Source: Sapria himalayana
Lineage: Eukaryota; Streptophyta; Magnoliopsida; Malpighiales; Rafflesiaceae
Length of the DNA: 64,000 nt
Reading direction: 5' to 3'
Assembly (NCBI GenBank): GCA_029783825.1
Contig: JAREIK010002415.1
Coordinates: 1,455,006 to 1,519,005 of the forward strand
How positions within the stretch are numbered: position 1 is the stretch's first letter; each line of letters begins with the position of its first letter. The notes beneath the pieces were generated by a model. That model did no database searches. It had not been told where the DNA came from and saw only the letters and a program-made list of their open reading frames with translations. The translations under genes were made by a program, and so were the position numbers. Shown one piece after another: positions 1 through 64,000 of this stretch.

Positions 1-209
1 GGTTAACTTATGTAGGTAATAGAATAGATTGGTAATCTCTTTATGAGAGAGCCTCATATTGAGAGCTATTTTAGGTGTACTATTTTCATTTCCAAAAATG
101 CTAATTAAAATATCCACAAAAAATCATTCACTCAGCACATCTTCTTTGTAGGTTAAAAAAAAAAATAATTATTTTTCTAAAAATTTTTGAAAATGTTTAT
201 ATATAAAGT
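1..209. other. Unassigned AT-rich flank
   Basis: No coding region or recognisable repeat was found. The stretch is AT-rich and ends directly at the TG terminus of the copia LTR copy. Confidence 0.4.
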
Positions 210-1436
210 TGTTGGGATTGACTGAGATATAGCTCAAAAAACCAAAGATAGTCTCGAATCAAATTCATGGACTAAAGATTAAGGTATTTTAGTTTTTTAT
301 TTTCTAATCTTCTAAAATCTTTTAAATTTTAGTTTGAAAATTTACTCAAAATATATAGTGAAAATATATTTTGGGCTTTCAAAATTTTCTATCAAAATTC
401 AAACATGCGTAAATATATATATTTTATAAAATTTCAAATAAGTTTATTTCAAATTATCCGAAATATATATATTGATGCTTATATGAATTTGCATGGATAT
501 TATAACAAATAAATCAACATAATTTTCAAACAATCAGGGTAAATATTCTATCCCCAAAACTGATAAAATATTTACACAAAACTCAATTAAAAATCTTTTA
601 GCATTCGAATAACATAAATCAAACAAAATATAAATTTAATCTAAAATATCTTTAGAATTGTGTTTCAATTCTAGATTCAAAATTTTTAAAGATTTTTGAG
701 CACCACTTTCATATCACGAATATAATACAAGCACAACATAATCTCAGCATGAGCACAACATGAGCATGACACACAACTGCATGAACAATTTTCTCCAGAA
801 CACCGCATGATTAATCTTCTCCAGAACACCGCATGAACAATCTTCACTAGAACACCGCATGAACCTCACAAGAACTTTACACAAACTCTGCATGAATTCA
901 ATAACCCACATCAATAAAAATATAAGAGAGTAACTGCAATTCTAAATATTATAGAGACTTCAAGATTATGTGGGAAGAATTAAAAAAAAAGGATTGGTTC
1001 CCATTTTCACTCTCAGGTACCCACATTAGGATGAACAAACGAGATGAATCTCATTTTCACGCACATACAGTCTCTCATTCAAAATAAAAATGAAAAAGAT
1101 TATCATTTCATGCATGGTTCATGCACACACCCTAGTCACCACACACGGGATTAATTTACTTTTCACTTGTTTTACAAAAACAAAACAAAATGGGAATGAT
1201 TCTCATTTTCATAAATGGTCGCTGGTGGCTAGAGCCTCTCCTTTATTATTTTCATTACAGTGTGAGTTTTTGTGTATCATTTCCTTAGTTTTAACTATTT
1301 TTAGAAAAAGATAAAATGATCATTTAAATTATATAAGTAAAATAACAACCAACATATAAACCAAACAAACCAAAAATAAATTACATAATAATAAAATCAC
1401 ATATTTTGGTCTGCCCAAAACTGTGCAGACTTAACA
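210..1436 (-). repeat. LTR copy, 3' LTR of the minus-strand element
   Basis: Begins TGTTGGGATTGACTGAG and ends TTAACA. It shares ordered blocks with 2850-4140, such as the TGTTGGG start, the AGAACACCGCATG/GAACACAGCATT region, the TCTCATTTTCA blocks, and the ACATAAACCAAACAAACC stretch near the end. It contains a small internal triplication around 790-860 in which the motif AGAACACCGCATGA recurs three times, absent from the other copy. Confidence 0.7.
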
Positions 1437-1452
1437 ATCTCCCCCTCTATTC
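1437..1452 (-). promoter_or_regulatory. Polypurine tract
   Basis: The plus strand reads ATCTCCCCCTCTATTC, so the minus strand carries GAATAGAGGGGGAGAT immediately before the LTR. This is the expected place and composition for plus-strand priming in an LTR retrotransposon. Confidence 0.6.
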
Positions 1453-1659
1453 TATTTGGAAAATATGAGACATATTCTTGGGTTGTGTTTAATGAATGAA
1501 AGTTTTAGAAAATCTTTTAGTCTATAAAATCATTTCTTGTTTCTCATCCCAAAAAAATTGAAAATTGCAACATTTTGAGTCCTCCTTTCCATTCAAGCAA
1601 TCAACATCTCTTTGATCAGATAGATATGTGAGAGTATCCTTAGTAAAGGCATCATCTTC

Positions 1660-1955
1660 TACTTCTAGCTCATAAGCACCCCCTTGATCAATTTGATCCT
1701 CATGGGCAACTGAAGTAAAAGTATTGTTATTTTACTCACAGCATATAAGCTTCCCATTGATCAATATGATCATAGGGAGTGGCCGAAATAAAAATATTAT
1801 TGTTTACTTCTAACCCATAAGATTCCTTTTGATCAATGTGATCCCCAAAATTGATAGAAATAAAAATATTAACTTTTACATCCAACTTATAAGCTCTTTC
1901 TTGATCAGTTTGATTCCCTGGAGTTGCTAAAGTAAAAGTTATATCATTAAAGATT
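1660..1955 (-). repeat. 72-bp minisatellite, four diverged units, within the copia internal region
   Basis: Units begin with ATAAG at about 1672, 1745, 1817 and 1889, giving a period of 72-73 bp, and each carries TTGATCA(A/G)T shortly after. On the minus strand the period is a multiple of three and gives a 24-residue repeat with the core D-x-x-D-Q-x-x-x-Y and N-I-F-I-S. Three units are open in one frame (1736-2089); the fourth is broken by stops. This suggests an in-frame expansion in an element protein, now dead. Confidence 0.75.
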
Positions 1956-2487
1956 CTTTTGAGATTCCTATTTGTCTCAAAACAAATACATAAGGAATCT
2001 AGATCGATCATCCTCGATCTCCTCAAAGGAAGTGTCATAGTAGTACAATTTCTACTTATATTGATTATCCTACCATCAATATGTGACATTCGAATAGTGA
2101 GTATGAACTATTTTACTATGCAAAATGCATTATCCACGCAAACATGCACGAGCTTATGCAACTCAAAATTAATACTTATAACTTCAAGCCCTCATTATAT
2201 AAAGAAAATTTACCCGATCTGAGCTAGCACCAGCATAGGTATAATAAAGAAAATTTGCCCTTCTATCCCTCATTATAGTTAGCAATCATTTAGATATGTT
2301 CCATTGATTTTCCTTGAACTTCCCCACATGACTTATACTGTCCAACACTCTTATGGAAAAATTTATTGAAACCTCTAAGATATATCAAATATCCTTAAGA
2401 AATAATTGTTATCTCATATTTGTCCCCAAACAAACATCACTAATATCTAACATTCTCGACATTTTTCTATGACTTATTCTGACTAAT

Positions 2488-2703
2488 TCATAGTCTCTGG
2501 ATGAAAACATCACAAATTAGTCTAGGTTTGGTATGACCTGTAATGTTGTAGTCAAATCTATTACCCAGCCACTTTCTCATTGTCTCATTGTGGTAGATGC
2601 CTTGTAATAAAATGTATTCCCACTTGGCATCATCTATACCTTTCATCTTTCGATCACTATGAGTTAATTCATCTAGATCCAGCATCATTAAAAGATTAAT
2701 CAT
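2488..2703 (-). pseudogene. Unrecognised internal fragment of the copia element
   Basis: A 71-codon open stretch starting M-I-N-L-L-M-M-L-D-L-D-E-L lies about 150 bp inside the primer-site end, where gag is expected. I recognise no zinc knuckle or gag motif in it. It contains a tryptophan pair spaced as in some gag N-termini (W-E-Y-I-L and R-K-W-L), but this is too weak to name. It may be the remains of gag or chance. Confidence 0.3.
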
Positions 2704-2837
2704 TTTTGTTTTTCACTTTGAATAATTAGAAGATTATATTCTAATCATACCAACCAAATTATTTCTTCAACTATCCTGAAGAAATAATCCAGCTTTTAAA
2801 AAATAAAAATACCAAAGATACCAAAAATAATATTACC

Positions 2838-2849
2838 TTTAATATCACT
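2838..2849 (-). promoter_or_regulatory. Decayed primer-binding site
   Basis: The minus strand reads AGTGATATTAAAGG just inside the LTR end at 2850. It matches TGGTATCAAAGC (complement of the tRNA-iMet 3' end) with transition-type changes. It fixes the element's orientation. Confidence 0.55.
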
Positions 2850-4140
2850 TGTTGGGGCAGACTAAGATATAGCCTAAAAAACATAAAATAGTCTTGAAGG
2901 AAATTCTCTATCCAATAATTAGGTTATTTTGGTATTTTGAATCTTTTTAAAATATTACAAATTTCTGTTAGAAAATTTATTCAAGATGCATAGTGAAAAA
3001 CATGTTTCAAGTTTTTAAAATTTTCTATCAAACTTGTATAATTGTGTATATTTCAAACAATCCAATATATATATATATATTTTTATTTATTTATTTATGC
3101 TTATATGATTCTGCCCAAATATTAAAAAATAATAAATCACCATAATGTTTACACAATCATAATAAATATTTTCTACCCAAAATAAAAAAAAAATATTTAC
3201 ATAAATAAAACATAATTAAAAATATCTCACATCCACATAACACAAATTAATCAAAATGTAAATGTAATTGAAAACACCTTTAGAATTATGTTTAAATTTT
3301 GTTCTGAAATTCTTGAAGAATTTGAGCACTACTATCACAAATTGAGCATAAACAAACACATCATGAGTATAAAATGAACATAATACGAACATACCACACA
3401 ACCACACACCAATCTTGTCCTGAACACAGCATTATTTTTGCACAAACACAAAACGAAGCTCACAAGAAGTTGATACAAACATTGCACTAGTTCAGCAACC
3501 CTCGAAAATAGAAGAATAATAGAGTAAATACATATCTAAATATTATAAATATTTGAAGATTCTCATGGGAAAATTTTTATACAAAAAAATAGGGATTAGT
3601 TCTCATTTTTCACTATCGCCCTCGCACACCATGATGAACACATGGGAAGAATCATGTTTTCATGCACACATGAGATGAATCCTATTTTCACACACGCATA
3701 GTTTCCCACAAAAAAAAGGGGAAGGATTCTTGTTTCACACATGGTTCATGCACACACCCTGGTCACCACACAACACAAATTCTCATTTCACTTGTTTCAT
3801 GAAAACAAAACAAAAAGGGAATGATTCCTAATTTCTGGAAGAATTGCTATTTTTGGGAATAATTCTTATTTTCACAAATAGTCATGTGCATAGAGCCTCC
3901 CTTCCATTTTTATTTTTGTTACATCATTAGTTTTCATATATTTTTCTTCATTTCATCTATTTTTATAAGAAATAACACATCCATTTTAATATTTGAACAC
4001 ACTTTAAATGAGACACTCACTCTCAATTAAATTATAAAATTAAAAATAAAATCCAACACATAAACCAAACAAACCAAAAATAAAATCATGCAATAATAAA
4101 AATACATATTTCAGTTTGCCCAAACCAGGCATACCCAATA
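2850..4140 (-). repeat. LTR copy, 5' LTR of the minus-strand element
   Basis: Begins TGTTGGGGCAGACTAAG and ends near CCAATA, opposite TTAACA in the other copy. It is longer than its partner and clearly diverged, with many small indels, so the insertion is old. It includes an A/T run at 3061-3100. Confidence 0.65.
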
Positions 4141-4319
4141 TTTTTTTGATTGGGTCTATAAATATATAGTGCAATATATATATATATATATCTTATTATG
4201 TGTGTATTTATATATATATGTAGTGTAGTATATATTTTGTGATGGGGGGGAGGGGGGTGTAAAAGGAGACAAATGCCACAAACCAACTTTATACCTTGAA
4301 AACTAATTTTTTAATATTT

Positions 4320-4980
4320 CAGCCCAACTTTAATTTCTTTTAATATTGGAAAACTAATTTTCAGTTACATATAACTTATATACATTAAATCCAAAATTTT
4401 ATATCACTTAAATAATGAAATTAATTCCCAAGATATCATTTATTTATTTTTCCAGATCTTGGCAAAATATATACTAGGACACAGTTACTATCCTACCTAA
4501 CATTGGTAAAATACTCAACAAATTCACAAAGTGAAATGCATAAAATATAATAAAATTTCAATGTCTATTATATCCTCATATCCAAATTCGAATGTAAAAT
4601 ATAATAAAAGACACATGATTTACAATTAGACTCGGAGTTGTATATTTCTGGATCTGATGCTCTTTTTTCATTTTGTTGAATTTTTGATCACCCACACATA
4701 GATTTCATGTTTAGGATGAACCACCACAAACCTCCACTCAAATCACTAAGAACCATTACCATGAAATCCATGTGAACCATTGCAATTCAGCCCAACTTTA
4801 ATTTCTTTTAATATTGGAAAACTAATAAAAGACACATGAATTTCTGATGCTCTTCTTTCAGAGTTGTATAACAAATTCACATAGATTACTGATGTTCTTC
4901 CATTGGATGAACCACCACAAACCTCCACACAAATCACTAAGAACCTTTACCATGAAATCCATGTGAACCATTGCAATTCT
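4320..4980 (+). repeat. Local rearranged direct duplication
   Basis: The block starting GGATGAACCACCACAAACC at 4714 recurs at 4905, 191 bp downstream, and both end at CCATTGCAATTC (4786 and 4979). A second block starting CAGCCCAACTTTAATTTC at 4320 recurs at 4788. A third, AATAAAAGACACATGA, occurs near 4601 and 4826. The copies are nearly identical, so the duplication is recent compared with the surrounding transposons. Confidence 0.8.
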
Positions 4981-5975
4981 CCGTGTACATAAGAAGGAAG
5001 AAAAGAGACCAGAGATTTTAGGTTTAGGAGACTAACTATTAGACCATTAAAAATATTTAGAAACAAAGTTCCTTTTGAAAGATATCTCTATGCAATCTTT
5101 GAACCTTGTATATCTCAAACTCAAAGTCATAGGAGGTTTTTTCAAAAAAAAAAAAAAAACTTTTAGTAAATTAGTGATCTTTTATTTTTCTCCTTCAAAA
5201 TGGGGATGATAACTCTTTTTTTTCACAAATGTGACTTTATCCTATTTGTATGAAAGAGAGAGAGGCCATCCCCTTTCTTTTTGTTTTCAAGTGCATGCCT
5301 TAGAAATCTGACATGTGCCACCTTTTTTTTTCCAAAACATCTTATTATATTTTTCTTAGAGAAAACACAACAATTTTTTTTCTATAAAATTAATGATAAC
5401 ACTCTACATTTATATAGGCACCCTAGTGCACAAATATTAAGTGTGACATTAATTTAGTAGAGCACACACAAAATCTATAAATACACATGTATTTTATTAA
5501 ATTTAAACCCAAAAAATAATTAAATCAAATATTTAATTAAAAATGCCCAATATGTCCAACTCGGACATACACAGCATATTATTATGTGTGTGTATGTGTG
5601 TCATAGTCTATATATCATAATATATATATATTTATTTATTTATTTATTTATTTGTGTGTGTGTGTGTGTATTATTAAGAATAAATTTATTTGGACATAAT
5701 GGAATTGGTACTTTTAATGTCATTAGTTAATGTTTAAAAGTTTTAAATTTTAACACTCTCAATAAAAAAGATTAAATTCTATTCTGAAATCTAATTTTTG
5801 TCAAACAATTTTTATATTTTAATTTATGAAAAAATATTAGAATTGTATTTGGTCAACATAACAAGAATACAATCATTAAAATATAACTCAACTAAATCTA
5901 TAAAATTAATTTCAAAAAATAAACAAAAAAATTTATGCTCAAATTATAGTCATAAAATTAAATAGAAAACATATA

Positions 5976-5983
5976 CTAAAGAC
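5976..5983 (+). repeat. hAT-1 target-site duplication, left
   Basis: CTAAAGAC here pairs with CTAATGAC at 9796-9803, 7 of 8 bases. The length is that of hAT elements. Confidence 0.75.
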
Positions 5984-6367
5984 TAGAAGTGTTAAGTGGG
6001 CTAGACAGTTTGGCACAACAAGAGGAATGGCTTGAATTAGTCGTGTCAGGCCTAGCACGACATGGTACATAACCATGTCTGGATCTAGACCATGTCGGCA
6101 TGAAGCACGACTTGTGTCATGCTAGGCTTGAGCAAGTCATGCCTCATGTTGAGCCAAGTATGACCCCAATGACTAACTCGATGGCATTGTTCACATGCAC
6201 GGTGACCCATGATGAAGCATGGGTGGAACATGGGTCATGGGTCATGCTCTATTGTATGATTGTTTCCAATGGCTACACTCTAGAAATATGATATTTGTTG
6301 GATTTTTTGCCATGTAAATTATAAAATAAAATTAAAATATATATACTTTTAAAATTTTAAAATTTTT

Positions 6368-6376
6368 TATAAATAG
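6368..6376 (+). promoter_or_regulatory. Probable TATA box of hAT-1
   Basis: TATAAATAG is followed within 100 bp by a pyrimidine-rich leader (repeated TTCTCT and CTCTCC), typical for a plant core promoter. It lies upstream of the transposase remnant. No experimental support. Confidence 0.4.
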
Positions 6377-7660
6377 AGAATATAAATTTCTTGAATTTCA
6401 TTCTCTATTTCTCCAAATCTCTCCTTGCCTACAATTCTCTCTCATTTCTCTTCCTCATGTGTTTCCTATTTTTACAATTTTTTTATTGTTGCTATATTTA
6501 ATTTATGCATACTTAGTGTAAGTTATAACTAGAAATTTTAGTAGAGATCAAAGGTGATGCAATGAGAAGTTGACTACAAAAAAGTGGTTGTGGTTATAGA
6601 TTACTTTTTTATTTGTTTGTAAGTTTGTTATTAGTTTTATTTATAAATTAGAATATTTTTTAAAAAAAGACAAATAATGAATATAACAATAATAAATTTG
6701 ATGTATATAAAGATAATAATGGAAATTCTATCAAAATGCCTGGGACAGAAACTAGGTTTTCTCCAATAGTCTCGACCCTAATATATTTTTTTGCCACATA
6801 AAAAATAAAAAACTAGGTGAACTTTAATATTATAGACTCACCCCACTTGAAGATAATAAAAAATAAAAATTAAAGGCATTTTGAAGAAGAATCGCTAAAA
6901 TATATATATTGTCAAATATTATATGCTTGTAAAGAGTGCATGCTATGATGGTCACCTTAAGATGCATATCGATCAATGCACTAAAAATTATAGTGTATTA
7001 GATCCCATGAAAACCTAAACTAGTGAAAGGGTCTTTCAAATTTGATCTAGTTCAGTTTTGTTGACACCTTTCATATATCATAATAATCTTAAGAGGAAAG
7101 CATTATCAAACGGATTATGATCACGAGTCCTTTAATTAGATTTTTAGAAAATCCTAGGATAATATGTATTATGCATGCCTACTTGTAGCTTACTTATCAT
7201 ATGATTCCTAGTTCCACCAGTTTGAATGACATAATAAAATATTATAAGTTAGAAAAATAATTAATAATTTATAAATTTAAAAAATATAGTGGAGTAGTGT
7301 CCATGATATCTGATATCTAGACTAATCACGAAGATGCATTATCTTCATACCTCATCGCCCACTATGTAGGTTCAAAATGATGGACTTGCCATATGTAACT
7401 TATGAGTGTATGAGAAGATAATTAGGGAATAAGATATTTAGAATAAAATATTTAGCATTACTTTCGATAATACTTCTAGTAATATAGTGGCTATTAGTAT
7501 GTTTTTATAACTATTAGAGATGAGCCATTAGGCAATATTTTTCATGTTATGTATTTTTGTCACACAATTAACTTGATAGTACAGGTGATAATGAAAATTA
7601 TTTTTCTAGCATTAGAAAAGATAAAATAAATTACTAAATATCTTAGGATGTTTAGCTGAC

Positions 7661-7668
7661 TATAAGAG
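7661..7668 (+). repeat. Target-site duplication of nested hAT derivative, left
   Basis: TATAAGAG is repeated without change at 8137-8144. A perfect 8-bp duplication indicates a fairly recent hAT insertion. Confidence 0.9.
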
Positions 7669-8136
7669 TAGATGTGTCAAACGGGCCTGGACGGGCCGGG
7701 CCGGACCGTTTTTTTAGGGCACGATCGTGCTTCCGTGCCGGGCTGGGCACCGCACGGTTACTGTACCATGCCGTGCCCGGCCCAACACGGTTTAAAAAAA
7801 CCAGGCCCGACACAGCCCGACACGGCCCGCAGGCACGGCGGGCTGTGCCGTGCCTTGCCTGGCCTGCTCGGGCTTGCCTGTCCGAGCGGTTCGGGATATG
7901 GGGGACCACGGGTCGGGTCGAATCAGACCCGACCCGTGGTCTTTTTTTGCCGGAGGGGCATCATGGGGTCAGGCTCCCGGGACACCCGGCACGGGATAAA
8001 CCCGTGCCGGTTTGCCGGGCCAGGCACGACATGGGACCGGGCACGGAATTTTTCAGTGCCGGGCCGGCCCAGGAACGGCTGAACCGTGCCGTGCCTCGTG
8101 CCGGGCAGGGCCGGCCCGGCTCGGTTGACACCTTTA
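7669..8136 (+). mobile_element. 468-bp GC-rich non-autonomous hAT derivative nested in hAT-1
   Basis: Begins TAGATGTGTCAAACGGGCC and ends TTGACACCTTTA, with a perfect 8-bp duplication. It has no transposase. It is very rich in GC and in CpG, packed with GGCACGG/CCGTGCC words, in sharp contrast to its AT-rich host. It contains a perfect 16-bp hairpin at 7904-7941. Long open frames on both strands across it are a by-product of GC-rich repeats and not genes. It is the best-preserved hAT end sequence in the window. Confidence 0.9.
7904..7941. repeat. Perfect 16-bp inverted repeat with 6-base loop
   Basis: Arm GACCACGGGTCGGGTC (7904-7919), loop GAATCA, arm GACCCGACCCGTGGTC (7926-7941), followed by a T run. 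All 16 pairs match. It lies in the middle of the short hAT derivative. A bacterial terminator would look like this, but in a plant transposon it is more likely a structural or protein-binding palindrome. Confidence 0.9.
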
Positions 8137-8144
8137 TATAAGAG
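8137..8144 (+). repeat. Target-site duplication of nested hAT derivative, right
   Basis: TATAAGAG, identical to 7661-7668. Confidence 0.9.
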
Positions 8145-9795
8145 TTTAGTAGTCTCTATTTTTTAGAAAGCCTAAAAAAGAAAATAAAATTAAATGGATA
8201 TGAGATACCATTAGAATTATATTTACTTGATGTTGGAGTCATGTATTGATTATCAACACATGATATCTGATTGCGCAACTAGTAAAAATGATGAAATTAT
8301 TATTGGTGATTTTTACTAGTATGAATTTTTTTATAAAATTCTTAAATATTTTTTATGATATAAAGATTATATGTTTGTTAATATACACCTCTATTGCTTG
8401 CATTACACTTAGATATATATGTAATATTAATAGTAAATTTAGAAAATATAAAGGCTACCCTGGATATATTGTTGTGGTTGTTGAGATAGATATTAAATAT
8501 TTAAATTACTAATCTATCATTCCATATCTTTATTATTTAGACATGTATATAGATCATAGGGTTAAGGTGAAAAAAGTAGAAAATATTTTGAAATACATAT
8601 CCAAATGTATGAACTATAAACATTTATTTGAAGGTTTAATTTACAAAAAATTAATTAACTTATTTATATATTACGACAATAGGTATGGTAGTTATAGTCA
8701 AACTTCAAGTATGGATACGAACATCTTATTTAAAGATGATGGCATATCCATTCAGATAGCTATGGGCAAATGATGGGGTAGTTTATTGAATAGGACCGAG
8801 CTATCTCAATACTTAGATATTAATTATTGCTTCATCATATCATATAATGATAATAAAAATTTAGATATTTTATTTTGGTAAAAATCATATATATCTACTT
8901 ATCCAAATTTAATTAAGATGATACATAATCTACTAACCCCTCTAGTATGGTAGCCAATATCTAGCATAACATTAGAGTATTCTTTTTTTATGACAACTAA
9001 TATTATTTTAGATATGAGATCAAGATTATGCATGTATATCATAGAGACACTTGAATGTATGAAGAACTAGGAAGATTCAAGATTAGGCATTTAGGATAAA
9101 GCACAAAAGATGATGGTAGATGATGGTCATGGAGATCAAGGATATTGAAGCCACCACTAGAGATACCTTCAAACATATATATGATGCTAAGGAACTGCAT
9201 CTATATCTTTACTACCATACCATAGTACTCATTGATGACTCGTGTGATTTTTGATTATTTTTTACATACGATACCATATTATCTTTGTTTTTTTTATTTT
9301 TATCAATTATGCCATAGTCATTATGTACTTATGCTCTTATAAGTTATGCTTCATCATATGTTATATAATGTATATGTATTATATTCTATTTTTGATTATG
9401 GAATGGAATTATTTTTTTTATTAAACAATTTTATTTTTTATTCGAGGCAATTTTCAGAATTTTTAAATTATTTATTTTAATTTAATTTATTTAAATGTAA
9501 TATTTTCATTATATGCTAAAATACAAAATTGAAATTTTAATATATTTTAATTAGATTTCTACCCAAAAACTAAAAAGACATGGCATGAATCAACATGGTC
9601 TAACATGACATGATATGACCCAGCATAACCCGACACTACTATAGGCCAAATGGTCCATGCTATGCCTAATAGTTTGCTATCCATGACATGTTGGGCATAA
9701 CACAAGATCCATCTAGTGTCATGTCTGAAAGGGTGACATGGCTGGACCACATAGAAAATAGTAATGTCACATGGTACAACCCATTGACACATCTA

Positions 9796-9803
9796 CTAAT
9801 GAC
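9796..9803 (+). repeat. hAT-1 target-site duplication, right
   Basis: CTAATGAC, partner of 5976-5983. Confidence 0.75.
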
Positions 9804-10714
9804 ATATATATGCTTATAATATATGATATATAACATTGTAACAAAAGTTTAAAAGGACAAAAATTAAATAATGTAAATTAAATAATATATTAGAATATAC
9901 ATCTTATCAAGTTTCTTTTTCTTCGAAGAGCATGAGATAGCTCATCAAATATATCATGTTGATACTTCTCCATAGAATAAGATATATAGCTAAGAGAAAG
10001 AACTGATATCTAATTGAGATGACTAGGACACTCATACTTTTAGGAGTGCCTTAGATATTTTTGGGGAGAAGCTGTGTCAACTACTAATTTTCTAATTAGT
10101 TGAATATCTTCTATTCTCTTAGATTGATTATATACTACCTTTTATACCAAAAAAAAATTCTCTTTCATTCAAGATTTTTGGATATATTTATTTTATTCAG
10201 GACTTATCTTGACGAAGAGAGAAGAAGACAATATGTTCTATAAAATGTGCCTTTATTGGATAATTTAGTATTTTAAAAAGATATAGATGTTATTCATCAA
10301 AGATTGGAGGAAGATTATGAGTTTTGATGACACCTTCTTTGAGGACACATCATATTTTAAGGACTCGATCCAAAAGAATATACTTACATATACTATAGTA
10401 GTAGACACTTTTTTCTATCAAGTTGTTATTTCCCACAAAGGAGTAACAATTAAATTTTGTTCAATGTGTAACACACAATGGGCTTCTATGGCCTTCACTT
10501 CCTAGGTGGTTCCACCCGAGTATTAACTAGTTGTCTGGTCTTCCATCCATGCATACTCATATTGTATGCTTTGCCCCGAAAGCACATGATTTTATACTTG
10601 GGTCAAGACTTGATTTTTTCCTCCCAAGTTGCATTCCTGGGACATGAACTCAAGTACTATAATTACCACAATAGAATAGTGATTGAGCCAAGAAATTAAG
10701 TCTATGTCAATATA
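9804..10714. other. Unassigned interval
   Basis: Two open stretches (10287-10505 and 10478-10699, plus strand) encode no family I recognise, with no domain motif. The interval replaces the 3' end expected for the minus-strand hAT that follows, so it may be an insertion or a deletion junction. Confidence 0.35.
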
Positions 10715-12130
10715 ATGTCTATGTCAATAATCAGAGGCTCATTAAAATTATCATACATAGTATCATAATACTTAAATATATTATATAATTGTTTATTTAA
10801 ATACTATTTAATATTTTTGCTTGGTTCATGTAGGTGTATATGTATTTTAATTTGTTTTCTACTTCTTCCATGTTAACCCTAAGATTCATATAGATAGTCA
10901 AGAAATTAAGAGATGGAATAAATGCTCAATATTTTTAAATATTTAGTTTTTATCTCAATATCCATGAAACTAAAATATGAGTATCATTTATACTTCCTAA
11001 ATATACTACTAATATTACATGTTTACCTAAGTGTAATTCATGTAGAATACACATAGAAAAACTAATGTTTATAGTTTCATAAAAAAATTTTAAATTTTTC
11101 CAAAATAAAAATCTAGTTTTGTAGTCTGAATCATCAATAATTAGTTTACCACTTTCACTAGTGATATAATTAGATATCACGTGTTTGGTAGCCAACGCGT
11201 GAATGTAATATGATATAGGTATATTTATTATGGTGTTTGATATTCATTTGAAAGTTTTATCTAGACTCATTGACAAACATAGAGTGAAATTCTTGTTGTT
11301 TGTTAGGTATCTTAAAATATTTTAATAATTTTTTTATATTTTCTAATGTGGGGAAAATTATTGTTATTCACACTTGCACTATTAGGTTAATTATGTGACA
11401 CATTTACCTAATAAAAAATATCGGCTTAAGGTTCTTGCAAATATATTAATCATGATAGTTGATACTATTATTTGAAGCATTATCAAATGTAAAACTAAAT
11501 ATTTTATTATAAATATTAGATGCCTTACAAATTTTCATGAGACACTCATCTCATATATATCAGGATCATCATGAGAATGAAATATCTCAAAAAAATCATA
11601 AAATTTTTATAATTAATTTTCACTTAGAATCAAAATAGTGGCTAGTGAAGTATATAAATGAAGTGTCATTGTGACTAGACCAAGTGTTAGATATCACAGA
11701 GACCCCTTAATTATATTTTCTAAGTTCATTAATTACTAATTGTTTTTCTAATTTTAATTATATTATTATGTCATTAATATTGGTTGTTGTAGGAATTATA
11801 GTATAACTATTTTGTGAGTATGTTTGCATAATATAAATTAGTCTAGGATCCTTTGAAAAGATTGTCAGAATGCTAGTAATCAATTTTATCATATATTCTA
11901 TCCTAAACTCATTATAGTAAATGAATGGGGTCAATTATTTTGAAGTGATCAAACTTCAAAGGCCTCACTGAAAAGCTAGTTTGCTTGAGATCTAATACAT
12001 TATATTTTTTGGTATAATGATTGACATGTCTGTTAAGGTGATCAATACAACTAGTACTCATATATGTAAATATTTTTTTATAATATATATTCTATGTTTG
12101 ATCTTATTCAACATCTTTAGAATTTTTATT
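10715..12130 (-). pseudogene. hAT transposase pseudogene, C-terminal part lost (hAT-2)
   Basis: On the minus strand the decayed BED-finger block lies around 12120-11990 (the H-Q-K-x-Y-N-V-L-D-L tail is recognisable). A better block at 11195-10950 has H-V-I-S-N-Y-I-T-S-E-S-G-K-L-I-I-D-D, the same segment as H-M-I-S-D-Y-V-N-S-K-S-D-E-L-I-I-D-D in the copy at 48356-48592. Homology ends near 10715 before the dimerisation domain. Stops occur throughout. Confidence 0.7.
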
Positions 12131-13071
12131 TTTTATTTTTTTTAAATACATCTATACTACTAAAGTTTACATATTATAATGTTTTTTAGATCATTAGGTG
12201 CATGAGTCAAGACAATGAGATAGAACTTAGTTTTGGCCTCTGACTTTTGGTTGAATTTTCATTATTATCTATGTCTAAGTCTAATTTATTTTCATAATAT
12301 TCATTAATTATCATTTTTTTGTCTAGGAGACTAGACTAGAAGTAGGAGAATGAAAGTAACATTTTTCTAATTTTTTATTTGTTATTGTTAATTTATTTAT
12401 TTATCTAAAAATTATTAAATAAGATAAAATATTTTTAAAGTAATGTGTATATTAACTCTATATGACAATAGATATTTTTTACCTCCATTTCATATTCTTG
12501 CACTTTGGTGTCATAACTCATCACCAAAATAACTCTACATTCTACCAAATTTAAAATTTAAAATGTAAATAAAAAATTTGAACACAAACATGGCACCATG
12601 TCAATATGATTGTTAAGAGAATTTAGGAGAGGATAAAAGATTACAAATAAATTATAAAAGATAAAAAATATCAATATGTTATTTATCAAAAAAATTATTT
12701 AAAAATTATATATATATATTTTTTTAAAAATTTTTCAATGTTGAAGTTTGACATCCATCGAACTTGTGTCATACAACTAATGTTGACGGCAAAAAAATAT
12801 ATAGAAATAGTAATGTCCTATCAATGTCGATAGAATAGTGACTAGCACTGTCATGTCCTATTAATGAACATGAAAAAATAACTATTTTAAAATAGATATT
12901 TTTTTTAAATGTGATTCATATTGTGGACTGTATTCTACCACATTTTGTGTCGGCATGTTAGACAACTTTAGTCTATGCATTATTATGGACCATATTGTGG
13001 CAAGTTTGGCATGGCTGAATTGTCTCATGCCATGGACTATGCTTGACTGCCAAACCTGCTTGACACCTCTA
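10715..13071 (-). mobile_element. hAT-2, truncated minus-strand hAT transposon
   Basis: The right end, read on the minus strand, is TAGAGGTGTCAAGCAGG (13071 downwards), the 5' terminus of the family, followed by CpG-decayed subterminal words. Transposase homology on the minus strand runs from about 12130 down to 10715 and then stops. The 3' terminus and the dimerisation region are missing, so no target duplication can be paired (right flank TTTTGACT at 13072-13079). Confidence 0.7.
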
Positions 13072-13139
13072 TTTTGACTCGGTTTGAACTTCCTATTTTT
13101 TTCGGATATGTGAAGTTTTATCCCTCTTTTGTTCTATCA

Positions 13140-13460
13140 AGAGAATTATGGTTTTAAGTTCATCATATTAACAAAGGTGTAAACGAATAATCTTTGAACA
13201 TAAATATGGTTTCAGCCCTTGCTCGAAATATTGGGCTCGGTTACCCTTAGTATCAACCATATAAGGAGTGAAATGAATCAGCTCAAAAGGCATGGCCTTA
13301 TACCTAGTCACACTCATATGATCTTGTACTACCTTTATAAACTTTTGACACCATTTGCACTTATAGTAGTCTCATCAAAGTAGTTGTCATTATAGTAGTC
13401 ATTAAATTCGGCTCATATCAGATGGGTTATATCTCAGAGCCTAGTGATACTTTCCTATCA
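13140..13460 (-). pseudogene. Ty3/gypsy gag fragment
   Basis: Read on the minus strand this gives the retrotransposon-gag signature: M-S-V-T-R-Y, then F-E-L-I-H-F-T-P-Y, then R-A-Q-Y-F-E-Q-G-L-K-P. This matches the helical capsid segment of plant gypsy Gag (pattern M-x-V-x-x-Y-x-x-x-F-x-x-L then F-x-x-G-L-x-P). No protease or reverse transcriptase accompanies it, so it is an orphan piece. hAT-2 ends 60 bp to its left, and hAT-3 starts about 640 bp to its right. Confidence 0.6.
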
Positions 13461-13835
13461 AATATTTATCTCCCTAATGAAAAAAAAAAGTTATCATGGG
13501 AATCTTGAGTTTAATTGGGCAACCTAAATTTTCTATCTTTTGCTTTACTAAATACAACCAAGACTCCACTATGTAAGGATCAACCTCACCACTAAAAGAA
13601 GGAACTTTCTACTTAGAAAATTTATTTAAATGTTATGCCCTTTGACCCATTTTTTTTTCTCTAGTGCCAATTAAAGATCAACAAATGCTATTTCCCTGGG
13701 AATCACATCATTTTTCATACAACCTAGCCAAATATATTTGTTACTCCCTAAAAGGCATGAAACATAACTTCCCATTCCGTCATGCTTGAGCCCTCAAACT
13801 AATATTAGGGCACATGAGACCCCTATGTCTCTTAT

Positions 13836-13899
<64 letters not shown>

Positions 13900-14092
13900 C
13901 TTAAAGTATTTATTTTTTAATTTCATCTCATTTTCACAAAAATGTATGATTTATGCATTTCAAGGAATCACTATGCCACAATGAGACATATAGAGAAAAT
14001 AAAACTAGCATGTTGGCTTTAGGCCTATCTATCATGCTCAATTGGGAAAACACACATCATCCCATGAAACAATGACCCAAGAGAGATGTTGA
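13461..14092. other. Unassigned interval with (GT)n microsatellite
   Basis: Contains an uninterrupted GT dinucleotide run at about 13836-13897. It may be further gypsy DNA belonging with the gag scrap, but no motif is readable. Confidence 0.5.
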
Positions 14093-14100
14093 CTTTCAAT
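14093..14100 (-). repeat. hAT-3 target-site duplication, left
   Basis: CTTTCAAT, identical to 17926-17933. Confidence 0.9.
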
Positions 14101-14727
14101 TAGAGATATCAAATGGGTAGGGCTGGGATGACACTACTGAGTTTTTGGTGGCCCAACTGGGTCACCATGTCATGTCGTCCCTAGCCCAGCATGGTTTCAT
14201 CATACTAGGCCCGATATAGCCCATCGATCTGGCAAGTGATGAAACCATGCTGGGTCCAGCACGTACGGGCCGATGTTTAATTTTTTAATTTGGAATATGT
14301 AAAAAATTATAAAATTTAAATTTTAAAGATTTATTTATAATTATTTAATTGTATACTTTAAAAGTTTTTGTTTTTAGTTAATGTTAATAGATATTGTTAA
14401 TTGTTAACTATAAATATATAATTAATTTTAAAATTTTTATTTTATCAAATTTAATAAAACATTAAGTTTATTTATTATAATAAATAACTAAAATTTTAAA
14501 ACTAAATGTGTATCAGTATAAGTGTATGAATTAATAAAACATTAAAACATAAATATAAATAAAAACTAATGAAAAATAAAAATTTACAAAGAATTAATAT
14601 TCAAGTTTCAAGCATCAAACCACGAACTCAAAGTAATATCAAAAATAAAAAATAACAAACACAAATACATTGTAAATGTGTACATCAAAATCCAATATCA
14701 GATATCAGTGTCTCAAATCTCAATCCG

Positions 14728-16720
14728 TTAATCATCAACGTCATCAATCATCAAATCATCCTCAATATCAATATTACATAGATAATCATCAGTAATCAAC
14801 TCATCCGCTTTTGCTGCAGCCCCGGCATGATCTTGGATGCTCCAGCTCGAATGCTTCCGATCATTCATGCATGCTAAAGCCTCAACAATATCTGGCTATA
14901 ATCTTGATCTCTTTTCCAAAATAATATTTACTGCAATAGAAAAAAAAAACTACGATGCTACACTCGACACTAGAGGAGTCAATATATCTCATATCATCTT
15001 AGATATCTTGGGAAAGGTGGACTCGTATGATTTTCACCATTATTATATATCAAAATTCTTAGTATCAGAATGTGATAGGATTGAGTAGTAATCGGTACTT
15101 AAATACCGAGATAGTTCGATCCTATTTGATGGTCCACCCCAGCATATCTCCCTCCTAACTAAATGAAAAAGTCATCATCTCCAAATATGGTATCCATATC
15201 CATACTTAGAGTCTCACTGGTATTACTAGCAAACCGTGTATTATAGTATGTTAAGAGCTCAGTTAACTTCTCGTGAACAAATCCTTCAGGTGAGGCTTCC
15301 GGGTTCATGCACGAGAAAATATATGTCAAAATATTCTCTACACATTCTACCTTAACCCTAGGGTCCATGTAGGCAGTCAGACGATAAAGAGATGGAATGG
15401 TGGACTAGTACTTTAAGTAATTATTTTCCATCTCTACAGCCATATCATTAAATGTCAGGTCATCTTGATACTTCGCAAACATACTACTAATGTTGCATGT
15501 GCACCTAAGTGCAATGCAAGTCATGAAAGTATAAACTGACAAAAATATATTCTTCGTGTCATAAAAAATCTTCAAGAATTTCATAAATAAAATTTCTCTA
15601 GCTTAGTCAGTGTCGTCAATAATAAGTTTGTCGCTCTTACTATTGACATAGTCAAATATCACATATATACAACACATGACTCTAATATCAGGTATGTAAT
15701 TCCAACGTGTCTCACATCCAATTGGAATTTTTTATTCTTATGATTTGTAAACAAATAGAGATTATAGAACTCCTATTATCTGCGAGGCATGTGAATATAT
15801 TTTAGTGAGTTACATATATTTTCTAAAGTGTGGGCATACACCTTAATCCCTGCATGTACTATCAGGTTAATAATGTGACATATGCATTTAACATGGAAAA
15901 TATTTCCTAATGGTTTATCTCTAATATTCCTAAAAACGTGTTAATCATTACTCCATTATTAGATGCATTATCAAATGTGATTCTAAATATTTTATTTTGA
16001 ATTTTATTTTCTCTAAAGATTTTCATAATACTCTGAAAAATGGTTGGGTCATCACGAGGATAAAAAATTTCAGAGAATCCTAATATTTTTTTATTTAGTG
16101 TCTATATAGAATCTATATAGTGGGCGGTGAGGCATGCATAAGATCCATTATAATGACTATTCTATATATTAGACGTCACAGACATCACTCCACTATATTC
16201 TCTAAATTCATACATTATTATTTGTTTTTTTAACTTAAAAATTTTAGAATGTTTTTCCTAGATGTGAACCTGGGAATTATATGACATGTAGGCTGAAAAT
16301 ATGCTTGCATAATACTGACTACCCTTGGATCCTCCAAATATTTAATCAGAAGACCCATCGTGGTGATTAGTTTGGACAAGTCTTCCCTCTCTAACTCATT
16401 GCTATATATGAAGGAGGTAAACTTTGAGACTGAACTGGATCTAGCCTCAAAAAACTCACCATTGAGTTGTGTTTGCCTAGGATCTAATACACCATGTTTT
16501 TTGGTGCATTAGATGTTAATATTTTTTAAGGTACTCAGTCACACATGAACTCTTACATGTTAATATATTTTTACAAATATTACACTGTGCCGATTCTTCT
16601 TAGCACCCCTAACAATTTTTATTTTATTTTATTAAGTGAGTCTAAACTGCTGAAATTATTCAAGTTTTTTGTTTTTAAATTATTTAGGTCAATGCAACCG
16701 GAGAAACCAAGGTTTCGGCT
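14728..16720 (-). pseudogene. hAT transposase pseudogene (hAT-3)
   Basis: The minus strand carries a degenerate BED-finger block (about 16620-16480), the mid-domain ending near 15480, and a clear block at 15368-15159 starting M-D-P-R-V-K-V-E-C-V-E-N and ending F-G-D-D-D-F-F-I. An acidic C-terminus ends at the stop at 14728 (M-I-D-D-V-D-D). The acidic tail also occurs in the 47300-49366 copy (M-L-I-D-D). Stops and frameshifts break the frame in several places. Confidence 0.8.
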
Positions 16721-16834
16721 ACCTCAGACATTTCCATAAGATTTTTGTTATCTAAGCTATAATTAATTTTATTTTCATTATTAAAATTACTATTTATCAT
16801 TTTTTTAGATTTTACTTAATAGTTAAGATTAGAA

Positions 16835-17120
16835 GAGAGAAAGAGAGAGATAGAGAGGGATAGAGAGAGAGAGAGAGAGATTAGACTAGAGAGAAGAAGT
16901 AGAAGATTTTACATTTTAGATTTAAATTTTAAAACATTAAAACATAAAAACTAATAAATAAATAAATACTCTTAAACCATAATGTGTAAACTTTAGCTTT
17001 TTATATGCCCGTACCGCACACATATCACAATCCACACCACAGCCGAGTCCTAAAAGGTGAAATGCCGAATGTCCAAAACTGATATTCAAAAACTCAAGAT
17101 AGATAAAATTAGAAAGAGAA

Positions 17121-17218
<98 letters not shown>

Positions 17219-17221
17219 GAG

Positions 17222-17253
<32 letters not shown>
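16835..17253. repeat. GA-rich microsatellites and (TA)n
   Basis: GAGAGA runs occur at about 16835-16882 and 17120-17225, the latter running into TATATA to 17253. They lie in the transposase leader side of hAT-3, on the strand opposite to transcription as CT runs. Confidence 0.95.
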
Positions 17254-17256
<3 letters not shown>

Positions 17257-17314
17257 TTAAAAATATAAATCTTAGAATGAGGTGAAAGAATTTATAGATA
17301 AAAAAAAAGACAAT

Positions 17315-17440
17315 TTAAAAAATTTTTGATTTTTCTTGATTTTTTTTTTGATTTTTCTTGATTTTTTTTGATTTTTTTTTATTTTTTTTGATTTTTTTTG
17401 ATTTTTTTTGATTTTTTTTGATTTTTTGGTTTTTTTTTTA
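17315..17440. repeat. T-rich tandem repeat, unit GATTTTTTTT
   Basis: About ten units of 9-13 bases, alternating GATTTTTCTT and GATTTTTTTT, within hAT-3. Confidence 0.9.
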
Positions 17441-17925
17441 ATTTTTTATAATTAAAAAATCAGTAGAATCATAAGGGCCATTGGATTCTGCCCAATAGTC
17501 ATTGGAGGCGAAATCCAACAGCTTCGATTTGAATTTTATTTTTTATTTTTTATTTTTTGTTTTTATTTTTTTTTCGTTGGGTCGGTTCTACCGTCGAACC
17601 GACCCAAATGGTTCATTCCAAAAGCTTTGGCTTCTAGATTATGAGCTTGGACTTGGGTCTAGGGGGTGTGAAAAAAGACCATAGGTCGGATTATGGGTTC
17701 GATGAGAATATCAAATCCATCAAGCATCGAGTTCGGGTCAAAGGCATGGAGCTTCGTCGGGGCATATCTCGCTCTTGACGAGATACATTGCCCACTGGCC
17801 ATTGTGTTGGGCCATGCCTAGCCCAACAACACATAGCTTGTGTCGTGCTGTGCTGGGCCAGCCACAACTGAGTCAGGCAGTGCCGTGGGTCGTGCCTGGG
17901 CTGCCCGGCCCGTTTGACACCTCTA

Positions 17926-17933
17926 CTTTCAAT
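17926..17933 (-). repeat. hAT-3 target-site duplication, right
   Basis: CTTTCAAT, identical to 14093-14100. Confidence 0.9.
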
Positions 17934-18639
17934 CTGACGACTTCCACTTAGTGTAATTAGTGCAACATTAGATCTCTTTTGTTTCAAAATTTATTTATAA
18001 CTCCTACAAAAATAATCACCCAAACATCAAAATTTCAAATGAAAAAAGACTTCTCATTTTTTAATTAAAATTTTTTTTCTTTCTTCAACATAAATTTTTG
18101 GTTATCTTGTAGTTGAGTCCATCTTGGAAGCAAAAACTTAACCCTTTCTCAAAATTATTACAAAGATAAAAAAATATGTTTTTGCATGAAGTTGATAAAT
18201 AATGCCTTGTAAAAATGAGTTAAGATTGAAATCATTTTAGCTTCTAAAAATAATTTTTTAAGATAATTGATCATAAGCAATTCTTTTGCTATCATGTATG
18301 TTTTATATTGATTTATATCTTCATTGTTGAGATTTTGTTTTGTTCTTTAATTTATTTTGTTTTTTTCCTATTTTGGTTAGTTTTACGCATTTGATATGTT
18401 GGCTTCCTTTTAAGTATATACTGTTGAAATGCAAGCCAAAACACAAAATGAAATATGAAAACTCAATAAAATAAAAGCATACTTGTCTGCCCTTATATAA
18501 TTAGTCAATGGCTTAGAACCGCCTACATGCTGAGTATTCCCATTATAATAAAAAACATACGTGGATAAATAACAAACTGAAATATTATTTTCAAGCTGAT
18601 GCATAAATATACAAAATATCAAGCTTGGAGGCATTAAAT
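17934..18639. other. Unassigned interval, possible copia 3' region
   Basis: No motif is readable. It directly follows (in minus-strand sense) the end of a copia RNase H fragment, so it may contain that element's 3' untranslated region and LTR. No second LTR copy was recognised. Confidence 0.35.
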
Positions 18640-18855
18640 GTAAGCTAAAGTCACTTTAAGGTTTTCCTAAAAATATCAGTTGGCTAGTTTGTTGTTTGAA
18701 TATTTACTATAATAATAATTATATCATAAATCACCTCTTTTATGAAATAATCTATCTCTATGTATTTTGTTCACTTATGAAGTATCAGATTGGAGATTAT
18801 ATGTTTCATTGCTAGACTATCATAATAAAAAGTAGTGAGAAAAAAAAGTGGATAC
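18640..18855 (-). pseudogene. Copia RNase H C-terminal fragment
   Basis: The minus strand reads S-L-A-M-K-H-I, then R/K-T-K-Y-I-E-I-D-Y-F-I, then T-D-I-F-R-K-T. This is the closing signature of copia pol, in which H-x-R-T-K-H-I-E-(I/V)-D precedes a D-x-(F/L)-T-K motif. Two in-frame stops are present. It marks the 3' end of the element's coding region. Confidence 0.75.
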
Positions 18856-21109
18856 CAAATTTTTACAAGTAGGTATCAGATTGTAAGTATCTTGCACAGC
18901 CCATCATCATATCTCGGAAATATGTCTTTGTACTAAATCTCAAAATAATTTATTATCTCTTACTTTTCTATAAGACAAAGTGTCTCAAAGAAAAATATAG
19001 AAATCTATCATATATCTTCTCTTAATGCACATTAATGCTCAATTTAAATTTGAATACCAAATTAATTATAAGTATTCATGATCATTAAAGATGATTAAAT
19101 ATCCTATAGACTTCTTCACATACATCAACATATGAAGATCTATTTATGATGAACCTTTTGCGAAGAATATAGATAATGATTAACTATAATAACTACATAG
19201 ATGTGGCAAAGGATGTTAGGATGACACGACTATTTTTTTGCATCCCAGTATGACCATTGTGCCATGGCGGGAACAACATGATTTTTAACAGGAGTTGTAA
19301 CAAAGGTGGCCTGACAAGGTCAAGAATATCAAATTTCATGGATATATCGGTAACTCAATTTATGGGTATATCTAGACATATCAGGATATATCCATATATA
19401 TTTTGACATAAAATATTAGTTGGTAATAATATAATAAAAAAAATAAAGTAGAATAAATATTTTGAAGTTATAATAAAAAATTAATATATGTATTGTAAAA
19501 TTTGTGATATATAATTAAATTATATCATATTTTTGAATATGATATAAATATGTAAATATTTTGAAGTTATATCATATTTCCTAAGAATAGGAAATATTAA
19601 TTATATAATATTATTTACTTATTTTAAATCTATTAAATTTTTATTTAAATATAAATATGTAAATTCTTTATATATAGTGAATATAAAGCTAATAATATAT
19701 AATTACATTTTAATAAATAATAATAATAAAATTAATGTTATTTACTTATTGTATGTATGAATATTATAAAAAAATTATTTTAAATATATACTTTTATACT
19801 ATTCAAATTTACTAAAAATAAAATTTTAATTACGTTTCAATATATAAGTAATATTTAATTTTATTTTATATATTTATTTGAGATGTAGTAAATTTTTAAT
19901 TTAAATATATAATTATATGTTATTTTAATATATTCAAATCCATTGAATATAAAAAAAATTATTTTAATTATATTATAATATATAATTAATATTAAATTAA
20001 TTTGATTTAATATTAATTATAATAAGGTCAAATATCTAAATATATCTAGATATGTCATAATTATATTTGGATATATCTAATTATATTTTGCTATATCACA
20101 TAAATATTTAAATATTTTATTTCTTAAAAGTATTTTTTATGGATACTCAGATATATTTTATATTCATAATATATATATGATATATCATGGATTTTTTGTG
20201 ATAATTATAGATCTATTGATCAATGAATATTTCTATGCCTTGTGTTGTATCAATAACCATAGATATAGGATGTATCCTGAAATATTGATGATATATTTAA
20301 ATATTTTCATCATTGTTCTTTGATCAAGTTTAATATGAGTTAAAATTTGGCTCATCTCGGGCCAAGAATGAATAATGCCTAACCTGGCCATAAAGGGCAT
20401 AGGCTATTCTACTTTAGCTTATGGGTTAGGGAAACAATGCAAAATTTTTAAATGGACATGTATGTGGCACACATCGCTATTCTAAAAAATGAACAGAAAA
20501 TGTAAGTGGAATTTACCTACCCTTATATATTTTTTTAATATATATAAGAGTAGCACATTAACTCCATCTATGAGTTGGGTCAGATTATGTTCTAGCTTGA
20601 GTCCACAAACTGAATGATGAATTTGGTCATTTAGCTAGGTTGAGTTCATACCTTGTGTGTAGACATGTGGGTAATGCCATGCTTCAGCACAAGTTGTGCC
20701 ATGGGTTAGGTTGTGTCATGGCTAACATGTCTTTTGAAGGTCGTGTCATGGGTCAGACATGAGTTGCATCTTTAATTTGTCATCTATGAATTATATAAAT
20801 TATATTTAGGCTGATAATAGTCATATAATTAATTTACTATTCTTTTATAAATAGTAAATTCAATTAAGAGAGTTATATCAAATGCTTTTAAAATTTAAAT
20901 TATTTCTAATGTATTAGATCTCATAAGAATTCTAAAGTTAAATATATTTGGTTTTGATCATTATTGAGATGATTGATCAGTTTGGAAGTTTTTTGTATGC
21001 ATCTATCTTGGGGTTTGGTAAGGAAGATTTTGGGGAGGGGGAAATATAACTTTTAAAAAACTAAAAGAGTTAATCAGATGAAAAATTAATACTCGAATCA
21101 ATAAGAATA
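18856..21109. other. AT-rich insert splitting the copia remnant
   Basis: Contains the dispersed repeat at 19325-19975 and words resembling decayed hAT ends near 19196 and 20660, for which no matching target duplication was found. No coding region is seen. Confidence 0.5.
19325..19975 (+). repeat. Dispersed repeat, copy 1
   Basis: Collinear with 57640-58500: both begin with GGATATATC-type palindromic words around TATCTAGA(C/T)ATAT and continue with shared stretches such as AATATATAATTATATGTTATTT near the far end. Non-coding and AT-rich. Class unknown. Confidence 0.65.
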
Positions 21110-21440
21110 TTTGTTAAATAAAAATCTAAAAAACTGACATGTAGAAGAGTATTAACCACATACTTCTATTACAAACTAATTCTCTGTGGAATATGTCACT
21201 CATATCCAAAGAAAATATCCGGGTCTTCCAAGATATTTTGTTTGAAACTAAAATTTTAAGTATTATTTGAGTCAAGTTATTCCTAATTCATATCTCCATT
21301 ATTAGAATATTATTTACATATACAATAAGAATAAACATTCTATCAACATAACTCCTCATGAAAAAATAAAAAAAAAATCAACACATATCTGTAAATTGAA
21401 TGATGTGATTGGTTGTGAAACATTCCTAAATCATGTGTTT
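21110..21440 (-). pseudogene. Copia reverse transcriptase fragment
   Basis: The minus strand gives I-L-I-V-Y-V-N-N-I-L-I, the copia catalytic box Y-V-D-D with both aspartates changed to asparagine, followed about 30 codons later by F-F-G-Y-E and by a P-Q-R-I-S-L segment matching the family's F-L-G-I-E and Q-x-K-Y blocks. It cannot be active. The upstream part of the domain is not readable. Confidence 0.7.
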
Positions 21441-22424
21441 GGTGACTCTTTTAGGTCATAATGCCTTCTACAATCTACTAACTATGTCTTATTATGCTGC
21501 TCAAAACTCAAATGTTTGCCATCATGCTCTTTAAGTTAACTAAATGTATAATTCACTTCTACCTTATGTATCCTTCATCTATGAGATGCCATCGAAGAAA
21601 TAAAAATTCATACATGGATCATCTTGATCACAAAATATTATCCTAATAATTCATATAAAACAAATTAGTGAACCATCTCATTTTTAGCTTCGTATAAAGG
21701 TGATCAAATTTTTATCTAGACTAATATTCATTGTGAATATATACAAACAGCCAATAACAAATTTTATTGTAGGTCATGATGCTACATAGTTCCCAAGTCC
21801 CAATGGAGTCGAACTTTTCTATCATGACACGATGTTATCATGGATGAGATAATATCTCAGAACAAGACTTAAGTATCTAGTGTCAGAAAGAGAAGTAATA
21901 AAAGAAGTAAAAAAAGAAAAAAAATATGTCTATGAAAAAACTTGTGAGATTGAATAATGAGAAAAACATTTCTATTTCCCCCAAAGGACAACCAAATGAT
22001 CAATATCAAAGGGGTTGACTAGATGATCATTTGACTCATTGCCTTTAATATGAGCATATTGTGTGTATTCAATTATCTTAGTATAAACTTAATCTTGAGT
22101 GGTTAAATCTTTTAATTTCGTACAAATCATAAGTTTTAATTTGAGTAGATTTATATACTACTATGTCATATGGACCTTAGACAGGTTTTCTCTCCTTGAA
22201 AATCTTGTTCTCTTTAGAATCAATTTTTTTTTGTATTTGTTGGTATATATGATCTATCCATAAGAAATATCATCATAATATAAACCAACAAGTTCAAATA
22301 TTATCAACAAGTGACTTTTTCTCTTAGTTGGATGTCCAAGTGGCTATTGAGGAAAAATGCAAATATTGAGTCCAACTGTATCTTCTAGATTTTTCAATTT
22401 TTTTTAGGTTTGTTAAAAATTAGT

Positions 22425-22616
22425 TTAACAAAAATTAACATCAATACTCACTAAAATTCTACTAAACTCTAGTAAAAAACATTTGTAACTTATTTGGGCA
22501 CTAAAGAATCCAAGAAAAACACATCTTAAAACAATAGATGCAATGTTGTTCCGTCCTAAGGAGAAATTGTGGATAAAATAAATTCTCCCAAATTTTTTAT
22601 GTGATAGGCTAAACAT
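22425..22616 (-). pseudogene. Copia integrase C-terminal fragment
   Basis: A 63-codon open stretch contains the block that follows the integrase core in copia elements: F-G-R/C-x-x-F-I-H, then S-L-G-R-N-N, then R-C-V-F-L-G-F, then Y-K-C-F and V-S-I-D-V-N-F. The family pattern is F-G-C-x-x-(Y/F)-V-H then K-C-x-F-(I/L)-G-Y then G-Y-(K/R)-(C/L) then S-x-D-V-x-F. It is short but clear. Confidence 0.8.
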
Positions 22617-23570
22617 TTGTTTTCAGGATACATGATCTAAAAGGGAATACATTGAAAAAAGATAGAAGAACATCTAATTGATGATATATTTTATGGTTAA
22701 TATCACATCTTTTTAAAATATTACAGAATACTCATATCAAATTGAAATGTTTAAGTTGTTTCAATTAAATTGATGTTTTTCCTTTCTACAACTTAATTTT
22801 GTGGGAGTCTACTAATACAAGAAGTTTGTTGTATAATCATATGATTTATATAATAAATTCTTAATTTGTGTGATGTATTTTAATGTATTTCCATTTTTTT
22901 ATTTTTTAAATATTTTGATTAAATTAATTTTTTATCATTTTATAAAATATCTATAAATTAAAAAAACTATGATTTAGCATTAAAATTACATACCATTATA
23001 AAACATGAATATTTATTACTAAAGGTAATCAAATACAAAAAGCTCTCATAAGCCTCAACTCTACAAGGTCTCATATGTCTAAGGGTATCATATAGAATGA
23101 GTCATTCACACTAGTCTGTCAGATATGATATGAATTGATGGTATACTTTTCAAACTAGCATGATTATACTTCATAATAAAAATCACCTTAAGACACAGAT
23201 AGAGTATTCTCAATTGGGTCTGCAATATGTGACAAAGTTGAGAATATATAAGAAAAGGGTCCAACACTTTCAAATGGTCATCAAGAGATTCTACTATATA
23301 AGAGAAGACATATAGTTCATCCTACTCAGTCCTAAAAAAAGTTCTCTTAGAGTCTTCTGATCTACAAACAATATTATAAGAAAAAAAAAACAAAATTGAG
23401 TTATTTAAAATGTCAACACCTAGAAAGAAGATTAACAAAACAATAAAGAACAAACAAAATTTTTAAAAAATCAAGGAACCAAGCTGAATACTATAATACT
23501 CAATTACTTTTAAAAGATGATTACTAACAACCAAAAATATGCCAAAAAAGTAGTAAAAAAAGAATGATCA

Positions 23571-23578
23571 CATGTAAT
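23571..23578 (+). repeat. Target-site duplication of 791-bp hAT derivative, left
   Basis: CATGTAAT, identical to 24370-24377. Confidence 0.9.
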
Positions 23579-24369
23579 TATAGGTGTCAACTAGGCTAGG
23601 TCTTGTAAATCTGACTCGACTTTAATTTTTTAGGCCTAATCAGGATATCATGTCGTGTTGGCACACCAAGGAGGGAGGTAAGCCCAGTACATCTTGATGG
23701 CTTGGTTGAGACATTTTTCATGTTGAGCCATGTTAGGTAAGATTCATGCCAGGTTAGAACTGACATTATTGGGTCATGCATGATTTAGTGCCTAACCTAG
23801 CCATCAATAACTCATGCTATACTAGGTTAACCATTGCATGTAGCACAAAAGGCTAGAGTGGATAGGCCAATAGGGTAGCATGGGGCCTAGGCTAGCCACC
23901 ATGGCTAACACAAGTAGCTGACAACAAGCTTCCTACTTTAAATTGTTAAAAATTTAATATTATATGTGTGTGTGTGTTAATATTATGCATATAAAATAAA
24001 AAATAAATAAATTGTCTAAATATAAACTATGCTACAAATGTCATTAATATTAAATATAAGAAAAAATAAATTCATGTGTCCTATTTATAAATATTAAAAT
24101 GCCTAATTTTTAAAAGAATCAGCAAGATGCATGTCAGCCTTATGTCGTGCCTTTCATGCTAGTCGTGTATGTCACAACATGAGGCTCATCCCACTTAATC
24201 TCAAGCATTAGCCATGCCATTGAGCGACATGAGACATGTATAGGCATGATTTTGGACCATGACATATCATGGCAAGCATAACCTTTTTGTTTAGTGTCAT
24301 GGCAGGAATAACATTTTAATGTTGTACCTCAGGTCAGGCTCGTGCCTGTCATCCCAATTAACATCTTTA
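23579..24369 (+). mobile_element. 791-bp non-autonomous hAT derivative inside the copia remnant
   Basis: Begins TATAGGTGTCAACTAGGC and ends TTAACATCTTTA, flanked by a perfect 8-bp duplication CATGTAAT. The interior is non-coding, with GGCATG/CATGCC-rich ends that look like CpG-decayed versions of GGCACG/CGTGCC. It is older than the 468-bp element by base composition, yet its target duplication is intact. Confidence 0.9.
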
Positions 24370-24377
24370 CATGTAAT
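24370..24377 (+). repeat. Target-site duplication of 791-bp hAT derivative, right
   Basis: CATGTAAT, identical to 23571-23578. Confidence 0.9.
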
Positions 24378-24379
24378 AT

Positions 24380-25090
24380 GTGTATTAGCTCATGAATCAA
24401 CAATCTAGTAGTGTAAAGTGGAAGAACTAGCAACACATACTATAGTACTTAAATTTTGAGAAAGACATGTTGCTTCCCCATTGGAGGAAAATTCTAAATA
24501 TATATTTTAATAGGGGTTATGGTTAGAAGCCTTTGTGAGGATCCCTAGAAGGATATGATAGTTGGCCTATCTTTTTGGAAAGAACTTCAATAATTATTTT
24601 TTGTATGACCCATCCTCTTGTAGTGTATATATTAAATTAAGATTTTTTATCCCTACCTCTATTTTGACATGTGCCTCCTTGACTACTAGTACATGTAGAG
24701 TGAGATATATCTTTCATATAAATTGAATTTCTTGGTAATACAACTCTAGTTTGATGAAAAATTTTCATATCACCTAAAATTTGAATGTGGAACTTGTAAA
24801 ATTTGGTAGCTAATGAATATAGGAATGTCATTTCCAAAATATTCTATGATCATCTCACTCTCTTTGTACTCTCAATCTTCGTTGGAAAAATATTTAGGGA
24901 CTATGTAGTTAATTGAGCAAACTATGTAAAATGAAAAGTAATATACTTGGGCTCATTGGTACTTTCCTGTATTAGTTCAAAATGCTGAATAACTATATTA
25001 TATATTTATGTCATCTGATATAAAAATAGTGATGTTGCAAACTCTTATAAGATTTTATATCTTGTATAATGATATAATTTTAATTTTTAA
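24380..25090 (-). pseudogene. Copia gag C-terminal fragment with zinc-knuckle remnant
   Basis: The minus-strand open stretch 24837-24637 matches the end of copia Gag (L-A-T-K-F-Y-K-F then Q-I-L-G, followed by a basic S-Q-G-G-T-C-Q-N-R-G-R-D-K-K tail). Further along, C/Y-x2-Y/C-x-R-M-G-H-T-K-N-N-Y-W looks like the CCHC knuckle (family G-H-x-K-x-x-C-W) with cysteines lost to tyrosine. The part from 24840 to 25090 reads as weak gag. The sequence near 25225-25240 (TTGATATCAA) could be a decayed primer site in either direction. Confidence 0.55.
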
Positions 25091-25541
25091 ATTATTTAAT
25101 TTTGATATTATTTGATGGGAGCATCCAAAATGTGGGATGCCCTAAGTATTTGTATCCATTATATAATGATATTGATTGTATAATATGTACATATTGAATA
25201 TTTATTTTATTATTGCATTTCAACTTATAACTTGATATCAAAACAATATGTGTATGTGGGTAAAAGTTTACAAATCCTAGAAGGGGCACATAATAATTTG
25301 CAACAAAAAAAGGTGGCAACATGGGAAATAAATGCACACACATAGAGTAAGAGAAGTATAGCATGTGTGAGCATTTGTAGTAGAAGTTGCACTGTGATGA
25401 TGTGCAATGCATGGTTGTGGTGCATGGTGATGGTGCAAGGCACGAGACCATCGATGCATTTTTTTTTTTGCAAACTTTATTTCATGCATTAAAAAAGATG
25501 GCCACAAATGGTGGTGGTGATGGACTTAAATCCTAAATAGT
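25091..25541. other. Unassigned interval, possible LTR
   Basis: May hold an LTR of the copia remnant but no second copy exists to confirm it. Overlapping minus-strand open stretches here (25092-25507) have no recognisable domain. Confidence 0.3.
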
Positions 25542-25549
25542 GTTCCATC
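25542..25549 (+). repeat. hAT-4 left flank, possible target duplication
   Basis: GTTCCATC precedes the TIR. No partner was found because the right end of hAT-4 is not recognised. Confidence 0.3.
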
Positions 25550-28016
25550 TAGATGTGTCAAGTAGGTCTGGCAGTCTGGGCATGACATAAGGTACGGAAT
25601 GATTCTATATCGTCTGACCTAGTATGATATGGTCAAGAAACATGCATAGACCATATTTATGTCATAAATGGCATGAATCATGTCGTGTCAGGCCAGGGCC
25701 ACATGAGCTCTATGGCATTCCATTTTGGGTTGGAACTATATAGGCCTTAGGTTGTGCTAGACACAACCTGCATGCTTGTTTTAAAAAACTTATCATTTTA
25801 ATATGACTACTTTCTATTATTGTTACTGATAGGAAAAAATATCACATGTTGCTATCCTATTAGTTTGACCTTACAAAAATTAATTTTTTTGAGCCATTGG
25901 ATTTCATTCCACACCTCCATTGCAGAAATTCGGTGGCTATTAGATTTTTTCCTTAAAATTCAAAATACACACACACACACACACATCATTATACTATTAG
26001 CTCAGCCTTAAAATTAATTTTTTTTATATTTTTTAATGAATAACATATTAATATATTTTATTTTTCATAGTTTATTTGAAAATGTTTCTCTTCTTCTGAC
26101 TCTAATATTCACATAGTACCCTTTTATTCCCATATTTTTTTTGATTTATATTTGTAATTATAATTTGACTAAGCACTAAACTTATTTTGGTGATGAGTTA
26201 TGCTTCCATGCATGATAATATGATGTAGAGGTTAAAAAGTGTCTACTACACATATAAAGTTAAGGTACACGTTATATTTAAATTATTATATTTTATTTAA
26301 TAATGTTTAGATAAATAAATAAAATAATAATAAGTTAAAAATTAAAAAAAATACTCATATTCTTTTCTTACTTACAGTCCAGTCTCATACATTAAAAAAA
26401 TTACAAAAAGTGCATATTATAAAATAAAATAGACCTAAATATATATAATAATGATAATCCAATTGAAATGTCCGAGGTCAAACTAAATTTTCTTACGTTG
26501 TCTCTACTCATGTACCTAAAAATCTAAAATAGGCAAACAATTTATTAGTCTTGACACATCTGACATAATTAAAAATAAAAAATATAGGGGTATTAAAAAA
26601 GATTCAACATAGTATTTATATTATAAAAAATATATACATATTAGAGTAATTGTGACTATGAAAACCTTAAAAATTATGTTGATCAATATATCAAAAATAT
26701 AGTATATTGAATCCAAATCAAACCTAACTTAGTATCGAGATCATTGAAGTTAAAGCAACTTTGGGTTCATTGATCCATTTCATTTACCACAATTAGTTTA
26801 GTAGGAAAACTTTTGATTACTTGTATGAATCTTCTAATTTCTATTTTAGGAGATCATAGACTAGTTAATATTATACATACATTGTTCCTAGCTTAGTTAT
26901 AATAGAATTCCTAAATCATTCAGTAAGAATTACATAACAAAGTATTTTAAATTATAAAAATAATTAATAATTAATTAACTTAAGAACTATAGTGGAGTGG
27001 TCTTCATGATGTCTAATATCTTGACTAGTTACGAAGACACTTCATTCGCATGCCTCATATCTTACTATGTTGATTCTAAGTAGAAACTAAATAAAAAAAA
27101 TTATGATTTTCTAAGATTTTTTATTCTCTTGATGGATCTACTATTAATGAGTATCTAATGAGTATATTTAGAGAATATGATATTTAATATAAAATTTATA
27201 GTCTTATATTCGATAATACTTCAAATAATTATGATCACAATTAATATATTTATCAAAAGCATTAGATAAGAGCACTTAGCTAATATTTTTTTATGTTAGA
27301 TATAAATATAACATAATTAACCTAATAGTATAAGTGTGAATATAAATAGTTTTTCCTATATTAGAAAACATAAAAAATATATTAAGTATTTTTAGACACC
27401 TAGTAGACAACAAAGTTGTATATTTAAAGTTTGTTAGTGGATCTAAAAAAATCCAAATGAAAGTTAGACACCTTTAGATTTATACATACTTGATATTAGA
27501 TTTATGTATTGGCTACCAACACATAATATCCAATTACTTTAATAGCAAAAGTGGGAAAGTTGTTATTGTTGATTCAGAATATGAGACAAAAATTTCATTT
27601 TTGAAATTCCTAAAAAAAAATTATGATATGATAAAAATGTATTTGTCTATGTACGATAATTAATTTAGATATTATGACACTATGTATGATAATATTTTCC
27701 ATAAATCATTTGATGTTCTCACATTAAAATGTTCACTGAGATGTTATCTGATGGCTATCAAGGCTAGTGGTGGAAAATTGGATGTGTTGGACTAGCATAG
27801 CCCATTTTTAGTTGGCCCTCGGGCTAGGGACCACCATGTTGGGCTTGGCATAGTTGTATAGTCGTGATGAGTTGTGCCACCACGGTAGAAAAATAGGGCA
27901 CCCTAGCATGGCATGCATACCCTATTTCAAACTAGGTCATGACTACAATGCTTGGTCAGTTATTTCCAAAAAAAACAAACACAATCTAGCTTGTAGGCAT
28001 GGTTCATGTCTGGCTC
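25550..28016 (+). mobile_element. hAT-4, decayed hAT transposon, right end unresolved
   Basis: The left end TAGATGTGTCAAGTAGG starts a plus-strand element with transposase remains to about 27745 and decayed subterminal words (27754-28016). The central part of the transposase is deleted. The right terminus is not recognisable, and the region is disturbed by the derivative at 28025. The right limit given is therefore approximate. A (CA)n run at 25967-25985 lies in its leader. Confidence 0.65.
26440..27745 (+). pseudogene. hAT transposase pseudogene, internally deleted (hAT-4)
   Basis: Follows the order of the 47300 copy: leader block, BED-like region with the K-x-H-x-K-x-V-L-x-x-N tail near 26680-26720, the repressor-like middle, the segment V-I-V-D-S-E-Y at about 27570, then a jump to the D-T-M-Y-D-N block near 27690. 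The segment between these is missing and the C-terminal domain is absent. Stops are frequent. Confidence 0.6.
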
Positions 28017-28024
28017 ATCATGCC
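28017..28024 (+). repeat. Target-site duplication of 441-bp hAT derivative, left
   Basis: ATCATGCC against AGCATGCC at 28466-28473, 7 of 8. Confidence 0.65.
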
Positions 28025-28465
28025 TAGAGGTGTCAACTGGGTCAGGCAACCTGGGCACATCATGGGGCACAATATGTTTTAGCTGTGCCTAGTATGACAT
28101 GACCCAATTTAGAATCATGCCTGAACATGCCAAGGGCTAGCCTGTGATATGGCTCAAGCCGTTCTGCAAGCTGGTTTCAGCCAAATTAGCAAAAGAGGCT
28201 AGCTTGGAACAAGTAATGCTAGCATAGGTTGACTCAGGACGAAAGCCTGAAATGAATTGGCTAGTCTAGCTAGGCTTGACCTAGCTTGGCATGACCTGAC
28301 CAAAAATGCATGCCAATGGGCCATGTCAAGGTGTCGATTTTCAAAGGCATGCCAACATGGCATGGCCCTTACAAAAAACCATATTGTGCCCAGCACGACA
28401 CAGTGCCCCATATGAGCTTAAAAAATGGGCCGTATTGGTATGAAAAGGATCATTTGATATCTTTG
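28025..28465 (+). mobile_element. 441-bp non-autonomous hAT derivative
   Basis: Begins TAGAGGTGTCAACTGGG and ends TTTGATATCTTTG, a decayed form of TTTGACACCTCTA, with a 7-of-8 target duplication. No coding region. It is dense in GGCATG/CATGCC/CTAGCTTGG words. Confidence 0.7.
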
Positions 28466-28473
28466 AGCATGCC
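28466..28473 (+). repeat. Target-site duplication of 441-bp hAT derivative, right
   Basis: AGCATGCC, partner of 28017-28024. Confidence 0.65.
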
Positions 28474-28518
28474 CCTAACCTAAGTTAGCTTAGGTGTGAC
28501 ATAGTTCAACCACAATTA

Positions 28519-28526
28519 GTATAGGT
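28519..28526 (+). repeat. hAT-5 target-site duplication, left
   Basis: GTATAGGT against GTCTAGGT at 32344-32351, 7 of 8. Confidence 0.65.
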
Positions 28527-28852
28527 TAGAGGTGTCAAGTGGGCTAAGCATAACACAGTCTAGAACTGTGCTTCGGCATGGGTCATGCTGACTTGAGGCA
28601 TGACTTATGTTGTGCTGGGCCAAAGGCTACCAAGCCTTTTTCCATGCCATGTAGGACTCATGTGCCTAGCTCATTGTTACGATCCACCGACAAGGTAACC
28701 GTGACCCATGATAGTTCAATGGGAAGCAGACACGGTCGACTTGGCCCATGCTCACCCGACCATATCCCATTTTTTTAAAATTTTGATAATTAATTTTTTT
28801 TGAAAAAAACTACCATGTACATGTGGTGGATTTTATTAATGAAATCTACCAC

Positions 28853-28985
28853 ATGTATCAGGCAGATTATTCGGGCTTCCACATGCATGTGGCAGATTAT
28901 TCGAGCTTCCACATGAATGTGGCAGATTATTCGGGCTGCCACATGTATGTGGCGGATCATTTGGGCTACCATGTGCATGTGGCAA
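28853..28985 (+). repeat. 30-bp tandem repeat built on a CACATGCATGTG palindrome
   Basis: About four and a half units of the form ATGTGGCAGATTATTCGGGC followed by TTCCACATGC. The unit junction is the self-complementary word CCACATGCATGTGG. Units differ by single bases and the last drifts (GGCGGATCATTTGGGCTACC). The unit length is a multiple of three, so one plus-strand frame (28823-29134) is open with a ten-residue repeat H-M-x-V-A-D-Y-S-x-x. This open frame is most likely a by-product. Confidence 0.9.
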
Positions 28986-29237
28986 CAGGCATCACGTGCC
29001 ATGTTCTACAAACGCCAGCCTCCAAGCATGCAGCACATGTGCCCCATTCACCTAAACAACTTTTTGGTTGTCGGGTGCAATCCAACGCAATGGTTACTTC
29101 ACCAAAAAAGATTAAATATTCAATTTTCTTTTAATATTGGCCCTTGGAATTTTTTCCAATAGCTAGGGTAGAAATCTAATAGCTATCGGGTTTCTTCCTA
29201 ATTTAATATTCAAAAATATATAAAAAATAAATAAATA

Positions 29238-29267
29238 TACATACATACATACATACATAAATACACA

Positions 29268-29320
<53 letters not shown>

Positions 29321-29321
29321 T
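29238..29321. repeat. CATA, CA and TA microsatellites
   Basis: (CATA) units about 29238-29260, CA run about 29263-29308, then TATATA to 29321, inside hAT-5. Confidence 0.95.
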
Positions 29322-29739
29322 AAAAATCTAAAATATAGATTATAGGTTTTAAGTTTTTCATTCTTATTTCTTTTCTCATTCTCAACTCTCTCTCATCTAT
29401 TATATTCTCTTCTCTCTGCTCTCCAACTCCTTTGTTCTTCATCTACTCTTCATCTCTTTAAAGTTTAAACTCTAAAGCATTAAGCTTTAAAGTTTAGACA
29501 TTAAATTTTTTTTATAAAGCTTAAAGAAAGTGGAAGTTTCTCTTGGTGTTCCATTCCTTGTTATTGTGGGATGCAGGTTGCAACTTTATCTCTCTCCTCT
29601 CTAGAATTTGGATATTTTTATAAAATATACATAAATTATTCAAAACATGAACTAAAAAAAAACTAATAGTGAGTATAATGATAATGACATTAATATAGAT
29701 TTAGATGTAGATAATAAATGATAACCATATAGAAAAGTT

Positions 29740-31798
29740 TGAGGCCAAAATAATATTTTCTCTCATGGTCTCGATCCAAACCCAAATACCCAAAAAATAC
29801 AAAAATATTGAAGAACATATGTTGTTTAAACTCACGTTAACATAATAAAAAATAAAAATGCTAAGGTTTTAGATGAAAAATCAGCATAATATATATATTG
29901 TAATAAAATATATACATATGGAGTGCATGTGGGACTGAGACTTAAAAAGGCATGTCGATCAATGCACCAAAAAACATGTTGCATTATATCATAGGCAAAC
30001 CCAACTAGGTATGAATGGTGGGGTCTTTGAAGTTGGATCTAGTTCAACTTCTTAGATCCCCTTCATAATTCATAATAATTTATGGAGGAAATATATGGTC
30101 AAACTAATTATTATCATGGGTCTTTTAATCAGATTTTTAGAGGATGCTAGAGTTGTCAGCTTATCATATAGACCTATTTCATATCTGCTTATCATAGGAT
30201 TCATAGGTCCAAATATAGGAATGACATAATTAAATATTATAAGATAGAAAAATAAATAATAATTAATAATTTTAGGTCATATAATAGAGTAGTATCCATG
30301 ATGTCTGATATATAAAATAGTCATGATGATACATTATTTGTATGTCTCACCACCCACTATGTAGATCGTATATTGAAACTTAATAAAAAAATTTTAGGAT
30401 TTTCTGAGATTCTCCATCTTCATGTTAGCCCTTCCATATATGAGTGTATGATATGAATCTTTAGAGATTTTAATATTCAAAATAAAATATTTAGTATCAC
30501 ATTTAATAATACATTTAATAATGGAGTAGCTATTAATATGTTTGTAAGAATCATTATAGACAGACCATTAGGTGAGATTTTTCACTTTAGATGCATGTGT
30601 CACATTATTAACCTGATAGTACAAGCAGGGATGAAGGTTATTTTCTCCACATTAAAAAAAAAATAAAAACTTATTAAAATATTTTATGATGTCTAGTATA
30701 CAATATGAGTTTTGTAGTCTCTATTTGTTTGTGTGTCTAAAGAAGAAGAAATTCCAAATAGATGTGAGATACTATTGGAATTACACTTAACTAGTGTTAG
30801 AGTCATGTATTGTATATGAACATGTGATATCCAACTATGTCGATAAAAGAGTGAGGATCTTATTATTGATGACACCTATGATACAAGATTTTATTTTATG
30901 AAATTTCTATAGATTTTTTATGATATGATGAACATAAATTTGTCTGTGTACACTTCCACTACTTACATTACACTCAGGTGCACACACAAAACTAGTAGCA
31001 TGTTTAGCAAGTTTAAAGATAGTCATATATTTAGTGTCATGTCTATTAAGATAGAAATCAAGTACTAAAAATACTGGTCTAACATTCTATCTCTTTATTT
31101 CTTAGCTGTCTGCATAGACCATAGGGTTAAGGTAGAAGATGTAAAAAATATTTTGACATACATATCCATGTGTATGAACCAAAAATACCAACTTGTATAG
31201 TTCATTCATGAAAAATTAACCGAGTTATTTACATACAATGAGACTAGGTATGTTAGTAGTTATTGCTAGGCTCTGAGTATGAACATGGACACGGACACCA
31301 TATTCGGAGACGATGACTTCTCTATTCAATTAGTGAGGGGGAAATGATGGGATGGTCTATCAAATAGGAATTAGCTATCTTGGTACTTAGATATTGATCA
31401 CTGCTCAATCATATCAAATCATGATAACAAGAACATTGATATTTTACTATGGTGAAATCATATGAGTCCACCTATCCCATACTCTCTAAGATGACACAAG
31501 ATCTACTAACTCCTTTAGTGTCAAGCATAGCATCAGAGTCTGCTTTTCCTATTATAGTCAATATCATTTTAGTTAGGAGATCGATACTATGACTAGATAT
31601 CATTAGGACACTTACGTGAATGAAGGATTGGAAAGATTCGAGGTTATTCTTCTAGGATAGAGTTGGACATAGAGAGCACAAGAGTTATTAGAAGATAATG
31701 ACTCATGGGACTTAGAGGATATTGAGACCACTACTAGTAATACCATCAAATACTTATGTGCTAATGATGATAATAATTTGCATCCAGACATCAATTGA
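29740..31798 (+). pseudogene. hAT transposase pseudogene (hAT-5)
   Basis: The BED-like region is near 29930-29990 (L-K-K-A-C-R-S-M-H-Q-K). A middle block near 30440-30600 has the F-R-C-M-C-H-I-I-N-L-I-V-Q-A-G-M-K-V run, and a block near 31110-31140 has D-H-R-V-K-V-E-D-V. The C-terminal dimerisation segment starts around 31440 with N-I-D-I-L-L-W, and the product would end at the TGA at 31796-31798. It is the second-best preserved transposase here, but carries many stops. Confidence 0.75.
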
Positions 31799-32343
31799 CA
31801 TTCGGATTTATGATTATATTTTTGATTGTGTACTAATTTACAATTATTATGTTATTATCTATTTCATTTCATATAATATGATTGTATTGTGATTTACTAT
31901 TATATTTTTTTCATATTATTGTTATTTTTATATCATTTTTTTTATTTGGATAATAAATATTTTTTTTTGAATTTTGAAAAAAATATTTATTTTAGTTATT
32001 AAATTTCACTACACTACATGGCATGACTTATATTTTACAATTATAAATTAAAATATTAATTTAATTCATTATTGTGGTGGCTCTCGCAATGGCGGGTGGT
32101 GGTGGTTCCTATGGTGTGGTGCCGCTATCTAAAAGATTGGCATGACCTGATACGACCTAAAATGACTCAACATGAATAGTATAATTCTTCTTGGACTCAT
32201 GTCGATCGTGTCAAGCCAGGCTGGGCAAAATACAAGATGGTCCATGTCGAGCACAACATGACTTATTTATCATGTCATGCCTAGCAGAGCATGATGGCCC
32301 AAAAAAGGGTTATGTCGGCATGACATGGCTCATTTAACACCTA

Positions 32344-32351
32344 GTCTAGGT
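32344..32351 (+). repeat. hAT-5 target-site duplication, right
   Basis: GTCTAGGT, partner of 28519-28526. Confidence 0.65.
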
Positions 32352-32404
32352 CTAAACTAGGGAGTCAGGTGAGTCTCAGCCAAACCCCAATGTAATAGGC
32401 CAAA

Positions 32405-34440
32405 AGTTCAATGCAACAACACAACTTATGTAATACCCTATCAAAAAATCATCATGGGTTCAACCTTAATGCAATGCCAACCATTTGATGGATGTTAAAT
32501 TGGTTTGGTTTTAATGTAATGTATAGGCTCATTAGAAAAATAACTCTAGTTCTTAACTAGTTTGTGTAGGGTTGACTAAAACTTTTCATTTTTAAGTCTC
32601 TGACTTGCTATGAGCTCCCTATGCTCAACTAGGTTGATTTGACTAAACTTTTGAATAATCATACTAATTTATCTTACATACTTCTCTAGAGCTCCTCATA
32701 TCTTATTTTCTTTATCATTAATTAGTCAACATATTAATTATTACAAGTATTTTTATGCCAAGTAATGGACACTATAATTACAAGTCCATGATAATCTTCC
32801 CAATCCAATCTATTCCACACCCTCGTAAAATTGCTCAATAAGATTTGTCTAAATGAAACTATCAACCATTGATTGTTTCTTATGAGTTATTTAAACATGA
32901 AAGTCTATGTTGAGTCATAATGGGCCAAAGGGATGTCCACCCTAGGATGTAACTTTGCTTATCATGTTACTTTAACTATATTCCAAAAGTATGCTCTCCA
33001 AATATCCACCCTTAGTAGGCAACACCCCTAAGTACTAAAAAAAAATAGTAAAAGGAACTACATGATCTGAAAGAACCTACTATCACTTTTAGGCATTCTG
33101 GTTGCATTTTTGATCAACAACAGAGTGACTCTATTTGGACTACCACCACATAGGCTCCATTGATTACATGTATTGTCATTGAGAGAGGTTATCCTTTGGT
33201 TATTAGGATCATATCAAAAGTCTTTACATTTGCATTGACACATTAAATTGTTATAGATGTCATTTTTCATGGGTTAAGAGTTTCAATGCAATGCCATTTT
33301 TCATGGGTCAAGAGCTTAAATGCAATAACATTTCTCGAGGCACCTATCAGTAAATCATCAGAGGTTTAACCTTTATACAATAACAACCATTGGTTGTATG
33401 TTGAACTAGTTTTTCCCTATCATAGGTTCATCATATAAATTTCGCTAGATCTTAATCAACTTGCACAAGGTTGACCAAAATCATACTTTATTAATAAGTC
33501 CTTGACTTGCGGCAAGCTCCCCAAACTCAATTGGACTGATCTGCCTGAGCTCTAGAATAATCATACTAATTCATCTCACATGTCCCTCTAGAGTTGCTCA
33601 AGTCTATTATTCTTTAATCATCACAAGTCCATATATTCTAAGTAACGAATATAACAATCTATTGCATGATTTCATGTAATTTCTTAGAAAGATTTGTCCG
33701 AATAAAACCATTAATTTATTAGTTGCTCATTATGAGTCATTTATACCCCAAACTCTGCGCAAGTCACAATGGGTCAAAGGGATGTCCACCCTTCGATGTG
33801 ATCTCACTTGTTATGCTACTTCAACAATATTCTAAAAGTTTGCTATCCAAATTTCTACTCTTAGCAGGTAACTCTCATGCACTACTAAAAGAGAAAATAG
33901 TACTATCCTATCTAAAGGAACCTACTTTCGTTTATAAGACTTCTGATTGTATTGTTGATAAATAAGGCGACAATTATATTTGAAATGATATCACCGAAGC
34001 TTCATTGATTACTTGTACTACCATTGGAAGATATTACCTTTTGGCCACCAAGATCATAAAAAAAGTCTTTACATTTGCATTGATACTTCAAACTACCTCA
34101 ATACTACTTGTCACTGGCCAAGAGTTCAAACACAACTAAACAACATGTGCTACAACCTATCAATAAATCATTAGGGCTTCAGCCTTTGTGCAATATCACT
34201 TGTGCATTGTTTGCCAAAATGCTTCTTCATTAATAAGTCTTTTACTTGTGACAAACTCTCCAAACTCAATTGGGTTGGCCAACGTAAATTTATGACGAAT
34301 TATATCAATTCATCTCATGCATCCCTTTAGATTTTCTCATATTTTTTTATTTTTAATCAATCAATATATTAATCATCTTAAATACATTTATGTCGAGTCA
34401 CAAATACTATATTAACCTATGGATAATTTTTGCAATGTTG
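32405..34440 (+). repeat. Diverged tandem repeat, unit about 0.81-0.91 kb, more than two copies
   Basis: Ordered landmarks recur. CAACCATTTGATGG (about 32479) is matched by CAACCATTGGTTG (about 33385). GTCTTTACATTTGCATTGA occurs near 33220 and 34067. AATGGGCCAAAGGGATGTCCACCC near 32925 has a close match near 33770. The third, partial unit begins near 34120 with CAAGAGTTCAAACACAAC and fades near 34440. Spacings of 906, about 837 and 812 bp show indels. No coding potential is seen; 33723-33965 is open by chance. Confidence 0.75.
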
Positions 34441-34559
34441 ACTATGCTTGGATTTGTGTAGTGCATATGGCAGGTGATGAGCCTTATGATTGCATAATAT
34501 TAATATAGTACATATAATACATGTGTTAATTATTATGTGTATTGTATATGAGAATATAT

Positions 34560-35213
34560 TCAAATAATTAAATATCATGTATATCTATAATATACATAGT
34601 ATAAAGAAAATGTATATACATATATATACACCATGTATATAGAGTGTTGCCTATATACAATGTGTATATGCATTATGTATATTCATTGTGTATATATGTA
34701 TAATAGTGTAGTGTATATGCACAAAAATATAATATATATATATACATACAATTTATACATATATACATAATATATATTGAACATTATGTATATACAATGT
34801 GTATATATGTATGCAAAATGTAGTGTTTATACATATATACACAATGTATATTGAACATTATGTATATACATTGTCTATATACACAAAAATATACTATGTG
34901 TATACACATGTATACATAAAATATTTTGTATATACATATATACACATTATAAATAGAATGTACATACAATATGTATATACACTAAGTATATACACTATGT
35001 ATATATGTATACACAATGTATATAAATAGAAATATAATGCGTAAATACATATATACACAATTTTTATTGAACATATATACAATTTGTATATATATTCAAT
35101 ATATTTTTGTATACATAAATGCTATATAAATATATGTATACATTATATACACTAAGTGTATACACGATATGTATATACATAGTAAATATTACTATGTATA
35201 TACACATGTACAC

Positions 35214-35215
<2 letters not shown>
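34560..35215. repeat. AT-rich cryptic repeat of TATGTATATACA-type words
   Basis: Irregular alternation of TGTATATAC, ATACACATTATG and ACACAATGTATA words on both strands. The words are nearly self-complementary, so both strands look alike and are open in several frames, which is not coding. Confidence 0.85.

Positions 35216-35266
<51 letters not shown>
35216..35266. repeat. (TG)n microsatellite
   Basis: Uninterrupted TG run of about 25 units directly after the AT-rich cryptic repeat. Confidence 0.95.
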
Positions 35267-35268
<2 letters not shown>

Positions 35269-35599
35269 CTAGTGTATATAAAATATTAAATTATTAATTT
35301 TAAAGAATCAAAAGACATTAAAAAAATTATTTCATTTAAAATTAGAATATAAATTAAAGTTCTTTAAAAAAGTATTACATAAGCTAATTCTAATATAATA
35401 AATGATAAACATACTATCACACTTGTAAAATAAAACATAACATCATAATTTTTTCAAAATGAACAAAAATAAAAAACATAGCAAATGATAAAATTGTAAA
35501 TATGTGAAAACTAAAGGATCTAGACTGGATTATCATATTTCACTATGATTGGTTCTTATCTTCGCAACTCTAAGTTTTATCATAAAAATTATCATTCAC

Positions 35600-37330
35600 A
35601 TTTAGGTATAGCATTTTATGTTGAAAACATATTTGTGCATATTTTTAGTTCTTTAAGCACGACAAGACTTTAATAATATCTGATTTTTATCTTGTCTAAC
35701 TTTCTAAAATTATATTTATAATCACATAAAAAGTAAACTCCAATGTTACATAGAAACTATAGGAGTCAATAGATCACGTTCTAATTTAGATATCAGAGAA
35801 GTTAATAAATCATGTGCTAATTTAGAAAGTACTAGAAGATAAATTTATATAATTTTTACTAACTCGATATATCTAAGTTTTTCATATGAGCTTGAGGTAA
35901 GATGAAACATTAATCAATATTTAATTATATTGATATCTCACTTTTTTCGATGAATTTCTTTTTCACTTCATTTATTCCTCGCTAAATGAATCAAAAAGTC
36001 ACTTTCTCCAAAACGATATCAAAATGTGTACTCAGAGGCTCACTAAAACTATCATACTTAATTTTGTAATATTTAAATAAGTTTTTAAATTATTCATAAA
36101 TTTTATCTTTTGGTTATTGTGATCAGTTAATATAATAAAATATGTATTTTATTTTATTTTTTTACTCTTTCTATGTTAATTCTATTATCCATACAAATAG
36201 CTAAATAATAAATAGATAAAATGATAGTTTAATATTTTATATATTTTCATTCTAACTTAATAATCATGACATCAAAATATGAGTTTTTTATATATTAGTT
36301 AAAGATATTACTCATATTGCATATGCAACTAAATTCATTGCATGATCTAAGAGTGTTTACGAATGAACACGCGTTCATCTTATAAAAATTTTAATGAATT
36401 TTTAAAAATAAAATGATTCGCCCCTATCCAATTCATTAATTATTATTTCATCGATTTTACTATTAACAATGTATGATAAAATATGTTTATAACTAACACA
36501 TGAATCTAACATTAAGTATGTTGAATTCTAATGGTGCTTGATATATAGTGAAAATATTTTTTTTAGGCATACAGACTTGTATAGACTATAAAGTTATTGT
36601 AATTTACTATATGTCTAAATGTTTTTTAATGAATCTCTAATTATTTTAATGATAGTAAAATTATTTTTAAGTCTATTTATACTCTTAGGTTTATTATGTA
36701 ACATATATATTTAACATGAAAATTTTAGTTAGGGGTTATCTCATGGTTCTTACAAATATATTCTCTACAATACTATTATTTGGAATATTATCAAATATTA
36801 TATTATAAATTTTATTTTTATATTTCCTATTCCCTACAGATAAATTATAAGACTCTCATAAATGGAAGAGTCATATTGAGGATGAAATATTTTTTGAAAT
36901 TTTGATATTCTTTTATTTAGTCTCTACTTAAAATGAATATAGTGAGCGGTATCAAACATCATCGATATCATTCTCGTATGTTTTCTAAATTTATTAAATT
37001 TTTAAAATTTATATTTTGTATTACATCAATCATACATGCCAACTTAGGGGTCCTACAGTAAGTTGATTGAATTTATTTCTATACTAATTCTGTATTACAT
37101 CCAGCTTAGGTCTTCCACAAATTGAAGTAGAACACACATACTAGCAACCAACCAAAAAATCTCTTTTCTATCAAAATCATGGTAGTAAATGATAATGAGT
37201 TACTAAACCTGAAGTAGATTAAAATTCATTAACAATACTATCGACTTGAGTTTACCTATGATTCAATATATTGTGTTTTTTAGAATATTTTTCGATGTTC
37301 CTCCTAGTGACACTATTAGTGTTGTACTAT
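35600..37330 (-). pseudogene. hAT transposase pseudogene of a truncated minus-strand element (hAT-6)
   Basis: The minus strand carries the BED tail near 37310-37250, the block V-S-Y-K-H-I-L-S-Y-I-V-N-S-K-I-D-E near 36500-36440, and the dimerisation region around 35800-35640 (D-L-L-T-P). Neither terminus is recognisable: the left side runs into the AT/TG repeats and the right side stops at the hAT-7 insertion site. Stops are numerous, making it one of the most decayed copies. Confidence 0.65.
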
Positions 37331-37432
37331 AATTTTTTCATTATTCCTATAGTTGGCCAAATCTTTTTTATTCCTATAATATATTTGTTTTCAATTATTT
37401 TAAAATAATCTAAGGCTTAATATATTTGTTTA

Positions 37433-37440
37433 TGTAAACC
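37433..37440 (+). repeat. hAT-7 possible target duplication, left
   Basis: TGTAAACC against CATAAGCC at 39616-39623, 5 of 8 with three transitions. Weak. Confidence 0.35.
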
Positions 37441-37738
37441 TAGATGTGTCAAGTGGTCCAGACAGCCGAAGCAAGGCACAAGGCACAACTTATTTCATTT
37501 GTGTTAGCCCTGACATGACAGAGTCCAAGATCATGACAGGACCATAATTTTGTTGGCCCGTGGCATAACTCATGCCATGCTGAGCCAAGGCTGCACAAGC
37601 CTCATGTTGTGCCAGGCATGATCAATGGTATTATTGGATTTTAAAAAAATCGACTAATTTTTAAAATGGATGCTTCTTTTATTTGGTTGTTCCAGTGCCC
37701 TAACAAGATAGCAACAAAACAATAGATGTCAATGTCCT

Positions 37739-37746
37739 ATCATGTC
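37739..37746 (+). repeat. Target-site duplication of 393-bp hAT derivative, left
   Basis: ATCATGTC, identical to 38140-38147. Confidence 0.6.
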
Positions 37747-38139
37747 TAGAGGTGTTAACTGGATTGGATGGCTCGGGCCCGGCCTAGAGCCTAGCCTAGT
37801 TTAGTTGTGCCTGGCCCAGCATGGCATGGTCCAGGACCATGCTCGAGCCCATGCCGTGCACACTCTCGGCACGAATCATGTCATGTCATGCTACATGGGA
37901 CCTAGGCATGATGCGGCGATGGGTAACACGGCAACGGCCAAAATGGCAATGGGTGATACCTAATGGGCAATGCGGCAAAGACGCAATGCCCGATGGGCGA
38001 CGCGGTGAGCCGAACAGGTCAGCGAGAGTGCCCGCTAGGTTTTAGGTAGCACCTATATTCTCAAATCCCAGATGAATCAGCCCAAAATGGGTTGATTTCA
38101 GGCAGTGGACCGTATCGGACATGCCCACCAGTGAACCAT
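37747..38139 (+). mobile_element. 393-bp non-autonomous hAT derivative nested in hAT-7
   Basis: Begins TAGAGGTGTTAACTGG with GC-rich words (GGCTCGGGCCCGGCC) just inside. A perfect ATCATGTC repeat lies on both sides. The right terminus (CCAGTGAACCAT) matches the family poorly, which lowers confidence. A local GGCAATG/CGGCAA periodicity is present at about 37910-38000. The plus-strand open frame 37821-38045 has no family resemblance. Confidence 0.55.
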
Positions 38140-38147
38140 ATCATGTC
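38140..38147 (+). repeat. Target-site duplication of 393-bp hAT derivative, right
   Basis: ATCATGTC, identical to 37739-37746. Confidence 0.6.
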
Positions 38148-38149
38148 GT

Positions 38150-38966
38150 GTCAGTCACATACATGAATCCTAAAATTAAGCTGGAAGGGGTATAAAATAT
38201 ACTAAAAAACATATTCACATACATGAACCAATCAGAAAAACTAAACGGATATATATTCATGAAAAATTATACAATATATTTATATATTATGATACTAGGT
38301 ATGATTGTTATTTAGTCTTTGAGTAAAACATACTAAAATACATATTAATCTACATGAACCAAGGAAAAGACTAAATGGTTAGATTCACAAAAAAAAATTA
38401 TGTAATATGTTTATATATTATGATATTAGGTATGATAGTTTTAGTGAACCTCCAAATATGGACATATACACTATATTTAGATATGATGATGATGTCAGTT
38501 ATTTAATTAGAGGAATACAATGAGGTGGTTTATCAAACAAGTGTGAGCTTTCTTGCCTTCTTGGTACTTAGATAATAATTATTATTCCATCTTATCACAT
38601 GATGATTATAATAATTTAGATATTCTAAGTTAATAGAAATTATATGAATTTACTTATCTCGTGTTATCTAAGATGACATGTGCTCTACTAACCCCTCTAG
38701 AATATAGCATAATATTAGAGTCTACTTTTTCTATGGTTATAAATATTATTTTAGATAAGAGATTCAAACTAAGATTAGATGTTGTGGAAACTCCTTTATG
38801 CTTAAAGAACTGAAAAGATTTAATGATGAGTATTTAAGATAAAGTGAAAATGTTATTGATTGACGATGACTCATGCGCCTTCAATAATATTGAGGCTATC
38901 AATACTGTTAATTTTAGTATTAGACATGATGATTCAAATCATAATACAGACACAAATTTCTTTTAG
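38150..38966 (+). pseudogene. hAT transposase pseudogene, C-terminal half (hAT-7)
   Basis: Starts at the segment corresponding to M-D-P-R-V-K-V-E-G-V (here M-N-P-K-I-K-L-E-G-V with a stop). It continues through F-I-Y-Y-D-I-R-Y-D-S and the C-terminal region, ending near the TAG at 38964-38966. A segment of about 110 bp around 38170-38290 is repeated with changes at 38330-38440, both carrying Y-M-N/H-E-P then F-I-Y-Y-D, so part of the gene is tandemly duplicated. Confidence 0.65.
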
Positions 38967-39089
38967 TATTAAAATTAGAGGACTGATGTGCGATGCATGT
39001 TGCTTTTGCTGATGAAGTGATATTGTTTTTTACTAAAAAAATTCAATTTATTATTTTTTTTGTTATATGATATTATGAGACATGAAAAC

Positions 39090-39115
39090 AATATATATAT
39101 ATATATATATATATA
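39090..39115. repeat. (TA)n microsatellite
   Basis: Uninterrupted AT run inside the 3' part of hAT-7. Confidence 0.95.
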
Positions 39116-39615
39116 GTTATTAATGTTATTCATTTTAATTTAAAGTGCAATGTAATTTAATTTTAATATTTTTTTAAAAAAAATAAAAAATTTACTTAAG
39201 TTTTAAAAGTTTAAATTTTAAAATAAAAGTCGATGTTGTAGTGGTACACCAACATCAAGATCATCATTACATTATGTAGTATAGATGCCCACATACTATA
39301 GCCCACTGTACTGCTCATTGACTGTGGCTATGTCGTGGAGTAAAGATTAGGGTGGCCCATTTGGCCAATAGCATTGCCATGCCATTGCCAGCTAGACTCG
39401 ACACGCCCCTATCTAACCTAGCATGACCTAACAAGCCTAGTTGACAAAGGCAAGCCAATGGGCTATATTGGGCTGATGCTGACCTACCATGTTCCCATGC
39501 TAGTATAGCATGACCAAGCACTCATTTTGTGTTGTGTATAGCATATGATAGTGGCTTGATTGAGCCACTAAAAATTGGGTTGTGCTAGCCCATTACTGTC
39601 TGTTTGACACCTCTA

Positions 39616-41990
39616 CATAAGCCAAGTTTTTTAGGTGTATGGGCTTACCTATGATTGGGAAAAACTAATCTTAAATCTTTCAATCAAGTTGTAGTTATCT
39701 ATATCAAACTAATATACAATATTAATTTCATTTTGATTGTAATTATTAGTAAATATTTTTTTAATTTTTTTAAGGGTTATGAGTATAATTTTTTTATTCT
39801 ATTTATTCTTATAGAATGGTAGCATTGATAACAAATATAAAAGTAATAGTGTATTTAGAAAATCAACTCTGACAATAGGATGATATTTGAGGTGCATAAT
39901 GTGTTCATCTGACATATATTTGCATTGAAATACCTATTTGGAACCCAAAATATTGGTGTTTATAATTAGGGAGACCAAGTTCCAATTGTGATTTTTTTTT
40001 TATTTTCTTTTTTTTCAGAGAATGAAATTATGTATATTACCAAGTTTGATAATATTCTAGGTAATCGATTTGAATCCTTTGAGCTCTATAGAAATGAGAA
40101 GAGAAAAATGAAGTTTGAGGATCCCAAAATACTAAGGTTTGTCGGATGATAAATTTTGACAATATCATTCTTTGCTCATGGGAACCTTAGATGAAAACCC
40201 AATGGGAATGTTGAAGCAAGTGAGCTCAATAACAAAATAACAAGAGAAATGGATATCAGACTCAACTATAGAATGTTGAAGTTGGTGAGTAAACCAGCAT
40301 AGACTCATTTACTGGTTTAATACAAATTACACATGGGTTAGTTTCAGATGACATTATATGTGGAGAATGATGTGTGAGTGGTAGCGGGTGGCTTGGTTAA
40401 ATGGATTCGAGAAAAGATGAAAAAAATGATTTGATGATGTGGGTTAAGCTTGAGAATTATTATGAGAGGGAAGATAATTTTCATTAAATCAATGAGAGGT
40501 TAGGTGAGGCAAGAAAATGCGACATGCTTTTTGTTGGGCTTGGTGGTGCCTGAGCATGAGACATGCCCGAGGTACACCTTTAATAACTATAAAATGAGTA
40601 GGATGATATGAGTAGAAAAGAAGGATTTTATGGCTATGAGATGATTATTTTGAGTTGACATATATGGTTAGGAGAGTTGATGAATACTTGAGGTGTGAAG
40701 ATACTTATTAATGTGATTACTTATAAATGATGCACTACTATTTAATTTTAAAAATTTTGGTATGAATGAAATATTATTGTATCATTAATTTGAAGCAATT
40801 AATAAAAAATATTGCAAAAAAAAATTGATGGGTAAAGCCAAATGAATTGTGAATGATGATCAATGAATATGACATAATATAGAAAAGCCAAATTTGATTT
40901 GATGGGTTATATGCCCCAATTGTGGCAATGAATAAGATTCATTTCTCTTGATAATATATGTTCATTATGAGCATAAGGTAAGTGATAATTTTTACAAGTT
41001 AACATGTATTGCACTATGATTGAGAATGTAATAAAGATATGAGATAAAAGTGATCTTTTTTAAAATAATATATATTAGAATGATTGACATGTCCAAGACT
41101 CCAAGGAGAGATGAATGTTTAATAAACCTAGTTCAAGAGATTTTTGAAAAGGCCCAGAGCTCTTGATTTAAAAGAAAAGACCATTAAAGTGTAATGATAG
41201 TGATGTTTGATCCATGTGTGAAATGGAAAAAATCACGAAATCACACCCAGTGTTGCACAAGAACCAATGAGATTTATAAATGTTCTAAATAGATGATCTA
41301 ATATCAAAGCTTGTCACTTAGAGATTTGAAATTTTTGGTATACACTAAAACTTCATTTGTTGATCACATTTGAGGCAAAGTTTCATGGCTTTGGGGACAT
41401 AATGAGAGGTTGGAAGACCCACGCCCTCAATCATTGCTTTTTCGGTGAGGGAAGATAAGTGAAGACTCAAAAGATGTTGATTAATAGGAAGTAATTAGTG
41501 TCTCAAACATTGGGGACTCGAACTTTGGAGGTGCAATAGGGATTCACATTACCTAACAACCTTTGACTCTCAAGCAATGGAAGTAATTAACTAATCCATA
41601 GAAAGTAATTGGAGGAGAGCTTCATTGTGACCAACTTAATTAAAGTGTTGAAGGGGATGAAGGTAGGGTTGGGTTCAACAAGCATAGGAGGAGAAGAGGA
41701 TCATGAGTACTAATCCGAATGAAGTTTTTATAAAAACTATCATAGCATAAATGTGGTGAGTATATGTTATATTTAAGAATATTTTTTTTTAATTTATTTA
41801 TGTTGATTAATTATAAAATTAAAGGTAAACAAAAATCATTCACATAATGACTAATTACTAAATAAAAGAAAAATAGAATTATTTTATACAATTAAATTTC
41901 TTAAACTAGAGGTTACATATTTTTTTCTCTTGATTCAAGATAATGTTTCCTTCATAGTTATGATTTTATTCATCACACACACATACACAC

Positions 41991-42028
<38 letters not shown>

Positions 42029-43534
42029 TAGTTGTATGAAATTCTTATTGAATAATATAAGTTAGTATTACAAATTCTAGTATGTACTAGGTTAGATATA
42101 ATTAAAGAACTGATTAATTATTTAGATAGCATGATGTCTGAGAAATATTAATATCTTAACAGCCTTACCCATAAAAATTGAATAGGTTGCATCTAATGAG
42201 TCGCGAATATGAGATCTATCATTCTTAGATGAATATACTTTTCATCATTCCATGATATGTGGTATGACTCTATACCCTTACAATATAATTGATGTGATGA
42301 AAAATACACATTAATCTTTATTAATAAACAAAATGAATACCATGTATAATTGGTAGAAAATGTGAATATAATGTACAAAAGCACAATATAAGACTATATC
42401 TCAACAATTTTAAAATTTATGCATTTGCATACAAACATGCACATTTCTACTTATTGTGGGCTAGCAAAGAAACACAAATTAGTGAGTTTTTTTAGATGGT
42501 AGTGTCAAAAAATGTTAATGTTGTTGAACATCAAAATGAGTTTATTGACATTTAAACATGAATTAGTAGGCAAATCTCATATTTTTTATTTTTTTGTTAA
42601 CCATCTTCAGGAATTGATGATAGCCCTCCATTCTTCATCTTGATAAGCTTCATCAAATGGAGAAAGTAGATACACATGTGATCCTTAATGGTGGTGGTGG
42701 CATGTGTTGTTCTTCGCCATTAATGGTTATAGTTGCATGGTATCTCATATGTTATTGTTTTTTTCACTTTTTGTATTGCAGAACTCCTGATATGTTCAAT
42801 CTTATAGTTATTTTCATGTAACAACAATAAAAATAACAGCTGAGTAGTCAATAAAATAAATTCCTTCCCTAGTTTTGGCCATCTTCACAATTTCTGAATT
42901 TAATAATTGGATGCGTTTCTTATTGAAAATAAATTGTCTAACTATATCATGATCTTAATTACAATTGAATGATTCCTTGGTTGTCAAGTTGCCTATAGAT
43001 GAGGGTGTGAACGATGATATGCATGGCTTTTGCTACCAATTCATCGTCAAAACATGACTCCTTAATCATTAATTACTTTTTTTTAACTCATGGAAGTGAA
43101 GTTTATTCTTCACAGGTCTTGCTTATCCCCAAACAATATCTCCAAGCTAATATTAGGGATACCCACCCACTTGATTCCTTTGCATACAACTATATCATGC
43201 AAAAAAAAAAAGAATTTTATTTGTTATTATATCAAAAATATGGTAGCCCAATTGGAAAATGAACAAGACTGCTCAATTATTAACTTTTTCATTAATGTTG
43301 ATTACCAATATTTGATTACCAATATTTGACTCTCTTGACTAACTTAATATGATCAATTGTTAACTTTTTCATCAATATTGATTACAAATATTTGAAAACA
43401 AATGGAAACAAATATAAACACACAAAAAAGTTACTCTATCATAACCTTCACTTGTGATACAAGAATGACTAACTCTCTACTAATTGACTCTCTTGCTAGA
43501 TAGAACCTATATACCACTTTTACGGTCATGCATA
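39616..43534. other. Unassigned interval
   Basis: About 3.9 kb with no family I recognise. A CA/TA microsatellite occurs at 41973-42026. Open stretches at 42193-42384 (minus) and 43014-43329 (plus, two frames) have no recognisable domain. A short direct repeat, ATTGATTACCAATATTTGA near 43295-43330 and again near 43370-43396, is present. It may be non-coding parts of an old LTR element. Confidence 0.4.
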
Positions 43535-43543
43535 TTTATCAAT
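43535..43543 (+). repeat. MULE target-site duplication, left (9 bp)
   Basis: TTTATCAAT against TTTATTAAT at 54102-54110, 8 of 9, differing by one C/T transition. Nine bases is the mark of Mutator-like elements. Confidence 0.8.
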
Positions 43544-43730
43544 GGGAGAATTATGTTTTGGGGTGTTTCCCCAAAAATTTTTAAGATTAAGAAACTAAAA
43601 TTTTGATATTTTTTAAAAAAGTCACAAAACTAAAAATAAATTAAAAATAAGTACACCCAAATTCGTGTCCTAAACTACTCTCTCCCATGCCCCTCACCCT
43701 CGCCACTAGCACTCACCCCTCTCTCATCCT
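43544..43730 (+). repeat. MULE terminal inverted repeat, left
   Basis: Pairs with about 53930-54101. Conserved words are GAATTATGTTT(T/C)GGGGTG, TTCCCCAAA, CCTAAACTAC and CCTCACCCTC. The C-rich inner part (43680-43860) consists of ACGCCC/CCATGCCC/TCACCC words. Confidence 0.75.
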
Positions 43731-43869
43731 CGCCCCTAACTCACGCCCTTCACTCTCGTCCACGCCCATGCCCATCACCCACGCCCTCACCCATGCCCTT
43801 GCTCCTTTCCCTTCTCCCAAATGCCCTCACCTTTCACCCCCCTTTCCCCACCTCTTTTTTCCCTGTCTG

Positions 43870-44333
43870 TTTCCACGAGCTCCTTTTTGAACCTTCGTCA
43901 AGCTTCAGCGAGCTCGACGTGGAGCTCCGTCGAGCTCTTGGAGCTCATCGACGAGCTCCTGGAGCTTGACAGAGAGCTCCATGGAGCTAGACCGAGCTTG
44001 TCATTGAGCTTTCAGTCGAGCTCGATGGAGCCTAACATGAAACTTCAAGAGAACGAATTAGCTCAAAGTCAAGCTCCTGGAGCTCGACCAAATGCTCCAT
44101 CGAGCTCATCGTCGAGCTCCATGAGCTCAAAGGATCTCGACGCCAAGATACTAGAACTTGATCGAAAGCTTGTCGTCGATCTCCAGAAGCTCGATAGAGT
44201 TCTCGGTCGAGCTCCAAGAGCTCGACGGAGCTCTCGGTCGAGCTGTTGAAGCTTGAAAAAGCTTGACACCTAGTTCCTGGAGCTAGATTGAGAGCTCCAT
44301 CAAACTTGTCGTCGAGCTCCAGGAGCTCCAATA
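43870..44333. repeat. GAGCTC-rich palindromic array, left part
   Basis: The self-complementary hexamer GAGCTC recurs many times at spacings of roughly 9-24 bases, usually as TCGAGCTCC, GGAGCTCGA or GAGCTTGA variants. Both strands are open over long stretches (43821-44249 plus; 44032-44331 minus) and would encode leucine/glutamate/aspartate-rich words such as E-L-L-E-L-D-R-E-L. No start context or homology supports a gene. The array continues at 53676. Confidence 0.85.
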
Positions 44334-44752
44334 TGTCACATCCTTACTCAAAGAATGTGGAATATTCTAAAAGATTACGAAGAAGTCTACACTTGTATGG
44401 ATGGAAGGAGATTATCCTAGATTATTCTAGAATTCTCTTGGATATATGTAATAGAATTTTCTAGACTTATAGGAAACCTTCAAATGTTCTAAACCCTTCC
44501 ATATGCATGTATTTAAGGAGGAGGTGGTCTCATTTGTAAACCACCAAGTTGAGAGTTTATTATAAGTTTTCATTATTCAATAAAGTGTTTTCTTTATTTT
44601 CAAGTGTTCTCTCAAATTCTCTTTGCTTCCAAGTTGTGGGTAGGCGCCAAAAATAACATGCAAGGAAAAAGTAAGGCTAACTTAACAACATCTAATGGGT
44701 AAGTTATCTAAGTGCTGCAAGGGAACTTAGTGAAAAGACTAAGTCCATGATA
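44334..44752 (+). repeat. 5' LTR of the chromovirus
   Basis: 419 bp, aligning end to end with 53257-53675. I count by eye roughly 50-60 differences, mostly transitions, so the insertion is old. A TATTTAA box lies at 44510-44516 and an AATAAA polyadenylation word at 44579-44584. Confidence 0.9.
44510..44516 (+). promoter_or_regulatory. LTR TATA-like box
   Basis: TATTTAA, retained in both LTRs, about 60-70 bp upstream of the AATAAA word. Confidence 0.5.
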
Positions 44753-44754
44753 GT

Positions 44755-44765
44755 TGGTATCAGAG
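44755..44765 (+). promoter_or_regulatory. Primer-binding site for tRNA-iMet
   Basis: TGGTATCAGAG, complementary to the 3' end of initiator methionine tRNA, two bases inside the 5' LTR. Confidence 0.9.
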
Positions 44766-44799
44766 AGAAGTTGAAACGTGTGAGAGTAACTTGGCGGAT

Positions 44800-45935
44800 A
44801 TGATGTCGAGCTCTCATTTGGAAAAAATTTCCAAGTAAGTTCAGGGAAGGGACCTTGACCCTTTCGCTAAGGGAAGGGGAAAGAATGACAAGTCTCATGA
44901 TCCTCTCACAAGCTTGGACAGTCGAGTGACACGGTTAGAGGTCACCATGGAAAACACCAAGGAGGGGTTCGATCTAATGGAGCAAAGCATGGAGGTCAAA
45001 AAGGGTTTCATGATTCAGATCCTAGACCTTCAAGAGGGGATGCAAGGCTTGCCGATCTTAGTGGTGTTGCCTGAGGCTTTATGAAGGTCATGGGCATGCT
45101 CGCTAGCTTAGAATCAATGGTAGAGGTCTTGACCAAGCATGAGGAGGAGCTGAAACAAGAAGTGGCAATCTACAAGATGGCATTGTCGGCTCGGATTATG
45201 TCCGCTCATGAGGCCCAAAGGGTGGATGTGCCAAAACCTCACACATTCATGGGAAAACATGATGCTAAAGAGCTAGACAACTATTTGTGGCACATGGAGA
45301 GATATTTTGAGGTGATATCTCTAACTGATGATGTAACAAATGTACGCACTACTACTCTTTATCTCACTAATAATGCAATTCTATGGTGGCGTAGATAATT
45401 TATGGAGATAGAAAGAGGGATGTGCACCATAGACACATGGGTCAATTTCAAGAGAGAGATAAAAAAGCAATTTTATCCAGAAGATGCAGGATACATTGCT
45501 CATAGAAAGATCAGGCATCTCAAGCTCACGGGATCTATTCGGGACTATGTCAAGGAGTTCTCTTCCTTGATGCTCGAGGCTCCTGATATGAATGAGAAAG
45601 AACTTCTCTTCAATTTTATGGAGAACCCACAAGGCTAGGCCGAGCAAGAATTGAGGAGACGTGGTATCCAAGACTTAGCCATGGCCATGGTAGTAGCAGA
45701 GTCACTCATGGATTTCCAAAGGGGAGACTATTCTTGAACCAATCTATCCTTCAAGGGTAGTCATGCCAAAGATGGGAGAGATAGGAGATACAAAAGCTAT
45801 AATGCTAAGGAATGATCAAGAATGACTTCTACCAACAAAGAAAGCAATGGTGGGGATAAACACGAGGATTTCAAGCCAAAAACCAATTACTTCCTATGTG
45901 ATGAACCACACTAGGCAGGTGAATGTTCTAAAAGA
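44800..45935 (+). pseudogene. Chromovirus gag pseudogene
   Basis: The first ATG after the primer site is at 44800. The coiled-coil-like region (S-L-D-S-R-V-T-R-L-E-V-T-M-E) is followed by a frameshift near 45070. The capsid segment in 45081-45398 (F-M-G-K-H-D-A-K-E-L-D-N-Y-L-W then I-L-W-W-R-R) and 45402-45638 (F-K-R-E-I-K-K-Q-F-Y-P then Y-V-K-E-F-S-S-L) is typical of gypsy Gag. The zinc knuckle near 45890-45915 has lost its first cysteine (Y-F-L-C-D then A-G-E-C). In-frame stops occur at 45396, 45636, 45736 and nearby. Gag would form the virus-like particle; this one cannot. Confidence 0.85.
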
Positions 45936-45950
45936 AATGACCTAAATGTC

Positions 45951-46423
45951 ATGATCGAGAGAGAGATTGAACAAGAGGATGATGCCTCTCACATGGGGTC
46001 AATGCAGCTATTGAATGCCCTCAATATCAAGCAAGCTAAGGAGAAGCCTCATAGTAGGGGACTCATATACTTGGAGGCCAAGGTGAATGGGATGTCTACT
46101 AAGGCCATGATAGATACCGGTGCCACACATAACTTTGTCTCAAAGGAGAATGCAAGGAGACTCAAGCTCCCAACATCCAATGAAGTAGGATGGTTCAAGG
46201 CAGTAAACTCTGCTGCCAAGCCATCACATGGAATAGCTCGCGGTGACCATGAGGATCGGCGATCGGGCCTTGGGAAGGCAAGGTTAACTTCGCGATGGTA
46301 CCCATGGATGATTCCTAGATAATGATCAAGATGGATTTCCTTCACCAGGTAAAAGCTATGCATATATTTTTTCTATGTTCGATGACTATCTTAGAAGAGG
46401 GAGCTCCATGCATGGTTCCCACA
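45951..46423 (+). pseudogene. Chromovirus protease fragment, cut by hAT-8
   Basis: The aspartic protease active site D-T-G-A-T-H-N-F lies at about 46113-46136, in an open stretch of 123 codons. Past it the frame shifts and runs into stops. The coding region is interrupted at 46423 by the hAT insertion and resumes after 50252. Confidence 0.85.
46416..46423 (+). repeat. hAT-8 target-site duplication, left
   Basis: TTCCCACA against TTCCAACA at 50245-50252, 7 of 8. Confidence 0.8.
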
Positions 46424-46790
46424 TAGAGGTGTCAACCGATTCGGTCGTGCCTGGGTCGTCCCGGCACGGGAATTTCTCATGCTCGGGCCTGTGTCGTGCC
46501 ATGCCGAGACTAACCGGGCCTCGTGCTGTGCCTGACCCGGCACAATTCGGTGGCCCTTGGCACGGCCCGTCGGCACGGGTCATGTCTCGCAAACCCGCAC
46601 CTGGCACCCCACGACCTCCAAATCACCAGTCCCCACCACCCCATCACCACGCATCCACGCCAATGCTCGCACAGGTCCAATCAGACTCGACTCGCTGTCC
46701 CGCCCGACCCGATCCCCCACCCCCCCCCCCCCAAACGGGCAAATGTTAAAAAAAATTTAAATAAAAACATTGGATTTCACCTCCAAAGGC

Positions 46791-46831
46791 TAGGGGGCAG
46801 AATCCGACGTCCCTCATGATTCTGCCCCCTA
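46791..46831. repeat. Subterminal hairpin, 14-bp arms
   Basis: Arm TAGGGGGCAGAATC (46791-46804), 13-base loop, arm GATTCTGCCCCCTA (46818-46831), all 14 pairs matching. It lies about 370 bp inside the left end of hAT-8. Related words (TGGATTCTGCCC; CCATTGGATTTC) occur at the equivalent place in hAT-3 (about 17480) and hAT-4 (about 25890). Confidence 0.9.
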
Positions 46832-46899
46832 AAATACTATAAAAAATTAAAAAAAAAACAAAAAAAAACTTTTTTTTAAAAAAATTATTTCTTTTAATC

Positions 46900-46906
46900 T
46901 ATAAAA
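46900..46906 (+). promoter_or_regulatory. Probable TATA box of hAT-8
   Basis: TATAAAA, followed by a CT-rich leader (CTCTCACCTCTCT), about 560 bp before the first zinc-finger codons. Confidence 0.45.
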
Positions 46907-47299
46907 TTCCTCTCACCTCTCTATAACATTTATATTTTTCATAAACATTTATTCTCAAAAGTCAAATCTCACATTCTCACTGTCTCAAAACTCCTGCTAT
47001 TCTCTCTCTAGGGACTCAAGAATCAGGATTTCATCATTCGGCTCAGCTTTTTGGGACTCTCAAGTAGGGTTTGGAATTTTGAACTAGATTGTGGTGCATC
47101 GTGCATGAGATCTACCTTACTACTTTACCGGGTAATTTATTTTAAGTTTTTTTTACTTTCTCTCTCTTTGTCTCTCTAATCTCTCTCTATAATACTAAAA
47201 TAGTAAAATCTAAAATCTATCATCTAGTCTCTATCTCTTGTGTCCTGTTTAACAAAAATCCTAAAAATAACAAATAGTAATGAAACATATTATATTTAG

Positions 47300-49366
47300 A
47301 AAATGAAAATCTTACAAAGAGGTCTGAGGTTGCTGAAACTTTGGTTTCTCCAGTCGTCTCAACCCAAACTTCTAAAAAAACTAGGAGGACTTCTATAGTT
47401 TAGACTCATTTTAACTTAATAAAACAAAAAAAATGTTAGAGGTGAAGAAGAAAAAATGACACAGTGCAAATATTGTATGAGAAATTTAACTTGTAAGAGT
47501 TTGTTTGGGACTGGACATCTTAAGAGGCATGCAGAATTATGCACCAAAAAACATGATACATTAGATCCTAGGCAAACCCTACTTAATACTGCATTTTTTG
47601 AGACTAGATCGAGTTCAGTCTCAAAGTTTACTCCTTTCATATATTTTAGCGAGTTTGGTAGGGGCAGCATGGACAGACTTATCACATTGATGGGTCTTCC
47701 GATCAGATTTTCGGAAGATCCAAGGGTAGTGCACATCATGCAGAAATATTTTCAACCTGCTTATCATAGGATTCCTAGGTCCACATCTAGGAATGACAAA
47801 CTAAAAATATATAATTTAGAAAAACAAAAAATAATTAATGAATTTATGGCATATAGTAGAGTGGTGTCCGTGACGTCCGATATCTAGACAAGTCACGATG
47901 AATCATCTTATGCATGTCTCACCAACCACTATAAAGATTCTAACTGGACTATGAATAAAAAAATTTTAGGATTCTCTGAGATTCTTCATCCTCGTGATGG
48001 CCCGACCATTTTTGAGTGTATGATGAAAATTTTTAGGGAATATAAAATTCATAATAAAATTTTTAGTGTCACATTTGATAACACATCTAATAATGGAGTA
48101 ATGATTAACATGTTTTTTAGGAATATTAGAGATGCACCATTAGGAGAGATTTGTCATGTCAGATGCATGTGTCACGTGATTAACCTGATTGTTCAAGCAG
48201 GTATGAAGGTGTGTTTTCCCGCATTGGATAATATACGTAATGCACTAAAATATATTCACACTCCTCGTAGACAACAAAAGTTTGGTAGTCTATATTTGTT
48301 TGTGAATCTTAAGAAGAAGAAATTCCAATCGGATGTGAGACACCGTTAGAATTACATGTACCTGATGTTAGAGTCATGTGTTGGATACGAACACATGATA
48401 TCCGACTACGTCAATAGTAAGAGTGACGAACTTATTATTGACGACACTGATTGGGCTTCAAGAATTTTATTTATGAAATTCCTGAATATTTTTTATGACA
48501 TGACGATCATGTGTTCGTCGGTTTATACTCCTATCACTTGCATTGCACCCAGGTGCATGTGCAATATTAGTAGCATGTTTAGGAAGTATTGAGCTGATCT
48601 GACACTTAGCCATATGGTTGTAGAGATAAAAACCAAATACTAAAAGTACTGGTCCACCATTCCATCTCTTTATTATCTCGCTGCATGCATGGACCCTAGG
48701 GTTAAGGTGGAAGGGGTAGATAACACCCTCACTTATATTTTCTCATGCATGCACTTGGAAGACCCACCTGGAGGGTTCATTCACAAGAAGTTGACTGATC
48801 TGTTAACATACTATGATACTAGGTACGGTGGTGGTGGTAGTGAGACTGTGATTATGGACATTGATACCTTCTTTGGAGATGACTATTTTTCCATTCAGTT
48901 AGCGAGGGGGAAATGACGAGGTGGATCATCACATAGGAGCGAGCTTTCTCGATACTTAGATACCAATTACTGCTCAATCCTATCACATTCTGATACTAAG
49001 AATCTTGATATATTACAGTGGTGAAAATCATATGAGTCCACCTTTTCCATGCTATCTAGGATGGCACGGGATCTACTAACTCCTTCGGTGTTGAGCGTAG
49101 CATCGAAGTCTGCTTTTTCTGTTGTAGTGAATGTGATTTCAGATAGGAGATTGAGATTACATCCTGATATTATTGAGGTCTTGGCTTGTTTGAAGGATTA
49201 GGAGGATTTGAAGTTTAGCATCCAGGATCATGCTGAAGTTGGGACAGGGACTGCATCCGCATTCCCTGTGAAAGCGGAAGATTTGATTGCTAATGATGAT
49301 GATCCATATGATAGTGATCTTGATGTTGTGGTTGATGATGCTCATGATATGTTGATTGATGATTGA
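47300..49366 (+). pseudogene. hAT transposase pseudogene, best-preserved copy (hAT-8)
   Basis: The order is that of Ac-like hAT transposases. A BED zinc finger (47456-47560: C-K-Y-C, then H-L-K-R-H and C) has its upstream tryptophan codon changed to a stop. The RNase H-like catalytic region starts with V-S-V-T-S-D (first aspartate) near 47866, broken by a stop, then F-S-V-T-F-D-N (second aspartate) near 48064. Next is the C-H-V-R-C-M-C-H-V-I-N-L block (48150-48190), the D-P-R-V-K-V-E-G-V block (48689), and the dimerisation region (about 49010-49200; L-L-T-P-S, R-R-L-R-L-H-P-D). The acidic tail ends at 49366. About ten stops or shifts disable it. Confidence 0.9.
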
Positions 49367-50033
49367 CGTGATTACCGGTTTCCCCTGCTCGTTGCCAGAC
49401 ACCAATTGCCAATGCAATGCCAGTACGCCATGCAATATTCCATTTGTCATTGCCACTTGATTTTGATTTTTGATACCTCACAGTCATGGACATAGTTGAT
49501 GATTTTTGTAATTTATTCTTCATTTTACTTTTTGATTTCGATATTTTGTTTTTTATTGATTGTATGCTTTTTTTACATTACGTTGAAACTTATATTTACT
49601 TTGGTTCGGTATCTATTAACTGATTGGTCATTTGGTTTGCTTTTATTTTTTTTTTGACTTTGTAATTTTTTTTAACGAAATTTTGTGTTTAATTTATTTT
49701 TTTTTAAATTTTCATTTAAAAATTAAAACTCTATAATTTAATTCTAATAAATTATAATCTAAATTTAGTTTAAATTATAAAAAAAAAGTAAAACTTTATT
49801 AAATATTTTTAAGTTACAAATTTTTAATAATTGTCAATTTACCAATTTAAATTTTAAACTTGGTAATTTATTTATATTATATTTTTAATAAAAAAATTTA
49901 AACTTTGTAATTTATTAAATTTTTAACAATTTTAATGTTACAAATTTAATATATTATACATTATCTATATATAATATAATATATTTTTTATATAAAATTT
50001 AATACAATACTTTAAAAATTTTTTAAAATTATT
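49367..50033. other. hAT-8 3' untranslated region, AT-rich
   Basis: Non-coding and T-rich between the transposase stop and the GC-rich right subterminal region (50040-50244). Confidence 0.7.
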
Positions 50034-50244
50034 TTTTATTAAACCAAGCCCATAAAGGCCTGACACGGCACAGCACTTTAACTACTGGGCTAGCGGGCCA
50101 TGCCAGGCCTAGCTTTGTTAAACCATGCCGGGCCAGGCACGACACAGTACAGTAACCTTGCCATGCCTGGCCCGGCACAAAAGCACGGGCATGCTCAAAA
50201 AAAAAGGGTCAGGTCATCCCGGCACGTCCCGTTTAACACCTCTA

Positions 50245-50252
50245 TTCCAACA
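50245..50252 (+). repeat. hAT-8 target-site duplication, right
   Basis: TTCCAACA, partner of 46416-46423. Confidence 0.8.
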
Positions 50253-50329
50253 ATCATCAAATGTAAAACTAAAATGTTTATGTTGTTGGCCATGAAATGG
50301 GAGAAGAGGTTGAAAAAAGAATGAGGTAA

Positions 50330-53293
50330 CCTACTTGGCGACCTTCAAGGAAGACCCTAGTGACCCTATGAGAAATTATATGCCCAATGAAGTCATGGAG
50401 GTGTTAGACGAATTCAAAGATATAATGCCACAGGAGCTACCCAAAAAGCTCTCACCCAAGAGGAAGGAAGATCACAAGATCGAGTTGTAGCAGGAGCAAA
50501 ACCCCTTGCCATGGGGCCCTACAAGATGGTACCCCTAGAGTTGGAGGAATTAAGAAGATAGTTGAAGGAATTATTGGATGTTAGATTTATCCAACCATCT
50601 AAGGGTTCATATGGTGCGCTGGTCTTATTCCAAAAGAAGCATGATGGGTCACTGTGGATGTGCATCGATTACAAGGTGCTCAACAAGGTAATGATTAAGA
50701 ACAAGTATCTCATTCCTCTTATTACTGATTTATTTGACCAACTTGGTAAAGCACGGTACTTTACTAAGTTAGACCTTTGATCGGGGTACTACCAAGTAAG
50801 GATAGCTGAAGGAGATGAGGCAAAGACCACGTGTGTAACAATTCATGGCTCTTATGAGTTCCTAGTGATGCCCTTTGGTCTTACTAATGCACCTGCTATA
50901 TTGTGCACTTTAATCAACAAGATATTCCATCCTTTTTTGGATAAATTTGTGGTGGTATATCTAGATGATATTGTTATATATAGTAACACATTGGAAGAGC
51001 TTGTTAATCATCTAAAGAAGGTATTCTGGCTGCTAAGGCAAAATGAGTTATTCGTGAAGAAGGAGAAATGTTTCTTTTCCCTTGAGGAGGTTGGCTTCTT
51101 GGGACACCGCATCAAGGGTGGCAAGCTCATGATAGATAAAAGCAAGATCAAAGCCATTTAGGAATGGGATCCCCCTACTAAGATGCCACATATAAGGTCT
51201 TTCTTAGGCCTAGTTAACTACTATCAGTGATTCATCAAGAGATACTCAGCAAAAACAGATCCATTAACAGACCTTCTCAAGAAGGGTAAGGCATGGACAT
51301 GGAATGAAAAATGACAACAATCCTTTGAAGACTTAAAGAATGCTATAATGAAGGAGCCGGTATTGGCACTACTTTACCATACCAAAGTGTTCGAGGTACA
51401 CACAGATGCTTCTGACTTTGCCATTGGAGGGGTTCTTATGCAGGAGATATGTCCCATAGTTTTTGAAAGCCACAAGCTCAATGACATAGAGAAGCGGTAC
51501 AATGTCTAAGAGAAGGAGATGATGGCAATCATCCATTTCTTGCGGACATGGAAACACTATTTGGTAGGATCATACTTCATAGTGAAGATAGATAATATTA
51601 CTACTAGCTATTTCCAGACCCAGGAGAAACTAAGTCCCAAGAAAGCATGGTGGCAGGACTTCCTAGTAGAGTTTGACTGCACGTTGGAGTACAAGCCAAG
51701 CATAGCCAAAATTGTAGCTGATGCCTTGAGCCGCAAAGTATAGCTAGCATCCATGACTAGCCAACCCCAGAAAGATGATGGATCTCATAAAGGAGGGGTT
51801 GCAACATGATGTAGTGGCCAAGAGTATCATCACAATGGCTCACGAGGGAAAGACTAGACAGTTTTGGGTAGAGAATGATTTGCTCTACACAAAAGGAAAG
51901 CGACTCTATGTGCCAAAGTGACAAAGTATTAGAAGGAATCTTATCAAGGAGTATCATGACTCCATATGGACTGGACACCCAGGGCAACGACGCACAAGGG
52001 CACTACTAGAGTCTGTCTACTACTGGCCACAGATAAGGAATGATGTGGAGACTTATGTGGAGACTTGTCATGTATGTCAACAAGATAAAGTGGAGCAACA
52101 TTTGCCTAAGAGACTGTTGGAGCCACTACCTATAGCAGAGCAACCTTGGGAAAGTATCACTATGGACTTCATTATCGGCTTACCCAAGTCCAAAGGAAAT
52201 GGATCTATCATAGTGGTAGTGGATCGATTTTCAAAGTATGCTATATTCATAACAGCCCCTAAAAATTGCACAGCAGAATAGATGGTCAAGCTATTCCTCA
52301 AGAACATGGTAAAGTATTGGGGACTACCGAAGGTTATCATTAGTGATCATGTCGCACGCTTTACTAGAAATTTTTGGACGAAGTTCTTCAAACTCATGGG
52401 CATGGAACTTCGCTTCTCTACTAGCTTTCATCCTCATGCTGATGGGCATACAGAATGGGTGAATGCATTACTAGAGCTATACTTGAGGCACTTTGTGAGT
52501 GTCAATCAGATTGACTGGGCCAAATTGCTAGATGTGGCTCAGTTCTCCTACAATCTACAGAGAAGTAAGACAACTGGGAGGAGTCCATTCGAGATAGTCA
52601 TGAGGCAACAACTAATGACTCCTCATACCCTAGCCAGAGGATACACGGGGAGAAGTCCAGTAGCTTACAAATTTGCTAAGGGATTGCACAAGCAAGCTGA
52701 TATAGCACGCTCATTCTTAAGGAAGAATGCTAAGGGGATGAATAAATTGGGTTGACAAGAAAAGAAGATATATAGAATTTCAAGTCGGAGACTTAGTGCT
52801 TGTCAAGCTTCTACCGTAACAATTCAAGTCCCTTCGAAAGGTGCACAAATGACTTGTGAGGAAGTATAAAGGCTCATTTTCTATACTTGGACGAGTTGGT
52901 AAGGTATCTTACAAAGTTGAGTTACCGCCAAGGTTGAAGATTCATTATGTCTTCCATGTTAGCAATCTAAAACCTTATCATGAAGATAATAAAGATCCAG
53001 GCCGAGGAGTCTCTATGAGGGCACCCATAGTAGTAGTGACCTTCTATGATAAAGAGGTGGACTACATCAGTGCAGATCATGACCTAAGGAAGATCAAATT
53101 TTGGCCCAATAAGGGATACTTAGTAAAATAGAGGGGACTACCAGAAAGTGAAGCCAGTTGGGAGCCAGCTAATAATATGTGGCAGTTTTAGGAACATATC
53201 AAGCAGTTACAGGTAGAAAAATCGAAGAGGATGTCAGCAACATTGGTGGGGGAGAATGTCACACCCTCACTCAAAGAATGCAGAATATTCTAG
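50330..53293 (+). pseudogene. Chromovirus pol pseudogene (reverse transcriptase, RNase H, integrase, chromodomain)
   Basis: Reverse transcriptase: Q-P-S-K-G-S-Y near 50590, K-L-D-L at 50770, P-F-G-L-T-N-A-P at 50868 and catalytic Y-L-D-D at 50958-50969. RNase H: H-T-D-A-S-D near 51400, and A-D-A-L-S-R-K ending near 51740. Integrase: H-x-H and C-x2-C zinc finger (51950-52080), core starting M-D-F-I-I-G-L-P (52165), the I-I-S-D segment (52337) and W-V-N-A-L-L-E (52459). A GPY/F-like stretch is at 52870, and a chromodomain (Y-L-V-K, stop for W, R-G-L-P-E-S-E-A-S-W-E-P) at 53115-53185. The frame ends inside the 3' LTR at 53293. Stops at about 50779, 51159, 51228, 51312, 51507, 51741 and 52279 make it dead. 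Confidence 0.9.
53243..53256 (+). promoter_or_regulatory. Polypurine tract of the chromovirus
   Basis: TTGGTGGGGGAGAA immediately before TGTCACA of the 3' LTR. It lies inside the end of pol. Confidence 0.75.
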
Positions 53294-53675
53294 AAGATTC
53301 CAAAGAAGTCCGCACTTGTATAGAAGGAAAGAGATTATACTAGATTATTTTAGAATTCTCTTGGATATATGTAATAAAATTCTCTAGACTTATAGGGAAC
53401 CTTCAAAGGTTCTAGACCCTTCCCTATGCATGTATTTAAGGTAGCGGTTGCCTCATTTGTAAACTACTAAGTTGAGAGTTTCTTATAAGATTTCATTATT
53501 CAGTAAAGTGTTTTCTTTTTTTTCAAGTGTTCTCTCAAATTCTATTTGCTTCCAAATTGTGGGTAGATGCCAAGCATAACAAGCAAGGTTAAAGTAAGGC
53601 TGACTTAACAATATCTAAAAGTTAAGTTGTCTAAGTGATGCACGGGAACTTAGCGAAAAGACTAAGTTCGTAACA
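53257..53675 (+). repeat. 3' LTR of the chromovirus
   Basis: 419 bp, same length as the 5' LTR. It starts TGTCACACCCTCACTC and ends GTTCGTAACA. Confidence 0.9.
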
Positions 53676-53925
53676 AGGAGCTCTCGGTCGAGCTCTAAGG
53701 AGCTCAATGCCGAGGTCCTGGAGCTCGACCGAAAGCTCCATCGAGCTCATCATTTGAGCTCTAGGGGCTCGATGGAGCTCTCGGTCAAGCTCTAGGAGCT
53801 TAATGGAGCATGATGCCAAGCTCATGGAGCTCGAAGGATCTCAAAGTCTAGCTCCGAGAGCACGACCACGAGCTCTAGAAGATCGATGGAGCTTGTGGTT
53901 GAGCTCCAACGAGCTCGATGGGAGA
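53676..53925. repeat. GAGCTC-rich palindromic array, right part
   Basis: Continues the array of 43870-44333 on the far side of the retrotransposon, with the same words (GGAGCTCTCGGTCGAGCTC, GGAGCTCGACCG). Together the two parts would have been about 0.7 kb before insertion. Confidence 0.85.
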
Positions 53926-53929
53926 GGGC

Positions 53930-54101
53930 GAGGGCCAATGGGAGAGGGCCGATGAAGAGGGTGAGGTAGTTTAGGATAAACGTAATAGAATGCACTAGAT
54001 TTCAATATATTAATATTTTGGTGATTTTTTTTCAAACTTAAAAAGATAAATTTCAAATTCTTAAATTTATTTGGGGAAGCACCCCGAAACATAATTCCCC
54101 C
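53930..54101 (-). repeat. MULE terminal inverted repeat, right
   Basis: Inverted partner of 43544-43730. It ends CATAATTCCCCC. Confidence 0.75.
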
Positions 54102-54110
54102 TTTATTAAT
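54102..54110 (+). repeat. MULE target-site duplication, right (9 bp)
   Basis: TTTATTAAT, partner of 43535-43543. Confidence 0.8.
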
Positions 54111-54960
54111 TATTTTTGCTATGTTCTCTTACGTCCCTAGCATTGGGTCTAGTTGGGATTTTGTTCTTGCTACATGGCAAATAAGTTGTATTATTGGCGA
54201 GGTTATGCATCTAATACAAAAGATTTAACAATCTAACTCCTAATTACCAATTTTTTCTTTTATTTTAATCAATTATAAACTTTATGGTAGCTCATTTTTG
54301 AAATTTTGGAATCAATTATAATTCATTATTATCCATTTGACCAATTTCTATTAAAATTTTAGTAGATCAAAATAAATATATGTAAGTGCGAGACTTTTAG
54401 TTAATATTTTATAATAATTTTAGTTACTTTAAGTGTGAGCAATAAATTTTTCTAGTGCCAATTATAGACATGTTCTTGAGAACTTTGCTTGGTGTCTATG
54501 CATCAAGAGTCAAATTTTCATTACAAAATATTATTAATGTTTATAAATATTTTATTTTAGAGCTATTTTTTAAATATTTATTATAATTAATTTTGCTTAT
54601 TAAGTCACAATCCCGTTGATATAAATATATCGAGCAAACATACATCTTTTATGCAAAATTTCAAATGAAACATAAACTATTTATTTCGGATGGGGATGAG
54701 TAGTTCAACCCAACACTCACATCTTTTAGGTCCTATAATAAACATAAAAAAACATGAAAATTTTAAGAATTAAAACATTTAATAACCAATAAAATGAAAT
54801 GAATGCTGAATATTTTTCTACCAAACACAATCCACCTTTAGAGTTTGCATTGTCATTCTTCTTCCCAATGGGATAGAAAATTTCTATCCTAAATTTTATA
54901 GGAATAACTCTCTAGGGGCTGACTAATTATATTCCAGAATTTACATAAATATTCAAATAG
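54111..54960. other. Unassigned AT-rich interval
   Basis: No gene or repeat recognised. Confidence 0.4.
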
Positions 54961-54961
54961 A

Positions 54962-55190
54962 CTTGACCAATAGCATGGTAATTCAATTGGCAAATAGGTT
55001 GTTGCTCTTACTCTAGGATCATGAGTTTGATTCACAAGCATGTTGAATATGCTCCTTGGGGTATATGTAAGTTTGATCTATCATGTTGTTGGAATGGGGG
55101 CCCTTATATGCTCAGACCCCAGGGCCCTGAGGCTCATATATGAGCCAATGAAAATATGAGTTGGTTTTGAGGAAGAGAGAGAGAGAGAGA
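54962..55190 (+). mobile_element. tRNA-derived SINE-like element, copy 1
   Basis: An RNA polymerase III A-box-like word TAATTCAATTGG (54979-54990) is followed 33 bases later by a B-box-like word GAGTTTGATTCAC (about 55023-55035), matching tRNA TAGCTCAGTTGG and GGTTCGAATCC. A tail region includes GGGCCCTGAGGCTCATATATGAG and ends in a GAGA run (55173-55192). The same tail wording follows the box pair at 56571-56627. Confidence 0.6.
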
Positions 55191-55930
55191 GAAGGGATTA
55201 AAATATTCAAAAAGACTAGAAAGATACATGGTACTAATGCTGGTGGGTGCTAGTCCACATATGATAGTTTATATAAGTTACAAATTGAAAATGAAAGTTA
55301 CATGATACATCTAAACTTGAACTTCATGTATTTTTTTTTTGTTGAATTTAATTTTTAAATAGAATTGTGAGTTATGACACAAATAATAATATGTGCAACT
55401 CATAACTTTTGTCCAAAATTGTTTGGTGAATTTCTTAAGTTACGAAGTTTCATTCAACATTTTCCACCAACTAGAATCTCCCCAACACAAGTCTTCCATA
55501 TGTGATTTTTCCTTACCATTTTTAGTATATGCATCATTAATTTATTGAGTGAGTTTGTAAAACTCAATAAGTACTACAATAATAAGAAATTCTTAAAAAA
55601 CATTTACATGAAAGCATTTTTCATTTAAAACATAATTCTATTCAAAGATGTGTTTTTTTTTTTTTGGTTTTTATGAGTGTCAAGGTGGTGTGCATGAGCA
55701 CATTCGGTAAACATATATGTTGATGTAATTATTTGTAAAAAAGTGTCATCTGTTGGTTTTGTATTTTTGTTTAGATCCACTAACACACACTCACACACAC
55801 ACACACACTCACTCACTCACTCACATTTAGCGAGAATGAGGTGTACACCAACATTAAAATTTAGAATGCACTTTTATGCATATGGATGCAAATGAGTAGT
55901 GTATGTATATATGTATGATTGTATCTAATA

Positions 55931-55967
<37 letters not shown>

Positions 55968-56559
55968 ACATGTACCAAGAATGAGCTATATATGTATACC
56001 AATGGTCTAGGTGCTGATTGATCTAAAGGTTGAGTGGCATAGAAGTCAAAGCCAAATATGGCTTAGTTGTATTTTATATGAATGATATAACTAACTTATC
56101 AAATATATCTATCAAGTCTCAATGACTTGTAATCGATATTTGATATACAAATTGTGGCCTAATATGAGTGATAACACATAGTAGACTAAGCTACAAATAA
56201 TCTTAACAAAGAACTGTTGGAGAAACCTTGATTAAATTTTCCCACTACTATCTAGATTATAATATAATGTAATAATGTGAATTCTTGTATCTTTGCATGT
56301 AATTACCATATGATGCAAAGAATAAAATAATATCATGTGTGAATGTTATATATAGCATTATTTGTTTCAAGAAAAACTATATGCTAGTCACCCGACATTC
56401 AAATTCTTTGTGTGACATTATTTATATCTATATTTTTAATTTTAGAAGATTCAAATATTACTTTGAATAGAATTTTGGATCTTTTAAAATAATTATTTTA
56501 TGTGTTTTGTTATCTTACAACATTTCTTTTTCTTTAAGGTGTAAAACACTTATTATAAA
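55191..56559. other. Unassigned interval with CA, CTCA and TG microsatellites
   Basis: CA run about 55783-55809, CTCA units to 55824, TG run about 55932-55966. No gene seen. Confidence 0.6.
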
Positions 56560-56745
56560 CTAACCATATGGCCGTGCAATCAGCAAAAAAGGAAAGTTAC
56601 TCTAACATTGGACATGAATTTGATTCCCAAGGACAAAAAAAGAAATATTTCTTTTTCTTGCTAGATCACCTATCATGGGGTTAGGATAAGAGTCTTACCA
56701 ACTTCAATCCCAACACACTGAGGCCCATATAAAAATAATATTTAT
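56560..56745 (+). mobile_element. tRNA-derived SINE-like element, copy 2
   Basis: CCGTGCAATCAGCAAA followed by the B-box-like GAATTTGATTCCC (about 56616-56628), then a tail with CCAACACACTGAGGCCCATAT. It is similar to the tail of copy 1 (CCAGGGCCCTGAGGCTCATAT). The A box has decayed. Confidence 0.5.
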
Positions 56746-57354
56746 AACTAAGTATCAAGGTCGGATATTTTTCATTTAAATGATAAACAAGTGAATTAAT
56801 TATGCTATTTGAAACTTATTCATGTAAAAACCTTAAAGTTGAATTCACTTCATTATTATTGATGAATTATTATCTCATAGATAAGAGTCAATTTAAAATA
56901 CTACCATGTGTACAAGGCATTCCTAAACAAGATGGTATTATCGCACATGTAACAACCAATTTTTAGAAAGTACATTTTTAACTTGCATTTTATTGTATCT
57001 ATCTAGTCACACTCACTTGTTTTTCTATCTTATATTATGGTAACTATATTTTATAAATCAATACAAGAGACAACAACTAGCTATCAATCTATCTGTTATA
57101 GGTGTATGATTTACTCAATATTTAATTATATAATGTTTAAAATTTATATATGTAATTTTTGTTTTATACAATGAATCATGTCAGGATTTAGGGAAAGTCT
57201 CAAGGTTTAGTTTTAAAGTGCCATGTGTTGTTCTTTGATGTATTTCATTGAGAAATAATATGCATTATGTGGTAGATAAACATTTCGCCAAATATTGACC
57301 AACCTTGAAAGTAACTAATAACAGAACAAAACTAATAGTATGCTAGTTTGAATG

Positions 57355-57450
57355 GAAAAATACTGAAGGCACAATCTTAGGGTTACAGGTTCGATCCCCA
57401 CAAGCTATCCCTCTACAAATGAGGTAGCTTGTGGTCCCGATAATTTAATA
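57355..57450 (+). mobile_element. tRNA-like fragment with strong B box
   Basis: GGGTTACAGGTTCGATCCCC (57378-57397) is a near-consensus T-arm/B box, followed by a hairpin ACAAGCTA...TAGCTTGT. The upstream acceptor, D-arm and A box are not readable, so it is a SINE or tRNA fragment and not a gene. Confidence 0.45.
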
Positions 57451-57639
57451 TGATAAAATTATTATAATATATGATTTTTTTTCTAAAATATTTTTTTGGG
57501 ACAAAATCATAGATAGTTGATGAAAAATAAATTCTCATATGAATAAAGTACACATTTTTCACTATGTTTCACACATTGTTCAATGATATGAAAAACTTAA
57601 AATAAAGTAAGGATATAAATATTAGAATTCAATGATAAA

Positions 57640-58500
57640 TCAGTAACTTGATTTATGGATATATCTAGATATATTAGGATATATCCATAAATATTTTTAC
57701 CTAAAATATTAATAAGTAATATTCTAATAAAAATAAAATAAAATAATAATAAATATTTTAAAGTTATAATAAAAATTTAATTTACATATTATATAATAAA
57801 CATTTAGAAAATATTTACAAAAAAAAAAAGATTTACATTGTAACATTTAAGAAAAAATATATCATAACATAAAATATTTTTATTTCGGTGCACTCAAAAT
57901 TGGAAACTTGATTTTTTCCCACACTAACATAATAACTATATTTTAAAAAAATTCAAAAAAATAAATGTTTTCGAATTTGAAAAGTAGTTTTGTGTTTAAT
58001 ATTGAAAACATAAATATTTAAATATTTTAACTAAAACATAAATTTTGTATGACCTAAAACATAAGTATTTTATTTATATATTTTGCTATACAAACAATAT
58101 TAAAAATTATTATTTACTTAGTATGCATATTTAAAAAAATTATTTAAATATACATATCTTTATACTATTCAAAATTACTAAAAATAAAAAAATTAATTAT
58201 ATTTCATTGTATGGTAAATATAAATTTGGGAGAATTATAATTTTGTTTAGTAAAACATATTTTTTATTAATTACATTCAGGTAATATTGTTATTATGTTA
58301 TAGTTGCAGTACACATTTTCTTTGTTTTTTTTATTTTGATATATTAAAACATAATTTTTTTATTAATTTTAATTATATTTCAATATATGAGTAATATTAA
58401 ATTTAATTTCATCTATTTAATGGATATATATTAAATCATTGATTCAAATATATAATTATATGTTATTTCAATCTATTCAAATACATTGAAGGTAAAAATA
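57640..58500 (+). repeat. Dispersed repeat, copy 2
   Basis: Collinear with 19325-19975. Near its start it contains a perfect inverted repeat, arms TTTATGGATATATC (57652-57665) and GATATATCCATAAA (57678-57691), with a 12-base loop. The AT-rich body has no coding region. Confidence 0.65.
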
Positions 58501-58539
58501 AAAGTAAATTTAATAATGTGACAATCTAACTTTTATAAT

Positions 58540-59097
58540 GGGCTAAACTATGTAACAAGATGAATAGTAGGTGCAGTCTCAGGTGGATCCATAATGAACA
58601 CCTGAAGAAACTTATGTCCTATATGAAGAATTGATGAAAAATAATTATCAAGCTCTGACCGATAGATCTATGAGAAGCAAATCTTAATGCATTAATGAAC
58701 AAGTTCTCAATTCAAGGAAAAAAAAGGGACAATTTATGAGGGAATTGGCATCAATGCATACGTAACTAGCAGTGTGCCAAGAGAAAGCATACCAAGTGGA
58801 AGATGTTAAATACTTGAATATAGGACATGTCTTCATACCTAATAATAACTACCCTCCCTTTGTCATCAAAATATGAAGAAACATGAAAGTTTCTCCTATG
58901 AGAATCAAAATCAAACAAATGTTCAGGAGTCGAATTATCAATATAATGTCAATCATACAGCATATTTTCATGAACAAAGAGTTTCAAGGTCCAACTATCT
59001 TAGGGAGAAAAAGTTCTCATCTTTTAAGGATAGTCTCCTAAAGTTGTTGACTAAAACAAAAAAAAAAGAAATGATCCTCAAGATCATAGGATGAAAT
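58540..59097 (+). pseudogene. Gag-like fragment of the Athila-type element
   Basis: The open stretch 58873-59094 (73 codons) and upstream scraps are rich in N, Q, E and K. They carry an S-F-S-Y-E-N-Q-N-Q segment and a coiled-coil-like K-D-S-L-L-K-L-L-T-K-T-K-K run. The position directly before the protease suggests the end of gag, but no zinc knuckle is visible. Confidence 0.5.
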
Positions 59098-59649
59098 AGA
59101 TGAAAACTAAGTTTGGAAACAATAACATGATATTGAAAATTATAAAGGTTCAGATTAGAAAATTGAATCTAGCTATGAAATAAAGACCATCTGGATCATT
59201 TCCTAATGATACATAAAATAATCCAAAATGCATGGTTGTAATTTTAAGAAGTGGGAAAGACATTGGAGATTGGGAAGCCCAGATAGGAATAGATGAAGTC
59301 ATGACACAAGATGATGTCACGATAGGAATAGAAGATGCCACAATGAGAGCAAAAATAGTTGAAGAAGAAAAGGCGAGCCAAGCTAAATGAAGAGAATGTG
59401 AAGTTGAAGTGGAGAAGATAAAAATAAAGGAACAAAAATGTGTCACTACAAAAAAAAAATTTCCGGACACCCCTCTCATCATCACTCTACCCTTACCATT
59501 TCCATAGAGATTCAAGAAGGTGAAGAAGGATGAATAAGTTCAAAAGTTATTCAATATCTTTAATAAGCTTAAAGTCAACAGTTTATTTGTTGATACTTTA
59601 GTTTTGATGCTGAATTACATGAAGTTTATGAAAGAGATTATGAGCAACA

Positions 59650-60115
59650 AGAAAAAGATGACATCATTAGGGACTATCAGCTTCACTAAAATTATAATGC
59701 TATTCTACAAAGGAAAATTCCATAAAAAATAAAAGATCTTGATAGAAAAAGATGACATTATTTCCTGGATATCTTCATTATCCCTTGTGTGATTGGAGAA
59801 TATGTATTTGGTAAATCATTGTGCAACTTGGGATGGAGCATTAATATGATGCCCTGGACAATTGTGAAAAAAACTGAATTTGGGCAAAGTCACTTCCACG
59901 ACATTCTCATTACAAATGGTAGATAGATATCTTACTCATCCAAGAAGTATTATTAAAAATATCTTGTTAAAGTTGAAAAATTTATTCTTCCTATAGCTTT
60001 TGTAGTACTATATATTGAAAAAGACAATGATGCACCACTGATTATTGGAAGACCATTCTTGGCTACTGGACAAGTGTTGCTATATATGAAGAACAAGTAA
60101 AATTTAACATCTATA
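59650..60115 (+). pseudogene. Aspartic protease fragment, Athila type
   Basis: Reads R-K-I-P, then F-I-I-P-C-V-I-G, then F-G-K-S-L-C-N-L-G-W-S-I-N-M-M-P, then V-E-K-F-I-L-P-I-A-F-V-V-L, then A-P-L-I-I-G-R-P-F-L-A-T-G. Athila-type proteases have C-D-L-G-A-S-(I/V)-N-x-M-P and P-(I/L)-I-L-G-R-P-F-L-A-T. Here the catalytic D is N and A is W, so it is inactive. Several stops interrupt it. Confidence 0.8.
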
Positions 60116-60639
60116 AAAATCTATAATTTTCTGATGTAGACAAGGTAGGCTATTGAAGACTAGATAGTCTGATCCTAGCTTATAATGAACAATGTATAGA
60201 CTGTATGAGGAGAAACTCTCTGAAAAAAAAATTTTGAGGTAAAAATAATCAAGGGGTTTGAAAATTCAAAAGAAGTTACAATGTATTATAATATTGTGAT
60301 ATCTTTTGAAGAGGTCCCAATAACAGATAAAGTTATAATAGAGAAAGAAATCAAAGAATGTGAAGAAAAAGAAGTGATGCATGATGATGATGTAGTATAT
60401 AAAGAAGACATAGTGCATGATGAAATGTTTGATGAAAGACATCACGATATTATTGAAAGAAGTTGTAACATACAATAAAAAGCATGAAAGAAATTAAAGA
60501 ACTTGTGATGTTCGTTGAAAATGTCATGCACCTATGATTTTAAGGCTACAACTAAAGTAGTTGTGACACTACAAAAAGAAGTTATTACATCTTTAGTTTC
60601 AATGTCAATTAAAGAAGTCGTGATACCTATTATACAAAA

Positions 60640-61200
60640 GACCTCGAATGAATTACTTCTAAATGAACTACCAAAATATATCTGACATGCTTTCTTAGGA
60701 GAAGGGAGAACAAAGCCAATCATCACTATATCATATTTGAAATAAGTGATTTAGTAGAAAGTATTAATTAAGCTTTTATAATACATGAAGACATTCACAT
60801 GATCAATAGAATAAATAAAAGGAATTAGTCTATCAATTTGCATGCATAAAATCCTAGTAGAAGATAATATAAATCCAATAATGAGACAAGCTTATTATTA
60901 CTTTTTAGATAGATATTCAAGCCATTATTAGATGAGGATAACTCCATAAAGTTTCCAGAAAGATATGATGACGAGTTTAGTGGATGTAATTGAAGAGGTG
61001 ACAACATTTCGAAAGTTCAATGAGAAATTAGTGGTTTAATCCTTAATGACTATACCACAGTGGGATAATCACCTTGAAGTCATGTGTGATGCAAGTGAAT
61101 AAGTTATTGGAGCACCTCAATATATCTTAAGGATAAGAGATGAAGAAAGTCATTTCTATAATGTATTATTTATTGCACTTTTTGGAAGACATGGTGTGAA
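60640..61200 (+). pseudogene. Pol N-terminus joined to RNase H, reverse transcriptase core deleted
   Basis: L-P-K-Y-I, stop, H-A-F-L-G-E (about 60668-60703) and G-I-S-L-S-I-C-M-H-K-I-L (60820-60855) match the region just before the reverse transcriptase core in Athila-type pol. Next comes F-N-E-K-L (about 61019), then T-I-P-Q-W-D and V-M-C-D-A-S-E (to about 61099), the start of RNase H with its first aspartate. The core in between is absent, which indicates a large internal deletion near 60890-61010. Confidence 0.75.
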
Positions 61201-61616
61201 ATAGTTGAAGGTGGAAAAAGAATTTTAATAGATGAAGAAATAAAATTTATTTGAAAATCACTAAGTTGAAAATTTTAATAGTTGGGTTGAGCTAAAGATG
61301 TTACACAAGTGCTTCTTGAAAGTCAACCCAATCACAATAGGATAGATTTGAAGATTCAAAAAATATCATTAATCTTCCAAACATTTGTGCTTATGGACAT
61401 CTATTTCATTATTTCAACCAACTCTGATGCAGTGGAAACACATATATTTTGGAGGTAGCAATATGTCTTATGTGAGTTTCCCAAATTAGTCTTTTGGAGG
61501 TCCTTATAGCACTCATATAAGTCATAATGTGTGGTGTGCATGATTTTCCTCTACCATGCTATATCAATTATGGAGTCACAATGTAATTTTGATTATCAAG
61601 ATTATGCGGTTGAATA

Positions 61617-61712
61617 AAAAGAGAAAAAAAGAAAGAAAAGTAAGAAAAAAGTGAAAAAAAATAGATATAAGAGAAGAAAAAAGAAAAATTGATAGAACAA
61701 GAGAAAGAGGCC
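61617..61712 (+). repeat. Purine-rich A/G tract
   Basis: Nearly pure A and G for about 95 bases. It might include a polypurine tract but no LTR follows. Confidence 0.6.
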
Positions 61713-62289
61713 ATAATAAAAAATCATAGTTGCAGCCATAATTTTCATGTCATGATATCTTGTGCCATTCATATACCTATTTTTTTTGTTGCAATTGTGT
61801 TTTTGTTAGTCATGATACCTTTTGGTAGAAAATACTTCTATACTAAGCCACGCCATCATTCAACACATCATAACACTCTTTCTCACTTGTGACATTATCT
61901 TGTAGTTGCAATTATATTTTAAAAATCACAATGACATTTCACATTGATTATATTGGTTCTCAGTCATGATTATTGCATACACATTGTGATGCTTTTTACT
62001 ACTTCCTTCATTAATTTTGCATCACAATGATATTTCATGAGTCCCAATGATTCTTTTTAGAAAACATGAAATTATTTTTGAGCAATGATGTTCTTTATTC
62101 TTTTTTTGTCTATACGCGGTGGCACCACTCGACTCAACACCTTTCATTTTCCACCCTAGTCCCTGACTGCTCCACAAAATGATTAGGAAAAGTGAACACC
62201 ACACATTCTCAACTTCAAATCCCATAACTATCGATGAAGAACAATCTTCAGATAGTAGTAGGATAGTAAAAATGAAAAATAAATAGGTC

Positions 62290-62960
62290 AAAATGATTGA
62301 AGGTAGACAACAAGATAATGAATGGGACTAAATTTTGGCGAAACTCTCCAGAAAAAATATCATTGGAAAATGTAAAATTTGGCGAGTTTATCTTGTCATT
62401 CTGTGAAGATATACAAAAAAAGGAGATGAGAAATATACTATATTCACACATAGAACCAAGAAATTATATTATTGCTATAGAATCTTATGCCAACCTTGAA
62501 GTGAGAAATGAAAATTTTGGATTTATAAAAGGAATGTGGGTAGCATTCGATAGAACAACCATCAATCAACTATTGATTGCACAAGATAGAGAAGTTGAAA
62601 ATAATTTAAAAAAGAAAGAAAATGAGCTCAACTTCCAACACAATGTCAATGATCTGATAGGAGAAAAAGGTGTTGCTATGGAGTGACAAAGAATACTTAT
62701 GTGGATATACCTCAAGGGGAATTAATGGAGCAAGCTAAGGTGTGGTTTTACTTCTTGTGTTTGGTGATGCAACCCTCATTGTATCTTTCAACATGCAGCT
62801 AAGATAGGAAAATACTATTATATGCTCAAGTCTGTATGAAATTAATATTGAAAAGATTATCGAGAAATCTATTTTGGATTATCTAAGAGGGGGATTCATG
62901 GGTCATATAATTCACCTCTTTATCATCTCCCAAATATGCAAAATGAATGGCTTGGAAGTC
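62290..62960 (+). pseudogene. Plant-transposon-protein-like domain (Athila-type extra ORF)
   Basis: The open stretch 62297-62686 reads F-W-R-N-S-P-E-K-I then I-E-S-Y-A-N-L then G-F-I-K-G-M-W-V-A-F-D-R-T-T-I-N-Q-L-L. It matches the pattern E-F-Y-A-N-L then V-R-G-K-x-V-x-F-x-x-x-x-I-N seen in the plant transposon protein family carried by Athila/Ogre-type elements. After the stop at 62684 a second piece (about 62815-62950) gives I-E-K-S-I-L-D-Y-L, then H-L-F-I-I-S-Q-I-C, as in the following part of the family. The function of this domain is not known to me. Confidence 0.65.
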
Positions 62961-63120
62961 TGTCAAGAGACCGATGGAGCCTTCCCAATGATGTCAACCT
63001 CATGCTAAACATAGTCAAAAAAGAACTAGTCAAGAAGGGGAAGAAAATGAATGAAGGAGTAGAAATAGAAGAGAGAAAAAATAGAAAAATAGAAAGAAAA
63101 GTTGGATCACCATAATTCAT
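62767..63120 (+). repeat. Direct repeat, copy 1 (partner 63657-64000)
   Basis: Starts ATGCAACCCTCATT and includes GAGAAATCTATTTTGGATTA, GGATTCATGGGTCATAT, TCATCTCCCAAATATGCA and GGGGAAGAAAATGAATGAA. Similarity to 63657-64000 is high. Length about 0.34 kb, spacing about 890 bp. Confidence 0.85.
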
Positions 63121-63656
63121 ATGCTTGTTGATGTTGTTGTAATAGAGGAGACTAAAAAAATAGAAAAGAACAAAAACATTGAACCAATCATATCCTCAAC
63201 AAAGCCAAATCAAACAAGAAAATAAGGGAGCATGAAAGAAATCATGACTTTGTTGTTGTAGATGGAACAATAGTGGAAAGATAGAAGTGAAGTACTAATA
63301 AAAGAGATCAAAATAAGGGACACTTACAATTAAAATGAGCTCTAAAAAAGAGAAGGCTACAAACAATCCCTCAAACAAATCTTGCAATAAATTATAAAAG
63401 AAATAAAAAATAGATATGGCATATGGAGGAAGGAGCTGAAAAAAATAGAGAAGATTTTCATGGACTAAAATAGGAGAAACAAAACAAACACTTCAAAAGA
63501 ATAGTCATCTCCACGACTTATCAAGAAAAACAACATGGGTGGGCATTATAAATTCAGCAAATAAATCACAATCCTTAATATGATTATACTCTTATCATCT
63601 TTGTTTGTATTCTATTAATTTCTATGATTTTTAATTGATTTGATGGATTAATGAAT

Positions 63657-64000
63657 TATGCAACCCTCATTACATGTTTCAACATGCAACCAAGGTGGTA
63701 AAATACTATTGTATGCTCTAGTCGAAGAGTATACAACTAATATTGTGTAGATTATTGAGAAATCTATTTTGGATTATCAAAGAGGAGGATTCATGGGTCA
63801 TATGATCCACCTCTTTCTCATCTCCCAAATATGCAGAATGAAAGGCATGGAACTCCACTAAGAGATAGATGAAGCCTTTCCTAATAATGTCACCCCTCAC
63901 ACTAAACATAGTCAAAAAAAAAAAAACTAGTCAAGTAGGGGAAGAAAATGAATGAAGAAGTATAAATAGGATGGGAAAAAATAAAAATGATTGAAAGAAT
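63657..64000 (+). repeat. Direct repeat, copy 2 (partner 62767-63120)
   Basis: Same order of landmarks as copy 1, running to the window edge. It duplicates the second piece of the plant-transposon-protein-like domain. Confidence 0.85.

What the first reader, a model, noticed from the sequence alone, without database searches (positions are those of the whole stretch)
43535..54110. Three-level nested transposons: hAT inside chromovirus inside MULE
Target duplications at two levels (TTTATCAAT/TTTATTAAT for the MULE; TTCCCACA/TTCCAACA for hAT-8) and matching 419-bp LTRs fix the order: MULE first, then the gypsy element into its GAGCTC array, then the hAT between protease and reverse transcriptase. 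The retrotransposon frame and the MULE array both resume on the far side of their inserts.
Basis: seen in the sequence. Interest (0 to 1): 0.75.

Follow-up and report, generated by a model that had tools for sequence, protein, structure and literature searches.

The report
Three jumping genes nested in one
In a plant genome, one jumping gene (a small MULE) was interrupted by a retrotransposon, which was itself later interrupted by a third jumping gene (a hAT); this is an ordinary kind of genomic history, with one less ordinary detail, that the retrotransposon seems to prefer a short mirror-image DNA motif that is dense in the MULE it hit.

Summary
The nest is real and its order is right. A non-autonomous MULE (43544-54101; 9-bp TSD, 8/9) carries a chromovirus (44334-53675; LTRs 366/419 identical), which carries a hAT (46424-50244; 8-bp TSD, 7/8) between protease and reverse transcriptase. 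Genome copies bear out the hAT join: in 20 of 22 other chromovirus copies its flanks abut with exactly the 8-bp overlap the TSD predicts; the other 2 are deleted there. In 25 of 29 other MULE loci two ends lie within 2.2 kb, and 16 of those have flanking 9-mers matching in 8 or 9 places. Host flanks are single-copy, so the MULE's empty site could not be tested. Its family makes 4-bp TSDs (20 of 20 other insertions >=3/4); this copy's AATA/AGGA (2/4) is the worst of 21. The frame resumes across the hAT itself, but shifts elsewhere. Beyond the finding: this chromovirus family prefers a palindromic target, about WSC-NNNN-GSW; sites fitting it are 29 times denser in this MULE array than in the rest of the window and 7 times denser than in the shuffled array. 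Nesting may thus be partly sequence-guided. Nesting itself is commonplace in plants.

The parts
43535..43543 (+). MULE target duplication, left (TTTATCAAT)
43544..54101 (.). Non-autonomous MULE, interrupted; about 1216 bp of its own sequence (790 + 426)
   Evidence: TIRs and TSD; 25 of 29 other loci have two ends within 2.2 kb
43544..43686 (+). MULE left terminal inverted repeat
   Evidence: 72.6% over 157 aligned columns (43532-43686 against 54113-53959), E 2.8e-17
43880..44333 (.). GAGCTC-rich array, left arm (17 GAGCTC in 454 bp; 31-bp sub-unit)
44330..44333 (+). Candidate 4-bp TSD of the chromovirus, left (AATA)
   Evidence: family TSD length, paired
44334..53675 (+). Chromovirus (Ty3/gypsy), 9342 bp with the hAT; 5513 bp by arithmetic without the hAT and one TSD copy
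44334..44752 (+). 5' LTR, 419 bp, TG...TA
44755..44765 (+). Primer binding site TGGTATCAGAG (initiator tRNA-Met type, recalled)
45354..45623 (+). gag (Retrotrans_gag, PF03732)
   Evidence: E 2.6e-13, stops read as X
46074..46223 (+). aspartic protease (PF13650; PF13975 overlaps)
   Evidence: E 7.4e-7
46416..46423 (+). hAT target duplication, left (TTCCCACA)
   Evidence: overlap of exactly 8 bp in 20 of 22 other copies
46424..50244 (+). hAT element, 3821 bp, ends TAGAGGTGT...ACACCTCTA
48557..49198 (+). hAT transposase, RNase-H-like and C-terminal dimerisation domains (frame broken by stops)
   Evidence: PF14372 E 6e-8, PF05699 E 5.1e-15; 4 distant plant relatives, 24-27%
50245..50252 (+). hAT target duplication, right (TTCCAACA)
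50634..51674 (+). reverse transcriptase and RNase H
   Evidence: PF00078 E 4.9e-32, PF17919, PF17917
51922..52434 (+). integrase zinc-binding and core domains
   Evidence: PF17921 E 2.6e-20, PF00665 E 2.1e-9
53054..53188 (+). chromodomain, weak
   Evidence: PF00385 E 1.1e-4, 22.4 bits, below Pfam's cut-off of 25.1
53257..53675 (+). 3' LTR, 419 bp, TG...CA, preceded by a polypurine tract
53676..53679 (+). Candidate 4-bp TSD of the chromovirus, right (AGGA), followed by GCT
53676..53935 (.). GAGCTC-rich array, right arm (11 GAGCTC in 260 bp)
53959..54101 (-). MULE right terminal inverted repeat
54102..54110 (+). MULE target duplication, right (TTTATTAAT)

Best explanation
Three successive insertions at one plant locus. 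First, a non-autonomous MULE of about 1.2 kb with an internal GAGCTC-rich tandem array inserted and duplicated 9 bp of single-copy host DNA. Second, a chromovirus of a family that makes 4-bp target duplications and prefers a palindromic site (about W S C - NNNN - G S W) integrated into the array, which is full of such sites. Third, a 3.8-kb hAT inserted into that chromovirus copy between protease and reverse transcriptase, duplicating 8 bp. All three then decayed. Shown: the ends, the outer and inner TSDs, uninterrupted relatives at the hAT site, uninterrupted MULE relatives, the family's 4-bp TSD and its target preference. Inferred: that the chromovirus entered in one integration event and that its TSD (AATA/AGGA) has decayed, and that the array's motif density helped attract it.
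For: TSDs at exact ends. LTR pair. Of 120 listed relatives (of 7941 with E <= 0.001), 41 match on both sides of the hAT by a loose criterion; in 10 the two matches meet at the hAT ends, 9 with a 3-residue overlap and 1 with a 2-residue gap, frame kept; in the other 31 the matches stop short of one or both ends, which says nothing. 20 of 22 distinct other genome copies show an exact 8-bp overlap at the hAT site. 25 of 29 other MULE loci have two ends within 2.2 kb, and 16 of 25 have flanking 9-mers of 8/9 or 9/9 against 63 of 3000 control pairs. 4-bp TSD: 20 of 20 other insertions with both flanks read have >=3/4, 10 exact. Target preference: GC at -6,-5 in 26 and CC in 11 of 52 distinct left flanks (background about 2.5% each), GC at +5,+6 in 12 and GG in 6 of 30 right flanks (background GC 2.3%); in flanks fetched by LTR similarity alone, GC 14 and CC 5 of 26 left, GC 13 and GG 4 of 20 right. 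Motif density: 22 in 714 bp of array, 57 in 53350 bp elsewhere, 3.1 +- 1.7 in shuffled array, highest of 1000 shuffles 11.
Against: The chromovirus TSD is 2/4, the worst of 21. The two LTRs differ by 12.6%, more than the mean between different copies (11.9%), and the 5' LTR groups with another copy, L039 (98/83); but a sister pair is not rejected (p-AU 0.278), and the pair of copy C1147, with a perfect TSD, is not sister in the tree either. The strict palindrome AGCNNNNGCT does not occur in this array.
Confidence: 0.93

Rival explanations
1. Same nest, but the chromovirus is a recombinant: two copies sat in the array, and exchange between them left a 5' LTR from one insertion and a 3' LTR from another, so there is no true TSD.
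For: TSD 2/4, LTR divergence above the mean of all pairs, 5' LTR groups with L039. LTRs with polypurine tract on the left and primer site on the right, as in tandem copies, occur elsewhere in the family (L073, L107).
Against: The AU test does not reject a sister pair; the LTR tree is star-like and separates a pair with a perfect TSD too. Two or more mismatches in 4 bp are expected by decay alone in 7-9% of cases.
Confidence: 0.2
2. The composite moved together: the chromovirus was already inside the MULE when the MULE last jumped.
For: Nothing in the anatomy alone excludes it; the MULE TSD dates only its last jump.
Against: The 25 paired MULE loci are 0.68-1.68 kb, though the pairing was capped at 2.2 kb and 4 of 29 loci showed one end only, so a long copy would not have been seen; host flanks are single-copy. 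A 9-kb load would be large for a non-autonomous MULE (recalled).
Confidence: 0.05
3. Assembly artefact: unrelated repeats joined by the assembler.
For: Repeats of all three families are common in this assembly.
Against: A mis-join would not create matching TSDs at the exact ends of two elements, nor an exact 8-bp overlap with 20 of 22 copies.
Confidence: 0.02

Closest known systems
Nested LTR retrotransposons in plant genomes (PMC6911290; abstract and section 8 read)
   Same: LTR element inserted in an older element; the paper reports non-random nesting, TSDs of mostly 5 and some 4 bp, and a slight palindrome preference
   Different: Here the older element is a MULE array, not an LTR element, and the preference is strong in one family
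Chromovirus clades Galadriel and Reina (PMC6911290 section 8; PMC3605345, passages)
   Same: 4-bp TSD is commonest in Galadriel, Phygy and Bryco (PMC6911290); Reina elements of beet listed in the passage (5.3-5.8 kb, LTRs 293-503 bp) match this element's size
   Different: Clade not tested here; the beet Galadriel element Beon1 and the beet Reina elements are listed with 5-bp TSDs (PMC3605345)
Palindromic target-site motifs of Drosophila LTR and TIR elements (PMC3276498, passages)
   Same: Palindromic motif extending up to 3 bp beyond the TSD, as here
   Different: The LTR motifs there tend to be AT-rich; here the strong positions are G/C just outside the TSD

Membership tests
MULE (Mutator-like, non-autonomous) | 9-bp TSD | tested here: met
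   8/9 here; 16 of 25 other loci 8/9 or 9/9, control 63 of 3000
MULE (Mutator-like, non-autonomous) | long terminal inverted repeats beginning with G | tested here: met
   GGGAGAATTATG / GGGGGAATTATG, about 150 bp at 73%
MULE (Mutator-like, non-autonomous) | mobilised by a MuDR-type transposase | not tested
   the two arms were not scanned for protein domains and no autonomous partner was sought
Chromovirus | gag, protease, RT, RNase H, integrase in Ty3/gypsy order | tested here: met
Chromovirus | chromodomain C-terminal to integrase | tested here: inconclusive
   PF00385 E 1.1e-4 but 22.4 bits, below the 25.1 cut-off; several of the 120 listed relatives carry PF00385 in the precomputed column
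Galadriel or other chromovirus clade | placement in an RT/INT tree with reference clades | not tested
hAT | 8-bp TSD and short TIRs | tested here: met
   7/8; TAGAGGTGTCAA / TAGAGGTGTTAA
hAT | hAT transposase with C-terminal dimerisation domain | tested here: met
   PF05699 E 5.1e-15

The most novel reading that the evidence does not exclude
The middle insertion was not random: a plant chromovirus family with a 4-bp TSD has an integrase that reads a palindrome of about WSC-NNNN-GSW strongly enough that GAGCTC-array MULEs act as natural landing pads, making the MULE family a sequence-defined safe harbour. Of 41 other LTR rows with a genomic flank (not all independent elements), 5 have three or more AGCT in the 50-120 bp of flank looked at (background 2 of 1253 windows of 100 bp), and 4 have flanks matching the MULE family by BLAST (control 28 of 970).
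Probability: 0.35. Interest if true: 0.5.

Novelty: new member of a known kind. Interest (0 to 1): 0.33.

Why it matters
As a nest it is one more dated layer cake in a repeat-rich plant genome. What makes it more useful is that copies in the same genome show the empty hAT site and unoccupied MULEs, so the order is demonstrated rather than argued, and that the chromovirus family shows a strong two-sided target preference. [quoted passage not shown] this family's preference lies just outside the TSD, where a survey of TSD sequences alone would miss it.

Tried and rejected
A 5-bp TSD for the chromovirus (usual in plants) was tried first and failed: CAATA/AGGAG, 0 of 5, and no exact 4- to 6-mer within +-4 of the ends. 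The family evidence then showed 4 bp. LTR sisterhood as a test of one insertion versus recombination was uninformative because the LTR tree is star-like. BLAST of LTR flanks to MULEs as an enrichment test is weak: 4 of 41 rows against 28 of 970 control segments, p 0.037, uncorrected. A first hAT transposase search found nothing at E <= 0.001 among 3669 candidates; scored on residues 50-640 alone it found 4 distant relatives. Repeat spacing across the chromovirus junction has peaks at 99, 205, 236 and 130, compatible with but not proof of array continuity. Empty site for the MULE: the left host flank matches only itself and the right one only itself plus two short weak matches, so none was found in this assembly. 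Literature: (nested transposons, hAT, MULE, chromovirus) listed 0 papers, one search listed 7, (MULEs with tandem repeats or minisatellites, 4 of 5 terms) listed 3, (palindromic target consensus) listed 5; in these listings I saw no title on GAGCTC-array MULEs, which is not proof of absence.

Full report
What was checked. The window lies in a 2.06-Gb assembly of 18497 contigs. It is most likely a flowering plant: the best-scoring reverse-transcriptase relatives that carry an organism name are from Vitis vinifera, and most other named ones in the listing are plants. The stretch 43000-54600 was read, its repeats listed, and its ends, LTRs and TSDs measured.

Outer layer. The ends 43544 (GGGAGAATTATG) and 54101 (reverse complement GGGGGAATTATG) are flanked by TTTATCAAT and TTTATTAAT (8/9). 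The inverted repeats align over 157 columns at 72.6%, E 2.8e-17. A genome search with the left arm scored 40 of 2308 candidates and 30 loci were fetched, one of them the window's own. Of the 29 others, 25 have two ends within 2.2 kb (the cap I set), with lengths 683-1676 bp (the window's own MULE sequence is 1216 bp) and 15-60 AGCT words inside; 4 show one end only. In 16 of 25 the flanking 9-mers agree in 8 or 9 places (8 of them in all 9) when ends may slide by 3, against 63 of 3000 random pairs allowed the same slide. The control is somewhat lenient: the real loci also offered a choice among several end pairs, and several matching 9-mers are A/T runs. The other 9 agree less, down to 1/9. 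The family is thus very probably a mobile, 9-bp-TSD element with an AGCT-rich inside, and uninterrupted copies are common.

Middle layer. 419-bp LTRs, 366 identical, 33 transitions and 20 transversions; K2P 0.140, roughly 5 million years at 1.3e-8 or 10 million at 7e-9 per site per year (rates recalled). Pfam finds gag, protease, RT, RNase H, integrase and SH3_Tf2-1, and a chromodomain below its cut-off. I then read the flanks of other copies. All left and right LTR flanks in hand were paired by contig, strand and distance in a script: 20 distinct pairs, 14 full-length-type (5.0-9.0 kb apart) and 6 solo LTRs; 20 of 20 have a 4-bp TSD with at least 3 of 4 matching, 10 exact, for instance AGC-AATA | AATA-GCT on contig C88 and AGC-TGGA | TGGA-GCT on C1372. 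Chance for >=3/4 is 7.3% per pair. Copy C506 was left out because its 3' LTR end is unclear. The window's AATA/AGGA is 2/4; decay alone would do this in 7-9% of cases.

Target preference. An exact pattern for the LTR start with A or T at -7 gave 99 places, 55 distinct flanks, 52 after dropping 3 that look like polypurine tracts. At -6,-5 there is GC in 26 and CC in 11 of 52 (background about 2.5% each). Right flanks, with +1 not G and +7 not A imposed to avoid primer sites: 38 places, 30 distinct; GC at +5,+6 in 12 and GG in 6. The outermost W on either side is thus partly imposed by my patterns, but with G or C at -7 and not A at -1 there are only 5 places, and flanks fetched by LTR similarity alone agree: left GC 14 and CC 5 of 26, W at -7 in 24; right GC 13 and GG 4 of 20, W at +7 in 18. 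The preference is two-sided and roughly symmetric about the 4-bp TSD: WSC-NNNN-GSW. Of the 99 left places, 34 share one flank (AGCTTGT), mostly on short contigs, as if one insertion had been amplified; distinct flanks were counted for that reason. In the array arms the relaxed motif occurs 22 times in 714 bp, in the rest of the window 57 times in 53350 bp; in 12 of the 25 other MULEs, those picked for good ends, 133 in 11837 bp inside and 74 in 31170 bp outside. Base composition explains only part: shuffled arms give 3.1 +- 1.7 (highest of 1000: 11), the shuffled 12 MULEs 45.5 +- 6.6 (highest of 300: 62). The strict form AGCNNNNGCT is absent from this array. The window's own site reads TCC-AATA | AGGA-GCT, which fits. 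Other insertions with AGCT-dense flanks: 5 of 41 rows (L050, L058, L063, L105, L119) against 2 of 1253 background windows of 100 bp; the rows are not all independent elements, flank lengths differ, and the motif itself contributes AGCT. An exact search for GAGCTC within 30 bp upstream of the LTR start found 9 matches at 7 places. I take guided insertion as plausible, not shown.

Inner layer. The hAT (3821 bp) has 8-bp TSDs (7/8), short TIRs and hAT transposase domains with stops. Its site is the best-tested join. From proteins: of 120 listed relatives, 41 match on both sides of the hAT by a loose criterion, and in 10 the matches end at 46417-46423 and restart at 50244-50253, 9 with a 3-residue overlap and 1 with a 2-residue gap. 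From the same genome: searching the two flanks separately in other copies, 20 of 22 distinct copies have them abutting with an overlap of exactly 8 bases; the other 2 (L090, L100, both on contig C777 and perhaps one duplicated copy) lack sequence right of the site. L080 is the same copy as L088 and was not counted; L085 and L086 may also be duplicates. Frames agree at the hAT edges after 3829 bp are subtracted, but the polyprotein frame shifts at about 46244-46262, and 50302-50535 matches in frame 1.

What limits this. The LTR tree of 34 rows is star-like; the window's two LTRs are not sisters in it, but the data do not reject that (p-AU 0.278), and a pair with a perfect TSD (C1147) behaves the same. 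Only the best 40 candidates per DNA search of the genome are scored, so family sizes are lower bounds.

Verdict. Observation confirmed, interpretation supported, with the middle element's TSD now read as a probably decayed 4-bp one. Nested transposons of this sort are ordinary; the palindromic target preference of this chromovirus family and its fit to the MULE array are worth a genome-wide count.

Noticed in passing
5984-9795 and 7669-8136: A 3812-bp hAT-like element (TSD CTAAAGAC/CTAATGAC, 7/8) that itself holds a 468-bp hAT-like element with a perfect 8-bp TSD (TATAAGAG): a second nest in the same window.
   Followed up: partly
14101-17925 (- strand); also about 10.7-12.7, 26.0-27.7, 29.7-31.8 and 35.6-38.9 kb: A 3825-bp hAT with a perfect 8-bp TSD (CTTTCAAT), 78% identical to the nested hAT over 1956 bp. 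Counting the 5984-9795 element, the nested hAT matches five other stretches of the window, and a sixth (35.6-38.9 kb) matches those: an unusually hAT-rich 64 kb.
   Followed up: partly
44750-44752 and other 5' LTR ends (L039, L040, L044, L050, L054, L055, L057, L062, L071, L072, L073): LTRs followed by the primer site end in TA in 11 of 17 distinct cases, 3' and solo LTRs in 0 of 15 (Fisher p 1e-4). In the 5' LTR the last C is followed by AG (CAG, a CHG methylation site), which may explain a C-to-T decay. L067 and L076 were left out (ends unclear).
   Followed up: partly
contigs C262, C845, C1088, C1634 and others, flank AGCTTGT: The same LTR insertion flank recurs at 34 of 99 places, mostly on short contigs, as if one insertion had been amplified within a repeat.
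   Followed up: no
L073, L107: LTRs with a polypurine tract on the left and a primer site on the right, as in tandem chromovirus copies sharing an LTR.
   Followed up: no
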